A stretch of 64,000 bases of DNA. Origin: Bacteroidota bacterium (lineage in GTDB: Bacteria > Bacteroidota > Bacteroidia > UKL13-3). The notes beneath the pieces are model-generated. The model saw only the letters and a list, made by a program, of their open reading frames with translations, was not told where the DNA came from and searched no databases. The translations under genes were made by a program, and so were the position numbers. The stretch lies in assembly GCA_040388375.1 (NCBI GenBank), contig JAZKBU010000019.1, positions 1 to 64,000 on the forward strand. The letters are read 5' to 3'. Numbering within the stretch: the stretch's first letter is position 1; each line of letters starts with the position of its first letter. Shown here one piece after another: positions 1 through 64,000 of the stretch.

Positions 1-435
1 AAAGGCGAATACCAATTAACCAATGCTTTGGAAAACATGAAAGCAAAAGGTACTCAATTTGAACCTGGAAAGGTAACAGAGTGGTTAGATTGCGGTAATA
101 AAAATTCAACTGTTTTCACCAACGGACGTATACTTTCTTATATGCACGATGATAAAGAAAACATGGTGCATGAGTCAGTTAAAATGGAAGGATCGGTTGT
201 TATTCAACCAAGCTATATCGGTAAAAATGTAAAACTAAACCGCAGTGTAGTTGGCCCGTATGCTAGCATTGGCGATGGTTGTACAGTTGAAAATTCAGTA
301 GTGAGCAATTGTATAGTACAAACCAATACCAAGTTGGTAAATGCAGTTATTGATAATGCAATGATTGGAAACAGTGTGGAATACCATGGCGAAGCAAAAG
401 ACTTAAGCATTGGCGACTTTACAACGGTATTATAA
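1..435 (+). CDS. Sugar-1-phosphate nucleotidyltransferase, C-terminal part (5' truncated by window)
   Basis: The frame is open from base 1, so only the last 144 codons of a larger gene are here. The segment GEYQLTNALENMKAKG and the later EWLDCGN are typical of the end of the catalytic domain of glucose-1-phosphate thymidylyltransferase or mannose-1-phosphate guanylyltransferase type enzymes, which make NDP-sugars in the cytoplasm. The remainder (from SVVIQPSYIGKNV on) has the hexapeptide periodicity of a left-handed beta-helix, the usual C-terminal extension in this family. Which sugar and nucleotide are used cannot be decided from this fragment. A strong hairpin follows the stop codon by about 25 bases. 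Confidence 0.85.
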   Translation, partial: KGEYQLTNALENMKAKGTQFEPGKVTEWLDCGNKNSTVFTNGRILSYMHDDKENMVHESVKMEGSVVIQPSYIGKNVKLNRSVVGPYASIGDGCTVENSVVSNCIVQTNTKLVNAVIDNAMIGNSVEYHGEAKDLSIGDFTTVL

Positions 436-458
436 TTACTTAATAAAATCCTAAAATA

Positions 459-490
459 TAAAAATGCCGCTTCACAGAGCGGCATTTTTT
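459..490 (+). terminator. Intrinsic terminator after the nucleotidyltransferase gene
   Basis: An 11-bp stem (AAAATGCCGCT / AGCGGCATTTT) with a 6-nt loop and a T run lies just after the stop at 435. It also covers the in-frame ATG at 464, which argues against that ATG as start of the next gene. Confidence 0.85.
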
Positions 491-526
491 ATACGCTTTG
501 TTCTAGCACTACGTTACCATTCAAAT

Positions 527-2023
527 ATGATAAACCCGCGTTATAATATTTGGATATTACTTGTATTTGCACTTCTATTTCAGGTGCTTTTTTCTAATCA
601 TAATATGGGGCTGAACTGCCTTATTTTTATGCTCCTTTCTTCACTACTAGGCCTCGTATTGGGGAAGAAACCTAAATCAAAAACAGCCTATTTAATTCAA
701 ATATGTTGTTGGGTAAGTGCCATTGGAGTTGTTATAGCTCATACTTCATATAGCATAGTTTTTTTCTGGATATCGTTTCTCATTTATTTAGCTTCAATTG
801 TTCATACGGAGCTTCAGCATTTTTATTTTGCACCACTATTTACAGTTAATGCCTTAACATTTATTCCTAAAGGTTTAGGTGATTTATTCAGGCAAAGTTT
901 TAATATAAAGAATAGTAGTAATTTAAAATCGTGGTTACCTTTGGTTGTGTTGCCTCTGGTAGTAATATTGGTGTTATTAAAACTATATGCACTTTCCAAC
1001 CATTATTTTGAAGTTATAATTGATAGTGTAACGGAAATAATTTCAAGTTGGATATTGAAAATTTCAGTAGAAAGAAGCGTGTTTTTTATTGTAGGTTTCA
1101 TTATTGGATTGTTTTATATACTTAAGTTATCACTTGAAAAACATATTCAACATGATGCAGAACTGAACACTAACTTAAGCAGAAAAAGTTTCAAAAGAAC
1201 CATTCTTAAATTTTTAAGTAGAAGGCTTTTAAAAGTAAACTACGTAGCAATCGGTTTATTCATTTTACTGAATATTATAATATCCATTATTAACTATCTT
1301 GATATTAAATACATTTGGGTTGATTTTAAATGGGATGGTGGCTTTTTGAAAGATATGGTTCATCAAGGAACCTATTTACTCATTTTTGCCATACTTATTT
1401 CAATGGCTATATCTGTTTATTATTTAAACTCCAATTTGGTATTCATCAAAAATAATAAGGTTTTAAAAACGCTGATTATAGTATGGCTTATTCAAAATAT
1501 TGTTATGATTGTATCAGTGGCTTTTCGTAATGCCTACTATATTCAATATTTTGCTTTGGCCTACAAAAGAATTTTTGTGTATTTCTTTTTAGTGGCTTGT
1601 TTGGTTGGACTCGTTTCCATTATTATAAAAACACTCAAACAAAAAAATACTGCGTTCTTACTGCAAGTAAACTCCATATCAATCTTTCTTATTTTTTTAA
1701 GTGCTTCACTATTCAATTGGGATTTGATTATTGCTAAATATAATTTTAGTAATTATAAAGAGTCTTATGTTCATTATGATTTCCTGAAAGAGCTTAATAA
1801 TAGTGCCCTGCCTTATTTAGAAACAAACAAAGAACATTTGCATGAAATTGATAGGGTGCAAGCTAACTTTTTTACTTTTGATACCAGAGGGAAAACTACA
1901 AGTGATGAGTTTTCTGATTATATTGAATTAAGAAAAAAGTATTTCAAAGCTATTTGGCCTGAACAAAGTTGGCTCGATTGGAACTTGCCGGAATCAAATG
2001 CCTATAAGAAATTAGCTAATTAA
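527..2023 (+). CDS. Multi-pass inner-membrane protein, DUF4153/DUF4173-like
   Basis: The protein has about 498 residues with roughly 10-12 hydrophobic segments followed by a soluble tail of about 90 residues. An upstream ATG at 464 lies inside the preceding terminator, so the ATG at 527 (MINPRYNIW) is preferred. The late segments, with the AYKRIFVYFF stretch and a NWDLIIAKYN motif before the soluble tail, resemble the DUF4153/DUF4173 membrane proteins common in Bacteroidota and Firmicutes, whose role is unknown. It is transcribed alone between two terminators and converges on the TraB/GumN gene. A second DUF4153-like protein lies at 36626-38431. Function cannot be assigned. Confidence 0.7.
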   Translation: MINPRYNIWILLVFALLFQVLFSNHNMGLNCLIFMLLSSLLGLVLGKKPKSKTAYLIQICCWVSAIGVVIAHTSYSIVFFWISFLIYLASIVHTELQHFYFAPLFTVNALTFIPKGLGDLFRQSFNIKNSSNLKSWLPLVVLPLVVILVLLKLYALSNHYFEVIIDSVTEIISSWILKISVERSVFFIVGFIIGLFYILKLSLEKHIQHDAELNTNLSRKSFKRTILKFLSRRLLKVNYVAIGLFILLNIIISIINYLDIKYIWVDFKWDGGFLKDMVHQGTYLLIFAILISMAISVYYLNSNLVFIKNNKVLKTLIIVWLIQNIVMIVSVAFRNAYYIQYFALAYKRIFVYFFLVACLVGLVSIIIKTLKQKNTAFLLQVNSISIFLIFLSASLFNWDLIIAKYNFSNYKESYVHYDFLKELNNSALPYLETNKEHLHEIDRVQANFFTFDTRGKTTSDEFSDYIELRKKYFKAIWPEQSWLDWNLPESNAYKKLAN

Positions 2024-2025
2024 AC

Positions 2026-2060
2026 AAAAAAGGCTGTCATTTTGTGACAGCCTTTTTTGT
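2026..2060. terminator. Bidirectional terminator between convergent genes
   Basis: The stem AAAAAAGGCTGTCA / TGACAGCCTTTTTT has a short loop, with A and T runs on its two sides. It lies in the 40-base gap between the convergent genes ending at 2023 and 2063 and can serve both. Confidence 0.9.
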
Positions 2061-2062
2061 TT

Positions 2063-5000
2063 TTAGTCTTCAGTTGTTTCACTAGCTAAGTTATAGAAAT
2101 TAACCTCCTCACATTTTTCTCTATCAAGCAACCTGATAGATAACCTTATTTTGTCAAGTATTTTTTCGTCTGTTAAGTCTTCGTATTCATTCATAAAAGT
2201 TTTCATGGTTAATTCCCTTATGTCAAAATTACCAGCGTCTTTTAAGTATATGTAACTCCATTTCCAGCTGGTATTATCATTGTTTCGTTTCTTAAAAACA
2301 AAAAGTGTTCCTATTCCTTTTTTTGAGTTTATACTTTCTTTCAGAACTAGTGTTATTGAATCTTTTAAACTGTTTTTTGCTTCGTTTATATATACTTGAG
2401 CACGTGCTATAGAGTCTAAATTTTTGTATGATTTAGGGAATTTTTCAAGTTTACCTATATTGTTTAATAGTATATAAGTATTAGCTCTTAAAGAGTTGTT
2501 GGCAACCCATTTCTCCCAGTTGTTATCATCAACAGCTATATTGTTTTTTAGTAGTAAAGCACCAATGCTTAATTGCAATGACGCATCACCATTTTTAATA
2601 GCTTTATCAAAGAAAGATTTAACCGCTGCTTCTTGGTAAAAAGGTTGTAACAGTATTGCATAGTCAAATACAATGCCTTCGAACAGTTTAAATTTTTTAT
2701 CCATAGTCAGACTTTCTTTATTGTAATAATCGTATGAATCTTCCTCCTCATAGTCGTTATAGGAAGTGTTTTCCGTGGTGTTTTGTAAACTTGCTATTTG
2801 TTTTTTTAGTTCAATATTAGCACTGTTTAAAAACTTGGTTTTATTGGCTGCATATAAATCTGTAGATATTAAATTTTTGTATTTAAGCGCAGCAAGAAGT
2901 TCTATAGTACGCTCTTTGTATTCATCATAGTCTAGTAAAAATACAAGTTGCGGCACAACCTTAGCCATTAGCTCTAAACTGTCGTTAAACGCATTAAAAC
3001 AGCTATTAAAGCTGGAGCTTTCTTCTGCTATGGGCGTTTCTTTTTTAATTAACTCAGTAAAAGCCAATGTAGCAGGCAGGGTTTGTTGTGCCGCCAATGC
3101 ATATAATACAGCAAATTGATAAGCAGGAGTATCTTTTACCGTAGTATAATATGCCTTCAGCCAATTAATACATTCAGTCGTTTTAATATTTTTCAGGCAT
3201 TCAATAACCATGATGCGTTTATTCATTTCCAAATCACTTTGTTCGGCTTTTTTAATAGTTTCTTTTACAGCTTTAAAGTCACTTGGTTTAACAATAGCTG
3301 TTAAGTCATATACATATTCCCTTGCTTCCATTTTGGTGGTAGAGTCCGTATGAAGTATATTGTTTAAGAGCAATGAAACTTTAGATTCTGTAGCCGATAA
3401 ACCATAGTTAGAATCTAGCAATGAAAATGTATTGTAAAAAGAATCAATAAAGGCACTTAATTTTCCTTTTTCGCAAAGAGTATTTAATATATATATATAA
3501 CGACCTTTTTGAATAATTTTAACCCTGATGTATTGGTGTGTGTTTTCATTTGTTTCCACATTAAAGTCTAATATATCGGCACCCTTTTTCTGGGTATAAA
3601 CTTTTTGGTTTATAGTTGGCATAATAAAATCAGTAGCTTGTTTTATATTCTTATTCCACAATGAATCTAAATTATCATACGATTTATATAGATTGAGTTT
3701 ATTGTAGGTAAGTCGTATTACTTCTCCCGTAGCTTTTGACGAATAGAATTCCGTTTTATACTCAGCATCGGCTACTTTCTTTTTTTGATAATTACCTATT
3801 AAAGTAGCTAACTCATTTTTCTCCGGAACATCAACTAATTTAACAGAGAATAGCATACCCGTATCAGTATGTATTTGGTAATTATTAATGAGTGGTTTTT
3901 GGTTTAGCTTAAAGGAATTGATAAAAGTTTCATCGTTTGAGTTATCGAGTAAAAAATAGTAGTGAGGGCCACTAATTACCAACTTGCCTTTATATGTTTC
4001 ATTGTTTTTTTTCCATTCAAATAAAGCAGAAGCTTTGTTGCTGTCTATATGAATATATGCTATCTCACAGTTATATTTTTCAGCCGCTTTCTGAATAATA
4101 TAGTTCAGTTCAAAAGTATCCTGCTCAATGTATTTGGTTTCATTATTTGTTGCTACCAATAGCAAATTAAATTTTGTTCCATCATTACTGATGGCAATAT
4201 GTTTTCCAACATTATTATCGTCACCATTATAAATGGAAACATTGTTTTGTGTAAACTGGTAAGTAAACCCGGCTTCTTTTTTATTTACAGTTGCTGTGGT
4301 ATACAGCTTAGCGGAGTTTAAAAATTGATTAGCTGTGCTACTATTGGCGTAAGCACCATTACCAGCTACTTTAAACGCAAATAATTTAAAAGGAGTAATA
4401 ATAATTTTATATTTTTCTATATCACCTCGCCTGGTTTTACTGTTAACAAGGAAACATATATCTCCGTTTTCTGTAAGGCTTTCCTGTTTTAGTGTAATGG
4501 TTCCATCAATGTTTTCATACAGCAGGCTATCTACTTTTTGTGACCAATATTTTTTATCGTGCTTATTAATAAATCCGTTATGACTGATACTCGATACCAT
4601 ATAATAACTTCCATTAATCATGTCAGTAGCCAGGTAAATACCGTCCTGGTTAATATTCTGTAACGATTGCATGTTATTGGGTGCTTCCACTGAAAAAGAA
4701 GAATCAGTACTATATTGTTTGCTTAATTCAGTTATAAAATTAATTTTTTGAATCTGTGCTTTTAGCTTACTTGGCTTCAATGCCTGCCAGCTAACAGGGT
4801 TAACTGTGTAGCCATTTTTTCTCAATATATTTAAAACACCCTCTTCGCCACCTAAATGTGCTGCTCCAACACCTGTAAAAACAGATGCTCCCAACTTCAT
4901 TAAGCTATCAATGCCGTGGTACATAATTTTGTTTCTTTCTATGATCATGTATTTATGGCTCATTTTGCTTGAAGTGTTTCTGCTTAGTGAATCAATGAGC

Positions 5001-5755
5001 ACTAAGTCGCCTTTGCGGTATGCCTCTTCTAATTTTTCTATGGTATAAACGCCTTCCTTATATCTGGCTATGGTTTTTTCTTTTTCATCCAGCTCACTTT
5101 CTGCTTTTAACGATTTGGCATACATATCCATCGTTCCTTCAAAAGTTTCTAAGCCTATAATTTTTTTGTGAAGCTTTTTTCCTGCTTGAAAAATGAACAG
5201 GTCCAAATAGGTATCCTCTTCTTTATTAGCATTACCAGCACTGGAACGATAAAGGAGGTTGTTAACTAAATCAACTTTTTGTGATAAGAAACCAGCCAGG
5301 CTTCTGTTTTTGATTTCATTTAAAGCAAAAGAATTTTCATAAAAGCCACCTTTGTTTTTAAATGAATGAACACCTGCACCCAAAGCAGATTTCATTAGCT
5401 TGGAGTTAACTAGGTCGGTTAGCATTAAGTCCGGGTCAATCTCAAGTGCTATAAAATCGCAATTTTTTAGCCCTATAAAAAAGGAATCGTTTAAATTAAA
5501 TGCCAGCTTTCCGCTCACATGCATAGTACCATAAATGTAGGAAGGCTTTTGACCATTTTTGCCAACAATTTCCCAGAGTAAACTTTTTTGATTGTTTGTA
5601 TTGCTTTGAGCGAAAAGGAGTTGAAACGATAAACAATAAAGTAGGGTAAAAGCCAATTGTATGCCGGTTCTTGGATTTGGGGTAGTTGATTTTGTCAAAA
5701 TGAGGGTTGTATGATTACATACAAATGAGCAAAAACAGAATGAATTAAACAACAA
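2063..5755 (-). CDS. Large secreted TraB/GumN (Tiki-type) family protein with long C-terminal extension
   Basis: This is a 1230-residue product, if the TTG at 5755 is used. A hydrophobic signal segment (about 31-48) ends in LLFAQS. Residues about 55-330 form a TraB/GumN domain: GTMH (76-79) and GAAH (297-300) are the two GX2H motifs of the Tiki/TraB metalloprotease fold, with a conserved Glu in ALEID (E105). These residues are the metal and catalytic positions in Tiki proteases, so it may be an active periplasmic or surface metallopeptidase. The remaining 880 or so residues match nothing I recognise; they include a helical, HEAT/TPR-like part (about 780-1010) and an acidic linker near residue 1000. 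GumN homologues are usually near 300 residues. No ATG precedes the signal peptide; a TTG at 5698 is an alternative start that fits a signal peptide better. Confidence 0.75.
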   Translation of the reverse strand: MLFNSFCFCSFVCNHTTLILTKSTTPNPRTGIQLAFTLLYCLSFQLLFAQSNTNNQKSLLWEIVGKNGQKPSYIYGTMHVSGKLAFNLNDSFFIGLKNCDFIALEIDPDLMLTDLVNSKLMKSALGAGVHSFKNKGGFYENSFALNEIKNRSLAGFLSQKVDLVNNLLYRSSAGNANKEEDTYLDLFIFQAGKKLHKKIIGLETFEGTMDMYAKSLKAESELDEKEKTIARYKEGVYTIEKLEEAYRKGDLVLIDSLSRNTSSKMSHKYMIIERNKIMYHGIDSLMKLGASVFTGVGAAHLGGEEGVLNILRKNGYTVNPVSWQALKPSKLKAQIQKINFITELSKQYSTDSSFSVEAPNNMQSLQNINQDGIYLATDMINGSYYMVSSISHNGFINKHDKKYWSQKVDSLLYENIDGTITLKQESLTENGDICFLVNSKTRRGDIEKYKIIITPFKLFAFKVAGNGAYANSSTANQFLNSAKLYTTATVNKKEAGFTYQFTQNNVSIYNGDDNNVGKHIAISNDGTKFNLLLVATNNETKYIEQDTFELNYIIQKAAEKYNCEIAYIHIDSNKASALFEWKKNNETYKGKLVISGPHYYFLLDNSNDETFINSFKLNQKPLINNYQIHTDTGMLFSVKLVDVPEKNELATLIGNYQKKKVADAEYKTEFYSSKATGEVIRLTYNKLNLYKSYDNLDSLWNKNIKQATDFIMPTINQKVYTQKKGADILDFNVETNENTHQYIRVKIIQKGRYIYILNTLCEKGKLSAFIDSFYNTFSLLDSNYGLSATESKVSLLLNNILHTDSTTKMEAREYVYDLTAIVKPSDFKAVKETIKKAEQSDLEMNKRIMVIECLKNIKTTECINWLKAYYTTVKDTPAYQFAVLYALAAQQTLPATLAFTELIKKETPIAEESSSFNSCFNAFNDSLELMAKVVPQLVFLLDYDEYKERTIELLAALKYKNLISTDLYAANKTKFLNSANIELKKQIASLQNTTENTSYNDYEEEDSYDYYNKESLTMDKKFKLFEGIVFDYAILLQPFYQEAAVKSFFDKAIKNGDASLQLSIGALLLKNNIAVDDNNWEKWVANNSLRANTYILLNNIGKLEKFPKSYKNLDSIARAQVYINEAKNSLKDSITLVLKESINSKKGIGTLFVFKKRNNDNTSWKWSYIYLKDAGNFDIRELTMKTFMNEYEDLTDEKILDKIRLSIRLLDREKCEEVNFYNLASETTED

Positions 5756-5774
5756 CTAAATTAATAAGCTATAC

Positions 5775-5811
5775 AAAAAAAGCTGCTTCAAATATTTGAA
5801 GCAGCTTTTTT
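5775..5811 (-). terminator. Intrinsic terminator after ald
   Basis: A near-perfect palindrome (AAGCTGCTTCAAA / TTTGAAGCAGCTT) with flanking A and T runs lies 24 bases beyond the ald stop codon. Confidence 0.85.
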
Positions 5812-5834
5812 AAAAATGTATTTTAGAAATTAAA

Positions 5835-6947
5835 TTACAATACTGAACTTACTTCATGGTATGGTAATCCAAAAGCATCAGAAACACCTTTGTAAACTAC
5901 TTTTCCATCTACTACATTTAAACCTAAACGTAATTCTTCGTTATCAACACAAGCTTTTTTCCAACCTTTGTTAGCTAATTGTAAAGCATAAGGTAAAGTA
6001 GCGTTGGTTAATGCTAAAGTTGATGTATAAGGAACGGCACCCGGCATATTAGCTACGCAGTAGTGAATAATTCCGTCAATTTCGTAAGTCGGGTTCTCGT
6101 GGGTTGTTGGCTTACAGGTTTCAATACATCCACCTTGATCTACTGCTACGTCAACCAAAACAGTACCCGGACGCATTTCTTTTAACATATCGCGGGTAAT
6201 TAAATGAGGCGCTTTAGCACCCGGAATTAACACCGCACCAACTATTAAATCAGCAGTTTTAATAGCTTCGCGTATATTGTACTCGTTACTGAATACTGTT
6301 TTTACGTTTGCAGGTAAAATGTCGTCTAACTCGCGTAAACGAGGAATTGAAATATCCATAATGGTAACATCAGCAGCCATACCTGCAGCCATTTTAGCCG
6401 CTTGTGTTCCTACTATACCACCACCTAATACCAATACTTGAGCTGGTTTAACACCTGGTACGCCTCCTAATAAAATGCCGCGTCCGCCCATTGGTTTTTC
6501 TAAATATTTAGCACCTTCTTGTATACTCATACGTCCGGCAACTTCGCTCATTGGCACTAATAAAGGTAAAGAACGGTCTTTTTTCTCTACTGTTTCGTAA
6601 GCTAAACAAGTAGCTTTACGCTCAATCATAGCGTGCGTTAATGGCTCATAACTTGCAAAGTGGAAATAAGTAAACAATAATTGACCTTCTTTAATTAAAG
6701 GATACTCTTGTTCAATTGGTTCTTTTACTTTAACAATCATTTCTGCTTTTGCATATACATCGGCAATAGTAGGTAATACTGTTGCGCCTGCAGCTGCATA
6801 ATCAGCATCTGAAAAACCACTACCGTTACCAGCAGTAGCCTGAACAAAAACCGGGTGACCGGCTTTAACAAATGCACTAACACCTGCAGGGGTTAATCCT
6901 ACACGGTTTTCGTTGTTCTTAATTTCCTTTGGAACTCCAATTATCAT
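5835..6947 (-). CDS. ald: Alanine dehydrogenase
   Basis: The 370-residue length is the usual one for L-alanine dehydrogenase, which interconverts L-alanine and pyruvate plus ammonium with NAD in the cytoplasm. The N-terminus [20 protein letters not shown] is diagnostic. The substrate-site Lys is seen in VKVKEP, the His in the [10 protein letters not shown] stretch, and the Rossmann nucleotide loop in [14 protein letters not shown]. The C-terminal part has the expected [21 protein letters not shown]. The gene appears monocistronic, with its own terminator. The ATG at 6947 is well supported by the family N-terminus. Confidence 0.97.
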
Positions 6948-7074
6948 AAATTTATTATTTTGTTTTGCGTTTTGAAAATGGCTCGCAAATTAGCCCATAT
7001 TTTCACCAAAACAAACACTGAAATTTCATGACTGTTATTGGCTTATTTATAGCAGGTTAAATGCCTGTTAAAAT

Positions 7075-7107
7075 AAATAAACGGGCTGTTTATCGGCCGT
7101 TTATTTG
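7075..7107 (-). terminator. Probable terminator after the 190-residue gene
   Basis: The stem AAATAAACGG / CCGTTTATTT encloses a 12-base loop, with T-rich sequence following on the minus strand, 16 bases after the stop at 7123. Confidence 0.6.
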
Positions 7108-7122
7108 TAAGAGGAAACGGTA

Positions 7123-7695
7123 TTAATTAAGCCTATGGCCTATAATTTCTTTTACCTTTTGGTATAGTTGAAAGGGGCTGAATGTGCGCCAAATCATATT
7201 GTCAAGCTCACCTCCAAAATTAATATAGTAATCAATATTGTTGTTTCTTAATTCAGTCAACACATGTTCCTGAAAATTAATAGCTGCAATCCAACCGCCT
7301 GTATCATCTATATCCTGGAACCAATCTTCGTAATAACTATCGTCACTGGCATGAAAGTTTAATACGTTTTCGCCAATTAAAATAAATTTATCAATACCAT
7401 TTTCGATGAATACTTCCATTACATCGCGTTTTAAAAACATAATATCATTGTGGAGTGCATCGTTCCACTCACCAATCAATTCTGCTACTAAAAAACGTTT
7501 ATCGTAGTCGGCAAATAGTATTTTAATAAAAAGTGTTGGGGTTCCAAATGCATCCCATTGTGGGTGTAATAAGTAATTATAAATTTGATTGGTAAAATCA
7601 AATTCGCTGTATTCACGCTCAAAAAAAGGAGAGTAAATATCTTCCTCGCTTTTATAAATATCACGCCATAAAAAGTGTGGCTCCAAGTGATGCAT
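7123..7695 (-). CDS. Conserved hypothetical acidic protein
   Basis: This 190-residue cytoplasmic-looking protein has no signal peptide or membrane segment. It is rich in Asp, Glu, Tyr, Phe and Trp (for example FFEREYSEFDF and YYEDWFQDIDD). I do not recognise a family beyond a general impression of a Bacteroidota-specific hypothetical. It starts 6 bases after the stop of the PorE-like gene, so the two are almost certainly co-transcribed and probably translationally coupled. A terminator-like hairpin follows. Function unknown. Confidence 0.65.
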   Translation of the reverse strand: MHHLEPHFLWRDIYKSEEDIYSPFFEREYSEFDFTNQIYNYLLHPQWDAFGTPTLFIKILFADYDKRFLVAELIGEWNDALHNDIMFLKRDVMEVFIENGIDKFILIGENVLNFHASDDSYYEDWFQDIDDTGGWIAAINFQEHVLTELRNNNIDYYINFGGELDNMIWRTFSPFQLYQKVKEIIGHRLN

Positions 7696-7701
7696 ATTGT
7701 A

Positions 7702-9648
7702 TTATTTTTTGTAGTCGGTTTTTAAAACCCTGAAAGTTGTTCGTCTGTTTTGTTGGTGTTGCTCTTCTGTACAATCTACATCGTCAGCACAGTCATTTAC
7801 CAGTTTTGTTTCTCCATATCCAACAGCTACTAGTCTGTCTTTAGCTATACCTTTTGCCAGTAAATAGTTTACACAGCTTTGTGCTCTTTTCTTAGATAGT
7901 TCTAAGTTGTAATCTGCCGGGGCACGACTATCCGTATGTGAGCCGATTTCTATGGTTATGCTCGGATTATTTCTTAGAATAATGGCCAATGAATCTAGTA
8001 TTACTTTTGATTCAGGACGCAAATCGTATTTATCTACATCGTACAAAATGCCTTGTAAGGTAAAATCAACTTCGGGCGCAGGAATGGGATCTAAATAAAT
8101 AGTTAGTTCCAATAATGAATCTTTTTGTAAACCCAAGCTTGAAATATCAATAGGTGTGCTGGCAAAATAACTTGCTTTGGTAACCAATAATTGTTGTATA
8201 GCATTGAGTGGTATTTCGCCTGTAAATTCGCCTTTATCGTTGGTTGCAATAGTGAAAATATTGCTTCCTTTTTCGCTGGTTAGGGTTACATTGGCTTTGC
8301 TTAATAAAGTGCTGCTTTCCCTATCAAAAACTTTTCCTTTTACTAAAAATACAAATGGTTTAATGCTGATGGTGTATATATCATCATCGCCCATTCCGTT
8401 TATTCTGTTAGAGCTATAAAAAGCAATAGGCTTTTCAGGTTTTTGTTGCCATTTTGGAATAAAGCTGATACCAAAATCATCACCACCGCTGTTAATGGGA
8501 TATTGTAAGTTAACGGGTGTTTTGTAGGTGGTTGATGAATCTGTGGTTTTAAAAATATCTAAGCCACCTAATCCAATTTTGCCTTTAGTTGAATAATAGA
8601 GTTCATTATCCTCACTGATGTAAGGAAACATATCATCTTCTATGGTGTTAATTTGCGGGCCTAAGTTTTTGGGTGTTAACCAAACGGCTTTTACTTCATC
8701 AAACTGGCTTACATAAATATCTTTTTCTCCAAAGCCGTTGGGCATATCGCTGGCAAAATAAAGCTTCTTGCCATCAGCACTTATGCTTGGGTGCCCGCAG
8801 CTAAAACTATCAGAATTAAATGGCAATAAAGTGGGTTGACTCCATAATCCATTTTGTTTATAGCTAACATATATTTTGCAGTTTATTCCTTTTCCATCTA
8901 TACCGTTACACTGTGTAAAATACATGGTATTACCTGTTGTATCGGTACATGAAGCGCCATCGTTATAGTTACTGTTAACTTTTCCGTTTACATTGTTGGG
9001 TTTGGTACTAACGCTGTTGTTATAATCTACTTCAAAAATGTCACACATTTTTTGCCCTGTCCATTCAAAAATAAGCGAGCCTTGGCTTTCTTTTCTACTT
9101 GAACTCCAAAACAATTTTCCATTGCTATAAAAAGGAGCGTAATCGCTAAACTCTGTGTTTATCTCTTTAATCGGGGTAATATTAAATTTTTGAGGATTGG
9201 CTTTCCATTGTTGCGCAATAGCACACGACTGAAATGCTACCTGCGCTTTTTTATCATCAGGTACTTCAAATAAATAATCGTAAAAAGTTCTGTTGGCATC
9301 ATCGTAACGCTCAAAGTATTTTAGTAAATTACCATAGCTGTATAAAATGCTTGGGTCCGGATATTTTGAGTTGATTGCATCTTCAAACCATTTGATAGCC
9401 TGGTTATAATTATTGCTTAACCGGTAGCTTTCCGCAATCATAAAAAGTACATTTTGCTTCAAAGTATCTACTTTAATTTTGGGGTATACTTTTTTAAATA
9501 AATTGGCTGCAGTATTGTATTTTTTTGCATTGAAAGCCTTGTTCGCATTATCAAGTTCAAACTGATATGGGGGTATTCCTTGTTGTGCAAAAACAAAGTA
9601 AGCAGGTAAGCAGGTTAATACAATTAATATGAGTTTTTTTAGTGGCAT
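7702..9648 (-). CDS. PorE-like OmpA-family protein (TPR, beta-propeller, regulatory-like domain, OmpA)
   Basis: A signal peptide (PLKKLILIVLTCLPAYFVFA) precedes, in order: TPR helices (about 25-140), PD40/WD40-like propeller repeats (about 175-420, with repeats such as SADGKKLYFASD and ISEDNELYYST), a carboxypeptidase-regulatory-like beta domain (about 430-520), and an OmpA peptidoglycan-binding domain at the C-terminus with HTDSRAPADYN and LSKKRAQSCVNYL. This order is that of PorE, a T9SS-associated periplasmic protein of Porphyromonas gingivalis, and of many Bacteroidota paralogues. No lipobox Cys is seen. A TTG at 9675 would add nine residues, but it lies inside the promoter -7 box, so the ATG at 9648 is chosen. 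Confidence 0.85.
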   Translation of the reverse strand: MPLKKLILIVLTCLPAYFVFAQQGIPPYQFELDNANKAFNAKKYNTAANLFKKVYPKIKVDTLKQNVLFMIAESYRLSNNYNQAIKWFEDAINSKYPDPSILYSYGNLLKYFERYDDANRTFYDYLFEVPDDKKAQVAFQSCAIAQQWKANPQKFNITPIKEINTEFSDYAPFYSNGKLFWSSSRKESQGSLIFEWTGQKMCDIFEVDYNNSVSTKPNNVNGKVNSNYNDGASCTDTTGNTMYFTQCNGIDGKGINCKIYVSYKQNGLWSQPTLLPFNSDSFSCGHPSISADGKKLYFASDMPNGFGEKDIYVSQFDEVKAVWLTPKNLGPQINTIEDDMFPYISEDNELYYSTKGKIGLGGLDIFKTTDSSTTYKTPVNLQYPINSGGDDFGISFIPKWQQKPEKPIAFYSSNRINGMGDDDIYTISIKPFVFLVKGKVFDRESSTLLSKANVTLTSEKGSNIFTIATNDKGEFTGEIPLNAIQQLLVTKASYFASTPIDISSLGLQKDSLLELTIYLDPIPAPEVDFTLQGILYDVDKYDLRPESKVILDSLAIILRNNPSITIEIGSHTDSRAPADYNLELSKKRAQSCVNYLLAKGIAKDRLVAVGYGETKLVNDCADDVDCTEEQHQQNRRTTFRVLKTDYKK

Positions 9649-9672
9649 GAATAAATTATTCTGTACTGTTTT

Positions 9673-9702
9673 CAAATATACTTAAGGTTATTGGCAATAC
9701 AA
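9673..9702 (-). promoter_or_regulatory. Bacteroidetes-type promoter of the PorE-like gene
   Basis: On the minus strand TATATTTG (9680-9673) matches the TAnnTTTG -7 consensus exactly. A TTG (9702-9700) lies 19 bp upstream, the expected -33 spacing. Transcription should begin about 15-20 bases before the ATG at 9648. Confidence 0.7.
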
Positions 9703-9876
9703 CTTTTGCCAGGCAATTATAAATTTAATCATTGAATAATAAGGTTTGCTACGAGTATTTATTTAGTCAAAAATAAACGGGATTTGGTTTGTTTTGAGGA
9801 AATGAGTATGATTTTTATTTCATCCTTGATTGAAATGGTTTAAATAATTGGGGTTAAATTCGCGGTACAGTAAAAT

Positions 9877-11652
9877 ATGGTTGGATTTAGCAAAATAAAA
9901 CAATTGGTGCGGTGGCTACAAGTTAAGCTTACCAAAAAGCAGTTTATTATATTGTCGAGCGTGTTGGTTGGTTTGTCTGCCGGGTCAGCAGCCATTGTTT
10001 TAAAAACATTTGTACATTATATTTTTATTGCTGCCAGCTTAAACGAAAAATTTGGTATTCCTTATTTGTACTTGTTTTTGCCTTTAGTCGGTATTTTATT
10101 GACTGTTTTGATAGTAAAAAAAGTACTGAAATCAAAATTAGATAAAGGCATTTCACCTATTCATTATGCCATTGCCCATAAATCAAGCATCATACCTCGA
10201 GAGCAAATGTATGCTCAGATAATAACCAGTTCCTTAACGGTTGGCTTTGGAGGGTCGGCAGGATTAGAGGCGCCTATTGTTGTTACAGGGGCGGCATTTG
10301 GCTCTAACTATTCAAAAGCTTATAAATTAAATTATAAAGATAGAACTCTTTTATTGGGATGTGGCGTAGCGGCCGGAATTGCAGCAGCTTTTAATGCACC
10401 AATAGCCGGAGTTTTATTTGCATTGGAAGTTTTATTATTAGATGTTAGTATTTCAGCATTTACTCCTTTAATTATTTCAGCCGCAACAGGCACTTTAATT
10501 GCTAAAATTGTGTTGGAAGATGATATTTTATTATCGTTTCAATTACAGCAGGCATTTAATTATTATAATGTACCTTTTTATATTCTACTGGGCATATTTG
10601 CAGGGCTTGTATCGGTCTATCATTCCCGAACATTTATGAAAGTGGAAGGCATTTTTAGTAAGTCGAAGAATAAAATATGGCTGAATGCCATTTTTGGAGG
10701 CTTATTGTTAGCGGCACTAATTTTTGTTTTCCCCAGTTTATTTGGCGAAGGATATAAAAGTATAAAAATACTCTCTTTACAAGATGCAAAATCGTTATTA
10801 GATGGAAGTGTACTAACTATATACCGAGATAAGGAATGGTTTGTATTGTTGTTTGTTGGTGTATTGATTTTTATTAAATCGATAGCTACGGCTTTAACAT
10901 TGGGTAGTGGAGGTAATGGAGGAAATTTTGCACCATCGTTATTTGTGGGTGCTTATGTAGGTTTTTTCTTTTCGCGTTTAGTTAATTTATTAGGTATTAC
11001 TACGCTACCTATCAGTAACTTTACCATTGTTGGAATGGCGGGTATTTTAAGTGGCATATACCACGCGCCTTTAACAGCTATATTTTTAATTGCAGAAATA
11101 ACGGGTGGTTATACCTTAATGATTCCGCTCATGATTGTATCATCTATTAGTTATGCTATATCAAAACATTTTGAACCGTACTCTATGGATACGAAGAAGC
11201 TTGCCAATAGTGGGCAGATGTTTACCAACGATAAGGATAAAAATATTTTAACCACCATAAAAATAGCGAACCTGATTGAAGACAATTTTCAATCAGTATT
11301 ACCTACCGATTCGTTAGGCGATTTGGTGAAAATTATATCGCAATCAAAACGTAATTTGTTTCCCGTAATTGATACCAACAATAAACTAATAGGTATAATA
11401 ACCTTAGATGATATTCGGGAAATAATGTTTAATACAGACATGCATTCAAAAATAAGCGTTGGCGATTTAATGGTTGTGCCGGCTGCCATTATTGACAGTT
11501 ATGAAACAATGGAATCAGTTATGAAAAAATTTGATGAAACTGGAGCATGGAATTTACCGGTAACTACAAATGGGGTTTATACCGGATTTATTTCCAAATC
11601 AAGTGTCTTTTCGAGCTATAGAACAAAATTAATAACAACTACAATAGAATAA
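9877..11652 (+). CDS. ClC-family chloride channel or H+/Cl- antiporter with CBS domains
   Basis: The 591-residue protein has an N-terminal ClC membrane core (about 20-430) and two CBS domains (about 460-590). Selectivity-filter motifs are visible: GSAGLEAPIVVTG corresponds to the GxExP loop and keeps the gating Glu, and GSGGNGGNFAPSLFVGA corresponds to the GxFxP loop. Proteins of this kind move chloride across the inner membrane, often coupled to protons. The CBS pair usually senses adenine nucleotides. prmA follows after 4 bases, so the two are probably co-transcribed. Channel versus antiporter cannot be settled without the proton-glutamate position. Confidence 0.92.
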   Translation: MVGFSKIKQLVRWLQVKLTKKQFIILSSVLVGLSAGSAAIVLKTFVHYIFIAASLNEKFGIPYLYLFLPLVGILLTVLIVKKVLKSKLDKGISPIHYAIAHKSSIIPREQMYAQIITSSLTVGFGGSAGLEAPIVVTGAAFGSNYSKAYKLNYKDRTLLLGCGVAAGIAAAFNAPIAGVLFALEVLLLDVSISAFTPLIISAATGTLIAKIVLEDDILLSFQLQQAFNYYNVPFYILLGIFAGLVSVYHSRTFMKVEGIFSKSKNKIWLNAIFGGLLLAALIFVFPSLFGEGYKSIKILSLQDAKSLLDGSVLTIYRDKEWFVLLFVGVLIFIKSIATALTLGSGGNGGNFAPSLFVGAYVGFFFSRLVNLLGITTLPISNFTIVGMAGILSGIYHAPLTAIFLIAEITGGYTLMIPLMIVSSISYAISKHFEPYSMDTKKLANSGQMFTNDKDKNILTTIKIANLIEDNFQSVLPTDSLGDLVKIISQSKRNLFPVIDTNNKLIGIITLDDIREIMFNTDMHSKISVGDLMVVPAAIIDSYETMESVMKKFDETGAWNLPVTTNGVYTGFISKSSVFSSYRTKLITTTIE

Positions 11653-11656
11653 TAAT

Positions 11657-12490
11657 ATGGGTAATTATAAAGTGTTTGACGTAACGTGTACTGCTGAGTT
11701 AAAGGATATAATAATAGCCGAGTTAGGCGATATAAATTTTGAAGGATTTGTAGAAAAAGAGAACGGCTTTGAAGCCTATATTGATGAAGCGTTATTTAGC
11801 AATGAGGACTTTATTGCGGTTTTAAATAAGTATAGTATTGGTGATACTGATTATTCAGAAAATAATATACCTCAACAAAACTGGAATGCACAATGGGAAA
11901 GCAGTTTTGAACCGGTTATTATCAGCAACCAATTAATTATTAAGGCTCCATTCCATGTTATTGAAGAAATGTATTCCTATCAAATAATCATTCAACCTAA
12001 AACGTCATTTGGTACAGGCCACCATGAAACAACGCAAAGTATTATGGAGCTGATGTTGCAAATGGATTTTAAAGACAAATCGGTTTTTGATTATGGTTGC
12101 GGCACAGGCGTACTATCTATTTTAGCCAGCAAGCTAGAGGCTGATTATATTTTTGCAAACGATATTGATGACTGGGCTTTTGAAAACGTAGGTGAAAATG
12201 CACAGTATAATAACATAACAAATATTGAATATATGAAAGGCGATTTAAGTGTAGTGCCTGATAAGCAGTTTGATATAATTTTAGCCAATATTAATAAAAA
12301 CATTTTATTGAAAAGCTTTGAGCAGCTTAGTAAGCATTGTAAGGAAAACGGAATAGTAATGATAAGTGGTTTTTTTGAAACCGATTTGAATGACTTATTA
12401 GCGGTTAGTGAAAAGTATAATTTGATATTGCAAAAAACTACTGTTTGTAATGGTTGGTGTGCAGCCGTATTACAAAAAAAGAGTAGTTAA
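11657..12490 (+). CDS. prmA: Ribosomal protein L11 methyltransferase
   Basis: The 277-residue product matches PrmA in length and layout: a small N-terminal substrate-recognition domain, then a class I SAM methyltransferase domain. It shows FGTGHHETTQ, motif I DYGCGTGVLSI, NDIDDWA, and ILANINKNIL in place of the NPPY-type motif. PrmA trimethylates ribosomal protein L11 in the cytoplasm. It begins 4 bases after the ClC gene and overlaps the last 4 bases of the convergent barrel gene. Confidence 0.93.
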   Translation: MGNYKVFDVTCTAELKDIIIAELGDINFEGFVEKENGFEAYIDEALFSNEDFIAVLNKYSIGDTDYSENNIPQQNWNAQWESSFEPVIISNQLIIKAPFHVIEEMYSYQIIIQPKTSFGTGHHETTQSIMELMLQMDFKDKSVFDYGCGTGVLSILASKLEADYIFANDIDDWAFENVGENAQYNNITNIEYMKGDLSVVPDKQFDIILANINKNILLKSFEQLSKHCKENGIVMISGFFETDLNDLLAVSEKYNLILQKTTVCNGWCAAVLQKKSS

Positions 12491-14565
12491 AAGGCTATTT
12501 GTAGCTGAGTAATTATATCACTTTGCGTGTTACCGTCAATTTGTTCTAAGCCACTTCCAATGCTATTTACATTACTGTATTTGGTTTGGGCGTAACGTAA
12601 AAACAGTTTTATGTTTTTTACTATTTGGTATTTGTATACAATGTAAAAGCGAGTACCACTATTTTGATACAATGGCACACTAAAGGTATAAGGTACATTG
12701 TCTTCATAAGCATAAATTCTTGCATAATAATTATCAATGCTAAATTGACTGAGTCGTGCATTGACAGACATTTTATTTTTACAAAACTTATACTTTAAAC
12801 CTTGAAAAATGAGGAAACCATTACTTTGGTTTACGTTGGCTGTATTGAACATACTGAATTCAATACGGCTTTCCGATTCCATCAATAAGCTGATTTTGTA
12901 ATTGACATGAAAACGCAATTGTTGCTTTTCTTGGGCCGCTAACACATCGTTTAAATCGTTGTTGTTATTTAACTTGTTATGCTCTTTGTTTTCATACCTA
13001 TACCTGATGTACATACTTGTTGGCTTGTTAGGTGTGTATTGCCATTCCGTTAATATATCATAACCTTTACTAGGTGCGTCAACCTGATAGCGTAACCAAC
13101 TTGATTTATAAAAATCAATATAGGCATTAAATGTAATGCTTTTGCGTGGTTTAAATGAAAGCCCTGTATAAAATCCTCCTTCATTTCTACCATCATTGTT
13201 CTCAGCAAAAGGGTTGTTAAAAGTTGTTTGGTAAGCACGGCTAAAGTTTCGGTAAAGAAAACATAAATCTAATTTTGCATCAACCGGTACCAGTAAAGTA
13301 TGAGTAGTGGCCAAAGCATTATTATCACTTATGGAAACCTCACCCAGTAATAATGTGTTCGCTATATTTAATCTGTAGTCAGCACCTAGGTTGAGTAATT
13401 CATTTCCTGCAAAATTATATTTTTGGTATAAGTCATCACCTTTTAGTAAAGGAGCACTGTAGTTTGTTTTTACTGTAGTTAAACCAATTTGTAATTGCTT
13501 ATATGTTTTTTGTACATGCAAACCAATTATAGTTTGGTTTACATTGTCTTTATCTGCTATTTCATTGTTGGTTCTATGTAATCCTGTTAAATTAAAACTG
13601 GTAAATCCGTCAAATGAATTATACGAAGTATCGGCATTTGTAAAATTAGTATTGATAGCTTTGAAGGAAATAAAAGGAACCACTTGCCAGTTTTTGTATT
13701 CATATACACATGATAATCCGCGTAAAAATTCAAATTCATTAATACTTCTATATGGCCTTATTACCTGAAAGTTTCGTGTAGTGTTTAATACAAAAGCCGA
13801 TTTCCTTGCCGATAAGCCACTTCCAAAAGTTAAACCTTGTCCAAAATTAGCCTGATAATCGCCTAATATAATTTGGGTGAAATGGCCAACGTTCCGAACT
13901 TGTATAAATCCTGAATTAAAGTCGTAACCTGATTTTTGATTTCCCTGAAAAAACTGCTCACCCGCATCTTTTTCGCCAGTATAACCAATGGTAATTCGTT
14001 TGCCAATTTGTTGTTTAAACCTTAACACAGTTCGGTAAGGAGAACCTAAATAGTATTGCCTGTTTTGGGCTTTTAGCAAGGCTGTTTTGAAACCTAACCT
14101 TTCCTCAATATCTCTATCCGTTTGTAATATAATTTCTGTTTTGCCAAGTTGCGAAAGCTCGCTTAGTTTTAACTGTTTGTTGTTTTCATTTACAAAGCAA
14201 AAATATTTTAACAACTGTAAGTTTTCATCGCTTAAGTTAGCCACCGCTTGCAACTCATATATGCTTTCAAAATCGCCATACAATTTACGGTGATTTAATA
14301 GTGCAATAATTTCGCTGTGCTTTAAAAATATAAGTTGTTGCAGCTCGTACTCGTTTGTTTGGTTTAGGTTTATTTTGTTGTCAAAATAATATTCAAGCTG
14401 AGCTTGTAAATCGGTATAATCAATTTTTGATTCATCGTTTTCAATCAGCTTTTCAATGACTATAGCAATCACTTCATTTTTTTGTTTTTGCGCTATCAAA
14501 CTCTTGTTGAACAGGAGCAGGCAACATGAAACTAAAACAAGAAGTTTATAATAATTAGTCTGCAT
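12487..14565 (-). CDS. Helix-hairpin-helix protein with outer-membrane beta-barrel
   Basis: After a signal peptide (MQTNYYKLLVLVSCCLLLF..LIAQ) comes a ComEA-like helix-hairpin-helix region (about 55-115; INLNQTNEYELQQLIFLKH, then YGDFESIYELQAV). The remaining 550 residues alternate amphipathic beta strands with aromatic girdles and end in an aromatic-terminated strand (TQLQIAF), typical of an outer-membrane barrel. Proteins of this type recur in Bacteroidota, but I know no established function; the helix-hairpin-helix may bind peptide or DNA in the periplasm. The ATG at 14565 is preferred over the TTG at 14580. It overlaps the end of the upstream barrel gene by 11 bases, so translational coupling is likely. 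Confidence 0.75.
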   Translation of the reverse strand: MQTNYYKLLVLVSCCLLLFNKSLIAQKQKNEVIAIVIEKLIENDESKIDYTDLQAQLEYYFDNKINLNQTNEYELQQLIFLKHSEIIALLNHRKLYGDFESIYELQAVANLSDENLQLLKYFCFVNENNKQLKLSELSQLGKTEIILQTDRDIEERLGFKTALLKAQNRQYYLGSPYRTVLRFKQQIGKRITIGYTGEKDAGEQFFQGNQKSGYDFNSGFIQVRNVGHFTQIILGDYQANFGQGLTFGSGLSARKSAFVLNTTRNFQVIRPYRSINEFEFLRGLSCVYEYKNWQVVPFISFKAINTNFTNADTSYNSFDGFTSFNLTGLHRTNNEIADKDNVNQTIIGLHVQKTYKQLQIGLTTVKTNYSAPLLKGDDLYQKYNFAGNELLNLGADYRLNIANTLLLGEVSISDNNALATTHTLLVPVDAKLDLCFLYRNFSRAYQTTFNNPFAENNDGRNEGGFYTGLSFKPRKSITFNAYIDFYKSSWLRYQVDAPSKGYDILTEWQYTPNKPTSMYIRYRYENKEHNKLNNNNDLNDVLAAQEKQQLRFHVNYKISLLMESESRIEFSMFNTANVNQSNGFLIFQGLKYKFCKNKMSVNARLSQFSIDNYYARIYAYEDNVPYTFSVPLYQNSGTRFYIVYKYQIVKNIKLFLRYAQTKYSNVNSIGSGLEQIDGNTQSDIITQLQIAF

Positions 14566-15364
14566 GAAATATAAGCCCAACGTGAGGAGTAAAACCTAAG
14601 TAGCTGTGCAAACTGGTAGCACAGTTGAAATCAAATTGTTTAAACTTGGCAGTGAAGCCACAAGTAAAATAATTGGGGTTACTGGCATAACCAATTTGTA
14701 ATCCAAAGTTTTGATGTATATCGTAGCTTAATCCACTTCTTACTACTATATCATAATCAAAAATTTTCTCTATATCAGTTAACAAAAACAGTTTGGTATT
14801 AATGCTATACTTTACCCCGAACTTGGCTAAGTTTGGAACTTTGCCATAAGTATTATTGCTATACTTTGATTGGGTAATATTTGAAAGGAAAAATCCAATT
14901 TGCAGTTGTTTATTTATTTTATAAAATGAACCTACATCGGCTGTAAATGCGTAAGTGTTTTCTTGCTCAGCTATGTTTAAAGCTACATAGTTAAGGTTAA
15001 CACCTAAGCTGAAATTGTTGTTTAGTTTTTTTGCAAAGCCAAGTGTAATTTTCTGCTGGTTAAATTTTTCATAACCATAATGATTGGCTGCTATACCTAT
15101 ATTAATCCATTTGGTTGGTAGCGCTACACTGGTATTGATTATGTTTAAATTTTTTAAGCCAAAGCGCAGTTGATTATAAACGCCAATTTCTATTTTCTGA
15201 ATTTCGGTTAAGGTGGCAATATTGTTGTTAGTTGAAAATACATTTGTTTCTGCGGTATTACTTCCGCCCATAGCCCATGCCTTTGCACCTATTGGTTCAA
15301 ATATAGGTTGGCTATATCCAAATGAAAACAGTATAAGGAATGTATATAAAAAGGCTATTTTCAT
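14555..15364 (-). CDS. PorV/PorQ-like outer-membrane beta-barrel protein
   Basis: The 269-residue protein has a signal peptide (MKIAFLYTFLILFSFGYSQ). The mature N-terminus PIGAKAWAMGGSNTAE is followed by NNIATL, resembling the AMGGa..a..dn.aal start of PorV/PorQ/FadL-like barrels. Repeated amphipathic strands follow. PorV-type barrels act in T9SS as shuttles or anchors for cargo at the outer membrane. The gene lies between a type B cargo gene and a second barrel gene, all on the minus strand, which fits an outer-membrane partner role. It could equally be a generic FadL-like barrel. Confidence 0.65.
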   Translation of the reverse strand: MKIAFLYTFLILFSFGYSQPIFEPIGAKAWAMGGSNTAETNVFSTNNNIATLTEIQKIEIGVYNQLRFGLKNLNIINTSVALPTKWINIGIAANHYGYEKFNQQKITLGFAKKLNNNFSLGVNLNYVALNIAEQENTYAFTADVGSFYKINKQLQIGFFLSNITQSKYSNNTYGKVPNLAKFGVKYSINTKLFLLTDIEKIFDYDIVVRSGLSYDIHQNFGLQIGYASNPNYFTCGFTAKFKQFDFNCATSLHSYLGFTPHVGLIFHAD

Positions 15365-15452
15365 AGCTAGAGTCGGGGTATATCTTAGGTTTTAATGGTA
15401 CACAAAAAAGCAAATTGCCCGAAGGATTCATAATTAAATTTTTTTAATGCTT

Positions 15453-18218
15453 TTAGCGTAATAAGGTAACAGTGCCGTGTAGTTCTTTTTTTGTGTTGTT
15501 CAGTTTTTTGAAACTGGCAATATAAAAATAAACACCATCGGTGGCATTTGTTCCGTTGCTATCTTTTCCGTCCCATTTAAAATTTGCACTGGAACTCTTG
15601 TACATTTCTTGCCCCCACCTGTTGTATATGGTTACTTCGGCTTCATCGCAAGGAGCGGTTAATCCATCCAGTAAAAAATAATCGTTTAGCCCATCATTGT
15701 TTGGTGTAAAAGCATTAGCGGTTTTTACCTTTTTAATGTCTTCGGTATAGGCAACAGTAATTTTTGTAGAATCAGCACACGAGGTTAAACGGTTAATTGT
15801 TAGGCTAATGTCTTTATTGTTTACTTTATCAATAGGCAGAATGGGGTTTTGTTCAGTGCTTGTTTCCCCATTGGGAAATTGCCAAAAATAAGAAAAAACG
15901 TTTTCTGTTAAGCAGTTAAATTTTATACTGGCAGCGCAAGTATCAATGGTAAAGCCTATTTGCACTTGTTTAAAACTAAACTGCATTTTAAAAGCAGCAT
16001 TGCTGCAGCGTGGGCTCACATTGGTTTTAAATACAGCATCGGAACTGGTAGGAAAATCACTTATGGTTCCTCCGACATCCGGGCAGCTGGCACAAACTGA
16101 CTGATAAATATATCCTTTTTTGTCGAATCTGCTGGTTCCCCCATCTACGTGGTCACCAGTAAGGTCTCCACCAAAAAAAGTAGCATATAATAGTTTTTGT
16201 GCGTTTAGCCCCAATACAATAATATAGAAGTCCCTGTTATCAGTATTCTTTTTGTAAGCATCGCTGGTAACGGGAAGTCCGTTTGTATTGCCAACATCGT
16301 TTACACCTCCCCAGCCGCTCATGTATAATCTTCCGCAATCGTCCAATAAAAAAGCATTGATGGTTAAGTCAATGGTGTTTCTATCAGAACCAAATTTGCT
16401 TAAAAAATTAATATTGGAAAAGTCGTTGCTTATTTTAGCAATAAATTGTTTTCCATTGGGAGTAAAGTAAACATTTCCAACGGTACTGAGTACACCATCA
16501 GTATGCCCCACTATGTATATGTTTTCATCAAGGTCTAATTCTAAACCAAATATTTGATCATATTTTTCTGTTCCAAAATATCGGGCATTGAGTATTTGGG
16601 TTCCATCTTTTTTTATTTTGGCAAAAAAACCATCTGCAATTCCTCCATTATAAGCATTTTTAGCAGTAGTTATACTCATGTCCTCAGTAGTTCCACCCGC
16701 TATAAAAATATCACCATTCGTATTTAAGTCAACACTATGAACAGCATTGTGGCTGAATCCTTGAAAAGCAGAACTAAAAAGAAGTTTACTGCAATCACTG
16801 TCAAGTTTAAATACAACACCTTTTAAAAAGTTAGGTATAACACTGCCTCCAAATGAATTGGTAGTTATAGGGAAATCAGTTGAGCGTGAACAACTGCCTA
16901 CTATAATATTATGCTCTTTGTCAACTATTACATCGCCCCTAAAATCATCAGCATAAAATTTGTGTAATGCGGTACCTTTACTATTTAAACCATCGTTTTC
17001 ACTTCCACCAATATACGTTGAAGCAAGTAATGAATCTCCATTCTTTGATAGTTTGGTAACTATAATATCCGACTTGCCTTGATGAATACTGTTATAAGCC
17101 TTTGCACTAACAGGGTAATCATCAGACTTTGTAGTGCCCATAATAACAAGGTTGTCATTATTGTCAACAATTAAACTATGCGGGGCTTCATTTAATTGCC
17201 CTCCTAAATAAGTAGCATATAAAAGCTCCTTGCCATCGCTGCGGTATTTGCTAATGGTAATATCGCTCGGCAACCCTATAGGCTCTTCTGAAGTACCTCC
17301 ACTAAAAGTAAGTTGGTATGCTCCTGGTGTTACCGGATACTGGCCTGTTCCACCTCCTGATGTAATACCTCCTGCATATAAATTGCCCTGGCTGTCATAC
17401 GTAGCAGTAAAACCAAAATTGTCTTCTGTAGAGCCGCTATAAGTGCTAAAAATTAAATCAGGGTCAATAATCAGGTTAAACTGCTTGTTGTATTCAGCTG
17501 CTTCAAAATGAATGCAATTATTTTTTAGAACGTATTTTACATCAACTATTACTTTTTTACCATTAATAAACTGGTAAGCAAAAGGCTGCTTTTCTTTAAT
17601 AAAGCCTAAGCTATGGTAAATAAATAATTCACCATATTCAATTTTATAATCAGTTGAACCTTTGTACTCCAGTTCAATATCGTTAATGTTGGCATTTGGT
17701 TTTAGTATCCAGTCAAATTTAAGCTTGGTATTTGATTCACTGCTAATGGCTAAATCAATGTTTGCGTATAAATCAGGGTAAATTATTTTTTGAAACGATT
17801 GAACCTTTGAGCGCCATTTTGCAGGATTTTTACCAATGAAATAATTGTAATAAAAATGGTTAGCCTCACCATTGGCTATGGGGTTGAGTGTTTTGTTTGC
17901 GTTGCGAAATATTAAATTAATAAAGTGTCCAGTAACAGAATTGCTACTAACTTCTGTTTTGTGTGGATGGCTGTTAAGTTTGGCTATTTGAATGGGGTCT
18001 AGTATATAATAGGAAATAGTATTTTGGTGGAGTAAAATATCTAAACTGGCACTTTTGAATTTGAACTTTATATCACTATCCCACTGACCTTTATTTTCTA
18101 TAAAGCTAATTTTACTATTCGTATTGTCAGGTAATATATTATTTTGACCCCAAGTTGGAGTTTGTACTACAAGGTAAAGGCTAGCAAATAAAAATATGTA
18201 TAAATACCTATTAAACAC
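15453..18218 (-). CDS. T9SS cargo: SBBP-repeat protein with type B C-terminal sorting domain
   Basis: The 921-residue protein has a signal peptide (ending in VQTPTWGQ). An N-terminal module opens with FIENKGQWD, which in this lineage precedes SBBP repeats. Beta-propeller-like repeats (about 260-750) carry motifs such as ATYLGG, STYIGGS and GDSLLAS. A PKD-like stretch follows (about 760-825). The C-terminal type B sorting domain (about 830-921) shows ANAFTPNNDGLND, IYNRWGQ and WDGKDSNG and ends in TVTLLR. Type B domains direct export through T9SS and surface attachment or release. The gene is divergent from the sigma-factor gene and heads a probable unit with two barrel genes. Confidence 0.9.
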   Translation of the reverse strand: MFNRYLYIFLFASLYLVVQTPTWGQNNILPDNTNSKISFIENKGQWDSDIKFKFKSASLDILLHQNTISYYILDPIQIAKLNSHPHKTEVSSNSVTGHFINLIFRNANKTLNPIANGEANHFYYNYFIGKNPAKWRSKVQSFQKIIYPDLYANIDLAISSESNTKLKFDWILKPNANINDIELEYKGSTDYKIEYGELFIYHSLGFIKEKQPFAYQFINGKKVIVDVKYVLKNNCIHFEAAEYNKQFNLIIDPDLIFSTYSGSTEDNFGFTATYDSQGNLYAGGITSGGGTGQYPVTPGAYQLTFSGGTSEEPIGLPSDITISKYRSDGKELLYATYLGGQLNEAPHSLIVDNNDNLVIMGTTKSDDYPVSAKAYNSIHQGKSDIIVTKLSKNGDSLLASTYIGGSENDGLNSKGTALHKFYADDFRGDVIVDKEHNIIVGSCSRSTDFPITTNSFGGSVIPNFLKGVVFKLDSDCSKLLFSSAFQGFSHNAVHSVDLNTNGDIFIAGGTTEDMSITTAKNAYNGGIADGFFAKIKKDGTQILNARYFGTEKYDQIFGLELDLDENIYIVGHTDGVLSTVGNVYFTPNGKQFIAKISNDFSNINFLSKFGSDRNTIDLTINAFLLDDCGRLYMSGWGGVNDVGNTNGLPVTSDAYKKNTDNRDFYIIVLGLNAQKLLYATFFGGDLTGDHVDGGTSRFDKKGYIYQSVCASCPDVGGTISDFPTSSDAVFKTNVSPRCSNAAFKMQFSFKQVQIGFTIDTCAASIKFNCLTENVFSYFWQFPNGETSTEQNPILPIDKVNNKDISLTINRLTSCADSTKITVAYTEDIKKVKTANAFTPNNDGLNDYFLLDGLTAPCDEAEVTIYNRWGQEMYKSSSANFKWDGKDSNGTNATDGVYFYIASFKKLNNTKKELHGTVTLLR

Positions 18219-18364
18219 GTAATTGAAAATAGTTTATTTAGCAAAGTAAGCAAAATTTAATATAAAGTGTTGGGACTAAAAGCATTTAGAAAATTTTAAG
18301 TTTTTTTATTTTAACGTGCAACTTATACTTAGGTTCATTAATCAAGCAAAAACTAATATATAAA

Positions 18365-18901
18365 GTGAGTCAGAATATAAGCCTAGAATTAATTGAAAAA
18401 TGCATGCAAGGCAATGCTAAATCGCAAAAGCAATTGTATGATGAAACAGTTAGGCAAATGTATGGTGTGTGTTTAAGGTATTGTAAAAGCCCGGAGGATG
18501 CCCGGGATGCCATGCAGGAGGGTTATATTAGGGTTTTTAGTAAAATGAAGCAGTTTGAAGGCAAAGGGGTGATAGAGGCTTGGATGAGAAGGATTTTTGT
18601 GAACTGTGCATTGGAAAGTATTAGGGTAAATAAATTTTACACCGAAACAAGTGATGTAACGGAAGCTTTTGATTTATCTTATGAAAATTTAACCATGGAT
18701 AAGATAGGGCAGAAAGAAATTATGCTGACTATGGGAAAATTAGCATTGGGTTACAGAACAGTTTTAAACTTATACGCTATAGAAGGTTACAGCCATGCAG
18801 AAATAGCTGAAATGCTTCAAATAAACGAAGGAACATCAAAAAGCCAGCTTGCCAGAGCAAGAGCGGCTTTTTTAAAGGAATATACAAAATTAACGAAGTA
18901 A
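18365..18901 (+). CDS. ECF-type RNA polymerase sigma factor
   Basis: The 178-residue protein begins at GTG and has sigma region 2 (about 20-90; AKSQKQLYDE, DARDAMQEGYIRVF) and region 4 (about 120-172; YRTVLNLYAIEGYSHAEIAEML, then EGTSKSQLARARA), with no region 1 or 3. ECF factors direct RNA polymerase to a small regulon and are usually held by a membrane anti-sigma factor encoded next to them. The next gene fits that role: it begins 15 bases downstream, in the same reading frame, through a 9-bp tandem repeat. The target promoter cannot be deduced from this window. Confidence 0.93.
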   Translation: MSQNISLELIEKCMQGNAKSQKQLYDETVRQMYGVCLRYCKSPEDARDAMQEGYIRVFSKMKQFEGKGVIEAWMRRIFVNCALESIRVNKFYTETSDVTEAFDLSYENLTMDKIGQKEIMLTMGKLALGYRTVLNLYAIEGYSHAEIAEMLQINEGTSKSQLARARAAFLKEYTKLTK

Positions 18902-18918
18902 ACGAAGTAAACGAAGTT
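18892..18918 (+). repeat. Three 9-bp tandem repeats spanning sigma stop and anti-sigma start
   Basis: AACGAAGTA AACGAAGTA AACGAAGTT occupies 18892-18918. Because the unit is nine bases, each copy reads ACG-AAG-TAA in the sigma frame, giving two in-frame TAA stops (18899-18901, 18908-18910). The third copy supplies the first two bases of the TTG start of the next gene. Confidence 0.9.
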
Positions 18919-19840
18919 GAATAATTTAGATAAAATACTTAAAGAGCAAATGGAACAATTTGCGCCAGAAGCACCCAATGTTTGGGCTGGTATAGAAACG
19001 GGTATTAAAAATAATGCAGGTTCATCAAATGCCGGTAGTGGTAACGCTGCGGCAGGCTCAAAAATTGGAATGGGAATTTTAAAAATGCTGGCTATAGCTA
19101 GTTTACCTGCAGCTTTTATAGCTTACAGTTATTTAGCAAACCCTAATACAGACAATAATCAAGCGGTTGTTACTACCCAACAGGAAATTAAAGAACAACA
19201 AGAATTAGTAAGCCAACAGCCATTGCCAGTTGAACCGACAGAAAAAGAAATTGCAACCAATAAAACTACTCCTAATAATAACAATACTAATAAAGCCAAT
19301 AAGAAACCAGCTATTATTAAAGAATTAGCTCATAATAACAATAATGAAGAGGCTTTAAACAATCAAATCAACAACCATATACAAAACCAGGAAATAAACG
19401 CTAACCCAATCAATACAAAAACGGAAGCAAAACCAAAAACAGATAATCCGCAAATTTTACAAAGCGAATTAAAAGAGGAAAGCAACCTTAATGAAGAAAT
19501 AGAATCAAGTAAAAAAGAGGAAGAGGTTGAGAAGCCAAAAGAAGAAATTGGAAAGGTTACACTTAAAAACCTTCAAAACGTTTTTACACCGAATAATGAT
19601 GGCTTGAACGATAAATATTTAGTAGAGATAGAAGGGGAGAAGTATTATAATTTAAAAATTTATAATACACAGAATGAATTGGTTTTTGAATCGAGTGATA
19701 AATTGAATAATTGGGATGGAACGAATTTTAAAACTGGGCAAGCTTGTGCTATGGGTACCTACTATGGAATATTAATTTACAAAGGTGCTGATAATGCAGA
19801 TTTAAAAACTTTAAAAACAGCTATTCAATTGATAAGATAA
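18917..19840 (+). CDS. Anti-sigma-like one-TM protein ending in a T9SS type B-like domain
   Basis: The 307-residue protein has a short cytoplasmic N-terminus (1-50; NLDKILKEQMEQF and PNVWAGIE resemble Bacteroidota transmembrane anti-sigma proteins). One membrane segment (about 52-73) follows, then a Gln/Asn/Lys/Glu-rich linker (75-215). The C-terminal domain (about 219-307) has NVFTPNNDGLND, LKIYNTQNELVFES and NWDGTNF and ends in TAIQLIR, the pattern of gliding-motility type B sorting domains. There is no cleavable signal peptide, so the domain should sit in the periplasm, tethered to the inner membrane. TTG start; the first ATG (18950) would remove the conserved N-terminus. Its position directly after the sigma gene supports an anti-sigma role, which remains inference. 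Confidence 0.8.
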   Translation: MNNLDKILKEQMEQFAPEAPNVWAGIETGIKNNAGSSNAGSGNAAAGSKIGMGILKMLAIASLPAAFIAYSYLANPNTDNNQAVVTTQQEIKEQQELVSQQPLPVEPTEKEIATNKTTPNNNNTNKANKKPAIIKELAHNNNNEEALNNQINNHIQNQEINANPINTKTEAKPKTDNPQILQSELKEESNLNEEIESSKKEEEVEKPKEEIGKVTLKNLQNVFTPNNDGLNDKYLVEIEGEKYYNLKIYNTQNELVFESSDKLNNWDGTNFKTGQACAMGTYYGILIYKGADNADLKTLKTAIQLIR

Positions 19841-19912
19841 GCACGAATTTGTATTTTAGCTAAATTTTCTTATGTTAGCAAACTGTATAATTTTAAAAAA
19901 AATAAAATAAAA

Positions 19913-22900
19913 ATGAAATATATGTACAACAAGTTATCTCTTTTAAAACTAAAACATCTCTATGTTTTGGTTTTTCTCTTGCTATCCAGCATTATGGCAA
20001 GAGGGCAATCAGCTTCTATAGTTATTACTCCAGCTGTTGCTTGTGCTGGTGTTGATTTAACAACGGTAGAAGTAGTTACTACCGGTATTTTACCGGCTGA
20101 TGTTGTTTCTTATACTATTCGTTGGGGACTTCCTAATGATACAGCTGTTAACAACAGAATTGCAGGCAACCCACCAAATCAGTTTTTCTTTAAAAAGTAC
20201 GCAACCGGTGGTGATTATGTAATTACCTTGGTGGTTAAAAGAACTAACGGACCAGATATAGTGGTTACGGCTAATAGAAGAATTTGGAACAGACCTGTTA
20301 CTTCATTTATATTACAGTCGCCCGATAACCAATGTTTTAAAAACAATAATTATGTTTTTAATAACACGTCTACCAGAGGAGCTGCACCTAGTGCACCTTT
20401 GGTACAAGCAGACTGGATTTTTGGAGATGGTAGTGCTGTAACGGTTACCAATATGTCGCAAAATATATTAAACCATAAATACACTTTGAATAAACCAACT
20501 TACCAGATTGGTTTAACTATTACCGATTCAGTTGGTTGTAAAACAGATCCATTAAGTGATCCATTGAGCACATTACCAATTACTATTGCTCCCGATATTA
20601 AACCTGGTTTTACCATTTCTGGTATAGCTCAGTGTGATACATCGAAATATATATATCAAAATACAACCCCTCTTCAATATTCATTTGTTGATTCATTTGT
20701 TTGGGATTATGGCGATGGAACAATGTATTATTCAGGCGTACCCGGCAAACAAACTCAAGATTTTGCGCGTTGGAATAATGCTTACCAACATCAATATATT
20801 ACTGCAGGCGTATTTTATCCTTCTTTATTTGTATACGATAAAAGATCAGGTTGTGCCGATTCGTTTTATTTTCAAACATCGGGTTTAAAATTACCTGAAA
20901 ACATTATTTACGAAATAGAAATCTTAACTAAAAGAAGCCCGGTAAACGATTCTTTAGCAGATTCAGTTTGTTTAATGGTTCCTAATGCTGCCTTTGTAAC
21001 ATTGTACAATAATTTTGCATTAGAAGGTCCGGGTGGAACACCATTAAATATTTTATGGAGTTTTAATGACCCTAACGCTAATCCTCCTGGTTCAGACAGA
21101 TTTTTAAATGTTTTCCAACCAAGATATCAATACCAAGGACTTGGTCAATATTTTCCAACCTTAACGGTTGCGTGTCCGGGAATTCCTTCTAAAACCAGAA
21201 CCTATACTTATTATTCAAAATTAGATACGCTGCCAAAAGACCCGAACCGGTATCAGTATGAAGATTTTTATGCTGCGCCAAAACCAAACGTTCCGCAGTA
21301 TGTCAATGCATTTGGGCCTAGATTAAATCCAGTATTGTATACCAGAAAGGGACGTGTTTTAACTCCTGCTTCAACACTTGATACTTTGTTTTACAATACA
21401 AATGGTCGTATTCCAAAATTCATTTACGATACAACTTATAATGCCAGCGATCCAACAGATGTAGATAAAATTGTAGGAAGGTTTGATGGCTGGGGTGATG
21501 AAATGAGTTCTGACTGGGATTTCTTCCGTAAACCGGATATGAGTTTTTTGCCTACGTTTTACGATACGCAAATGATTCAGTTTAGAAATCCACAAACCAG
21601 TACTTTAATTACCAGACCGGTTTTAACACCTTATTATAACCCAATTTCGAGAGCATTAAGATTCAAGACACTTAATGATGCAAATGTTCACGATTCATTA
21701 GAAGTATTTAAAGATAGATTGATTGGAATAGGTGTTCAAATTCAGGGGCCATTAGTAAGAATAGAAGATCCTAATACGCCTATTACTATTCTACCATGGC
21801 AAAAACTACAGTGTGGTCCAACCTTTCCTGTTCAGTTTGTAAATACATCACTTATTTACCAGTCAGACAGGTTATGGAAACGTTGGGATTTTGCTGAAGA
21901 CCAATATGCTCCCGCATGTACTTCTTATTCTTTTCCAAACCCAGTTGCTGCAAACGGAGGTTTACCACCTTATTTAAATGCGGCTGATTTACAAAACAGA
22001 ACATTAGGTGCTTTTGTTGCCAACGGAAAATCATATTTAGGTAGATTCACTTCATGTAATTTCTCTCACGATTCATTGCCAACTCGTTTATACCAAAATT
22101 GGGATGTAATTTTTGATTGGAATAAATATGGACATGATTTCCCTCCTTATGATTCTACAAGATGGACAAAAGGATATACACAATGGCCAACAAGCCAAGC
22201 TCCTCCAACCGGATTTAATTGGGTACAACCGCGCGATACTGCGGGTGGTCCTACTTGGTGGCCTTGGAATCAGCCGGTATTGGCTTCTGGTCCAACTCCA
22301 ACAAGGGTAGATACAATGTCTAATATTTGGCCAACCGATATTCAACCAAATAATGTAATAAGATTAAATAATCCAATTCCCGATCCAATTTCAAGTGCCA
22401 GAGGTAACTGGATGGATGTACTTCCGGTAGGAACCAGAATTGATAGTGGTTTATTGGTTATTAGCTTGCCAAATGCACATGATGGTAAACCGAGATCATA
22501 CAAAGGATCAGATTTATTACCAGGCACTAATATTACCTTGTATCGTTATGCATTTAACCGCCAAACAATTCAAGATATAACTGTTACTTTACAGATGAAG
22601 GATTCAATTAACAATACTTCACAAGATCCTGATTACAGAACAGTTAAAATCAAGTTTGACACTATAAAAATATATGATCCTATTACCCACACTTATACTA
22701 AGGATTCAATTATCAGAGATTCTCTTCACTTAGATGAGTGGGATTGCCATGGAGCATCAACAGTTCAGTTAAGTTTTACCCGTCCTGATGCTTTTGGTTT
22801 AAGTCAAGATGGAAAAGTTTGTCCTAATTTTAAATCAGGTTCTTCAGGTGGTGATCCACAAATTATATTGAACAGAGCCGGATATTTAGATTCAGCCAGA

Positions 22901-25891
22901 ACACAGCCTGGACCTGGTATTGTGCCAAGCAGTTCTCGTACTTTCTTAATGATTAATTACGATTCATTATTAGATAGAAACGATGGTACACCTTGCGATT
23001 TAGATAATTTCGTTGATTTTGCCGGTGGAACTACCAATGGAGGATTAACCATGCCTGGTATGTATAACAGAGTTAACTATCCTCCAACACCTGGAGGACC
23101 ATGGACTTCTCCTTCAGGAGCCAGAATGTGGGCACATTATTTCCCTAGCGGTCCAACTCCGGGTGGTATAACAAATATGCCATACAGTAGCAAAGGATGG
23201 ATTACCTTAGGTATTATAGTAGGTACAGGTTGTGCCTCTCCTACCAACTGTAATTCACCAGGTTGTTTGAGTGATACAGTTTGGTACCATAATTTCTTCC
23301 GATTTATTCAATTAAATGCAAGCTTTACCATTGAAAAATTTGCGTTTGAAGATCCTGCTAAACCTAATTTCTGTTACTTAAGAGGTAAAGGTGATACAGT
23401 TACTTTCCATTATTTTGATTCGTTACAAGACAATGTGATTGCCGATGTTTGGGATTGGGGTGATGGAACAGCAACAGTAGATTCATTCTACTACCAACCG
23501 GAAACAGATGAGCCATATAATAGAATAAGATATGAGTATAATACACAGGTATTACCTTGGCAATGTACAGATACAACCTATTATCCAATTGGTACACGCG
23601 TATTCTCACAAACAGTTAGAGATACTATTTGGAGATGTAACGACCCGTTGCATGCATTACCACCATTGCGTATAGATGTGAGAGTAATTTCACGCGATAC
23701 AAGTTTTATGCTATTACCTATTCAACATGTTTACAAACTGTCGTCATGGGAAATGCTTGTAGACGGAGGAAACGGTTTAGAACGAAGAGGAGATATTACT
23801 CCGGTATTACATAATATGATTGCGAATAATTTCTCACGTTGTGAGAACAGAGCATTGAAATATATTGTAGTAGGTATTATTGATACTTTTGATGTATTGA
23901 ATGGAGCAGGAGACCTTGATACCATATTCTGTCAGGGAGAATCCGTTTATTTTAGAGATTCAGTACGCTACTGGTATACCGCAGGAACAGGAGTTTGTTC
24001 TCGTCCATTGCAAATACCGGGCGAAAACAATGATAGATTAGATGAATTGATGGATAAATTTGGACCGGCATTGGTTAACTATCCGTCAGATACTACTAAA
24101 ATTTATCCTGATCCAACTGATTACTTTATATTAAGTGGCCCTATTCAGGTTTGCCCGCCTACACATTTTGGTGTTGCAGGAACAGATCCGGTTACCGCTG
24201 CTCCAATAACAAGATGTTATAAGTTACGTACCTATTATTATGAGCGTTTGTATTGGGATTTCGATTCCGATGGTAATTTAGATGCCGTTGGAAGCAGTGT
24301 TCCTGGCATACTTGTTAGCAATAAATACAGTGCACCGGGACGTTACAAAGTGTCGATGATTACGAGAGATAGCGTTGGTTATTGGGATACTTGTTACCGC
24401 TACGTTAACATTGTACATCCACATGCAGCTATTGAAGCAAAAGATGTATACCAATGTGGTGATGAGTATTTATTTAAAGATTCAAGTTATATTGGTGGAG
24501 CTCCTGGTTTTGATAATGTAGTAGGATGGAAATGGTGGTTTGGTGATCTTGGCTTTGCTCAAGATGCATTTAGATCAGATTTACAAAATCCTAAATACGA
24601 TTACCGTAAAAATGGTAAATATACATTGCAATTAGCAGTGAATACAGAACAAGGATGTACTGATACTATCACAAAAGACATATTTATAAGTGGCCCTCGT
24701 CCTCATTTATTTATCTTAGACGATACATTAGGTTGCGTTCCTCATAGAGTTAGGGTAGTAAGTATACCAGAAAGAGAGCCTTGGGCTAGCCCAACAGATA
24801 CACCTACTAAATTAACCATTATCCGTTCTGGTAGACCAGATAATTTAGCAATACCGGTTAAATACTCTACTGTCGATACCGTTGAGTTTATTTACGATGA
24901 GCCAGGCACATACTATATTTTTGCAGAGGCATTTGATAGTGAAACAGGTAAAGGTGTTTGTAGACCAATTACTGTACCTGATACTTTAGGAGGTTTTGAA
25001 GCACCGATAAGAATAAGAACCAATGTTCCTTATCAAGTAAATTTAGAATCTTCTAAAGATACGGTCTGTGTGGGTGAAGTATTTAAATTTACCAATAAAT
25101 CAGATAGGGATACTATTGACAGATACAGGTTAGATGTATTTAATTCAACCCTTTCAACCAGGTTAGATTCAGTATTGAAAACAGATATTAATGTAGATAC
25201 TACATGGCAGTATAAATTGAATCAAATAGGACAATATAAATTTGTATTGACTTCTACCCGATTCCAATATGGTTATGCACCATGTGCTAATACTGATACA
25301 GTAACAGTAGTAGCTTCTAAAGCTAAAGCGGACTTTACACCAACGCAAGCAGGTGAATCATCGTTCCGATTGGTTAATAACTCAGACACTGCTGTTTCTG
25401 ATAAATATACATGGAAAGTGTATAAAGCAGATGGAAGCATGTTTGATGGTTACCCTAAAGACTTTGATGATGTAAGTCCGTTAAACGATTTTACTGCTAA
25501 GTTTGACGTAGATTCATCGACCAGTTTAATGGTTTGTATCATTGCTGATGTAGCTGGTACGGTTAGTTGTCCTGATTCGGTTTGTAAGATTATTCAAATA
25601 ATTTTACCTCCAAGTAAAATCAATATTCCAAATGCGTTCTCTCCAAATGGCGATAACATAAACGATAACTTTGTAATTGAAATTGAGAATTTCCGTAAGT
25701 ATAGTTTAACTATTTGGAATCGTTGGGGTAACACCGTATTTGAAAGCGATAGTCCTACTAAAACATGGAATGGTAAAACCAATAACGATGGTGGTGAAAA
25801 CCCTTCTGGTACTTACTATTACATATTTACTTATCAATTAAAAGGTGGTCCTGAAAAAACAGTAAGGGGTTCTATCTCATTAATTAAATAA
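19913..25891 (+). CDS. Giant PKD-type T9SS cargo protein with type B sorting domain
   Basis: The 1992-residue protein has a signal peptide (YVLVFLLLSSIMARGQ). Several PKD-like domains are marked by W.(F/Y)GDG motifs: WIFGDGS, WDYGDGT, WDWGDGT and WWFGDLG. Many other Ser/Thr/Pro/Asp-rich beta segments are present, and the Cys content is unusual. The C-terminal type B sorting domain (about 1903-1992) shows IPNAFSPNGDNIND, IWNRWGNTVFES and TWNGKTNN and ends in GSISLIK. It should be exported by T9SS to the cell surface; PKD domains often mediate adhesion or polysaccharide binding. No catalytic domain is recognised. It starts 72 bases after the anti-sigma-like gene and ends at a strong terminator, so it may belong to the same unit. 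An alternative ATG lies at 19922. Confidence 0.9.
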   Translation: MKYMYNKLSLLKLKHLYVLVFLLLSSIMARGQSASIVITPAVACAGVDLTTVEVVTTGILPADVVSYTIRWGLPNDTAVNNRIAGNPPNQFFFKKYATGGDYVITLVVKRTNGPDIVVTANRRIWNRPVTSFILQSPDNQCFKNNNYVFNNTSTRGAAPSAPLVQADWIFGDGSAVTVTNMSQNILNHKYTLNKPTYQIGLTITDSVGCKTDPLSDPLSTLPITIAPDIKPGFTISGIAQCDTSKYIYQNTTPLQYSFVDSFVWDYGDGTMYYSGVPGKQTQDFARWNNAYQHQYITAGVFYPSLFVYDKRSGCADSFYFQTSGLKLPENIIYEIEILTKRSPVNDSLADSVCLMVPNAAFVTLYNNFALEGPGGTPLNILWSFNDPNANPPGSDRFLNVFQPRYQYQGLGQYFPTLTVACPGIPSKTRTYTYYSKLDTLPKDPNRYQYEDFYAAPKPNVPQYVNAFGPRLNPVLYTRKGRVLTPASTLDTLFYNTNGRIPKFIYDTTYNASDPTDVDKIVGRFDGWGDEMSSDWDFFRKPDMSFLPTFYDTQMIQFRNPQTSTLITRPVLTPYYNPISRALRFKTLNDANVHDSLEVFKDRLIGIGVQIQGPLVRIEDPNTPITILPWQKLQCGPTFPVQFVNTSLIYQSDRLWKRWDFAEDQYAPACTSYSFPNPVAANGGLPPYLNAADLQNRTLGAFVANGKSYLGRFTSCNFSHDSLPTRLYQNWDVIFDWNKYGHDFPPYDSTRWTKGYTQWPTSQAPPTGFNWVQPRDTAGGPTWWPWNQPVLASGPTPTRVDTMSNIWPTDIQPNNVIRLNNPIPDPISSARGNWMDVLPVGTRIDSGLLVISLPNAHDGKPRSYKGSDLLPGTNITLYRYAFNRQTIQDITVTLQMKDSINNTSQDPDYRTVKIKFDTIKIYDPITHTYTKDSIIRDSLHLDEWDCHGASTVQLSFTRPDAFGLSQDGKVCPNFKSGSSGGDPQIILNRAGYLDSARTQPGPGIVPSSSRTFLMINYDSLLDRNDGTPCDLDNFVDFAGGTTNGGLTMPGMYNRVNYPPTPGGPWTSPSGARMWAHYFPSGPTPGGITNMPYSSKGWITLGIIVGTGCASPTNCNSPGCLSDTVWYHNFFRFIQLNASFTIEKFAFEDPAKPNFCYLRGKGDTVTFHYFDSLQDNVIADVWDWGDGTATVDSFYYQPETDEPYNRIRYEYNTQVLPWQCTDTTYYPIGTRVFSQTVRDTIWRCNDPLHALPPLRIDVRVISRDTSFMLLPIQHVYKLSSWEMLVDGGNGLERRGDITPVLHNMIANNFSRCENRALKYIVVGIIDTFDVLNGAGDLDTIFCQGESVYFRDSVRYWYTAGTGVCSRPLQIPGENNDRLDELMDKFGPALVNYPSDTTKIYPDPTDYFILSGPIQVCPPTHFGVAGTDPVTAAPITRCYKLRTYYYERLYWDFDSDGNLDAVGSSVPGILVSNKYSAPGRYKVSMITRDSVGYWDTCYRYVNIVHPHAAIEAKDVYQCGDEYLFKDSSYIGGAPGFDNVVGWKWWFGDLGFAQDAFRSDLQNPKYDYRKNGKYTLQLAVNTEQGCTDTITKDIFISGPRPHLFILDDTLGCVPHRVRVVSIPEREPWASPTDTPTKLTIIRSGRPDNLAIPVKYSTVDTVEFIYDEPGTYYIFAEAFDSETGKGVCRPITVPDTLGGFEAPIRIRTNVPYQVNLESSKDTVCVGEVFKFTNKSDRDTIDRYRLDVFNSTLSTRLDSVLKTDINVDTTWQYKLNQIGQYKFVLTSTRFQYGYAPCANTDTVTVVASKAKADFTPTQAGESSFRLVNNSDTAVSDKYTWKVYKADGSMFDGYPKDFDDVSPLNDFTAKFDVDSSTSLMVCIIADVAGTVSCPDSVCKIIQIILPPSKINIPNAFSPNGDNINDNFVIEIENFRKYSLTIWNRWGNTVFESDSPTKTWNGKTNNDGGENPSGTYYYIFTYQLKGGPEKTVRGSISLIK

Positions 25892-25908
25892 TAAGTAACT
25901 AACTATAT

Positions 25909-25949
25909 AAAAAATGCTGACTCAATTTATTTTGAGTCAGCATTTTTTG
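25909..25949 (+). terminator. Intrinsic terminator after the giant PKD gene
   Basis: The stem TGCTGACTCAA / TTGAGTCAGCA with a 6-base loop, preceded by an A run and followed by a T run, lies 18 bases after the stop at 25891. Confidence 0.9.
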
Positions 25950-25965
25950 TTTTATACTTGAGCCT

Positions 25966-27102
25966 ATGATAAGTTATTGGGAACAAACACAATTTTTAAA
26001 TTACGATTTTATTATTGTTGGTTCAGGTATTACAGGCCTTTCATGTGCTGCTGAAATAAAAGAACAATACCCAACGGCAAAAGTATTAGTACTGGAAAGA
26101 GGTTTGTTACCAACCGGAGCATCTACAAAAAATGCCGGCTTTGCTTGTTTCGGAACACTAACAGAAATGGTTTACGATATATCTGTTATGGGAGAAGCTA
26201 ATTTATTAAAGTTGGTACAGGATAGAATAGCTGGCTTACAGATACTCCGAAACCGTTTAGGTGACGATAAGATTGAATACATAAACAACGGAGGGTATGA
26301 ATTAATTATTGAAAAGCATAACCACGATGAATTGCCTGCCCAATTGGAGCATTTGAATAAACTATTATTCCCATTATTTAGGCAAGATGTTTTTTTGTTT
26401 GATGACTTAGCGGCTGATGATTTTGGCTTTGATAAACAGTTGGTGAAACGAGTTATCCGCAATCCATTAGAAGGCCAAATAAATACAGGTAAAATGATGC
26501 AAGCTTTAATAGAGCATATAACCAAATTAGGGGTTCATATTATTACAGGAGCCGAAGTATTGGATGTAGTTGATAAAGAAAATTTTGTTACTGTTAGTGT
26601 CAAAGGTTTACAACAGGAAATAATTGAGTTTACGTGTAAAAAAGTAGCCATTTGTACCAATGCATTTACAAAAAAGTTATTTCCAACATTGACAATAAGC
26701 CCGGGAAGAGGACAGGTATTGGTTACAAAACCGATTGATAATTTGAAAATAAAAGGAACCTTTAGTTTTGACGAAGGCTTTTATTATTTTAGAAATATAG
26801 ATAACAGGATAATTTTTGGAGGCGGAAGAAATTTAGCTTTTGAAGAAGAAACAACAACTGTATTTGAAATTAATACACATATTCAAGATGAGCTAAAACG
26901 CTTACTCAAAACATTGATTTTACCGAACACACCTTTTGAAATAGATTATGAGTGGTGCGGTATTATGGCTTTTGGCGAGGATAAATTACCCATTATACAA
27001 AAGCAAAGTAAAAACGTGGTGGTAGGCGCACGCCTTAATGGAATGGGTGTAGCCCTTGGTAGTAAAATAGCTAAAGATGTGGTAAGCTTATTAGAGAATT
27101 AG
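25966..27102 (+). CDS. FAD-dependent amine/amino-acid oxidoreductase (DAO/DadA family)
   Basis: The 378-residue protein has the FAD Rossmann loop VGSGITGLSCAAE near the N-terminus, LVLERGLLPTGAS, and NAGFACFGT, the DAO-family segment contacting FAD and substrate. The C-terminal GARLNGMGVALGSKIA closes the FAD site. Enzymes of this family oxidise glycine, sarcosine, D-amino acids or related amines in the cytoplasm or at the membrane. The substrate cannot be told from sequence. It starts just after the giant gene's terminator, and its last 4 bases overlap the convergent purM-like gene. Confidence 0.87.
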   Translation: MISYWEQTQFLNYDFIIVGSGITGLSCAAEIKEQYPTAKVLVLERGLLPTGASTKNAGFACFGTLTEMVYDISVMGEANLLKLVQDRIAGLQILRNRLGDDKIEYINNGGYELIIEKHNHDELPAQLEHLNKLLFPLFRQDVFLFDDLAADDFGFDKQLVKRVIRNPLEGQINTGKMMQALIEHITKLGVHIITGAEVLDVVDKENFVTVSVKGLQQEIIEFTCKKVAICTNAFTKKLFPTLTISPGRGQVLVTKPIDNLKIKGTFSFDEGFYYFRNIDNRIIFGGGRNLAFEEETTTVFEINTHIQDELKRLLKTLILPNTPFEIDYEWCGIMAFGEDKLPIIQKQSKNVVVGARLNGMGVALGSKIAKDVVSLLEN

Positions 27103-28262
27103 TATGTGAACTCCCCGTGTTCCGTTGTGACTACTAATTCATTTTTTTCTGCTGCTTCTACTCTGCCTATTATTTGAGCTGGTATATTAAATTTATTAGC
27201 TAAAGTAATTAGGTGCTGAGCAGTGTTTTCATCCGTATAAAATTCCAGTAAATTACCCATATTAAATACCTTGTACATTTCATGCCATTGGCTATTGCTT
27301 TGGCTTTGAATCATACTGAATAAAGGTGGTGTTTTAAATAAATTGTCTTTAATTATTTTTACGTTTTTAACAAAGTGTAAAACTTTGGTTTGTCCGCCAC
27401 CCGTGCAATGCACCATGCCATCTATTTTATCAAAGTAGTTTTCAAAAACCTCTTTAATAATAGGGCTGAATGTACGCGTAGGAGAAAGAATCATTTTACC
27501 TACGTTTAATGGATTTTCAGCCAATTGCTCGCTTAATTTTAGGCCACCGGTATATACCAAATCATCCGGTACCTGCGGGTCAAAACTTTCACTAAATGTT
27601 TTATAAAAGGAAGAAAGCACATCGTGGCGGGCCATGGTCAATCCATTGCTGCCCATTCCTGCATTGTAAGCTGTTTCGTAAGTGGTTTGTCCGTAGCTGG
27701 CAAAACCAACAATTACATTGCCTGCTTTTATATTGTGGTTAGAAATAACTTTGCTTTTCTCAATACGGGCTGTTACTGTTGAGTCAACAATAATGGTACG
27801 TACCAAATCCCCTACATCAGCGGTTTCGCCACCGGTAGAGTGAATATTGATACCGTATGATTGTAACATAGCAACAAACTCTTCTGTCCCTTCAATAATG
27901 GCTTGTATAACTTCACCGGGAATTAAATTTTTATTGCGGCCAATGGTTGATGAAAGAATAATTTTATCATAAGCACCTACACATAACAAATCATTTAAGT
28001 TCATTACAATAGCATCCTGTGCTATGCCCTTCCAAACCGATAAATCGCCCGTTTCTTTCCAGTATAAATAAGCTAGGCTCGATTTTGTCCCTGCTCCATC
28101 TGCATGCATAATATTGCAGAAGTTGTTATCACCTCCCAGATAATCAGGAACTATTTTGCAAAAAGCTTGCGGAAACAATCCTTTATCTAAGTTTTTAATA
28201 GCTGCGTGAACATCTTCTTTTTGCGATGAAACACCACGTTTCATGTATTTATCGTTGGTCAT
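27099..28262 (-). CDS. purM: Phosphoribosylformylglycinamidine cyclo-ligase (AIR synthase)
   Basis: The 387-residue protein has the PurM pattern: N-terminal YMKRGVSSQKEDVHAAI, ATP-site HADGAGTKSSLAYLYW, DAIVMNLNDLLCVGA, and the Gly-rich HSTGGETADVGDLVRT loop, then the C-terminal domain with TGGGQTKVL. The enzyme makes aminoimidazole ribonucleotide in de novo purine synthesis. It is slightly longer than E. coli PurM (about 345), which is common in Bacteroidota. It stands alone on the minus strand, away from the purD gene at 53 kb. Confidence 0.9.
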   Translation of the reverse strand: MTNDKYMKRGVSSQKEDVHAAIKNLDKGLFPQAFCKIVPDYLGGDNNFCNIMHADGAGTKSSLAYLYWKETGDLSVWKGIAQDAIVMNLNDLLCVGAYDKIILSSTIGRNKNLIPGEVIQAIIEGTEEFVAMLQSYGINIHSTGGETADVGDLVRTIIVDSTVTARIEKSKVISNHNIKAGNVIVGFASYGQTTYETAYNAGMGSNGLTMARHDVLSSFYKTFSESFDPQVPDDLVYTGGLKLSEQLAENPLNVGKMILSPTRTFSPIIKEVFENYFDKIDGMVHCTGGGQTKVLHFVKNVKIIKDNLFKTPPLFSMIQSQSNSQWHEMYKVFNMGNLLEFYTDENTAQHLITLANKFNIPAQIIGRVEAAEKNELVVTTEHGEFTY

Positions 28263-28380
28263 TGCTGGAGGCGTTTAGGGAACAATTTAACGCAACGAAG
28301 ATGCTTAAATTATTTTACTTAATAAATAGAAAAAGGAAAATCAGTTTTTAATGAAATGCACTGTTTAACAAAATAAACCT

Positions 28381-28785
28381 TTACTTAAGTTTAAAAACAA
28401 CGGGCAGTACAAAAAAAACGGGTACCGCATTTCCTTTCATTTTTCCGGGTTTCCATTTGGGCATTAGCTGAATCATGCGTATTACTTCTTCATCACAACC
28501 CCAGCCTAATTTTTTCAGAATTTCTATTTGGTCAATAGAGCCATCCCTTTCAACCACAAACCTAACATAAACTTTTCCTTCTATTGCATTTTCTTTTGCG
28601 AGTGTAGGGTAATACAAGTTCTTACTGATAAAACTATACATTTCATTTTCTCCTCCCGGAAATTGTGGCATTTCTTCCGGCATAGTCAGTACTTGTTTGG
28701 TCGTATCAACGGGCAGCATTTGAGCATAACTCTTAGTATTGATTAAACAGCCAATGGCACATAAAAGAAAATATACATATTTCAT
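28381..28785 (-). CDS. Small secreted TonB C-terminal-domain protein
   Basis: The 134-residue protein has a signal peptide (MKYVYFLLCAIGCL..SYA) and one TonB C-terminal domain (about 38-134): PQFPGGENEMYSFISKNL, YPTLAKENAIEGKVYVRFVV and MPKWKPGKMKGNAVPV. TonB proteins couple the proton-motive force to outer-membrane receptors, but this copy appears to lack a membrane anchor and a proline-rich linker. It starts 8 bases after the zinc-ribbon membrane protein gene, so the two probably form a split transducer or accessory pair. Confidence 0.82.
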   Translation of the reverse strand: MKYVYFLLCAIGCLINTKSYAQMLPVDTTKQVLTMPEEMPQFPGGENEMYSFISKNLYYPTLAKENAIEGKVYVRFVVERDGSIDQIEILKKLGWGCDEEVIRMIQLMPKWKPGKMKGNAVPVFFVLPVVFKLK

Positions 28786-28793
28786 ACAGTCAT

Positions 28794-29486
28794 TTATTTT
28801 TTCGGCAATTTACTATTTAAATTGGAATCCGGTTTATAGTCAACTGCAATCAGTCCGGTAGTATGGATTATTATGTTTTCAGAGGAATGCAGAGTATCTA
28901 TTGGAGTAGGTTTGGGTTTGTCAACTTTGACCTTTCCTTTAACCGCATTTATTATGGGTTCTTCTATAATCGTATCGCCCATAATTACAGGTATACTTCT
29001 AATTTCACCTTTAGTTACTACTTCCCCTAATAACTGTTCATCTATTACCTTTTGAGCAGGGATAGCGGGAGTATCAATAACTGCCATTTTACCAATAAGT
29101 TCTGGCTTTAAAGAGTCATTGGTCACTTTCGCGCTGTCTATTATTTCTATTTTACCAATGGTAGCTGAGTTACCACTGTTATCAGTACAACTGAAAAGGG
29201 TAGTGCCAAACACTATTAATAAAGCCAAAGCAAACTTTCTGCTTGCGGGTATGTAAGTAAACAGGTGTGTAGGAATTTGAATATTGATTTGTGCCAGCTG
29301 CTCATTTTTAAAACGGCCACATACTTTTTGCCCATAATGTTTGGCAAAATAGTTTTGAATATCGGCAGTGCTCCAATTAGTAAAATCAACTACTGTTTTT
29401 TGACAACTTTGGCAAAAGCGTCCTTGTTCGTTTGGAGTCATAACGCCCCAGTTTTCGTGGCATGGTTCAGGAATGGAAATTTTCAT
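28794..29486 (-). CDS. CHENW-type zinc-ribbon protein with one membrane segment
   Basis: The 230-residue protein opens with an N-terminal cytoplasmic module (1-70) of the type seen at the start of many Bacteroidota TonB-like proteins: PEPCHENW, GRFCQSCQKTVVDFTNW, and KVCGRF with Cys residues that could bind zinc. One membrane helix (about 85-100; KFALALLIVFGTTLFSC) and a periplasmic segment of about 125 residues rich in Ile, Lys, Pro and Asp follow, with no TonB domain. The next gene downstream encodes a stand-alone TonB domain. The module's function is not established. Confidence 0.7.
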   Translation of the reverse strand: MKISIPEPCHENWGVMTPNEQGRFCQSCQKTVVDFTNWSTADIQNYFAKHYGQKVCGRFKNEQLAQINIQIPTHLFTYIPASRKFALALLIVFGTTLFSCTDNSGNSATIGKIEIIDSAKVTNDSLKPELIGKMAVIDTPAIPAQKVIDEQLLGEVVTKGEIRSIPVIMGDTIIEEPIINAVKGKVKVDKPKPTPIDTLHSSENIIIHTTGLIAVDYKPDSNLNSKLPKK

Positions 29487-29548
29487 GGTATTTGTTTTTT
29501 ATAAGTGAGATGCAATCACTCCACAAATTCCATAAAAATATTTTTTGC

Positions 29549-30196
29549 CTAATTAATTAAGTCCAGTTTAAAGGCTTCTAAGCTTTGTAATTGGTGGTTG
29601 GCTAAGCTCCAATAGCTTTCGTTTTGTTTTTCTGCTTCAGGTACTACAATACATTGCATGCGTGCAGCTTTGGCCGCTACCATGCCGTTTACAGAATCTT
29701 CAAAAACCAAACATTCCGTTGGCTCAACTTGTAGTTTTGCGGCTGTCGTTAAAAATACACTGGGGTGGGGTTTGCCGTAGGGTTCAAACTCGGCACTTAC
29801 CAGCAAATCAAAATAATGACGAATGTTTAATTTATCAACCACTACATTTATTAAACTCATAGCGCTTGATGAAGCCAAAGCTATTTTATAACCATTGGCT
29901 TTACATAATTGTAAGGTTTGTTCCACACCCGGCAAGGCATTGGCATGTTCACTAATTAATTGTTGTACGGTAGCCAATACATCGGCTTCAACAGCAGCAA
30001 AGTTTTTTTCGCCCCAAGGCTGGTAATTATACCAATGTTCTACTACTTCGCTCAGCCTGAAACCCATTACCTGGCGTAGCAGTTCATCATCCAGCTGTAA
30101 ACCTAATTTACCAAAACAAATTTTCTCTGCTATTTTCCAATAAGGTTCTGAGTCAACAAGGAGGCCATCCATGTCGAAAATAATTGCTTTAACCAT
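29549..30196 (-). CDS. HAD-superfamily sugar-phosphate phosphatase or phosphomutase
   Basis: The 215-residue protein has HAD motif I FDMDGLLVDSE (nucleophile D8, acid D10), motif II SSSAMS, and motif III/IV in KPHPSVFLT and VFEDSVNGMVAA. An alpha-helical cap of the beta-phosphoglucomutase/2-deoxyglucose-6-phosphatase class lies between motifs I and II. The nearest characterised relatives are enzymes such as E. coli HxpB and YniC-like phosphatases; the exact substrate is unknown. It starts 14 bases after the arginine decarboxylase gene ends and is probably co-transcribed with it. Confidence 0.9.
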   Translation of the reverse strand: MVKAIIFDMDGLLVDSEPYWKIAEKICFGKLGLQLDDELLRQVMGFRLSEVVEHWYNYQPWGEKNFAAVEADVLATVQQLISEHANALPGVEQTLQLCKANGYKIALASSSAMSLINVVVDKLNIRHYFDLLVSAEFEPYGKPHPSVFLTTAAKLQVEPTECLVFEDSVNGMVAAKAARMQCIVVPEAEKQNESYWSLANHQLQSLEAFKLDLIN

Positions 30197-30210
30197 AGCT
30201 TACTTTTATT

Positions 30211-31614
30211 TTAGTAACCTAACAGTTTAAGCATGCTTTCAGGTGTTTGTTGTTCGGCAAACACTTCGTAGCTTAATGAGCCATCTTCTTTTTTATCAAT
30301 AACAATATGTTTGGGTGCGGGAATTAAGCAATGCTGAATCCCACCATAGCCACCTAAACTTTCCTGATAAGCACCCGTATGGAAAAAGCCCATTATCAAA
30401 GGTTCACCCTCATCAGTTTTAGGCATAAATACCTGATTGGTGTTGGTATCGCTATTGTAAAAATCCTGGCTATCGCAGGTTAAGCCACCTAAGTTTATAC
30501 GTTGAAATTCGTTTTCCCAATTGTTAACGGCCAATAGAATAAATTTTTGTCCAATACCCCAAGTGTCGGGTAGAGTGGTGATGAAAGAACTGTCTATCAT
30601 CAACCATTTTTCTTTGTCGTTTTGTTCTTTTTCACCAATTACTGAATATAAAATGCCACCACTTTCGCCTACTGTAAATGAACCAAACTCCGTAAAAATA
30701 TTAGGAACTTCAATGTTGCGGCTCTCACAAATGGTTTTGATGTAAAATATAATCTGGTCAATCATATATTCATAATCGTACTCCACACCCAGTGAAGTAT
30801 AAATAGGCATACCACCTCCAATATCAATGGTATCCAGTTCAGGGCAAGCCTGCTTTAAATCGCAGTATACATGTACTAAACGTGTTAATTCACTCCAGTA
30901 GTAAGTAGTATCTTTTATACCTGAGTTCACAAAAAAGTGAACCATTTTTAATTTGAATAATTCGTTATCGTGAATTTTAGAGTGGTATAAATCAACCACC
31001 TTTTTATAGCTCATGCCCAGACGAGAGGTATAAACCGAAAAGTTAGGTTCTTCTTCCGTAGCTATTCTAATACCTAGTTTGGTAACGTTGGTAGTTTTGC
31101 TGGCTATTAAATCAAACTCTTCCGGGTTGTCTAGCACACAAATAAGATTTTCAAAACCTTTGTTTACCATAGCTGCCATGTTATTGGCATAAGGCTCGTT
31201 TTTAAAACCGTTACAGATAATATATTTATCAGCAGCAAACTTTCCCTCCGCGTGAAGCTTGCTTAAAATATCCAAATCAAAAGCGGATGAAGTTTCAATG
31301 TCGACATTGTTTTTTAAAGCCTCATTAAGTACAAAACTAAAGTGAGAGCTTTTGGTGCAATAGCAATAAAAGTATTTACCCGCGTAATTGTGTTTAGTAA
31401 TGGCCTTGTTAAAAAGTTCGTTTGCCTTTTGTATCTGGCTTGATATTTTGGGTAAATAACTAAATTTTAAAGGAGTGCCGTATTCCTTTACCAATCCCAT
31501 TAAGTCTATCCCATTAAAGTGTAAATGGTTGTCTATTACTTCAAATCCGTGGCGTGGAAAAAAGAAAGTTTGATGAATTAAATCGGTGTACCTATTACGA
31601 AGTTGTGCTGTCAA
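30211..31614 (-). CDS. speA: Biosynthetic arginine decarboxylase (PLP fold type III)
   Basis: The 467-residue protein belongs to the alanine-racemase-fold decarboxylases: YCYCTKSSHFSFVL carries the PLP-binding Lys, DIETSSAFDLDIL and IDIGGGMPIY contact PLP, and FGSFTVGESGGILYSV is the phosphate-binding loop. The length and N-terminus match the short Bacteroidota arginine decarboxylases, which make agmatine for polyamine synthesis; these are shorter than the E. coli SpeA of about 660. Start is TTG at 31614, since no nearer ATG fits. It heads a two-gene unit with the HAD phosphatase. Confidence 0.85.
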   Translation of the reverse strand: MTAQLRNRYTDLIHQTFFFPRHGFEVIDNHLHFNGIDLMGLVKEYGTPLKFSYLPKISSQIQKANELFNKAITKHNYAGKYFYCYCTKSSHFSFVLNEALKNNVDIETSSAFDLDILSKLHAEGKFAADKYIICNGFKNEPYANNMAAMVNKGFENLICVLDNPEEFDLIASKTTNVTKLGIRIATEEEPNFSVYTSRLGMSYKKVVDLYHSKIHDNELFKLKMVHFFVNSGIKDTTYYWSELTRLVHVYCDLKQACPELDTIDIGGGMPIYTSLGVEYDYEYMIDQIIFYIKTICESRNIEVPNIFTEFGSFTVGESGGILYSVIGEKEQNDKEKWLMIDSSFITTLPDTWGIGQKFILLAVNNWENEFQRINLGGLTCDSQDFYNSDTNTNQVFMPKTDEGEPLIMGFFHTGAYQESLGGYGGIQHCLIPAPKHIVIDKKEDGSLSYEVFAEQQTPESMLKLLGY

Positions 31615-31753
31615 TGCCTGAAATGTTTTTTAAGTTTTATTGTGGTACAATTTTACATAAACCTTCAGGTTTTTTTGCATGATTTTTTTATGAAGTTTTT
31701 GGGTTTATAAAAGTGCGCAGCATATGAAAATAATACCGATAAAATCAAATTCT

Positions 31754-31782
31754 TTGTCAGCAAATTTTTTAGTGCATCTTTG
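31754..31782 (+). promoter_or_regulatory. Probable promoter of rlmI, ending 7 bases before its ATG
   Basis: A TTG (31754-31756) and CATCTTTG (31775-31782, one mismatch to TAnnTTTG) are 18 bp apart. The -7 box ends 7 bases before the rlmI ATG, implying a very short or absent leader. Confidence 0.45.
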
Positions 31783-31789
31783 CGGCCGC

Positions 31790-32965
31790 ATGCATTACGA
31801 AAAAATAATTTTAAAAAGTGGTAGAGAACGTTCTTTGTTAAACCGTCATCCTTGGGTATTTAGCGGAGGTGTTAAGCAAATGCCTAAAGCACCCAATGGC
31901 TCAATAGTAGAGGTAAGAACCAATGCCGATGAATTAATGGGCTACGGATTTTTTGCCCCTAACAGCCAAATTATGTGCAGGCTGTTTGAGTTTACAAGCG
32001 AACCTATTGTTATTGACGAACTATACTGGAAAAATAAAATTACCCGTGCGTTTAATTACCGTAAGCAATTCATCAATGCAGAAAGTACCAATATTTACCG
32101 TTTAATTCATGCTGAAGGCGATTTTTTCCCAGGCATTATTATAGATATTTACAACAACGCGGCCGTTTGCCAAATACTGGTAAAAGGCGTGGAGTTAATT
32201 AGTCAATATGTGTTTGAGGCTTTAAATAGTTTAGGCTTTAAGCACATTTACTTAAAAACAAAACAAAGCACACAGCTTTTAGAAAATGTAACCGATGGAA
32301 ATCGTTGGGTTAACGATGATAGTTTGCCCATGCCTTTAGTTGGTAAAGAGTATGATGTACAGTTTAATATAGATGTAGAAAAAGGGCAAAAGACAGGGTT
32401 TTTTATTGACCAACGCGAAAACCGCAGAATGCTTGGCGAGTTAAGCAAAGGCAAAACAGTATTAAATACTTTTAGTTACTCAGGAGGCTTTAGTTTGTTT
32501 GCGCTAAAATATGGTGCTACTTGGGTTGACTCGGTTGATAGCAGCAAAGAAGCTATTGAGCTGGCTAACCAAAATGTAGCCTTAAACGGATTTAGCAACC
32601 ACGAAGGTATAGCAGCTGATTGTTTTGATTACTTGAAACAGTGCGAAAAAACATACGATATTATAGTGCTTGACCCACCAGCCTTTGCCAAGCATTCAAG
32701 AGCAGTGGCTAATGCTTCGCGTGGTTATCAGAATTTGAATAAGCTAGGTATTGAAAAAGTTAAACCCAATGGTTTAATTTTTACCTTTAGTTGCAGCCAG
32801 CATATTGATAAAGATTTGTTCCGTAAAATAGTATTTAGTGCTGCTGCTGAGTGTAAACGCAATGTGCGCATAGTACGCCAGTTAAGCCAACCTGATGATC
32901 ATCCTATCAATATTTACCATCCGGAAGGAGAGTATTTAAAAGGATTGTTATTGCATGTAGAGTAA
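31790..32965 (+). CDS. rlmI: 23S rRNA m5C methyltransferase, RlmI family
   Basis: The 391-residue protein starts MHYEKIILKSGRERSLL, an N-terminal PUA domain with the NRHPWVFSGGV signature, followed by a SAM methyltransferase domain: TGFFIDQRENRRML, NTFSYSGGFSLFA (motif I), DSVDSSKEA, and VLDPPAFAKH (catalytic motif IV). RlmI methylates C1962 of 23S rRNA (E. coli numbering). An upstream in-frame ATG at 31724 adds 22 unlikely residues and lies above the promoter, so the ATG at 31790 is preferred. Confidence 0.88.
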   Translation: MHYEKIILKSGRERSLLNRHPWVFSGGVKQMPKAPNGSIVEVRTNADELMGYGFFAPNSQIMCRLFEFTSEPIVIDELYWKNKITRAFNYRKQFINAESTNIYRLIHAEGDFFPGIIIDIYNNAAVCQILVKGVELISQYVFEALNSLGFKHIYLKTKQSTQLLENVTDGNRWVNDDSLPMPLVGKEYDVQFNIDVEKGQKTGFFIDQRENRRMLGELSKGKTVLNTFSYSGGFSLFALKYGATWVDSVDSSKEAIELANQNVALNGFSNHEGIAADCFDYLKQCEKTYDIIVLDPPAFAKHSRAVANASRGYQNLNKLGIEKVKPNGLIFTFSCSQHIDKDLFRKIVFSAAAECKRNVRIVRQLSQPDDHPINIYHPEGEYLKGLLLHVE

Positions 32966-32987
32966 AGTGTTTTGGAAGTATGGAAGC

Positions 32988-34355
32988 CTATATCCAAATG
33001 GTTTTTATATTGCAAAATTCGCGTAAGCCAAACTCACCTAACTCCCTGCCAAAGCCCGATTTTTTAATACCACCAAAAGGAAAACGTGCATCGCTTTTTA
33101 CTATTTGGTTGATGTATACCATGCCGCTTTCTATTTGATTAGCTATGTGTTTGGCATGCATAATATCAGCACCCCAAACGCTTGCACCTAAACCAAACTC
33201 TGTACCGTTGGCTATGTCAATGGCTTCCTGTATATCAGTATAAGTATAAAAGCTAATAACAGGCCCAAACAACTCTTGCGTATAAGCAGGCGAGTTTTTG
33301 GGTATATTACCTAAAATGGTAAGCGGATAAAAAAATCCTTTATCTGGTGTTTGTTTGGTTTGATACAATATTTGCGCTCCGGCCTGTACTGATTCATTTA
33401 CCTGTTGTGCTAATTGTACTTGTAAATCTTTACGTGCCAGCGGGCCTATATTTACATCGGCATCAGTTGGATTACCAATTTTTAAGGCGGCTATTCTTTC
33501 AGTTAAGCCTTGTAAAAAAGCATCGGCTATATGTTGGTGCACAATAAAACGTTTGGCCGATACACAGCTTTGTCCATTGTTTTGAAAACGGGCTGCTATG
33601 GCACTGTTTAAAGTTGTTTCTAAATGAGCATCTTCCAATACAATAAAAGGATCGCTGCCACCTAATTCCAATACTGATTTTTTAATATGTTGAGCCGATA
33701 ATTTGGCTACGTGCGAACCTGCATTTTTGCTGCCCGTTAAAGTAGTAGCGGCTATGCGGTCATCTTCAATAATGGTAGCAATTTGTTGCTCATTAGCAAA
33801 AACCGTTTGTATAACGCCTGTTTTAAAACCACTTTGATTGATTAAGTTTTGTAAAGCCAAACTGCTTTTAGGTACATTGGGCGCTGGTTTTATCAATATG
33901 CAATTGCCACTCATAATAATAGGTATGGCACTTCGTAATACCTGCCAATAAGGAAAATTCCATGGAAATATTCCCAATACTACACCCAGCGGTTCGTATT
34001 TAATTTCTACACTCGCTCCTGTTTCCGATTGACTTAATTTACTTTGTAATATATCGGCACTGCGTGTAGCGTAATACTCGCAAAGCCTTACACTTTTTAA
34101 TACTTCGGCTTTGGCTTCAGTTTGCAGTTTGCCCATTTCCAACGAAGCTATGTGCGCCAATTCATCGGCATGTTGTTTCAGTAATTCTGCTAAATGCAAT
34201 ACACATTTGGCCCTGTGCGCAAAAGTGCTGTTGCGCCAAAAAGTAAAAGCATTTTTAGCATCCTGTAAGTTTTCTTCTAACAATTCGTTTGTTATAAAAT
34301 CAAACGATTCGCTTACCTCTTCGGTAAATGGATTTATACTGATATAGTTTTTCAA
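32988..34355 (-). CDS. NAD(P)-dependent succinate-semialdehyde dehydrogenase type
   Basis: The 455-residue aldehyde dehydrogenase shows the general-base Glu motif VLELGGSDPF, catalytic Cys motif NNGQSCVSAKRF, and FPWNFPYWQVLR, typical of the short succinate-semialdehyde dehydrogenases related to E. coli Sad/YneI. These oxidise succinate semialdehyde to succinate in GABA or polyamine breakdown. Substrate specificity is inferred from family resemblance only. Start is TTG at 34355; the N-terminus (SINPFTEEV) fits the family. It appears to stand alone, 20 bases before the TPR gene's stop codon on the same strand. Confidence 0.85.
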   Translation of the reverse strand: MKNYISINPFTEEVSESFDFITNELLEENLQDAKNAFTFWRNSTFAHRAKCVLHLAELLKQHADELAHIASLEMGKLQTEAKAEVLKSVRLCEYYATRSADILQSKLSQSETGASVEIKYEPLGVVLGIFPWNFPYWQVLRSAIPIIMSGNCILIKPAPNVPKSSLALQNLINQSGFKTGVIQTVFANEQQIATIIEDDRIAATTLTGSKNAGSHVAKLSAQHIKKSVLELGGSDPFIVLEDAHLETTLNSAIAARFQNNGQSCVSAKRFIVHQHIADAFLQGLTERIAALKIGNPTDADVNIGPLARKDLQVQLAQQVNESVQAGAQILYQTKQTPDKGFFYPLTILGNIPKNSPAYTQELFGPVISFYTYTDIQEAIDIANGTEFGLGASVWGADIMHAKHIANQIESGMVYINQIVKSDARFPFGGIKKSGFGRELGEFGLREFCNIKTIWI

Positions 34356-34375
34356 AGCGTATAAATGTTTAACAA

Positions 34376-35872
34376 TTAAAGTTTTTCTAAAGCAGCTTTG
34401 GCTTTTTGCTGTAAGCTGTTTTTATACTCTGCATTTTTGTATTCAAATACCTTATTAAAATGGGTTTTAGCCAACTGTTTAAAATTGAGTTTTTCGTATA
34501 TATAACCCAACTGTAAGCAGGCATTAGCCGCCATAAATTCGTTTTCTTTAAAGTTGGCTTTTACCGTTTGCTCATAATAATCAATGGCTTTTGACAGCTT
34601 ATTGCTTTCATGGTAAATGCGCCCCAGCCGGTAAGTATATTCCACCTTTTCCAATTGTGTTTTAAAATGATGAATGGGTTTGTGCAACATTATTTCTTCA
34701 GCTTGTGCATAATAACCTCCGTCAAATAATAAACGTGCTTTTAGCAAAGTTGTTTCAGGAAAAAAATCAGCACCACCATTGGAGGCCAATTTATTTTTAT
34801 TGCCTTTGTTGGAAATGTTGTGTGCAATTTTTGCATATAACCAATAAGTACTCGTATCGCCTTTTAACCAGGCACACCAGGCCAGTTTGGTATAAGCCTC
34901 TTTGTTATCGCTTGCATCCTTGTTGCTGGCTACAAATTTTTTAAAGTGTTGTACAGCACTTAAATCTAATTTATATAACAGAGCTGAGCCCAGCATCATT
35001 TCCATATAAGGAAAAGCAATGTATTCATGGCTTGTTGGCCTGCTTTGCAACGCTTCAATACAATCATCAGTATGGTCAGTGGCTTTGGCAGAAAAAGAAC
35101 GAATACAAGCGGCTAATAAATTGGTTTTATAATCAGCAGTATATTTCTCCGTTAGCTTCCATGTTTCCGTTTTATTTTTCATAAAATTCAAATAAAACAG
35201 CGTGTAGAAGTATTGCGCATTTTTAAGCTCCATGGTAATTTCCTTGTCGCTTTCCGCTTTGTCTACATATTCCTTTAGCAGTTGCAATCCTTGTTTTAAA
35301 TTGCCCTTCATGCCCGCTATGTTTACAATCCATTGGTACGATTCAGGAATGGTACCCAATATAGCTTGTAATATACCAATATCCTTTTTATTGGTAATAA
35401 ACTGCGGGAATTTTTTTTGGTTTTGCTCCAGTAGTTGGTAACACGACCTGAAATCCCAGGCAGCACCTAAATACTCTTCGAACATACCTTTTAAAAAAGC
35501 GCTCTGTAAGTGTATTTCAGCTTGTCCGTAAAGTTTATAAGGGTTATTGTCGTCAACCTTTTTTAAAGCTTCTATGCGTATGGCTTTATTCTTCTCAAAA
35601 GCTTTAAATTCGGTTTCGTTTTGTAAGCAGAGTATTTTAAAAAAGTCGATGTAGTTCTCAAACAGTTGAATAGCGGCATTGTTAGGATTTATTTTTCTCT
35701 CCGCTTCTAACCATGTTTTTCCTGCATCTAACCTAAGCGAAGCTATGTTTTTTTGAGCCTCCAATAAGTTAGGTGTAAGCGTAAAAGTATTTTTACCCAT
35801 CAGGCTGTTAAAGCTTAAGCATACTACTATGCAAGCCAACAGGAAATATACTTTCGTGCCTGTTTTAGTCAT
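34376..35872 (-). CDS. Secreted or periplasmic TPR-repeat protein
   Basis: The 498-residue protein has a signal peptide (VYFLLACIVVCLSFNSLMG) and is otherwise almost all helical. TPR-like pairs are clearest in the C-terminal third (YAQAEEIMLHK, YRLGRIYHESNKLSKAIDYYEQTV, ACLQLGYIYEKLNFKQLAKTH). TPR arrays mediate protein contacts; no catalytic motif is seen. Its start overlaps the end of the upstream thioesterase gene by 8 bases, implying translational coupling, although the functional link is not obvious. Confidence 0.78.
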   Translation of the reverse strand: MTKTGTKVYFLLACIVVCLSFNSLMGKNTFTLTPNLLEAQKNIASLRLDAGKTWLEAERKINPNNAAIQLFENYIDFFKILCLQNETEFKAFEKNKAIRIEALKKVDDNNPYKLYGQAEIHLQSAFLKGMFEEYLGAAWDFRSCYQLLEQNQKKFPQFITNKKDIGILQAILGTIPESYQWIVNIAGMKGNLKQGLQLLKEYVDKAESDKEITMELKNAQYFYTLFYLNFMKNKTETWKLTEKYTADYKTNLLAACIRSFSAKATDHTDDCIEALQSRPTSHEYIAFPYMEMMLGSALLYKLDLSAVQHFKKFVASNKDASDNKEAYTKLAWCAWLKGDTSTYWLYAKIAHNISNKGNKNKLASNGGADFFPETTLLKARLLFDGGYYAQAEEIMLHKPIHHFKTQLEKVEYTYRLGRIYHESNKLSKAIDYYEQTVKANFKENEFMAANACLQLGYIYEKLNFKQLAKTHFNKVFEYKNAEYKNSLQQKAKAALEKL

Positions 35873-36383
35873 TACTGAATAAAGCTTTTAGTTCCGTTGC
35901 ATCATCGGGTTTCATTTTGCCTGCTAATACCAAACGCAACTGGCGTCTGCGTAAAGCGCCTTCAAATCTTTTTTGTTCGTCATCATTGTTTGGTTTTATA
36001 CCCGGTACTTTTAATGGAGAACCATTTCTATCCAAAGCTACAAAAGTGTAATACGCTTCATTACTTTTAAACTTTTCACCACTCGGAATATTCTCCGCAT
36101 GTACTACAATATGTATTTCCATAGAAGTATTGAACGAACGTGATACTTTGGCTTCCAAAGTAACCACATCGCCTAAACGTATACATTTACCAAAGCTTAC
36201 ACTATCAACCGAAGCCGTAACTACCGTTTTGCCACTGTGTTTTTGCGCAGCAATGGCAGCTACTATATCCATCCAATGCAACAGACGACCTCCCATTAAA
36301 TTATTCAGGGTGTTGGTATCATTCGGTAAAACCAACTCGTTCATAATGGTGTGGCTGTCTTGTGGTGTTTTAATTATATCCAT
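35865..36383 (-). CDS. Acyl-CoA thioesterase, hotdog fold (YciA/BACH type)
   Basis: The 172-residue protein has a single hotdog domain: NELVLPNDTNTLNNLMGGRLLHWMD carries the family start and Gly-rich turn, followed by VVTASVDSVSFGKCIRLGDVV. The Asn/Asp in the LPNDTN region is the expected catalytic position in this family. Such enzymes hydrolyse acyl-CoA to free acid and CoA. A C-terminal tail of about 50 basic and acidic residues (KPNNDDEQKRFEG, ALRRRQLRLV) is extra. A paralogue lies at 46606-47049. Confidence 0.88.
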   Translation of the reverse strand: MDIIKTPQDSHTIMNELVLPNDTNTLNNLMGGRLLHWMDIVAAIAAQKHSGKTVVTASVDSVSFGKCIRLGDVVTLEAKVSRSFNTSMEIHIVVHAENIPSGEKFKSNEAYYTFVALDRNGSPLKVPGIKPNNDDEQKRFEGALRRRQLRLVLAGKMKPDDATELKALFSND

Positions 36384-36448
36384 TTTGTTTCAATAAATTG
36401 AGCGCGCAAGTTAGTAAACAGGTGCTTTATTAAAAATGAATTTATAAA

Positions 36449-36480
36449 TTGAAGAATAAATTATTCAAACGGTATATTTG
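36449..36480 (+). promoter_or_regulatory. Promoter of tRNA-Arg
   Basis: A TTG (36449-36451) and an exact TATATTTG (36473-36480) are separated by 21 bp, the Bacteroidetes primary-sigma arrangement, 18 bases before the tRNA 5' end. Confidence 0.8.
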
Positions 36481-36498
36481 CGCGCTTTATACATAAAT

Positions 36499-36570
36499 GC
36501 ACCCGTAGTTCAATGGATAGAATGTTAGATTCCGGTTCTGATGATGGGGGTTCGAGTCCCTTCGGGTGCA
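36499..36570 (+). tRNA. tRNA-Arg (anticodon CCG)
   Basis: A full cloverleaf can be drawn: acceptor GCACCCG / CGGGTGC with discriminator A, D-arm GTTC / GAAT, anticodon stem TTAGA / TCTGA with loop TTCCGGT (anticodon CCG, reading CGG), and T-loop TTCGAGT. CCA is not encoded. The gene is single, with its own promoter upstream and a long inverted repeat 5 bases downstream. Confidence 0.95.
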
Positions 36571-36575
36571 CTATA

Positions 36576-36618
36576 AACTTATACACTCGCTCACGTTTCT
36601 CAAGCGAGTGTATAAGTT
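36576..36618. repeat. Perfect 16-bp inverted repeat after tRNA-Arg
   Basis: The arms 36576-36591 and 36603-36618 are perfect reverse complements (AACTTATACACTCGCT) around an 11-base loop. It lies between the tRNA and the convergent DUF4153 gene and may terminate both, but it has no T run on either side. Confidence 0.85.
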
Positions 36619-36625
36619 AACTACC

Positions 36626-38431
36626 TTAATTAACTAAAATATAATAGTTAATACCTTCCAGTTGTGGTTTAGCGCTCATTTTATTTAACCTGATGTCTTT
36701 TACATAAATAGTTATCTTCCCATCGCCATTGGTTAAAGGAATAACATAATTATTTAAAGAAATACTGCCCCCATCCGGTTGTTGTTTACTTAAATCCATT
36801 AAATCAGCTTTCATTTTCTTGGTATCAGCCACATATACTTTGTTTTGGTATTTAACCGATAATGAATCCAAAGGATCATCATGGTAAGATATCAGTGTTT
36901 GTTTTTCAATAGAAAATTTCTCACCCACATCATACGGATAATTGTTTCTGATTATCATGTATTTGGAGCCATAGGTGTTGTAGGTGTTTTCGCCTTCAGC
37001 AGTAAAGTAAATGGTTGGGTCAGGCGTGTCGAAGTTTCTCAGGTTTAGTATTTGATAAACCGAATCTATTGTGGTGTATTTAATTCGGCCGCGGAATTCT
37101 TTATTTTTCAAAGCATCAATCTTTGCTATATCTATTCCAAAAAACGGGTTAACATCATTTATATTATGGTTGTTTATTAAATAAGAAATAATGGATTGCA
37201 TTTCCTGCTCCTCTTTTATGTTAATAGTGTCTTTTAGGGCAGTTACTTTCTCACCATCGTACATCTTATGTTTTATAAATAATTTTTCCAGTCTGTTGTG
37301 CTGGCTGATACGGGAAATAGTAAAACCATTTAACGGGCCAAGGACCATTAACAAATGAACCAACGCTAGGCTTATAGGAATTAGTTTTATATTGATGTTT
37401 TTAGAAAACAAGCCATAAAAAGTAATGCCGGCAAGCCATAAGCTTAATACCATTACATAGTAACGCTCTTCGGTAATTCCGTATTGGCTGATACGATAAA
37501 ATATAGATATGAACAGCAATACCAAGAGTGGAATAATAGATAAATAGAAATATTTTAAAGTGCTTTTTACCCATTTGTTATCATCGTTATCTTTAACAGG
37601 ATAGAGCAATAAAAAACAGAACAAGCCCACAATAGCATAAGCTAGTATCAGGCTTGAAACCCAGCCTACAGGTAAAGAAAACTGTACAAGAATTTTGGCC
37701 CCGTAAGCATATAATATACCTAAATAAAGTAAAGCTATAGGTAGTAAAATATACTGTGCAAATACCTTTAACGGATTGGGGTAAGTAATGGTTTCGTTGT
37801 ATAAATCATTTTTAGCAGGTACTCCCGCCAAAAATATACACGATTGGAAAAATATAGCACACCACCAGAATATGGAACCGAAAACCCTATCAGTAACATT
37901 TAATCCGAAAAGCTCTTTACAGGCTAAAAGGGCTCCTGCAATACCCGCAAAAATAGCAGCTGAATAAATGGAAGCAGTAATAAACCGCAGGAACAATGAC
38001 TTGTTGAACTCCCAAAAGGAGTCCGTATAATTTTGTTTTAAAAAAGCGGCAAACGAAACCACCAGATGTGCTATAAATACATAAGTAAAATTTTTAAGTG
38101 TTTGCTGCGTTTCCCATATATCATCTATTGAGTATACACTTATGAAAAGCAATACCGGTATAAGCAATGCAATAGCATGCTTTAAAATAGTATTGGTTGG
38201 TGTTTCTTCCTTTGTTTCAAAAAATAAATAAACAGCAACACTAGAGCTCAAACCAAGTACACAACTTAGTATTAACTTTAGCAAGATGGGTTCCGGCAGC
38301 ACCGATGTTTTATTAATAACCGCATCTGAAAGCAGGGCTATTAAAAACGAATAAATTAAAGTTAGGGGGAAGCGCAGGAATACTTTACTCAGCTCACCAA
38401 AAATAAATCGTAACGAAAAAAATTTATGCAT
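36626..38431 (-). CDS. DUF4153-family membrane protein
   Basis: The 601-residue protein has about 11-12 hydrophobic segments in its first 400 residues and a soluble C-terminal domain of about 200 residues rich in charged and aromatic positions. The start (LRFIFGELSKVFLRFPLTLIYSFL) and the alternation of long hydrophobic segments match DUF4153 proteins of Bacteroidota. Function is not known. A -7 box TAGCTTTG on the minus strand (38488-38481) lies about 50 bases before the ATG. The gene is convergent with tRNA-Arg and diverges from the DUF2798 gene. Confidence 0.75.
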   Translation of the reverse strand: MHKFFSLRFIFGELSKVFLRFPLTLIYSFLIALLSDAVINKTSVLPEPILLKLILSCVLGLSSSVAVYLFFETKEETPTNTILKHAIALLIPVLLFISVYSIDDIWETQQTLKNFTYVFIAHLVVSFAAFLKQNYTDSFWEFNKSLFLRFITASIYSAAIFAGIAGALLACKELFGLNVTDRVFGSIFWWCAIFFQSCIFLAGVPAKNDLYNETITYPNPLKVFAQYILLPIALLYLGILYAYGAKILVQFSLPVGWVSSLILAYAIVGLFCFLLLYPVKDNDDNKWVKSTLKYFYLSIIPLLVLLFISIFYRISQYGITEERYYVMVLSLWLAGITFYGLFSKNINIKLIPISLALVHLLMVLGPLNGFTISRISQHNRLEKLFIKHKMYDGEKVTALKDTINIKEEQEMQSIISYLINNHNINDVNPFFGIDIAKIDALKNKEFRGRIKYTTIDSVYQILNLRNFDTPDPTIYFTAEGENTYNTYGSKYMIIRNNYPYDVGEKFSIEKQTLISYHDDPLDSLSVKYQNKVYVADTKKMKADLMDLSKQQPDGGSISLNNYVIPLTNGDGKITIYVKDIRLNKMSAKPQLEGINYYILVN

Positions 38432-38580
38432 AAGGGTAATTTTAAGTAATGATAACTACTAATCAGATAAAATAGTATATCAAAGCTAAATATTTTCATC
38501 TACTTACGTTTTTGATTTACATCAATGTTTCATTTTTTTTGTTCATACACATTTGCGTCACAAAAAAGATACATTACGGC

Positions 38581-38799
38581 ATGGACAAAAAATATTTCAA
38601 GTACATCAATACCTTATTTGTAGTAACCCCTATGACCCTCATTATGGCCTTTGTGGGTTTAATGAGAAACTATGGTTTTGGGGAAGACTGGTTTTTAAAG
38701 TTTCTAAAAGCATGGAGCGTCATGCTTCCTGTAGCCTATGTTGCAGCTTTTGTTATTATTCCAAGAGCCAGGAAATTAGCTGAAAAATTAACCAATTGA
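38581..38799 (+). CDS. Small DUF2798-like membrane protein
   Basis: The 72-residue protein has two hydrophobic helices (about 8-28 and 42-62). The segment TPMTLIMAFVGLMRNYGF and the closing PRARKLAEKL fit DUF2798, a family of small two-TM proteins without known function. An in-frame ATG at 38512 adds a doubtful stretch; the ATG at 38581 gives the family N-terminus (MDKKYFKY). ribB starts 1 base after its stop, so the two are probably co-transcribed. Confidence 0.7.
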   Translation: MDKKYFKYINTLFVVTPMTLIMAFVGLMRNYGFGEDWFLKFLKAWSVMLPVAYVAAFVIIPRARKLAEKLTN

Positions 38800-38800
38800 T

Positions 38801-39469
38801 ATGACACAACAACAATTTGAAAACAGCAGTTTATCATTATTTGGCAGCACTGCACAGGAGCGCGTTAACAATGCCATTGCACATTTGCAAAACGGTAAAG
38901 GCATTTTATTGGTTGATGATGAAGACAGGGAAAATGAAGGTGATTTAATTTTTTCTGCTGCAAGTATGACAACTAATGATATGGCATTGATGATACGAGC
39001 ATGCAGCGGTATAGTATGTTTATGTATAACACAAGCCAAAGCCAATAGTCTTCATTTACCGGCTATGGTAGCGGAAAATACCAGTAAATACCAAACACCT
39101 TTTACCGTTTCAATTGATGCAAAAGAAAGCATTACAACAGGTGTTTCTGCACAAGATAGAATAACAACCATACAAGCCCTTTGTAACGAAAAGGCTAAAG
39201 CAACAGACTTGGTAAAACCAGGGCATATGTTTCCTTTAATCGCACGCGAAAATGGCGTGTTGGAAAGAAACGGCCATACTGATGGAAGTGTTGATTTAAT
39301 GCGCTTAGCCAAGCTTGCTCCTGAAGCTGTGTTATGCGAACTAATGAACGAAGATGGCACCATGGCCAGGTTACCCGAAGTAATATTATTTGCACAAAAA
39401 CACGGTTTGGTAGTACTATCTATTGAAGATATTATTTATTACCGTAAATATGTAGTGGATTATCAATAA
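38801..39469 (+). CDS. ribB: 3,4-dihydroxy-2-butanone 4-phosphate synthase
   Basis: The 222-residue protein is a stand-alone RibB without a GTP cyclohydrolase II domain. It shows the metal-binding VDDEDRENEGDL, GIVCLCIT, and DRITTIQALC, then the catalytic-site PGHMFPLIARENGVLERNGHTDGSVDLMRLA. It converts ribulose 5-phosphate to the four-carbon riboflavin precursor. No FMN riboswitch is visible upstream. It lies between a DUF2798 gene and a Crp/Fnr-type gene with almost no spacing, an unusual context. Confidence 0.95.
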   Translation: MTQQQFENSSLSLFGSTAQERVNNAIAHLQNGKGILLVDDEDRENEGDLIFSAASMTTNDMALMIRACSGIVCLCITQAKANSLHLPAMVAENTSKYQTPFTVSIDAKESITTGVSAQDRITTIQALCNEKAKATDLVKPGHMFPLIARENGVLERNGHTDGSVDLMRLAKLAPEAVLCELMNEDGTMARLPEVILFAQKHGLVVLSIEDIIYYRKYVVDYQ

Positions 39470-39471
39470 CA

Positions 39472-40041
39472 ATGAAAGAGCAACTGAGGCAGTACATACA
39501 AAAAACAGTAACTATTACAGAAGAAGAGCTAGCTGTTGTAATGTCTTATTTCCATGTTTTAAAAGTAGAAAAAAATGAATTGCTGGTTGTACAAGGACAG
39601 GTGAGTTACCGCATACATTTTGTTTGCAAAGGATGCCTGCGTTTTTTCTTTACCAACGAAGACGGACAAGAGGCAACACGCTACATCGCTTTTGAAAACC
39701 ATTTTGCCACAGCCTTGTGCAGCTTTATTTCAGGTAGCCCTTCAGCCGAGTATTTACAGGCCTTAGAGCCTTCGGAAGTATTATACATCAATCAAAAAGA
39801 TTTTAATTATTTATTGGGCATAATGCCTGTATGGGAAAAATTTTACAGGCATTATTTAGAAAAAGCCTATGTAAATAATACCAATAAGTTAATGACCCTG
39901 TTAACGCTCAATGCTACCGAACGCTATAAACAATTGTTGGTGCAAAATCCGTTTATAGTAAACAGATTACCCAACAAAGTGGTAGCATCTTATTTAAATA
40001 TTTCGCAAGAAACTTTAAGCAGGTTAAAATCTAAGGTATAA
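39472..40041 (+). CDS. Crp/Fnr-family transcriptional regulator
   Basis: The 189-residue protein has an N-terminal cyclic-nucleotide-binding beta-roll (about 20-125; VQGQVSYRIHFVCKGCLRFFF) and a shortened C-terminal helix-turn-helix (about 155-188; NKVVASYLNISQETLSRLKSK). The roll lacks a clear cAMP phosphate cassette, and there are no Fnr-type Cys clusters at the N-terminus, so the ligand is unknown. It starts 2 bases after ribB and is likely co-transcribed. Confidence 0.87.
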   Translation: MKEQLRQYIQKTVTITEEELAVVMSYFHVLKVEKNELLVVQGQVSYRIHFVCKGCLRFFFTNEDGQEATRYIAFENHFATALCSFISGSPSAEYLQALEPSEVLYINQKDFNYLLGIMPVWEKFYRHYLEKAYVNNTNKLMTLLTLNATERYKQLLVQNPFIVNRLPNKVVASYLNISQETLSRLKSKV

Positions 40042-40063
40042 TATGATACCAACAACAAGATAA

Positions 40064-40092
40064 TGTAGGGACGTTACATGCCAACGTCTTTA
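40064..40092. repeat. Degenerate REP-like palindrome
   Basis: GTAGGGACGTTACATGC and then CAACGTCTTTA form an imperfect palindrome around CATG. It resembles, from memory, a dispersed palindrome with the core GACGTTGCATGCAACGTC found in several bacterial phyla. Only one copy is seen here. Confidence 0.45.
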
Positions 40093-40142
40093 TTATTTCA
40101 TCAATATTTTAGTCATCCCAAAAAAAAATTTATGAAGAAAAA

Positions 40143-40175
40143 TTTTGCGCAACCAAATAATTGCATATATATTTG
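40143..40175 (+). promoter_or_regulatory. Promoter of the ArsR-SRPBCC-VOC-AlkD operon
   Basis: TTTTG (40143-40147) and an exact TATATTTG (40168-40175) are 20 bp apart. Transcription should start about 27 bases before the ArsR-family ATG at 40209. Confidence 0.8.
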
Positions 40176-40208
40176 CAACCGAACAGTAGCAAGTAATAAA
40201 ATTCATAA

Positions 40209-40529
40209 ATGAGAAGAGACGTATTTCAAGCCATTGCCGACCCGACAAGAAGAGCCATTTTAACCCTTATAGCTTTACAGGCTATGACACCCAATGCACT
40301 TGCCGAACATTTTGATACCAGCAGGCAGGCAGTTTCCAAACACATAAAAATATTGACCGAATGCCAATTGGTAAAACAAGAGCAATCGGGCAGGGAAATA
40401 TATTACCATTTCAATCCTCAAAATATGAAAGAAGTAGCTGATTGGTTAGCCCCGTTCCAACAAATGTGGGAAGACCGCTTTGACAGGTTAGACATTGTAT
40501 TAGATAATTTAAAAAACAAAAAGAAATGA
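40209..40529 (+). CDS. ArsR/SmtB-fold transcriptional regulator
   Basis: The 106-residue winged-helix protein opens [20 protein letters not shown], with recognition-helix region [20 protein letters not shown] and a wing [10 protein letters not shown]. The Cys metal-binding ELCVCDL motif of metal sensors is absent, placing it with the SdpR-like ArsR proteins that often precede SRPBCC (AHSA1) genes. It probably represses its own operon. The stop overlaps the start of the next gene by 4 bases. Confidence 0.92.
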
Positions 40530-41023
40530 ACAGCAATTTAAAAACGAATTTTTCCGCAGATAAAGAAAACAAAAAGGTTCATGTAGAAAGAATATTTGAT
40601 TCTTCTGTTAACAATGTATGGGCTGCATGGACAGAAAGTGCCCTGCTTGAACAATGGTGGGCTCCAAAACCTTGGAAAGCCGTTACTAAATCAATGGATT
40701 TTAGAGAAGGTGGCTTTTGGCTATATGCTATGCAGGGTCCGGATGGTACTAAAGTATGGGCAAGGTTTGATTATGGAACCATTGTTCCTTTAAAATATTT
40801 TACCTCAGAAGATACTTTTACCGATGAAAATGGTGTGCCTAACAGTGATATAGCAGGCTCAAACTGGAAAGCAACATTTACAGAAGCGGGTAACGTAACT
40901 ACAGTAAATATTGAATTGGTATTTAAAACAGTTTCCGATTTAGAAAAGACTATGGAAATGGGTTTTGAAGAAGGATTTAAAATGGCACTTGATAATTTAG
41001 AAGAAGTACTTACCTCAAAATAA
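40526..41023 (+). CDS. SRPBCC (AHSA1-like) domain protein
   Basis: The 165-residue protein has a single SRPBCC/START-like fold: [20 protein letters not shown], then [13 protein letters not shown] and [17 protein letters not shown], the pattern of AHSA1-like proteins, which hold hydrophobic ligands. No enzymatic role is established. It is coupled to the ArsR-family gene by overlap and followed after 6 bases by a homologue, a common ArsR-SRPBCC arrangement. Confidence 0.9.
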
Positions 41024-41029
41024 AACAAC

Positions 41030-41518
41030 ATGAAAACAAAAATAACAGTTGAACAAGGCAAGCAGGAGCTTTTCATAGAAAGAGAGTTTAACGCTCCGAG
41101 AGAATTGGTATACGAGGCTTTTAGCTCACCTGAATTACTTTTACAATGGGTAGGCCCGAGCAATTTATCCATGAAAATAGAAAAACTAGAAAACAAATCG
41201 CATGGCTCATGGCGCTTTACACATACTGATGAAGCAGGAAACGAATATGGCTTTAATGGAGTAATACATGAGGTAGAAGAACCAGCAAGAATTATACGCA
41301 CATTTGAATTTGAAGGACTACCTGAAAAGGGACATGTTTCATTAGAATTTTTGACGCTTGAGGAATTACCAAACAACAGATGTAAATTACATATACAATC
41401 TATCTTTAAATCAGTAGCCGACCGTGATGGATTGGTGCAATCAGGTATGGAAGGTGGCATGAACGAAGGCTTTGATAAATTAGATAAAATCTTTGAACGT
41501 ATTCAATCAAAAAATTAA
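41030..41518 (+). CDS. Second SRPBCC (AHSA1-like) domain protein
   Basis: The 162-residue protein is homologous in layout to the previous one: LFIEREFNAPRELVYEAFS, ELLLQWVGPSNL, then SWRFTHTDEAGNEYGFNG and the closing helix GMEGGMNEGFDKLDKIFE. It most likely binds a small hydrophobic ligand. The two are tandem paralogues, probably from an old duplication. A VOC gene follows after 11 bases. Confidence 0.9.
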   Translation: MKTKITVEQGKQELFIEREFNAPRELVYEAFSSPELLLQWVGPSNLSMKIEKLENKSHGSWRFTHTDEAGNEYGFNGVIHEVEEPARIIRTFEFEGLPEKGHVSLEFLTLEELPNNRCKLHIQSIFKSVADRDGLVQSGMEGGMNEGFDKLDKIFERIQSKN

Positions 41519-41529
41519 AACAACACAAT

Positions 41530-41952
41530 ATGAAAAATCAAATTTACCCTTGCTTATGGTTTGATGGACAAGCCAAAGCAGCAGCAGATTATTACTGCTC
41601 TATTTTTAAAGATTCAAAAATTACAGCCGAAAACCCGATGGTAGTTAACTTTGAGTTGAATGGTAGTAAATTTATGGGCTTAAATGGTGGCCCGCAATAC
41701 AAGTTTTCGCCTGCTACATCTTTTGTAATACCATGCGAAACACAAGAAGAAATAGATTACTACTGGGAAAAGTTAGGTGAAGGTGGCAGGTATGACAGGT
41801 GCGGTTGGTTAGATGATAAGTTTGGCGTATCGTGGCAAATTGTACCTAATATTTTAGGGGAATTAATGAGCAACCCTGAAAGAGCACCACGTGTAGTAGA
41901 AGCATTTATGCAAATGACAAAGTTTGACATTGAAACATTGAAAAAAGCATAG
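41530..41952 (+). CDS. VOC-family protein (PhnB/glyoxalase-like)
   Basis: The 140-residue protein is of the PhnB-like type often labelled 3-demethylubiquinone-9 3-methyltransferase: YPCLWFDGQAKAAADYYCSIF, VVNFELNGSKFMGLNGGP, GWLDDKFGVSWQIVP and the closing AFMQMTKFDIETLKKA. VOC proteins are metal-dependent or ligand-binding; the specific activity of this one is unknown. It follows the SRPBCC pair in the same operon. Confidence 0.9.
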   Translation: MKNQIYPCLWFDGQAKAAADYYCSIFKDSKITAENPMVVNFELNGSKFMGLNGGPQYKFSPATSFVIPCETQEEIDYYWEKLGEGGRYDRCGWLDDKFGVSWQIVPNILGELMSNPERAPRVVEAFMQMTKFDIETLKKA

Positions 41953-41976
41953 GCACAACCTAACTTGCTATTGTAA

Positions 41977-42687
41977 ATGCAGAGTTTAACAGCTAAAATA
42001 TTTATAGAACAATTGTCCCTTTTAAAATCGGAAACAGCACTTAAAAATGTGCAACGGTTTTTCAGGGAAGAAAATACCAACAACCAATTTTTGGGTATTC
42101 GTATGGCGAACATTTTTGAACAGGCAAAAGTGTTCGCTGCAATGCCCTTGCCCGAAATGGAGAAGTTATTGCAAAGCAAATACTACGAAGCAAGAATGGG
42201 TGCAGTAAGTATAATGGATTTTCAGGCACGCAATAAGAAAACTCCCGAAGCATACAAAAAAGAATTGTTTAACTTATACCTGAAGCACCATGATTGTATT
42301 AATAATTGGGATATGGTTGACCGCAGCGCTCCGTATGTAATAGGTGGTTATTTGTTTGATAAGCCACGCACTGTTTTATACCAGTTGGCACAATCAGAAA
42401 ATGTGTGGGAACGAAGAACAGCTATAGTAAGCACTTACTTTTTTATTCGGCAAAATGATTTATCTGATACCTTTAAAATTGCATCCATATTGGTAAATGA
42501 TGCACACGATTTAATACAAAAAGCAGTGGGTAGTTGGATGAGAGAAGCGGGTAAAAAAGATAAATTAGTGTTGATAGAATTTTTAGATACTTATGCTGCT
42601 ACCATGCCAAGAACAATGCTCAGGTATGCTATAGAAAAGTTAGACAAAAATGAAAAAGACTACTACTTAAAACTGAATACTAAGTAG
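41977..42687 (+). CDS. AlkD-like DNA alkylation repair protein
   Basis: The 236-residue all-helical protein is of the AlkD HEAT-repeat glycosylase family: LGIRMANIFEQAK, LLQSKYYEARMGAVSIMDFQ, INNWDMVDRSAPYVIGGYL (the aromatic/Asp DNA-facing site) and VWERRTAIVSTYFFIR. AlkD removes N3- and N7-alkylpurines from DNA. Here it is the last gene of the ArsR-led operon, suggesting a link to electrophile or alkylation stress. It begins 24 bases after the VOC gene. Confidence 0.88.
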   Translation: MQSLTAKIFIEQLSLLKSETALKNVQRFFREENTNNQFLGIRMANIFEQAKVFAAMPLPEMEKLLQSKYYEARMGAVSIMDFQARNKKTPEAYKKELFNLYLKHHDCINNWDMVDRSAPYVIGGYLFDKPRTVLYQLAQSENVWERRTAIVSTYFFIRQNDLSDTFKIASILVNDAHDLIQKAVGSWMREAGKKDKLVLIEFLDTYAATMPRTMLRYAIEKLDKNEKDYYLKLNTK

Positions 42688-42702
42688 CTTTGCCCAATTG
42701 GT

Positions 42703-43668
42703 TTAAGCACCAAACCATTGCATAATCTCTACCCTCCACATTAATACAAACACACCGCCAATACTGAGTAAAGCCGCTAAGATAGAAGGTAGTTTAATTT
42801 TTTCTTTGCCCAATAAAAATGCAGTTACAATAACAGAAATAGGTAAGAAAGAAAATATAGTTTGTGCAATAGAAACATCCATTAACGAGGCTGCAAATAA
42901 CGACATACTTACTCCCGTTACCGGGCCAAATATAGTACCAATAATAATAGGTTGAAAATACGCTTTATGTGTGCTTATGTCTTTAAACTCTTTCCATAAG
43001 TTTACTTTAAAAATACCCATGGTATAAATAAAAGCAGAAGCAATAAATAACCTTATCCAGGTGGCGTGTAATGGTGAAATAAATAAACCATGCTCATTGC
43101 TTAATACCAATCCTTTTTTTGCAAATACCAGCCCAACACCTTGGCCAACTGCTCCAAGTATAGCATATAGAATTCCCTTACTGATGTGTTTTTTATCAAG
43201 AATCTTATCATTGTTATGGGCATTGCTTTTTATAAACCAGGCAATACCGGCAAGGGAAATACCCATACCCAGTACCCCAATTATATTGATGTGTTCACCT
43301 AACATAAAAACACCACCAATAAGTGCCGCTCCCGGGGCAAATGAATTAAATAAACTGGTACGGCTACTGCCTAATATTTTAAAAGCACTAAAAGCAAAAT
43401 GATCGCCTATGCTTAAACCAATAATGCCCGAAATGCCCAGCCATACCCAATGCATAGGCAACGGATTGGTAAATAATTGTGTAGGATTTATTTGTAGAAA
43501 AATACAGGTAACAAAGCTTAATAAAATACAGGCATATAATAAACGTACCCTGTTTACCGAAACAGGTGCGTAACGTTTAGAAGCAATAGTAAAGGAGAAA
43601 GTGCCAATGGTCCAACAGGCTAAGGTAATTAGTGCGGCTATAATGCCTGCGGTAGGGCTATTGTGCAT
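42703..43668 (-). CDS. EamA-family (DMT) transporter
   Basis: The 321-residue protein has ten predicted membrane helices in two EamA repeats (about 8-145 and 165-315), with the repeat signature seen in SGIIGLSIGDHFAFSAFKILG and GTIFGPVTGVSMSLFAASL. DMT proteins export or take up metabolites, and substrate specificity cannot be inferred. It is convergent with the AlkD-like gene, and the DUF1573 gene ends 15 bases upstream on the same strand. Confidence 0.88.
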   Translation of the reverse strand: MHNSPTAGIIAALITLACWTIGTFSFTIASKRYAPVSVNRVRLLYACILLSFVTCIFLQINPTQLFTNPLPMHWVWLGISGIIGLSIGDHFAFSAFKILGSSRTSLFNSFAPGAALIGGVFMLGEHINIIGVLGMGISLAGIAWFIKSNAHNNDKILDKKHISKGILYAILGAVGQGVGLVFAKKGLVLSNEHGLFISPLHATWIRLFIASAFIYTMGIFKVNLWKEFKDISTHKAYFQPIIIGTIFGPVTGVSMSLFAASLMDVSIAQTIFSFLPISVIVTAFLLGKEKIKLPSILAALLSIGGVFVLMWRVEIMQWFGA

Positions 43669-43683
43669 GCAAATAATTCAGGA

Positions 43684-44127
43684 CTAAAATCCCCCTTCGG
43701 CAGGTTGTGTTTTTACGGGTGATTGGGGTTCACGTGGCTTATCCTTTACATTGCCTTTTATAGTTAATACAAGGCTGCTATTGCTTGCATTACTTGTTAC
43801 TGTTATGGTTTTGTTAAAAGTATTTCTGTACGAGCCTGCACTGTAGGTAACCACTATTTTACTTTTCTGACCCGGCATAATAGGTTCTTTTGGCCAATTA
43901 GGGGCGGTGCAACCACAGCTAGGTTGAACATTGCTTAATATTAATGGAGCCTTACCAGTATTGGTAAATTCAAAAGTATATTCTACAGGTAAACCATCCC
44001 AAACTATACCAAAGTCATGAACAGTTTTAGTAAAAGTAATTTCAGCCTGTGGTGCTTTGGTTTCCTGTGCAAATAAATTGGCAACACCTAAAGAAATGCT
44101 TAGTATCAATAAAAATATTTTTTTCAT
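43684..44127 (-). CDS. Secreted DUF1573 protein
   Basis: The 147-residue protein has a signal peptide (MKKIFLLILSISLGVANLFAQ) and one DUF1573 domain: ITFTKTVHDFGIVWDG, FEFTNTGKAPLILSNVQPSCGCTAP and PGQKSKIVVTYSAG. DUF1573 is an Ig-like (MSP/ASH-type) fold very common in secreted Bacteroidota proteins; no activity is established. The conserved SCGC pair may form a disulfide. A Pro/Gln-rich tail follows. Confidence 0.9.
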   Translation of the reverse strand: MKKIFLLILSISLGVANLFAQETKAPQAEITFTKTVHDFGIVWDGLPVEYTFEFTNTGKAPLILSNVQPSCGCTAPNWPKEPIMPGQKSKIVVTYSAGSYRNTFNKTITVTSNASNSSLVLTIKGNVKDKPREPQSPVKTQPAEGGF

Positions 44128-44187
44128 GCGATTGTGTTTGAATGATTAGCAAATATAAAACTACAGCTATAATTTATGAGTAAAAAT

Positions 44188-45309
44188 TTATTTAAATATT
44201 TTTTCTAATTGATAACTCAGGTAAAAGGAGTATGAATAGTCAAAAAGATTGGTGTTTAAATCAATAACAGGTTCAAAGCGTGCACTCATTTGTAGTTCGT
44301 TAAAAAGAGCTTTGTTATAAATAAGCCGTGGCATAAATAACTCCCGTTTCGATTCAAAGCGAGTAGGTACATCAATACTCTGACTTTGGTATATAGCAGT
44401 GCCTCTTGGTGCCAGATAATTCATACCATAAAAATAACTAAGCACTACGTTAAAGCCTTGGTATTGGTAAGTAAGATTGGTATAAAAAGCATCGCCTTTT
44501 TCGAAAGGCCAAAGACCCGATGAACTCGTTTCGCTGTAAAAAAGTTTATAAAAATCAATACTGATGTTTTCGTTTTTTCTGAGGTGGTAACCCAACTTCG
44601 CACCAACGGCATAGTTCATCTGCATGGTGAAAGGGTTAATGGTATCCTTATCTATTTGTCCACCGGCATGGCTAATCATGCCCTGACCAATAAGCGTGCA
44701 TTTAAATTTATTGAGCTGGGGAGTTACCAAACGCATGTAATTTAAACCGGCCGTAAATTTTTCTTTGTGTGGCGAATTACGTTCAATAAATTTTTCCCAG
44801 TTAATCCATGTATCAAAAAAAGTTTGGTTGCTTTTGTATTTTAGTTGAAATCCATTTTCAACCCTGTGTTCAATAACGCGTGCAATATCAAACATAGGCT
44901 CAATAATGCGATGCGATGCAGCACCTTCCAATGTGCCAAAAAGCATTTGGAAATTATGGTAATTAGTTTTTAACGTAAAGGTGGGTAGAAGCTGCGTGTA
45001 AACTTCATCCCCGCCAAAATCATTGCGCGCAAAAATGCCACCTTGTATTTTAAAATGTTTGTTAATCTGGTAGCTGACAGACGGATTAACCTGATAGCCA
45101 AATAAAGTTCTGCCTAATTCAATTCTGTTAAAATACTCCGTGTTACGCACATAGCTTAATACGTTTATATTAAAACCTGCCTTAGCACTGTCAGTATCAT
45201 TTATATTGATGTTCTGGGTTAATAAACTATTGTCAATTTGAGCAAAAGCATATTGTTTACAACATACCAATACCAATAAGCTTATTAACCTGACTTTCAT
45301 TTTATTCAT
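44188..45309 (-). CDS. Outer-membrane beta-barrel protein of unknown function
   Basis: The 373-residue protein has a signal peptide (MKVRLISLLVLVCCKQYAFA) and about 16 amphipathic strands ending in YSFYLSYQLEKIF, an aromatic-rich final strand. No TonB box or plug is seen. It is probably a small porin-like barrel. An in-frame ATG at 45393 would overlap the upstream gene, so the ATG at 45309 (or 45300) is chosen. It is the last gene of a four-gene minus-strand operon, 43 bases after the unknown 204-residue gene. Confidence 0.72.
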   Translation of the reverse strand: MNKMKVRLISLLVLVCCKQYAFAQIDNSLLTQNININDTDSAKAGFNINVLSYVRNTEYFNRIELGRTLFGYQVNPSVSYQINKHFKIQGGIFARNDFGGDEVYTQLLPTFTLKTNYHNFQMLFGTLEGAASHRIIEPMFDIARVIEHRVENGFQLKYKSNQTFFDTWINWEKFIERNSPHKEKFTAGLNYMRLVTPQLNKFKCTLIGQGMISHAGGQIDKDTINPFTMQMNYAVGAKLGYHLRKNENISIDFYKLFYSETSSSGLWPFEKGDAFYTNLTYQYQGFNVVLSYFYGMNYLAPRGTAIYQSQSIDVPTRFESKRELFMPRLIYNKALFNELQMSARFEPVIDLNTNLFDYSYSFYLSYQLEKIFK

Positions 45310-45352
45310 TCTGTCGGTAAAACTAATAAAATAAATGAAAGCAGGCAAAGGC

Positions 45353-45967
45353 CTAATGGTTAAAAAATATAACCGATACTTTGTGTGCAACAAGCCACTC
45401 CTTGTAATGAACTAAGTCCGATAAACGGATATTTCCTTTAATAGCAATATCGTCTGCAAACAAGTAAATATCTTTTTCAGTTAAAAATGAAAAAGGCAGG
45501 TTGGTAGCTTGGTTAAACCGAATATACACAAAAACTATTTGAGCAGGATCGTACTTAATAAAACGCGAAGCTTTAACCTGTTTTGGTATGTGCGCATGTT
45601 GTATTTTGTTTAGTGCAGCCTGCTCATTGAAAGCATGATTTAACGTTAACTCTGTTTTTTGTGCAACAAGCTTTTCAATTGCCTTAACAAACTGAGGAGC
45701 CGCATAAGCAATTAACTTGCCTTGTATGTTAACCGAAGCATGCGCAACCGGTTGAATACTTAAGTTGTGTTGTTCAGCAAACGCCATATCATCAGTTGTA
45801 ATAAAATGGTTGGCATAACAAAATAGTTCATTTGGTTTAACCATAACACCAAATGCATTTATATTTATAATTACCAGTTCAGTCAATGTATGTAAGTCAA
45901 CATTGTCTAAAGCAATATCATTATCTTTTATAGGTATATTACCTTGGTTTAATTTTTTAGTTAGCAT
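45353..45967 (-). CDS. Hypothetical protein (204 residues)
   Basis: This is a mixed alpha/beta, probably cytoplasmic protein with no signal peptide or membrane helix. I do not recognise the family. Features that may help are the N-terminal NVDLHTLTELVIININAFGV, the repeated His residues (for example NKIQHAHIPKQ) and the C-terminal EKDIYLFADDIAIKGNI. It lies between the UPF0126 gene (12 bases) and the barrel gene (43 bases) in an operon. Confidence 0.6.
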   Translation of the reverse strand: MLTKKLNQGNIPIKDNDIALDNVDLHTLTELVIININAFGVMVKPNELFCYANHFITTDDMAFAEQHNLSIQPVAHASVNIQGKLIAYAAPQFVKAIEKLVAQKTELTLNHAFNEQAALNKIQHAHIPKQVKASRFIKYDPAQIVFVYIRFNQATNLPFSFLTEKDIYLFADDIAIKGNIRLSDLVHYKEWLVAHKVSVIFFNH

Positions 45968-45979
45968 AATACTTAGTCG

Positions 45980-46597
45980 TTAGGTAGTGTCTCTTTTAAA
46001 TTGAGGTAAGTATAAGTTATACTTAACAGCCAAAAAGCGTATAGTAAAAATGAGCGCAATAGAAATACTCGTATTAATATTGCTGTTAATATGAAAAGAA
46101 GCCAGTGTTAAGTAACAGGCAGCCCCCGCTAGGCAAGCCGAAGCATAAATGGTTCTTTGAAATAATATAGGAATTTCATTGGTTAGTACATCCCTTATAA
46201 CACCACCCATTACTGCCGAAAACATACCCATAATTGCTGCTATTACGGGGTTTACATTAAACTGTAAAGCTTTTTCAACACCCAATATGGTAAACATGGC
46301 AATGCCTAAAGTGTCAAACAAAAAGAAAGTTCTTCGTAGTTTAATTAATACAGGGTAAGCTAGGCTGGTAAACACCACCCCCAAAATAATAGCATAAATA
46401 TAGTTTACATCCCTAATCCACGATAGCGGAAATGACCCCAGCATCATATCGCGTAAGCTACCACCACCAATAGAAGTAACAAAACCAATAAAGCTTACAC
46501 CGAGCCAGTCAGGCTTTGATTTTTCGTTGGCACTTAAAGCACCTGAAATAGCAAAAAAGGCAGTGCCGACCAGTTCTAAGATATAAATAAAATCCAT
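45980..46597 (-). CDS. UPF0126/YicG-type membrane protein (TRIC-like)
   Basis: The 205-residue protein has seven hydrophobic segments in two inverted repeats, with the paired motifs GTAFFAISGALSANEK..SIGGGSLRDMMLG and GIAMFTILGVEKAL..MGGVIRDVLTNEIP. This family was first UPF0126; members are described as trimeric intracellular cation-channel relatives, and some are linked to glycine transport. It sits 8 bases after the thioesterase gene in the same operon. Confidence 0.9.
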   Translation of the reverse strand: MDFIYILELVGTAFFAISGALSANEKSKPDWLGVSFIGFVTSIGGGSLRDMMLGSFPLSWIRDVNYIYAIILGVVFTSLAYPVLIKLRRTFFLFDTLGIAMFTILGVEKALQFNVNPVIAAIMGMFSAVMGGVIRDVLTNEIPILFQRTIYASACLAGAACYLTLASFHINSNINTSISIALIFTIRFLAVKYNLYLPQFKRDTT

Positions 46598-46605
46598 AGT
46601 TTTAA

Positions 46606-47049
46606 TTAGTTTAATTGATGCGTTTGACTAATGCCCAACATACAATAATGCGGGTGTGGTTTTCCGTTTTTAAGCGAAACAAAAACAAATGTAGCATTAC
46701 ATATAGTTTCTACTAATCCCTGTTGATTTTCCTTGCTTACATGTACGTAAATTTCAATGGAGCTTCTGCCTAATTTTTTTACGACCGCTTCCAGTTCTAT
46801 AATATCGCCAAGCTGGGCTGCTTTTTTAAAATCAACCTTGTTTAAGCTGGCCGTAACTGCACCATCACAATCAGTTCCGTATAGTAACCTACGCGTAGCT
46901 TTTACAGCAGTTAAATCCATTTCGGCAAGTACCTTGCCTCCAAATAAGCTACCTGCATAGTTTAAGTCTTCAGGGAAAACAATAAAAGAGTGAGTGGTTC
47001 CAATTTCACTCACCACTTTTATGTTGGGTGTTTTTATTTCGTCTGTCAT
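46606..47049 (-). CDS. Acyl-CoA thioesterase, hotdog fold
   Basis: The 147-residue hotdog protein shows SFIVFPEDLNYAGSLFGGKVLAEMDLTAV, VTASLNKVDFKKAAQLGDIIELEA and YVHVSKENQQG. It is the same family as the 172-residue thioesterase at 35865-36383 but lacks its C-terminal tail, and it probably acts on different acyl chains. It is first in a four-gene operon whose leader region holds two small-ORF/terminator units. Confidence 0.85.
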   Translation of the reverse strand: MTDEIKTPNIKVVSEIGTTHSFIVFPEDLNYAGSLFGGKVLAEMDLTAVKATRRLLYGTDCDGAVTASLNKVDFKKAAQLGDIIELEAVVKKLGRSSIEIYVHVSKENQQGLVETICNATFVFVSLKNGKPHPHYCMLGISQTHQLN

Positions 47050-47098
47050 ATGGTGTATTGGTTTTTAATGGTTGTTTGAATAATAATTCTGATAAAAC

Positions 47099-47134
47099 AA
47101 AAAAGCCTTCTCGGGTTTACGAGAAGGCTTTTTT
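47099..47134 (-). terminator. Terminator after small ORF 2, before the thioesterase operon
   Basis: A perfect 15-bp stem (AAAAAAGCCTTCTCG / CGAGAAGGCTTTTTT) has a 6-base loop. On the minus strand it precedes the thioesterase start by about 50 bases, so it would attenuate or insulate the operon. Confidence 0.85.
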
Positions 47135-47162
47135 GTGTATTGTTACTTTTTAACTCATAACA

Positions 47163-47252
47163 TTAACTCATATCTTCTCCCTGCAGTGAATGCGCACAAC
47201 GACACATCACGGTATGATTTAAAGTTTGACGTTTATAGTTATTTAATTTCAT
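47163..47252 (-). CDS. Small ORF 2 (29 codons) in a terminator-bounded unit
   Basis: An ATG-started ORF encodes MKLNNYKRQTLNHTVMCRCA and then nine more residues, ending at TAA. It begins about 33 bases after one terminator and ends about 30 bases before another. The central N-x-T-V-x-C...HS pattern is shared loosely with small ORF 1. It could be a leader peptide, a microprotein or chance. Coding status is unproven. Confidence 0.35.
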   Translation of the reverse strand: MKLNNYKRQTLNHTVMCRCAHSLQGEDMS

Positions 47253-47284
47253 TGGTTGTTCTGGTTACTATTTTGGTTTAAACA

Positions 47285-47317
47285 TAAAAAAGCCTCCTAG
47301 GTTTTCTAAGAGGCTTT
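47285..47317 (-). terminator. Terminator after small ORF 1
   Basis: The stem AAGCCTC-TAG / CTA-GAGGCTT, with one mismatch, is followed on the minus strand by TTTTTT. It lies about 25 bases after the small ORF 1 stop codon. Confidence 0.8.
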
Positions 47318-47341
47318 GCATTTATATCATGTTATTTAAAA

Positions 47342-47416
47342 CTATAGCATAAAAGCAACAAGCCTCTCATTTGAGTGCTTTCTACGCATTTTACATACAG
47401 TTTTATTAAAATTCAT
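47342..47416 (-). CDS. Small ORF 1 (24 codons) in a terminator-bounded unit
   Basis: An ATG-started ORF, MNFNKTVCKMRRKHSNERLV plus four residues, is preceded by an A-rich stretch (AAAACAACAAA) typical of Bacteroidota start regions. About 50 bases further upstream is a -7-like box TAAATTTG (47473-47466), without a clear -33. It is followed by a terminator. The peptide is basic (six Lys or Arg). Coding status is unproven. Confidence 0.35.
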   Translation of the reverse strand: MNFNKTVCKMRRKHSNERLVAFML

Positions 47417-47465
47417 TTTGTTGTTTTTTCTTGCTGCAATGATAATTTTTTTTAAATCATAAATG

Positions 47466-47473
47466 CAAATTTA
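47466..47473 (-). promoter_or_regulatory. Possible -7 box upstream of the small-ORF units
   Basis: On the minus strand TAAATTTG matches TAnnTTTG exactly. No TTG is found at the usual spacing, so support is partial. Confidence 0.35.
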
Positions 47474-47582
47474 TTTTTTAGTGGAGTATAGTAAAAAATA
47501 GATAACCCAATTTTTTTCATTACAGTAAGACAGAAAAACAGGCTTTGTTATGTCGTCTGTCCCCCCCCTTAATACTTAACTG

Positions 47583-49025
47583 CTACGGCAGTTTTACGTA
47601 AGCTATTTGGTATTTCTTTGACGAGAAATACACTAACAGCAAAAATGTTTTATCGTTTATCTGGCTGGTGAACATTGATGCGAACCTTGCTTTCTCAGGT
47701 AGGGTAACATATCCTTTAGGGGTGAAATTACCCGATGCCGCATCTATAATGTAAATGCCGGCCGCATTTCCGCTGGCTCCTTCCTTATGTACTTTCATAA
47801 ATTCATTGCGAATTACAAGAGTTTGATTATCCGAAACAGTTAAATAAGGACTGATGTCATAGGGATAAGTACTCATTTCAAGATAATCGTTTTTGGAGTG
47901 CATCAACAGTTCTCCCGCTGCTGAAATCTTTATGTATACAGTAGGGCCGAAAGAACCTATCGTTGTCCCCTCTGACGATCTAACATAACACGAGTTATCA
48001 CGCCCATAGTGAATGCCGAATGAGCCATCATTATTTGCAGTCATGTGAAAGACGCGAGCCTCCGAAGCTAGCTTTTTATAAGGTTCGAGTGCTTCTTTTG
48101 TAAGTTGTATAGTAACATTGGTTTTTAATTCTCCTGTGAGCGAATATGTACGAAATAAAAGCCGGTCGGGGTCCATAAATTTTTTACCACCTATAATAGC
48201 AACAGCCACCGTTTTCTTATCTGCACTTAATGTGGCTCGGGACGATACGACTTGAAATCCTTTCGGAAGATCATATGGGAAAGCTGTAAATACTCCATTT
48301 GTCTTAATACCACCTGGTCCATATGCAATAAATGAACCATCTTCTTCATACGAATATTCGTTTAATGATAATGATTCCTCCAGTGTGTTATCTACCCGTT
48401 TAATCACTTTAAAATTTTCGTCCAGAATTACGTGCATGCAGAGATTACGGCCTTGATATGTTCTGGTTTTTTTATCGTAACGGAAAATTACTCTGGCCAC
48501 CGCCATCAGATTCCATTCTTTAATTGATACATTGTGTTTATCCAATAAATCATTCAGTTCAACATTGCCTTTATTATCCTGATGTGGGGTAAAACATTCC
48601 GTAGGGCGGCTAGGGATGCCTAAGATTGGTATTGTTTCCAATAATTCAAGGTTATGGTTATAGCGATTAACCACGTAACTTACTGCTTTATAGTTGTCTC
48701 CTTCATACCGTACTTCAATCACATCAACAGTTTTTGCATTTACGAAAGCGGAAACTCCTGCGGGGCATTTAATCTCTATAACAGGCTTTAAGGTTTCTTT
48801 ATCCAGCTTTTGTAATACAGGCAATCCTTTTTTAAGATCTTTGTAGGATATTATAAAAATATTGTTTTCGTTTTCTCCTATGCAATTGACGGGGTTACCA
48901 TGGTACATGCCGGTGACGTTTTCGAGTGTATGAATTTCACTCCATTGTGCGGGAATATTTTGGCTAAATGCCTGTTGTGAAAAAAAAGCCAGCAAGGTGG
49001 CTACTAATGCAGATTTGATAATCAT
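47583..49025 (-). CDS. Orphan secreted protein, probable beta-propeller
   Basis: The 480-residue protein has a signal peptide (MIIKSALVATLLAFFSQQAFS). The rest is beta-rich with repeated hydrophobic strands and D/N-G turns, suggesting a propeller-like fold, but I recognise no family. It stands alone next to a tRNA pair, and its codons look somewhat more GC-rich than its neighbours. A run of eight C's lies about 14 bases beyond the stop. No terminator stem is obvious after it. It could be a recent acquisition. Confidence 0.65.
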   Translation of the reverse strand: MIIKSALVATLLAFFSQQAFSQNIPAQWSEIHTLENVTGMYHGNPVNCIGENENNIFIISYKDLKKGLPVLQKLDKETLKPVIEIKCPAGVSAFVNAKTVDVIEVRYEGDNYKAVSYVVNRYNHNLELLETIPILGIPSRPTECFTPHQDNKGNVELNDLLDKHNVSIKEWNLMAVARVIFRYDKKTRTYQGRNLCMHVILDENFKVIKRVDNTLEESLSLNEYSYEEDGSFIAYGPGGIKTNGVFTAFPYDLPKGFQVVSSRATLSADKKTVAVAIIGGKKFMDPDRLLFRTYSLTGELKTNVTIQLTKEALEPYKKLASEARVFHMTANNDGSFGIHYGRDNSCYVRSSEGTTIGSFGPTVYIKISAAGELLMHSKNDYLEMSTYPYDISPYLTVSDNQTLVIRNEFMKVHKEGASGNAAGIYIIDAASGNFTPKGYVTLPEKARFASMFTSQINDKTFLLLVYFSSKKYQIAYVKLP

Positions 49026-49150
49026 GGTTACATTTTAATGAAGGGTATTTCTCAAAAATAGATACATTTTCACCAAAAGCAAGTCTGTATTCTTCAGATA
49101 AAAATATACGGTTGGTTGTAACCTTTTTGTTTGTAAAAAATTGGAAGAAT

Positions 49151-49187
49151 AAAAAAAACCTTTGAATCGTATGATTCAAAGGTTTTT
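49151..49187 (-). terminator. Terminator after the tRNA pair
   Basis: The stem AAAAACCTTTGAATC / GATTCAAAGGTTTTT with a 4-base loop lies 22 bases beyond the tRNA-Pro 3' end on the minus strand. Confidence 0.85.
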
Positions 49188-49208
49188 GCAGAATTTTAAT
49201 TCTTTTTG

Positions 49209-49282
49209 TCGGGGTGGCAGGATTCGAACCTACGACCTCCACATCCCAAATGTGGCGCGATACCAGGCTACGCTACACCCCG
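49209..49282 (-). tRNA. tRNA-Pro (anticodon TGG)
   Basis: On the minus strand the acceptor CGGGGTG / CACCCCG pairs with discriminator A. The anticodon stem CCACA / TGTGG encloses TTTGGGA (anticodon TGG, reading CCA and other Pro codons by wobble), and the T-loop is GTTCGAATC. CCA is not encoded. It follows tRNA-Ser in one transcript. Confidence 0.95.
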
Positions 49283-49350
49283 TACAATTTTTTCAAAAGT
49301 GCTAAATTTTTGAACTAAGTAATTGTGTTACTCGCCCTTTAAAAACTATG

Positions 49351-49440
49351 CGGTGAGAGAGGGATTCGAACCCTCGATACACCTTAACAGCGTATGTCGG
49401 TTTAGCAAACCGGTGGTTTCAGCCTCTCACCCATCTCACC
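49351..49440 (-). tRNA. tRNA-Ser (anticodon GCT)
   Basis: On the minus strand the acceptor GGTGAGA / TCTCACC has discriminator G. The anticodon stem-loop is CGGTT-TGCTAAA-CCG (anticodon GCT, reading AGC/AGU). A long variable arm, typical of class II tRNAs, makes the gene 90 bases. CCA is not encoded. Confidence 0.95.
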
Positions 49441-49463
49441 GTTGCAATTTTTTAAAGGGAGTG

Positions 49464-49494
49464 CAAATGTAGCATTACCATTGAAAACTCAAAA
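49464..49494 (-). promoter_or_regulatory. Promoter of the tRNA-Ser/tRNA-Pro unit
   Basis: On the minus strand TACATTTG (49471-49464) matches TAnnTTTG exactly, and TTTTG (49494-49490) lies 18 bp upstream. The box ends 23 bases before the tRNA-Ser 5' end. Confidence 0.75.
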
Positions 49495-49675
49495 CTTTTG
49501 TGCAATTTTTTATAAATTATTTTTAAAAGCTGCGTTTGCACCTTTTGGTGTGCATATAAAAACACTTTGAATATTAGCGCGTTAAAGTAAGCAGTTTGTA
49601 AAATTAAATTTTATACAATAGGTGTTATCGTATGCAGTAAAAATGTTCGTTAATTAGCAAAAAATATTTTTAGCC

Positions 49676-52279
49676 ATGGCAAAGGAAAAACCAGTGCATT
49701 ATAAGTTTCGCGATTTGAAAATTTTTGGTAGTACCGAATGGTTAGCCAATAACGAAAAAAAATACCGTCAGGTTTACGATGTTTCCGAGTGCACCTTCAT
49801 TTATTGCGAGCTTTCTTTTTTTAATAAATTATTTGATGAACACGATTGGGATGTAAAAGTAAGTTTGAAATGTGTAAATCAGGACGATGGTTCTGAAGTT
49901 TGCACCCTATCTGCCGAAAGACAAATAAAGAAAGATGAGAATATAGTATTTGTAAGAGAAGGTTGGGGCGTAAAAACACCGGGCACTTATTGGAAAAAAG
50001 GTAATTACCGTTGGGAAGCGTGGATAGATGGCATGTTTATAGGCGAAAGAATGTTTTACATTGTGGATGTAGGAATAGTAAGCGAAGTAGTAAACCCTTA
50101 TTTTACCATAAAAACCAATAGACTTTACGAAGCCAGCGATGCCAATATAGCACGCAGCGAAAGAAAATACTTAAGTGCTTTTGATACCAAAGAAACACGC
50201 TATGTTTGGCTGGAGATAGTTGCCGATAACCTTGTGGTAAGTGAGCAGCCTTGGCCATGCGAAATGAAGTTTAATTTTAAAACACATTCTGGCCAGCTGA
50301 AAGGGAGTATTGAAAAATTGTTTTTTATTAGTGGCAGCGATTCAGAATTTGAATGCAGTATTGGTTGGGGAAGCGAGCTAAAAGGCACTTGGGGTTTTGA
50401 TAATTATAGCATTGAAATTATTTTCATGGATCAGTTAATTGCCACCATTCAATTTGATGTAGGCAATGAATTTGTTATTGAACAAAAACCCAAAGAAGTA
50501 AAAGCAAAAAGCAAAAGCGTTGAAAAAGCAAAACCGGTAGAACCTAGTAATGAAAACATAGAAAATATAATGGTAGAGCTCGATAATTTGATTGGGCTTG
50601 ATTCGATAAAACGTAAGGTTAAAGAATACACTACGTATTTAAATTTTTTAAAAATAAGAAAAGAAAAAGGGTTTGAAGATTCAGAGAGAATAAATCTACA
50701 TGCCGTATTTACCGGTAACCCCGGAACAGGTAAAACTACTGTAGCCAAAATGCTGGGTAAAATTTATAACCAGTTAGGCTTACTAAGCAAAGGCCACGTA
50801 GTAGAAGCAGACAGGAGCGATTTAGTAGCAGAATATATTGGGCAAACAGCGCCCAAAACCAAAGAAATAATTAAGAAAGCCAAAGGAGGCATTTTATTTA
50901 TTGACGAGGCTTATGCTTTAGCACGTAAAAATGACGATAGCAAAGACTTTGGTAAAGAAGCCATTGAAATTTTACTGAAAGAAATGAGTGATGGTGATGG
51001 CGATATTTCGATTATTGCTGCCGGGTATCCTGAAGAAATGAATAATTTTTTAGAGAGCAATCCTGGTATGCGCAGTCGTTTTCAAATGTTTTACGACTTT
51101 CCTGATTATGCACCAAAAGAATTGTTAAGTATTGCAGAATATTCATCGCAAAAAAGAGGTATTAGGTTTAATGAAGCATCAAGAGAATTAATATATAAAA
51201 AGTTAGTGGATGCATACCGCGATAGAGATAGAATGTTTGGCAATGCCCGTTACGTAAATAGCCTGATTGACGAATCTAAAATGAATATGGGATTGCGCTT
51301 GATGCAATTACCCAATCCGCAGGATTTAAGCAATGAAGTATTAAGTACCATTGAAACCGTTGATATAGATAAAGTATTTGGCATACAACAAAAACTATTG
51401 ACCGATATTCCGGTAGACGAAGAATTGCTGGTTAGTTCACTCGGTGCATTGCACAGTTTAATTGGATTAGAATCTGTAAAAAATGAGATAGATGAATTAG
51501 TGAAATTGGTGCGTTTTTACCGCGAAATAGGAAAAGATGTGCGCCAGTCATTTTCATTGCATACCGTTTTTACTGGTAATCCAGGAACAGGTAAAACAAC
51601 AGTAGCCCGTATTTTAGCCCAAATTTATAAAGCTTTAGGTATACTGGAAAGAGGTAATCTGGTAGAGTGCGATAGACAGGATTTGGTAGGAGGATTTGTG
51701 GGGCAAACAGCTATTAAAACCAACGATGTTTTAACCAGAGCCAAAGGAGGTGTTTTGTTTATTGACGAAGCCTATGCCTTGAGCGAAGGAGGAGAAAATG
51801 ATTTTGGTAAAGAAGCCGTTGAAACCATACTAAAACGCATGGAAGATAACCGTGGTGATTTTATAGTAATAGTGGCTGGTTATACTGATAATATGAAACA
51901 CTTTTTAGAAAGTAATCCGGGTTTAAGCAGTCGTTTTGATAGAGAAATGCAGTTTGAAGATTATGATGCTTCACAACTACACGATATAGCCTTGAAAATG
52001 TTGGCCAATAATGGTATTAAACCAGATGAGAAAGCATCCTTACATATTAAAGCCTATGCTGAGTTTTTATATAAAACACGCAATAAGTTTTTTGGCAATG
52101 CCCGTAGTATGCGAAAAGTGGTAGAAGAAGCCATTAAAAACCAACATTTGCGTTTAGCAAAAATTGAAATGAGTGCGCGTACCAAAGAAATGATTTACGA
52201 ATTGGTTTTTGAAGACGTTGAAGAATTTGTGATTGATGTAAATGCCGTAGCTAATAAACGGACAATTGGATTTAAATAA
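49676..52279 (+). CDS. Tandem CbxX/CfqX-type AAA+ ATPase with duplicated N-terminal beta domain
   Basis: The 867-residue protein has an N-terminal part with two similar segments (about 22-70 and 158-208; EKKYRQVYD..W and ERKYLSAFD..W) that look like beta-sandwich repeats, then a Lys-rich linker (270-292). Two AAA+ modules follow. Module 1 has Walker A GNPGTGKT (347-354), Walker B ILFIDEA (406-412) and the sensor/Arg-finger SRF (467-469). Module 2 has GNPGTGKT (634-641), VLFIDEA (693-699) and SRF (752-754). Both ATPase sites appear intact. CbxX-type AAA+ proteins include SpoVK, rubisco activase CbbX and EccA; the client here is unknown. No signal peptide, so cytoplasmic. It is transcribed alone and ends at a perfect palindromic terminator. 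Confidence 0.9.
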   Translation: MAKEKPVHYKFRDLKIFGSTEWLANNEKKYRQVYDVSECTFIYCELSFFNKLFDEHDWDVKVSLKCVNQDDGSEVCTLSAERQIKKDENIVFVREGWGVKTPGTYWKKGNYRWEAWIDGMFIGERMFYIVDVGIVSEVVNPYFTIKTNRLYEASDANIARSERKYLSAFDTKETRYVWLEIVADNLVVSEQPWPCEMKFNFKTHSGQLKGSIEKLFFISGSDSEFECSIGWGSELKGTWGFDNYSIEIIFMDQLIATIQFDVGNEFVIEQKPKEVKAKSKSVEKAKPVEPSNENIENIMVELDNLIGLDSIKRKVKEYTTYLNFLKIRKEKGFEDSERINLHAVFTGNPGTGKTTVAKMLGKIYNQLGLLSKGHVVEADRSDLVAEYIGQTAPKTKEIIKKAKGGILFIDEAYALARKNDDSKDFGKEAIEILLKEMSDGDGDISIIAAGYPEEMNNFLESNPGMRSRFQMFYDFPDYAPKELLSIAEYSSQKRGIRFNEASRELIYKKLVDAYRDRDRMFGNARYVNSLIDESKMNMGLRLMQLPNPQDLSNEVLSTIETVDIDKVFGIQQKLLTDIPVDEELLVSSLGALHSLIGLESVKNEIDELVKLVRFYREIGKDVRQSFSLHTVFTGNPGTGKTTVARILAQIYKALGILERGNLVECDRQDLVGGFVGQTAIKTNDVLTRAKGGVLFIDEAYALSEGGENDFGKEAVETILKRMEDNRGDFIVIVAGYTDNMKHFLESNPGLSSRFDREMQFEDYDASQLHDIALKMLANNGIKPDEKASLHIKAYAEFLYKTRNKFFGNARSMRKVVEEAIKNQHLRLAKIEMSARTKEMIYELVFEDVEEFVIDVNAVANKRTIGFK

Positions 52280-52290
52280 ATATTGAATTA

Positions 52291-52330
52291 AAAAAGAAAG
52301 GCCATTACAATTGTAATGGCCTTTCTTTTT
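52291..52330. terminator. Bidirectional terminator, 20-bp perfect palindrome
   Basis: AAAAAGAAAGGCCATTACAA is followed directly by its exact reverse complement. It lies between the convergent AAA+ and DUF2911 genes and serves both. Confidence 0.92.
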
Positions 52331-52334
52331 GTTG

Positions 52335-52883
52335 CTATTTAAAAGGGACCTTAACCAAGGTTTTATCCCAATGAATAACTAAGTTGGCATTGCCCGTGCT
52401 GTCCGCATTTTCAAAGGTTAATTTTAACTGTTCTTCAAACGAAGCATCATTATTAGCAGGAACTTCTGTTTGTAGCACATCCGTTTTATGGTCAGCTTCC
52501 GTAGCACCCCATCTATCCCAGTCCGTATTGAAATAAATTTTCCAAACATCTTTTCCGGGTACAGCATAAATTTGGTATTTACCGGCTTTTAGTTCCTGGT
52601 TATTTACCATAATGTTTTTGTTTACATCAAATATAGTAGCTTCATTAGCACCTAAACGCCAGTAACTACCGTAAGGTTGAAGTACTTTTTCAGCAGGTTC
52701 GCTAAAAATAACCCTGCCTTTTTTGTAAGGTTGGCAGTAAGTAATTTCTATTTTTAAATCGCCTTGAGCAAAAGAAGCTTTTGCCTCAGGACTATGTGAT
52801 TTGGTGTTATTCTTTAAAATAACAAACAAAGCTATTACTACAACAATGAGTATAACAGCAATTAATAATACTTTATTTTTCAT
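52335..52883 (-). CDS. Membrane-anchored DUF2911 protein
   Basis: The 182-residue protein has an N-terminal membrane anchor (about 5-25) and one DUF2911 domain: KIEITYCQPYKKGRVIF, YWRLGANEATIFDVNK, AGKYQIYAVPGKDVWKIYFN and WDRWGATE. The domain faces the periplasm; its function is not known. The ATG at 52883 (MKNKVLL) is preferred over the TTG at 52889. A shared terminator follows. Confidence 0.85.
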   Translation of the reverse strand: MKNKVLLIAVILIVVVIALFVILKNNTKSHSPEAKASFAQGDLKIEITYCQPYKKGRVIFSEPAEKVLQPYGSYWRLGANEATIFDVNKNIMVNNQELKAGKYQIYAVPGKDVWKIYFNTDWDRWGATEADHKTDVLQTEVPANNDASFEEQLKLTFENADSTGNANLVIHWDKTLVKVPFK

Positions 52884-53001
52884 AAGCAACTATACAAATA
52901 AATCCTTAAATTTTTTATACAAGCTATCCCTTAACTTTCAGATAATAAAGAAATAGAATATGTTTTTTATTACCCATGCCAGTTATTTGCTAAGGCAATA
53001 A

Positions 53002-53009
53002 TATATTTG
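53002..53009 (+). promoter_or_regulatory. -7 box of purD, 5 bases before ATG
   Basis: TATATTTG matches TAnnTTTG exactly and ends 4 bases before the purD ATG, implying a leaderless or nearly leaderless mRNA. No TTG is seen at the usual -33 spacing. Confidence 0.5.
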
Positions 53010-53013
53010 CCAA

Positions 53014-54291
53014 ATGAATATTTTATTGATTGGTTCAGGTGGTCGTGAGCATGCATTTGCTTATAAACTAAAGCAAAGTAAAGAGTGTAAACAACTGTAT
53101 ATTATGCCGGGAAATGCAGGAACTACAGCCTTTGGCCAAAATGTAAAAATTAATCCTAACGATTTTCCTGCCGTGCTTGATTTTAGTTTACAAAACCAAA
53201 TTGATATGGTAGTAGTAGGCCCGGAAGAGCCATTGGTATTAGGGTTGCGTGATTATTTTGAAGCCAACGAACAAGCAAAAAATATACTATTTGTGGGCCC
53301 CGATAAAATGGGTGCCACTATGGAAGGAAGTAAAGACTGGAGCAAAGCCTTTATGTATAAAAATAATATTCCTACAGCAGCTTATCAAACATTTACCAGT
53401 CAGAATTTAAACGAAGGTATAGCGTATTTAAAAACGCAAAAAATGCCAATAGTATTAAAAGCCGATGGTTTAGCAGCCGGAAAAGGCGTATTGATTTGTG
53501 AAACACTGGAAGAAGCCATCCATGAATTGCAACAAATGATAAGCGATGAAAAGTTTGGGGCAGCCAGTAGTAAAGTAGTTATTGAAGAGTTTCTGAGCGG
53601 CATTGAACTATCAGTATTTGTATTAAGTGATGGAAACACTTATAAAATATTGCCAACAGCCAAAGATTATAAGCGCATTGGCGAAGGCGATACCGGTTTA
53701 AATACAGGAGGAATGGGTGCTATTTCACCAGTTCCCTTCGCTGATGATGTGTTCATGCAGAAAGTAATTGACAGGATTATTGAACCTACCGTAAAAGGAC
53801 TTAAAGCCGAAAACATAAAGTATATTGGTTTTATTTTTATTGGATTAATAAAAGTAGGAGAAGAGCCTTTTGTAATAGAATACAATTGCAGAATGGGCGA
53901 CCCGGAAACAGAAACCGTTTTACCACTTATTGAATCAGATTTTACAGCGCTAATGGTAGCTACTGCAAAAGGCGACTTACATAATATAGATATGAAAATT
54001 AGTAGCAAACATGCTGCAACTGTTATGATGGTTTCCAAAGGTTATCCAAACGAATACGAAAAAGGAAAAGTAATGAGCGGTTTTAATCAAGCAGCAGACT
54101 CTATGTTATTTCATGCAGGAACAGCACTTAATAATGAAGAAGAGGTTGTAACAAACGGAGGGCGTGTATTAGCCATTACGTCATTTGGTAATTCTTTAAG
54201 CGAAGCAGTTCAACAGTCGTTAACCAATGCAGAGAAAATTCAGTACGAAGGAAAGTACTTTAGGAAAGACATTGGCTATGAGTTTAAATAA
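53014..54291 (+). CDS. purD: Phosphoribosylamine-glycine ligase (GAR synthetase)
   Basis: The 425-residue protein has the PurD layout: N-terminal LLIGSGGREHAFAYKL, VVGPEEPLVLGL, then ATP-grasp motifs MPIVLKADGLAAGKGVLI and NTGGMGAISPVPF, and EYNCRMGDPETETVLPL. It joins phosphoribosylamine and glycine in purine synthesis. The length is normal. It is followed after 55 bases by mrp. A -7 box lies directly before the ATG. Confidence 0.97.
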   Translation: MNILLIGSGGREHAFAYKLKQSKECKQLYIMPGNAGTTAFGQNVKINPNDFPAVLDFSLQNQIDMVVVGPEEPLVLGLRDYFEANEQAKNILFVGPDKMGATMEGSKDWSKAFMYKNNIPTAAYQTFTSQNLNEGIAYLKTQKMPIVLKADGLAAGKGVLICETLEEAIHELQQMISDEKFGAASSKVVIEEFLSGIELSVFVLSDGNTYKILPTAKDYKRIGEGDTGLNTGGMGAISPVPFADDVFMQKVIDRIIEPTVKGLKAENIKYIGFIFIGLIKVGEEPFVIEYNCRMGDPETETVLPLIESDFTALMVATAKGDLHNIDMKISSKHAATVMMVSKGYPNEYEKGKVMSGFNQAADSMLFHAGTALNNEEEVVTNGGRVLAITSFGNSLSEAVQQSLTNAEKIQYEGKYFRKDIGYEFK

Positions 54292-54346
54292 GTTAAGTCA
54301 ACTTATTATTAGCAAACAATAACATTAATTTGTAGTACAAAATACA

Positions 54347-55429
54347 ATGACAAAAGAAGATATTATAAAAGCATTATCAACCGTTCAGGAGCCTGATTTG
54401 CGTAAGGATTTGGTAAGCTTAAATATGATTAAAGACGTAGTGGTTGATGGTTTAAAAGTAAATTTTACCATTGTATTAACGACTCCCGCTTGCCCTTTAA
54501 AAGAAAAGATAGAATCAGATTGTAAAGAGGCTATACACAAGTTAGTGAACGATAAAGCTGAAATTACCATACGCATGACAGCCAATGTAAGCACCAACCG
54601 TGCTGATAAATTAACCTTACCCGGAGTAAAAAATATTATTGCGGTAGCAAGTGGTAAAGGAGGAGTTGGTAAAAGTACGGTATCAAGTAATTTAGCCATA
54701 GCTTTAGCAGCAAGCGGAGCCAAAGTAGGTTTGTTAGATGCTGATATATATGGGCCTAGTGTACCGATGATGTTTGGCGAAATGGATAGCCAGCCCGAAA
54801 TGCGCGATATAAATGGTAAGCAGTTTATGATTCCAATTGAAAAGTATGGAATAAAACTATTATCGATTGGTTTTTTAATTAAACCAGAACAGGCCGTAGT
54901 TTGGCGAGGGCCAATGGTTTCGTCCGCATTACGCCAGTTTATAAACGATTGTGATTGGGGCGAATTAGATTATTTAATTATAGATTTACCTCCCGGCACA
55001 GGCGATATACATTTAACCATGCTGCAGGTAGTACCATTAACAGGTATAGTAATGGTAACAACACCACAAGCCATAGCTTTGGCAGATGCTTATAAAGCAG
55101 CTACCATGTTTAGTATGACGCCTGTTAAGGTGCCTATTTTAGGCATAGTAGAAAACATGGCCTATTTTACTCCCGAAGAATTGCCCGACAATAAATATTA
55201 TATTTTTGGTAAAGACGGAGGTTCCAATATGGCACATGAATTAAACGTAAGCCTCTTAGGACAGATTCCGATATATATGAGCTTACGCGAAGGTGGCGAT
55301 AGCGGAAAACCTGCTTCGTTAGATAAAACTACCCCAGTATTTAAAGCGTTTGAAAAAGTGGCCCAAAATGTAGCCCAGTTGGTTTCCATTATTAATTCGG
55401 CCGAAAATAAAACAGTTAGTGCCGAATAG
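54347..55429 (+). CDS. mrp: Mrp/ApbC-type Fe-S cluster carrier ATPase
   Basis: The 360-residue protein has an N-terminal MIP18/DUF59 domain (1-80; LSTVQEPDLRKDLVSL, TTPACPL) and a P-loop ATPase of the Mrp/NBP35 type with the deviant Walker A GKGGVGKS (103-110), DADIYGPSVP and DLPPGTGD. Such proteins carry and insert [4Fe-4S] clusters. The adjacent NifU-like gene 26 bases downstream supports a shared Fe-S role. Confidence 0.93.
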   Translation: MTKEDIIKALSTVQEPDLRKDLVSLNMIKDVVVDGLKVNFTIVLTTPACPLKEKIESDCKEAIHKLVNDKAEITIRMTANVSTNRADKLTLPGVKNIIAVASGKGGVGKSTVSSNLAIALAASGAKVGLLDADIYGPSVPMMFGEMDSQPEMRDINGKQFMIPIEKYGIKLLSIGFLIKPEQAVVWRGPMVSSALRQFINDCDWGELDYLIIDLPPGTGDIHLTMLQVVPLTGIVMVTTPQAIALADAYKAATMFSMTPVKVPILGIVENMAYFTPEELPDNKYYIFGKDGGSNMAHELNVSLLGQIPIYMSLREGGDSGKPASLDKTTPVFKAFEKVAQNVAQLVSIINSAENKTVSAE

Positions 55430-55442
55430 TTGTTGAATAAAT

Positions 55443-55450
55443 TATATTTG
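55443..55450 (+). promoter_or_regulatory. -7 box 5 bases before the NifU-like ATG
   Basis: TATATTTG matches TAnnTTTG exactly, in the 26-base gap between mrp and the NifU-like gene. It could give a second, leaderless transcript. No -33 TTG is seen at proper spacing. Confidence 0.4.
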
Positions 55451-55455
55451 AAAAG

Positions 55456-55692
55456 ATGAACGAATTGATGCGAGATAAAATTGAAATTGCTTTAAATAGC
55501 ATGCGACCATTTTTACAAGCCGATGGTGGCGATGTAGAGTTGGTTGATATAACAGAAAACATGGAAGTACATTTACGCTTAAAAGGCAATTGCAGTAGTT
55601 GCGATATCAGTCATATTACCATGAAAGCGGGTATAGAAAACGGAATCAGAAACGCTTTACCCGAAGTAACCAAGGTAATAGCCGTAAATTAG
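55456..55692 (+). CDS. NifU C-terminal-domain Fe-S scaffold protein
   Basis: The 78-residue protein is a stand-alone Nfu domain: MRPFLQADGGDVELVDI, then LKGNCSSCDIS with the CxxC pair (C46, C49) that holds a bridging cluster between two subunits, and TMKAGIENGIRNALPEV. It acts in Fe-S cluster transfer in the cytoplasm. It follows mrp directly. A G-U-containing terminator hairpin follows the stop by about 40 bases. Confidence 0.95.
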   Translation: MNELMRDKIEIALNSMRPFLQADGGDVELVDITENMEVHLRLKGNCSSCDISHITMKAGIENGIRNALPEVTKVIAVN

Positions 55693-55715
55693 TAGTTAAT
55701 GGTCGATGGACAAAG

Positions 55716-55797
55716 GACGATAGTTTTATAGAAAAAGGTTGGCGAATGCCAGCCTTTTTTGTTTTCCAGATTCCTCTATTGTCTATCAACTATCGTC
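55716..55797. repeat. 10-bp inverted arms around a terminator hairpin
   Basis: GACGATAGTT (55716-55725) and its exact reverse complement (55788-55797) flank the terminator at 55732-55762. The surrounding drift of GATGGACAAAGGACGATAG-like sequence looks like degenerate repeats. Confidence 0.45.
55732..55762 (+). terminator. Terminator after the NifU-like gene
   Basis: The stem AAAAAGGTTGGC / GCCAGCCTTTTT (two G-U pairs) has a 4-base loop and a T run, about 40 bases after the stop at 55692. Confidence 0.8.
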
Positions 55798-55866
55798 TAA
55801 AATACTTCACAAACAATTAACTTACTTAATATAAAATATTGTTTTATTTTGCACGGCTTTTAATCA

Positions 55867-56871
55867 ATGAAAAATAGAGTAGTATTAACCATAGCTATAG
55901 TTTTTTGTATAAGTGCTGTAAAAGCCCAAATACTGCCAACGTTTGGAAATAGCCGGACGGGAGGCAGTGGTATGCAGTTCTTAAAAATTACCCCTGATGC
56001 ACGTTCAGCAGCCATGGGTGGTGCCGTAGTGGGTTTAACCAACGATGCTTCCGCTATGTATTGGAATCCAGCAGGCATTACAGCTATTGACACCGGTAAG
56101 TTTACAGCCCAGTTAGGCCATACCATTTATATTGCTTCAAGTAGGGTAAATTATGGTGCGGTGGTAATGAAAGTAGGTAAGCTTAGTTTTGTAGGTATCA
56201 ATGTAATCAGTCTTGATTATGGCAATAACAAAGAAACAACCGTATTACAACCTACCGGAACAGGCAGAAATGTAATTTTAGGCAGTACATCCATAGGCGT
56301 AAGTTTTGCCAAAATATTAACTAATAATTTTAGTTTTGGCTTGCAGGCAAAATTTGCTCAGGAGCTAATAGCCAATGTAGCTGTTAATAATGTTTTATTC
56401 GATTTAGGATTAACCTACAATATAGGTATTAAAAATGCCCGCTTTGGTGTGTCGTTTTCAAATTTTGGTGTAAACGTAGCACCCACAGGCAGTGTAACCA
56501 TTTTAAAATTAGATGGCGAAACGCAAAAGAATGATTTTGCCGATGTATCAGCACCCGCTATTTTTCGTTTAGGTTTTGCCATTGACCCAATTAAACAAGG
56601 CCCTCATTTATTAACAGCAGCCATGCAGTTAAACCACCCAACAGATAACAATGAAACATTGGCTCTTGGCGCAGAGTATTCTTGGAAAAAAGTATTGGTA
56701 GGACGTAGCGGCTGGGAGTTTGGTTTAGACGAAAGCAATAATTTCCCGTCACTGGGTTTTGGCATTCGTTTACCACGCAGCTTTGGTAGTTTTGGAATTG
56801 ATTATGGTTTGGTAAGCAAATCACGCAGTGGCAATATCCATCGTTTAGGTTTATTGTTTACCATTAAATAG
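55867..56871 (+). CDS. PorV/PorQ-family outer-membrane protein
   Basis: The 334-residue protein has a signal peptide (MKNRVVLTIAIVFCISAVKAQ) and the family start SGMQFLKITPDARSAAMGG, then NDASAMYWNPAGIT and a barrel of amphipathic strands ending in LGLLFTIK. PorV and PorQ are T9SS outer-membrane barrels that carry or tether cargo. Which of the two this is cannot be decided here. The next gene, a lipoprotein, follows after 11 bases. Confidence 0.9.
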   Translation: MKNRVVLTIAIVFCISAVKAQILPTFGNSRTGGSGMQFLKITPDARSAAMGGAVVGLTNDASAMYWNPAGITAIDTGKFTAQLGHTIYIASSRVNYGAVVMKVGKLSFVGINVISLDYGNNKETTVLQPTGTGRNVILGSTSIGVSFAKILTNNFSFGLQAKFAQELIANVAVNNVLFDLGLTYNIGIKNARFGVSFSNFGVNVAPTGSVTILKLDGETQKNDFADVSAPAIFRLGFAIDPIKQGPHLLTAAMQLNHPTDNNETLALGAEYSWKKVLVGRSGWEFGLDESNNFPSLGFGIRLPRSFGSFGIDYGLVSKSRSGNIHRLGLLFTIK

Positions 56872-56882
56872 TAGTTAAGCAA

Positions 56883-58115
56883 ATGAGTTCAATTAGAAAT
56901 ATATTTATTTTATTTATCCTGCTGGCATTTGTTGCTTCGTGTTCAATTTTTGGCGACAAGCAGAACGATACCGTTGACGATGTTTTAAAGCAAGGACAAA
57001 TAGATCCTAATTTAGTGCCCAAAGCAGTAAGTTATGTACCCATATTTCCATTCTTTAAAGGTTTTCAGCATCCGGTTGATATTTATGTAGGTTACGATGA
57101 AATGATTTATGTAATAGATGATAAAGGCTTAAACATATTAGATCAAAAAGGAACCTTAGCACAAATTATTGCTATTCCGGGAGCTACAGAAGTAACTCAG
57201 GACAGACGTTTACATACTTACGTAATAGGAAAAGTTTTTGACAGTGGAGTAAATGCAACCGTTACTTGTGTGTACCATTTAAAAGGAACAGGGCAGGGAA
57301 ATTACGAATTTGTTGATACACTGATTCATCCATTTTGTGATGCTTCGCGCCAAAGTACCCAATACCGTGGTGCTGACGATGAAGCTGTTGAGTTTACAGG
57401 CATAGCTTGTTTGTTTGACAATACCTTATACGTTGGCCGTAAAGGACCAAGAAACGAAACAGGAACCTTTATTCGCCCGGATAATGCCATATTGGTTTTT
57501 AGCCAGGATGGAGAAAATATTGGCTACGCAGCTGGTTTAAATCCCAATGAATCAAGCTTAAAAACAGCGGTTGGCATTTCAGGGTTAGCTACCTACGCAG
57601 CACCACCACAACGTTTACAAGGTATCAGTACCTCAAAAAATATATTCTTAACTTCCAATAACCAAACAGCTAATCTGGAGTATAAAGCACTTTCTATCAA
57701 TGTAATTGATGACCCAGATTTAGGAACACAATACACGGAGAATGCCAGCTTTTTAAATTTTGATATAAGCAAAGCAAGCACTTTTTTATATGAACCATTC
57801 CGCTTTAAAAAACCGGAAGACTGCTTTATAGCACCAGACGCAACCAATTATATTTTTGTAGTTGATAGCGAAACAGATTCAGTTTACGTGTTTACCAACC
57901 AGGGTTTTGAAGGTGTAAATCCTCCGGCTAACTCAGGTATAAAAAAGCAGGTAAATGTTTCGTTTGGTGGCAGGGCTGCCGATGGTCAGCCAACAGATGG
58001 TCCGTTTAACTTTAACAACCCGATGGGTATTTGTTATAACAGGCGCATGATTTACGTAGCCGATAAAGACAATAACCGTATTTGCCGCTATAAGTTAAAT
58101 ACCGACTTAGAATAA
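56883..58115 (+). CDS. Lipoprotein with NHL-type beta-propeller
   Basis: The 410-residue protein has a lipobox signal peptide (LLAFVASC, then SIFGDKQND). It then has repeats with the NHL pattern, clearest in HPVDIYVGYDEMIYVID and FNNPMGICYNRRMIYVADKDNNRIC, suggesting a six-bladed propeller of about 340 residues. NHL propellers bind proteins, sugars or metals. It is coupled by an 11-base gap to the PorV/PorQ barrel gene and is probably its periplasmic or surface partner. It ends about 145 bases before the acyl-CoA dehydrogenase gene. Confidence 0.85.
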   Translation: MSSIRNIFILFILLAFVASCSIFGDKQNDTVDDVLKQGQIDPNLVPKAVSYVPIFPFFKGFQHPVDIYVGYDEMIYVIDDKGLNILDQKGTLAQIIAIPGATEVTQDRRLHTYVIGKVFDSGVNATVTCVYHLKGTGQGNYEFVDTLIHPFCDASRQSTQYRGADDEAVEFTGIACLFDNTLYVGRKGPRNETGTFIRPDNAILVFSQDGENIGYAAGLNPNESSLKTAVGISGLATYAAPPQRLQGISTSKNIFLTSNNQTANLEYKALSINVIDDPDLGTQYTENASFLNFDISKASTFLYEPFRFKKPEDCFIAPDATNYIFVVDSETDSVYVFTNQGFEGVNPPANSGIKKQVNVSFGGRAADGQPTDGPFNFNNPMGICYNRRMIYVADKDNNRICRYKLNTDLE

Positions 58116-58209
58116 CCGCTTTATAAAGCTCAAAAACAGCCTTTTCTTATTCTTTGATACTGCCCGTTTTTGCATTTTTAAAAATTGTAAAACGTGTTTT
58201 GTGCAATCG

Positions 58210-58242
58210 TTGTTATACTAATCCAATAAAAATATATATTCG
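58210..58242 (+). promoter_or_regulatory. Possible promoter of the acyl-CoA dehydrogenase gene
   Basis: A TTG (58210-58212) and TATATTCG (58235-58242, one mismatch to TAnnTTTG) are 22 bp apart and 19 bases before the ATG at 58262. Confidence 0.4.
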
Positions 58243-58261
58243 CCCAAAACTAAAATATACT

Positions 58262-59401
58262 ATGAATTTTCAATTTACCGAAGAACATTTAAACGTACAG
58301 CAAGCTGCCCGCGATTTTGCGCAAACCGAATTATTACCAGGCGTAATTGAACGCGATGAACACCAAAAATTCCCTATGGAACAAGTTAAAAAACTAGGCG
58401 AACTTGGTTTTTTAGGTATGATGGTAGATCCAAAATACGGTGGAAGTGGTATGGATACGGTAAGTTATGTATTAGCTATGGAAGAGTTCTCAAAAGTTGA
58501 TGCATCAGCTTCAGTTGTTGTTTCAGTAAATAACTCATTGGTATGCTGGGGACTTGAAAATTTTGCAAACGAAGAACAAAAACAAAAGTACTTAGTGCCA
58601 ATGGCAAGTGGTAAATGCTGGGGTGCTTTTTTGCTTTCAGAGCCTGAAGCAGGTAGCGATGCTACCAGCCAGCAAACAACTGCCGAAGATAAAGGAGACT
58701 ATTACTTATTAAACGGTACCAAAAACTGGATTACCAATGGTAATACAGCCGAATATTACTTGGTAATAGCACAAACCGATGTAGAGAAAAAACACAAAGG
58801 TATTAATGCGTTTATAGTTGAAAAAAACTGGCCGGGCGTTACAGTTGGTAAAAAAGAAGACAAATTAGGTATCAGAGGTAGCGATACCCATTCTATTATG
58901 TTTAGCGATGTAAAGGTGCCAAAAGAAAACCGCATAGGTGAAGATGGCTTCGGGTTTAAATTTGCCATGAAAACCTTAGCAGGTGGCCGTATAGGTATTG
59001 CTTCGCAAGCATTGGGAATAGCAAGCGGTGCTTACGAGTTAGCTTTGGCTTATTCAAAACAACGCAAAGCATTTGGTACTGAAATTATGAACCACCAAGC
59101 CATCCAGTTTAAGTTAGCTGATATGGCAACCAATATAGAAGCAGCACGTTTGCTTTGTTTAAAAGCAGCTTATTTAAAAGATACCCATGGCGATTATGCT
59201 TTGGCCAGTTCAATGGCTAAATTGTTCTCTTCACAAGTAGCTATGGATACTACCATTGAAGCCGTTCAAATACATGGTGGTTACGGTTTTGTAAAAGAAT
59301 ACCACGTTGAACGTTTAATGCGCGATGCTAAAATTACCCAAATTTATGAGGGTACCAGCGAAGTACAAAAAATTGTTATCTCAAGAGAAATCTTAAAATA
59401 G
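58262..59401 (+). CDS. Short-chain acyl-CoA dehydrogenase family protein
   Basis: The 379-residue protein has the complete ACAD fold: N-terminal helical domain (MNFQFTEEHLNVQQAARDFA), beta domain with CWGAFLLSEPEAGSDATS and NGTKNWITNG, and C-terminal helical domain with IHGGYGFVKEYHVERLMRDAKITQIYEGTSEVQ. The QIYEGT segment carries the catalytic Glu seen in short-chain and butyryl-CoA dehydrogenases. It oxidises acyl-CoA to enoyl-CoA with FAD and ETF. An in-frame upstream ATG at 58154 is ignored, as the family N-terminus begins at 58262. A terminator shared with accC follows. Confidence 0.95.
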   Translation: MNFQFTEEHLNVQQAARDFAQTELLPGVIERDEHQKFPMEQVKKLGELGFLGMMVDPKYGGSGMDTVSYVLAMEEFSKVDASASVVVSVNNSLVCWGLENFANEEQKQKYLVPMASGKCWGAFLLSEPEAGSDATSQQTTAEDKGDYYLLNGTKNWITNGNTAEYYLVIAQTDVEKKHKGINAFIVEKNWPGVTVGKKEDKLGIRGSDTHSIMFSDVKVPKENRIGEDGFGFKFAMKTLAGGRIGIASQALGIASGAYELALAYSKQRKAFGTEIMNHQAIQFKLADMATNIEAARLLCLKAAYLKDTHGDYALASSMAKLFSSQVAMDTTIEAVQIHGGYGFVKEYHVERLMRDAKITQIYEGTSEVQKIVISREILK

Positions 59402-59420
59402 TATTTATAAATGGTTGCAT

Positions 59421-59458
59421 AAAAAACCCGTTCAGTAAATTTACTAAACGGGTTTTTT
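59421..59458. terminator. Bidirectional terminator between acyl-CoA dehydrogenase and accC
   Basis: The stem AAAAAACCCGTT-AGTAAA / TTTACT-AAACGGGTTTTTT lies between two convergent genes, with A and T runs on opposite sides. Confidence 0.9.
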
Positions 59459-59476
59459 AAGTTAACACTTTATGTA

Positions 59477-60820
59477 TTATTTAATTTCAAAAGTATTCAT
59501 AAAGGCAGTAGTAAAATTACCGGCTTTAAAATCTTCGTTTTGCATTAATTGTAATTGCAAAGGTATAGTGGTTTTTAAGCCTGGTCCTTCAATAATAAAC
59601 TCACCCAAAGCGCGCTCCATTTTTATAATGGCTTCTTCACGTGTTTGTGCACTTACAATCATTTTAGCAATCATGCTATCATAATTAGAAGGTATAGTAT
59701 AACCAGCATACACATGCGTGTCAACCCTAACTCCATGACCGCCCGGTTTATGTAAATATTCAATTTTACCCGGTGTTGGTCTAAAGTTATTGTATGGATC
59801 TTCGGCATTAATACGTACTTCAATACAATGTTTGGTAGGGTAGTGGTCTTTACCGCTAATAGGTATACCGGCAGCAATTAATATTTGCTCTTTTACTAAG
59901 TCGTAGTTAATTACTTCTTCTGTAACCGGATGCTCTACTTGAATACGTGTATTCATTTCCATGAAATAGAAGTTTCTGTGTTTGTCAACCAAAAACTCTA
60001 TGGTACCTAAGCCTTCGTATCCAATAGCTGAAGCTCCTTTTTTAGCGGCTTCACCCATTTTTTCTCTTAACTCAGGAGTCATGAACGGGGATGGAGATTC
60101 TTCTATCAGTTTTTGATGTCTGCGTTGTATTGAACAATCTCTTTCTGATAAATGACAAACTTTTCCGTATTGATCACCTGCTAACTGTATTTCTATATGG
60201 CGAGGTTCTTCTACATATTTTTCCATGTAAATACCATCATTTCCAAAAGCAGCTTTTGCTTCTTGTTTGGCGCTATCCCAGTTTTTTTCAAACTCTTCTG
60301 CTTTCCAAATAATACGCATTCCACGTCCACCACCACCGGCAGTTGCTTTTATAATAACGGGGTAACCAATGCCTTCGGCCAATTTAATACCTTCTTCAAA
60401 ACCACTTAATAGTCCATCAGAACCGGGAATTACTGGAACACCCGCTTTTTTCATGGTGTCTTTGGCATTGGCTTTATCGCCCATGGCATTAATCATTTCA
60501 GGGCTGGCACCAATAAACTTGATACCGTGGTCTTTACATATTTGGCTAAACTTAGCATTCTCACTTAAAAAGCCATAACCCGGATGTATTGCATCTGCAT
60601 TGGTAATTTCAGCAGCAGCAATAATATTGGCCATATTTAAATAAGATTGTTGTGAAGGTGGGGGGCCAATACAAACGGCCTCATCAGCAAAACGAACATG
60701 CAAACTTTCTTTATCAGCAGTACTATAAACAGCAACTGTTTTAATACCCATTTCTCTAGCTGTACGTATTACACGTAAAGCAATCTCGCCTCTATTGGCA
60801 ATTAGTATTTTTTTAAACAT
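59477..60820 (-). CDS. accC: Acetyl-CoA carboxylase, biotin carboxylase subunit
   Basis: The 447-residue protein has the AccC/ATP-grasp order: [45 protein letters not shown] (ATP-grasp loop), [17 protein letters not shown] and [18 protein letters not shown]. It carboxylates biotin on AccB using ATP and bicarbonate, the first half-reaction of fatty-acid synthesis. accB lies 90 bases upstream in the same operon. The length is normal. Confidence 0.97.
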
Positions 60821-60910
60821 TTGAATTTAGCTAAAGGTTATAAGTAAATTAGTTTTAGTAGGTAAGCGTTAAACAATAAATAGTTAACGCTGAAACGCAA
60901 GCTATTTAAC

Positions 60911-61390
60911 TTACATAGGTTCAACTAAGAATAATGGTTGGTCATACTCAACTGGAGAAGCGCTTTCAACTAATATTTTTACAATTTTACCTGAAACTTC
61001 TGATTCAATTTCGTTAAATAATTTCATTGCTTCAACAATACAAAGTACTTGACCCACTTTGATTTCATCACCTACATTTACAAATGCCGGTTTATCAGGA
61101 CTAGGTTGTTTGTAGTAAGTACCAATCATTGGAGATTTGATTGTAATTAAGTTACTCGCTGTTGGTGCCGGAGTAGTAACAGCTGGAGTATGTAGGGTAG
61201 CCACAGCAGGTGCTGCAGTAACAGGGGTACCTATTTGTTGCACAACAGGTGCAGCTGCTTGTTGAATAATAGTAGTTTTTTCTTCTACTTTTTTGATAGA
61301 CACTTTAAAGTCGCCACGCTCTACTTCAACTTCTGATACTCCACTTTCTGACACTAACTTAATTAGCTCTTTTATTTCCTTTAATTCCAT
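60911..61390 (-). CDS. accB: Acetyl-CoA carboxylase biotin carboxyl carrier protein
   Basis: The 159-residue protein has an N-terminal helical domain ([12 protein letters not shown], then [11 protein letters not shown]), an Ala/Pro/Thr linker (about 44-80), and the C-terminal biotinyl domain with [13 protein letters not shown] and biotin-Lys at K123. It carries carboxybiotin between AccC and the carboxyltransferase. A perfect 10-bp dyad (61452-61480) lies in the 112-base gap upstream of it and may be an operator. Confidence 0.96.
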
Positions 61391-61451
61391 GTGTATGTTC
61401 TTATTTTTATTTCTTATTGTAAAACTATTTGTAAAAATGTAAATGTCAATA

Positions 61452-61480
61452 TAATTTGTTAAACGAAATGTAACAAATTA
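61452..61480. promoter_or_regulatory. Candidate operator: perfect 10-bp dyad upstream of accBC
   Basis: TAATTTGTTA and TAACAAATTA flank AACGAAATG. The arms are exact reverse complements with a 9-base spacer, about 60 bases upstream of accB. There is no T run, so it is not an intrinsic terminator. Confidence 0.5.
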
Positions 61481-61502
61481 CAATTCAACACTATAATATT
61501 AC

Positions 61503-62492
61503 TTAGTATGCCCATTTTAAATAGATGGCACCCCAAGTAAACCCACCCCCAAAAGCGGCTAAAACTAAATTGTCGCCTTTTTTCAATTTGTTTTCCCATT
61601 CCCATAATAATAAAGGAATAGTACCATTGGTAGTATTACCAAAATGGTCAATATTAATCATAACCTTATCTTTATCAAGGCCCATGCGTTGCGCAGTGGC
61701 ATCAATAATACGTAAGTTGGCTTGGTGGGGAACTAACCACGATACATCATCAGCATGTAATTGATTACGTTCCATAATTTCAGCACTTACATCGGCCATA
61801 CCTTTAACGGCAAATTTAAAAACAGTTTGTCCTTCCTGGTAAACGAAATGTTCACGTGCATCAACTGTTGCGTGCGAAGCCGGTTTTAAACTACCGCCTG
61901 CTTTCTGGTGTAGGAAATGACGGCCACTGCCATCAATTTTAAGTACAGAATCAATTACACCAAAATTATCTTCGTTTGGCTCAAGCAATACGCATCCGCA
62001 ACCATCGCCAAAAATTACACAAGTATTTCTATCTGTATAGTCAATAATTGACGACATTTTATCGCCACCCACTACTACTACTTTTTTATAAGCACCGCTT
62101 TGTACAAAACGGCTTCCTGTTTCTAATCCAAAAATAAAACCGGAACAAGCAGCCCCTAAATCGTAACCAAAAGCATTTTTAGCACCAATTTTATCAGCTA
62201 AAATACAAGCTGATGAAGGGAAAACCATATCGGGGGTTACGGTACAAAAAATAATTAAGTCAATTTCTTCGGCTGTAATTCCTCGTTTGGCTAATAAGCC
62301 ATTAACAGCTTCTACTGCCATGTCTGAAGTGCCTAAACCATCGCCTAAAATTCTTCTTTCTTTAATACCTGTTCTGCTGGTTATCCATTCATCATTGGTA
62401 TCTACCATTTTTTCTAATTCTTTGTTTGATAGAATTTTTGGTGGTACATAGCCATGCACCGCAGTAATGGCAGCAGTTAATTTTTTTGTCAT
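61503..62492 (-). CDS. fabH: Beta-ketoacyl-ACP synthase III
   Basis: The 329-residue protein has the full FabH catalytic triad: Cys in LGAACSGF (C116), His in [11 protein letters not shown] (H256) and Asn in [11 protein letters not shown] (N286). The length and N-terminus fit. It condenses acetyl-CoA with malonyl-ACP to begin fatty-acid chains. It lies after plsX in the standard order, with a small hairpin in the gap. Confidence 0.97.
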
Positions 62493-62512
62493 CTAAGTTA
62501 ATTTTTTATAAA

Positions 62513-62536
62513 TAAAAACACCCCTTTTCAGGGGCG
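62513..62536 (-). terminator. Possible weak terminator or attenuator between plsX and fabH
   Basis: On the minus strand CCCCT-GAAA-AGGGG is followed by TGTTTTTAT. The stem is only five base pairs, so it may reduce rather than stop readthrough. Confidence 0.4.
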
Positions 62537-62556
62537 ATTTTAAAAAATATTGAATA

Positions 62557-63513
62557 CTATTGAATTGGAACTAAGTTTTTAAATTGTTCACGTATTATTT
62601 GACATAAATCGGATTTGACAACATCGCGTGCTGAAAAAATCATATTTTTAAAGGCTTTGGCATTTGAAATACCATGGCCAATAATAACAGGAGCATTTAC
62701 ACCTAAGATGGGTGTTCCTCCATAATTTTCATAATTAAATCTATCAAGATAGTCATCTTTTACACCACGTTTTTTCATGGCGTAGTAAAACGACTCATAA
62801 GCTTTTAATACAACGTTACCTGTAAATCCTTCACATACTATTACATCGCATTTGTCGGTTAAAAAATCTCTGCCTTCTACGTTTCCTACAAAATGAAACG
62901 CATTTGACTCTTCCATTAACTGGTGAGCAGCAGTAGTAACTAAGTTACCTTTCTCTTTTTCTTCGCCAATGCTAAGTAAACCAATTCTCGGATCGTCAAT
63001 ACCATGTACATGTTTCATCATCAAACTGCCTAAAACAGCAAATTGATATAACACATCCGGTTTGCAATCAGCATTAGCTCCTACGTCAAGTATTAACCCA
63101 AATTTGCCATTGGGGCGGGGAACGGTAGCTGTAATGGTTGGTCTGATAACGCCTTCAATTGGTTTAACTGAAAACATAGAACCAACCAGCATAGCACCAG
63201 TATTTCCGGCACTTACAAATGCATCAATTTGTTTTGTAGCTAAAAGTTTGAAACCTATAGATATACTTGAATCTTTTTTCTGAGAAATGGCTTTTGTAGG
63301 GTGTTCACCCATACCAATTACTTCAGTTGTATGTACAAATTCAAAACGGCTATCGTCTACACCTGCCGAGTTTAAAAAACTCTCTGCTTGTTCTTTATCG
63401 CCAATAAGTATAATGCTATCGTTTGCACCAAGTTCATTTAATGCTTGAATGGCGCCTGCAATAGCTTCTTTGGGCGCAAAGTCGCCACCCATTACGTCAA
63501 AACCAATTTTCAT
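62557..63513 (-). CDS. plsX: Phosphate acyltransferase PlsX
   Basis: The 318-residue protein begins KIGFDVMGGDFAPKEAI, the PlsX signature, with SAGNTGAMLVGS, LGVNAPVIIGHG and NAKAFKNMI. It makes acyl-phosphate from acyl-ACP for phospholipid synthesis. It sits between rpmF and fabH, the widespread gene order. An AT-rich stem-like stretch precedes it. Confidence 0.97.
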   Translation of the reverse strand: MKIGFDVMGGDFAPKEAIAGAIQALNELGANDSIILIGDKEQAESFLNSAGVDDSRFEFVHTTEVIGMGEHPTKAISQKKDSSISIGFKLLATKQIDAFVSAGNTGAMLVGSMFSVKPIEGVIRPTITATVPRPNGKFGLILDVGANADCKPDVLYQFAVLGSLMMKHVHGIDDPRIGLLSIGEEKEKGNLVTTAAHQLMEESNAFHFVGNVEGRDFLTDKCDVIVCEGFTGNVVLKAYESFYYAMKKRGVKDDYLDRFNYENYGGTPILGVNAPVIIGHGISNAKAFKNMIFSARDVVKSDLCQIIREQFKNLVPIQ

Positions 63514-63539
63514 TTGCTTGTTATTTGGGATTTGCTTTA

Positions 63540-63582
63540 AAACGAAAAACGAAAATACTTTTCAATAAAGCATTCTCGTTTT
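63540..63582 (-). terminator. Possible stem-loop between rpmF and plsX
   Basis: On the minus strand AAAACGAGAATGC and GTATTTTCGTTTT can pair imperfectly around a loop, followed by T-rich sequence. It might partly separate rpmF from plsX. Confidence 0.3.
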
Positions 63583-63606
63583 CATTATTAAATTAATTAA
63601 ACACTT

Positions 63607-63792
63607 TTAAACATCTGATTTCATATCAGGAAATACATGCTTTCCACGGTAAAAGCCATCGGCTGTTACACGGTGACGCAAATGTACTTCACCTGATGTT
63701 GAATCGATTGAAAGTGTAGGCGTTGCTCCTTTGTAATGTGTTCTGCGCTTATCGCGTCTTGATTTTGAGATTTTTCGTTTAGGATTTGGCAT
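63607..63792 (-). CDS. rpmF: 50S ribosomal protein L32
   Basis: The 61-residue basic protein opens [20 protein letters not shown], the L32 signature, with [18 protein letters not shown]. No Cys pair is present, so it is the zinc-free (C-minus) form. It is second in the operon, following the YceD-like gene. Confidence 0.97.
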
Positions 63793-63813
63793 TTTACTAT
63801 TCTCCTCTATTTA

Positions 63814-64000
63814 TCAGTTTTTGTTGTACAAATTTTTTAAAGCATCCCAGCGTGGATCGGTTGATTTATTATCTTCTTCTTCCTCTTCTATTTCTTCTTC
63901 AGAGAGTTTACCAATAAACGCTTCGTTGTGTTCTTTACCAGCATCTTCGCAACTTACTTTTGTTGGAATGGCCAGTAAAAAAAACTCATATATAAGTTGT
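63814..64000 (-). CDS. DUF177/YceD-like protein, C-terminal part (truncated by window)
   Basis: The frame is open to the window end, so the gene's 5' part is missing. The last 61 codons include IPTKVSCEDAG, an acidic run of Glu residues and the closing DPRWDALKNLYNKN, which is the YceD/DUF177 C-terminal motif. YceD is regularly encoded directly before rpmF and is linked to 23S rRNA accumulation in plants and bacteria. The stop TGA is at 63814-63816. Confidence 0.9.
   Translation of the reverse strand, partial: QLIYEFFLLAIPTKVSCEDAGKEHNEAFIGKLSEEEIEEEEEDNKSTDPRWDALKNLYNKN

Follow-up and report, generated by a model that had tools for sequence, protein, structure and literature searches.

A probable Dma-like anti-sigma factor with a T9SS C-terminal-domain-like end, encoded together with an ECF sigma factor and T9SS cargo in Bacteroidota

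The ECF sigma factor encoded in the window (the whole stretch of 64,000 nucleotides that was analysed) is followed by a membrane-anchored protein of 307 residues that joins a probable sigma-binding segment to a domain related to the C-terminal domains (CTDs) of T9SS type B cargo. The reading that we favour, with somewhat better than even confidence, is that this protein is a trans-envelope, Dma-like anti-sigma factor carrying a non-exported dummy cargo tag, which would report the status of the T9SS or its cargo and thereby drive transcription of cargo genes. The architecture of the protein, its conservation, the gene order, the promoter and a second target of the sigma factor could all be read directly from the DNA of the window and its relatives. 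To our knowledge, there is no settled answer to the question of how Bacteroidota match cargo production to the capacity of the T9SS. We found one published link, from PorA to SigP, which in the available text of that paper comes without a physical connection across the envelope (PMC7712824). In the protein described here a single chain carries both the T9SS-type domain and the probable sigma-binding segment; a promoter, an operon and a second target are defined, and therefore the question of cargo matching can be tested. If the favoured reading is true, the cell may match cargo production to its secretion machine via this anti-sigma protein.

Re-reading of the window bore out the open reading frames, coordinates and gene order given by the first-pass annotation, as well as its two-domain sigma factor (47.8 bits for Sigma70_r2 and 54.1 bits for r4_2, each exceeding its cut-off) and the type B cargo that it had placed on both flanks, where CHU_C was present and TIGR04131 was passed in each case (Table 1). 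The single transmembrane (TM) helix, first put at about residues 52–73, was found as a hydrophobic segment at about residues 50–70 with about 49 residues ahead of it, and the linker described as disordered was recovered at residues 74–218. The start codon of the gene for the 307-aa protein is TTG, as it is in nine orthologues from the genus, and the giant cargo gene of the window starts 72 bp behind it.

Table 1. Features of the sigma factor locus, in coordinates of the window
Feature	Position	Strand	Basis
ECF sigma factor gene, 178 aa	18365..18901	+	PF04542 and PF08281 above cut-off
Gene of putative Dma-like anti-sigma factor, 307 aa, with a T9SS CTD-like end	18917..19840	+	
PKD-containing giant T9SS type B cargo gene, 1992 codons; third in the apparent operon	19913..25891	+	CHU_C 82.5 bits, TIGR04131 49.3 bits
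Divergent T9SS type B cargo (DUF7948 + SBBP + CHU_C), 921 codons	15453..18218	-	CHU_C; TIGR04131 49.6 bits
Putative ECF-type promoter TGCAACT-N16-AATCA (GCAAC-N18-ATC) of the sigma/anti-sigma/cargo operon	18317..18344	+	
Probable cytoplasmic sigma-binding segment, residues 1-49, near-invariant Trp23	18917..19063	+	Family conservation and predicted docking
Single transmembrane helix, about residues 50-70	19064..19126	+	Kyte-Doolittle maximum (19-residue window) of 1.90, at residue 50
Disordered N/E/K/Q/P-rich tether, residues 74-218	19136..19570	+	pLDDT mostly <50
T9SS CTD-like domain, residues 219-307	19571..19837	+	CHU_C match; pLDDT about 90-97; superposes on NucA CTD
Residues 251-253 (TQN), position of RWG in cargo CTDs	19667..19675	+	W in 66/66 cargo vs 0/45 anti-sigma rows
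Cys277, sole cysteine of the 307-aa protein	19745..19747	+	

Using the 307-aa protein as the query, we searched 58 genomes, its own included, and fetched 40 stretches, 30 of which held the pair of genes and 10 did not; search matches alone were used to judge six family genomes without the pair and 19 of the 23 genomes at class level. A sigma factor accompanied by a one-TM protein with a CHU_C end was present in at least 31 of the 58 genomes. All 10 genomes of the genus (window included) carried the pair, as did 19 of 25 genomes from the rest of the family and at least two of the 23 other genomes of the class, for four of which stretches were inspected. The genome search that the first-pass annotation had proposed, with a conserved pairing as its expectation, thus returned a pair that recurs across Bacteroidota. 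Orthologues of the 307-aa protein within the genus were full-length, with 39–45% identity, and adjoined the orthologous sigma gene in all nine other genomes, while the sigma factor was 34–81% identical to its 27 orthologues. This synteny rules out a pairing by chance or misannotation. The next gene after the pair was a large open reading frame in 29 of 31 loci, at a gap of −8 to 74 bp; a CHU_C end was seen in 27 of these 29 frames and the other two were cut off. When 14 loci were selected by the sigma factor alone, a CTD cargo gene came next in four, the next frame was cut off in two and no CTD cargo gene was seen after the pair in eight, so that adjacency to a cargo gene is not universal.

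The N-terminal residues 1–49 are probably the sigma-binding segment. An alignment of sigma factors was used to scan genome contigs, which avoided selection by the CTD, and the best 80 loci were kept, 77 of them with a usable downstream open reading frame. Across these 77 sigma-adjacent proteins the Trp23 column was at least 90% conserved, and 16 of the 77 matched the NCBIfam 'anti-sigma factor' family NF052375 at E ≤ 0.01. A Pfam search of the 307-aa protein of the window gave CHU_C only and no anti-sigma family at the N-terminus, and NF052375 was matched by just one of 26 close orthologues. These two results would suit an unrelated membrane-anchored T9SS accessory protein that happens to share the operon and is not an anti-sigma factor. 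We consider such a protein very improbable, given that the gene lies directly after the sigma gene and overlaps it by 4 bp in 9/9 relatives from the genus, that the near-invariant tryptophan is common to the sigma-adjacent proteins from the best 80 loci, where NF052375 was also found, and that the N-terminus is predicted to dock on the sigma factor. Plain cargo with an odd signal anchor is likewise unlikely in view of the sigma adjacency and the N-terminal family.

The predicted docking came from a model in which the anti-sigma protein was placed behind the sigma factor in one chain, with stop codons read as Gly (13 rows). Modelled alone, the N-terminus had a mean pLDDT of 70, 64, 56 and 48 in its first four ten-residue blocks; modelled behind the sigma factor, the blocks covering anti-sigma residues 1–36, which are shifted in register, had values of 73, 90, 93 and 80, and the pTM of the predicted sigma and N-terminus model was 0.76. 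Over nearly its whole length, the sigma part of the model fitted SigW from SigW–RsiW complexes best (Z 14.6, rmsd 4.8–4.9 over 157–158 residues), followed by RpoE from its complex with NepR (Z 14.1), free SigG1 (Z 13.3, rmsd 4.0) and CnrH from its complex with CnrY (Z 12.2). Poorer fits were obtained with SigK–RskA (rmsd 7.7) and BldN–RsbN (rmsd 12.1), and both domains of several polymerase-bound ECF sigma factors could be aligned only at an rmsd above 20. The fits agree with a compact, inhibited sigma factor, yet they are not specific to it, as free SigG1 fits well too. The N-terminus, described at first pass as anti-sigma-like, is a member of a sigma-adjacent anti-sigma-like family, and the model predicts that it folds against the sigma factor. 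Behind the TM helix, the distance to the CTD was 144 ± 11 aa (range 125–186) in 26 orthologues, in which the length of the tether was kept while its sequence was unconserved; in five more distant orthologues the distance was 209–283 aa.

A similar layout has been published for the Dma anti-sigma factors, which, in the accessible part of their description, consist of a sigma-binding end, a TM helix, a disordered tether and an outer-membrane barrel (PMC13088901). The window protein shares with them the one TM helix, the long disordered tether, a gene adjoining that of an ECF sigma factor in Bacteroidota, and a C-terminal domain whose place would likewise be at the outer membrane; a corresponding N-terminal sigma-binding region is predicted for it. 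It differs from them in having a T9SS CTD-like domain where Dma has a C-terminal beta-barrel, and in that its best-supported targets are T9SS cargo, whereas in the same available text Dma1 and Dma2 were studied for vesicles and glycan-use genes (PMC13088901). Dma genes adjoin sigma genes of the ECF21 group; in our scan, barrel-ended proteins were also found as partners of the sigma group to which the window's factor belongs. Among the 77 downstream proteins from the best 80 loci, OMP_b-brl_2 was matched by 24, OMP_b-brl by 11, CHU_C by 17 and PKD_4 by 4 at E ≤ 0.001, and these families can overlap. Similar partners were detected in the genome of the window, where 4 of the 17 sigma70_r2 matches (L080, L087, L088 and L090) were followed by a short N-terminus, one TM helix, a long tether and an end that was barrel-like by eye; two of these four partners passed the OMP_b-brl_2 cut-off, and all four were cut at the end of the locus. 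Since the same sigma group has barrel-type partners and the layout is that published for Dma, the CTD type is most readily understood as a Dma-like anti-sigma factor whose outer end differs. This suggests that Dma-type anti-sigma factors may form a modular class with a swappable outer-membrane end. As to independent gains of the CTD, the sigma tree, built from the best 80 loci and leaving out six near-identical rows from the genus, the duplicates L117 and L120 and one locus (L172) with no downstream open reading frame, showed seven changes of the CTD label (six without unlabelled rows), at least two of which were forced. The CTD tree with the anti-sigma CTDs held as one clade was not worse than the free tree (p-AU 0.626). 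The first-pass annotation knew of no published description of such a protein, which was too broad for the basic layout, known from the Dma family, and holds for the replacement of the barrel by a T9SS CTD: an anti-sigma factor carrying a T9SS CTD appeared in no title or abstract opening that our literature search returned, though the first Dma paper may mention one.

The C-terminal domain was compared with those of T9SS cargo. CHU_C (PF13585) matched residues 219–292 of the 307-aa protein with 52.6 bits (gathering cut-off 27); with the type B model TIGR04131 the protein stayed below the cut-off of 35, at 30.7 bits. The type B domain assigned at first pass is hence upheld by the CHU_C score and by the type B marks that are kept, and qualified by the missed TIGR04131 cut-off. 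CHU_C was found in 26/26 close orthologues and TIGR04131 was matched at E ≤ 0.01 by 26/26 aligned orthologues (window included); none of the 26 close orthologues matched a barrel family at E ≤ 0.001. The anti-sigma CTDs keep the cargo hallmarks FTPNNDG.ND, W.G, G.Y and the final L.R, and like type B cargo the protein has a homologous C-terminal domain with most of the conserved positions (TIGR04131/CHU_C PF13585; available portions of PMC12618676 and PMC9143113). Unlike type B cargo, it appears to have an internal TM helix in place of a signal peptide, to judge from the roughly 49 residues ahead of its best hydrophobic segment, and the domain sits on a probable regulator. A further difference lies in the RWG motif. 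Of the 67 other CHU_C ends in the same loci 63 carried it, compared with 0/31 anti-sigma ends; the four misses were QWG (L067), RWE (L053) and two type-A-like tails. Similar results were obtained with the 14 further sigma-selected loci, where RWG was seen in none of the 14 anti-sigma ends and in all five neighbouring cargo ends (four loci), and in the window's own genome, where it was present in 7/7 other fetched CHU_C ends (the genome has 12 other CHU_C matches). In the alignment the tryptophan of NRWG was found in 66/66 retained cargo CTDs and in 0/45 anti-sigma CTDs. The 66 cargo rows were the 67 minus six (four partial matches and the two type-A-like tails) plus five sigma-selected ones, the QWG and RWE rows having stayed.

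Because of this split in the NRWG tryptophan, the anti-sigma CTD is a distinct and probably non-secretable relative. The plain tethered mimic of cargo that had been proposed at first pass has to be given up, given the absence of the tryptophan and the TIGR04131 score. The RWG position falls between strands 241–249 and 255–259 of the predicted CTD fold. It is conceivable that the domain is nevertheless truly exported via the T9SS, so that one chain spans both membranes and its surface end reads an outside ligand or force, comparable to a barrel-type Dma protein or to the surface sensors of the RsgI type. A barrel-type partner, as found in this sigma group, would have its end in the outer membrane, and the tether of 145 aa, if extended, is long enough to cross the periplasm at the usual length per residue. 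We hold export to be quite improbable, however, since the cargo tryptophan is missing from 45/45 anti-sigma CTDs and since, in the available text of Paillat et al., the SprB type B CTD has five conserved motifs, of which three lie on strands, and every one of the five was required for secretion (PMC12618676); we infer that RWG belongs to one of these five.

In a structural comparison, 73 of the 75 residues of the NucA CTD in the T9SS complex 8glk were matched by the predicted CTD (Z 8.3, rmsd 2.2), and further fits were obtained with the substrate CTDs of the T9SS complexes 8gl8 (Z 7.7) and 8gl6 (Z 7.5). The fold is predicted to be compatible with T9SS CTDs, and such Z values can reflect merely a common arrangement. 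Ig-like domains of streptococcal peptidases outscored the T9SS CTDs by fold, with Z up to 10.1. A Foldseek search of the full model against the PDB gave no match at E ≤ 0.001, and among the sequences of solved chains the sole match lay towards the end of GhpA, a grappling hook protein (9flp; E 3.3e-07). The genome of the window encodes SprA (2485.6 bits) and three PorP/SprF-type proteins. SprA was searched in the genomes of 45 of the best 80 loci and was found in 15/15 CTD-type, 13/20 long-type and 10/10 short-type genomes, where 'long' denotes a partner of at least 340 aa without a CTD, a class that is mostly of barrel type, though not a proven barrel. The association of SprA with the CTD type had a Fisher p of 0.012 against the long type and 0.077 against all others.

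These comparisons bear on the possibility that the anti-sigma factor is real and its CTD-like domain is an Ig-like sensor or anchor for some other outer-membrane, peptidoglycan or surface ligand, the T9SS being left unread. The higher scores of Ig-like folds from outside the T9SS speak for such a sensor, as do the NRWG tryptophan lacking throughout the anti-sigma CTDs, the sub-threshold TIGR04131 match, the eight sigma-selected loci with no cargo gene seen after the pair and the extra PKD-type segment of some relatives, represented by the four PKD_4 matches. We nonetheless judge it unlikely, because the other cargo hallmarks are retained, all 26 orthologues match both TIGR04131 (E ≤ 0.01) and CHU_C, the CTD type was seen, among the genomes searched for SprA, only where SprA was present, and the best-supported targets are T9SS cargo. 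The status of the T9SS is the likely input to the sigma factor. A comparable case is that of PorA in Porphyromonas gingivalis, a CTD-bearing surface protein that influences the ECF sigma factor SigP, also concerned with the T9SS, by a route proposed to run through the two-component system PorXY; its authors state, in the part of the paper available, that other factors should mediate between PorA and the inner-membrane kinase (PMC7712824). PorA, as presented in that text, is a separate surface protein acting by a two-component route, whereas the CTD described here is a covalent part of a TM-anchored, anti-sigma-like chain encoded next to its sigma factor. New in our analysis are the split in the NRWG tryptophan, the GCAAC-N18-ATC promoter with its cargo targets, and a CTD type seen only together with SprA in the genomes tested.

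The GCAAC-N18-ATC element was detected upstream of the sigma gene in 29 of 31 loci, compared with 0.26 of 31 in shuffled sequences. The two remaining loci had an N17 case (L067) and an N18-GTC variant read by eye (L051). The sigma starts of L053, L054 and L062 were called too far upstream, which places the promoter site inside the called open reading frame. In the window's own genome the element preceded only the window's sigma gene and none of the other sigma70_r2 genes among the 17. In the phylum-wide set (78 of the best 80 loci) a similar promoter stood before the sigma gene in 15/17 CTD-type, 17/29 long-type and 14/32 short-type loci. Since it precedes the sigma genes of the long and short types also, the promoter is, judged by these matches, a trait of the whole sigma group. 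No GCAAC-N18-ATC site of its own was found in the window for the giant cargo gene, nor did the divergent cargo gene have one on its strand in the window. When the aligned upstream regions were read by eye, the strand of the divergent gene showed a TACTTTG element in its place, resembling the housekeeping −7 element of Bacteroidota. The sigma factor probably does not act on this gene.

Over the ten genomes of the genus, the exact-spacing pattern gave 77 matches, compared with 35 for a reversed control, and ten of the 77 were those of the sigma operon itself, which carries the pattern in 10/10 genomes. From the rest, 15 stretches were followed, two of them from the window's own genome. Only one of the sites followed, that of a type A cargo gene, combined conservation across the genus with a promoter position. 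This second target (G000:C4:359368-360060) encodes a protein of 230 aa whose type A T9SS sorting domain scored 52.7 bits with TIGR04183 (cut-off 23), and GCAAC-N18-[AG]TC was detected within 200 bp upstream of 11 of its 13 full-length orthologues in 35 genomes searched (shuffles 0.014/13); the site was missing at G008, which reads GTAAC, and at G015. The window's own genome had 11 exact-spacing matches, three of them in promoter position, namely before the sigma operon and before two type A cargo genes. The other type A cargo gene (L240, G000:C6:18204-19073; TIGR04183 42.9 bits) had no orthologue in the genus at E ≤ 1e-20 and so was present in 1/10 genomes. Of the remaining sites, one common to G003, G004 and G006 lies inside an open reading frame of 422–424 aa, about 400 bp ahead of the next one; the sites L237, L238 and L242 lie opposite frames of 276–300 codons; and L239 (145 bp before a 946-aa frame), L240 and L241 each occur in one genome only. 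A large regulon was rejected, as the looser pattern TGCAACY-N16..18-HATCH gave 22 matches in the own genome and 21 for a control read backwards.

Because the promoter precedes an unlinked type A cargo gene and a giant type B cargo gene lies in the sigma operon, the output of the sigma factor is probably T9SS cargo. With the giant cargo in the operon and the conserved second target also a cargo protein, a circuit around T9SS cargo is well grounded. The feedback circuit that the first-pass annotation had drawn through both flanking genes keeps its downstream arm, joined now by the unlinked target with the same promoter, and loses the divergent gene, whose promoter is housekeeping-like.

In the mechanism that we propose, the N-terminal segment of about 50 residues would hold the ECF sigma factor in the cytoplasm, the one helix would anchor the protein in the inner membrane, and the disordered tether of about 145 residues would let the CTD reach the outer membrane. 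There the CTD, lacking the NRWG hairpin and most likely a non-exported dummy cargo tag, would dock with, or be tugged by, the outer-membrane machinery of the T9SS or a cargo CTD, and so report whether the T9SS can take cargo or is clogged. A change of state may release the sigma factor by proteolysis or conformational change, a response whose direction we infer, and the freed sigma factor would transcribe the operon to which its gene belongs, giant type B cargo included, together with one or more unlinked type A cargo genes. That the domain reports the status of the T9SS or its cargo is the simplest reading, because one apparent operon holds the genes of the sigma factor, its probable inhibitor and a T9SS cargo, because the second target also encodes cargo, and because the T9SS-type end sits on a tether that, if extended, could span the periplasm. 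The systematic absence of the NRWG tryptophan suggests that the tag is gripped but not passed on. We propose only tentatively, and at rather less than even confidence, that the T9SS grips a disabled tag which it cannot export, and that this grip, or competition by real cargo, sets cargo transcription in a closed loop. As a counterpoint, if RWG lies in one of the motifs given in the available text of PMC12618676, recognition by the shuttle may be lost altogether.

The idea that Cys277 acts as a disulfide hook was prompted by the part of PMC12635249 that was available. A cysteine was present at this column in 27 of 31 orthologues, and 24 of the 31 carried exactly one cysteine per protein, located elsewhere in one of these (L059). 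The idea was dropped, as lone cysteines were found at the same column in 22 of the 67 cargo CTDs.

Directly after the divergent type B cargo gene of the window there was a gene for a PorV-like protein, followed by one for a protein with a weak helix-hairpin-helix match, all on the minus strand. The order of the cargo and PorV-like genes was conserved in seven of nine genus stretches, the remaining two being cut off there. The PorV-like protein may serve this cargo as its dedicated shuttle. The OmpA-type gene is possibly a further T9SS-linked gene in the window; the scores of its product for PorE and CHU_0125 were each below the family cut-off.

Two type A T9SS cargo genes elsewhere in the same genome were also considered. 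Full-length orthologues of the small cargo on C4 were detected in 9/10 genus genomes and in four genomes from other genera. The cargo gene on C6 carried an exact GCAAC-N18-ATC site immediately upstream, and when its orthologues were searched for in the genus at E ≤ 1e-20 none was found; this cargo is species-specific.

At the sigma/anti-sigma junction the repeat produces a pair of TAA stops, both in frame, and leaves the genes 15 bp apart. Since the two genes overlap at TTGA in the four genus relatives examined, the overlap was apparently lost in the window.

Features and their coordinates (G000, the window's own genome; C, its contigs; L, fetched stretches; otherwise window positions)
Feature	Position	Strand	Remarks
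9-bp repeat, ACGAAGTAA twice, then ACGAAGTTG	18890-18920		sigma/anti-sigma junction
Small type A T9SS cargo, function unassigned	G000:C4:359368-360060 (L228:2069-2761)		conserved sigma-type promoter
Type A T9SS cargo	G000:C6:18204-19073 (L240:2105-2974)	-	TIGR04183, 42.9 bits
PorV/PorQ-family-like outer-membrane protein	14555-15364	-	NF033709, 55.9 bits, below cut-off (90)
Protein with weak helix-hairpin-helix match	12487-14580	-	after PorV-like gene
OmpA-type protein	7702-9675	-	near PorE (442.7 bits) and CHU_0125 (431.4 bits) families

In 27 of the 31 anti-sigma proteins the CTD cysteine (window 19745-19747) fell in one and the same alignment column, number 81. Among 67 cargo CTDs a cysteine stood at column 34 in 23, at column 81 in 22 and at neither in 22; none had both. 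An intermolecular disulfide via the CTD cysteine is conceivable.

Some anti-sigma-like relatives were longer and, as read by eye, had an additional PKD-like or similar segment that separates the tether from the CTD (loci L063, L069, L073, L075, L158, L169, L174 and L182). PKD_4 matches were obtained for 4 of the 77 proteins encoded downstream of sigma.
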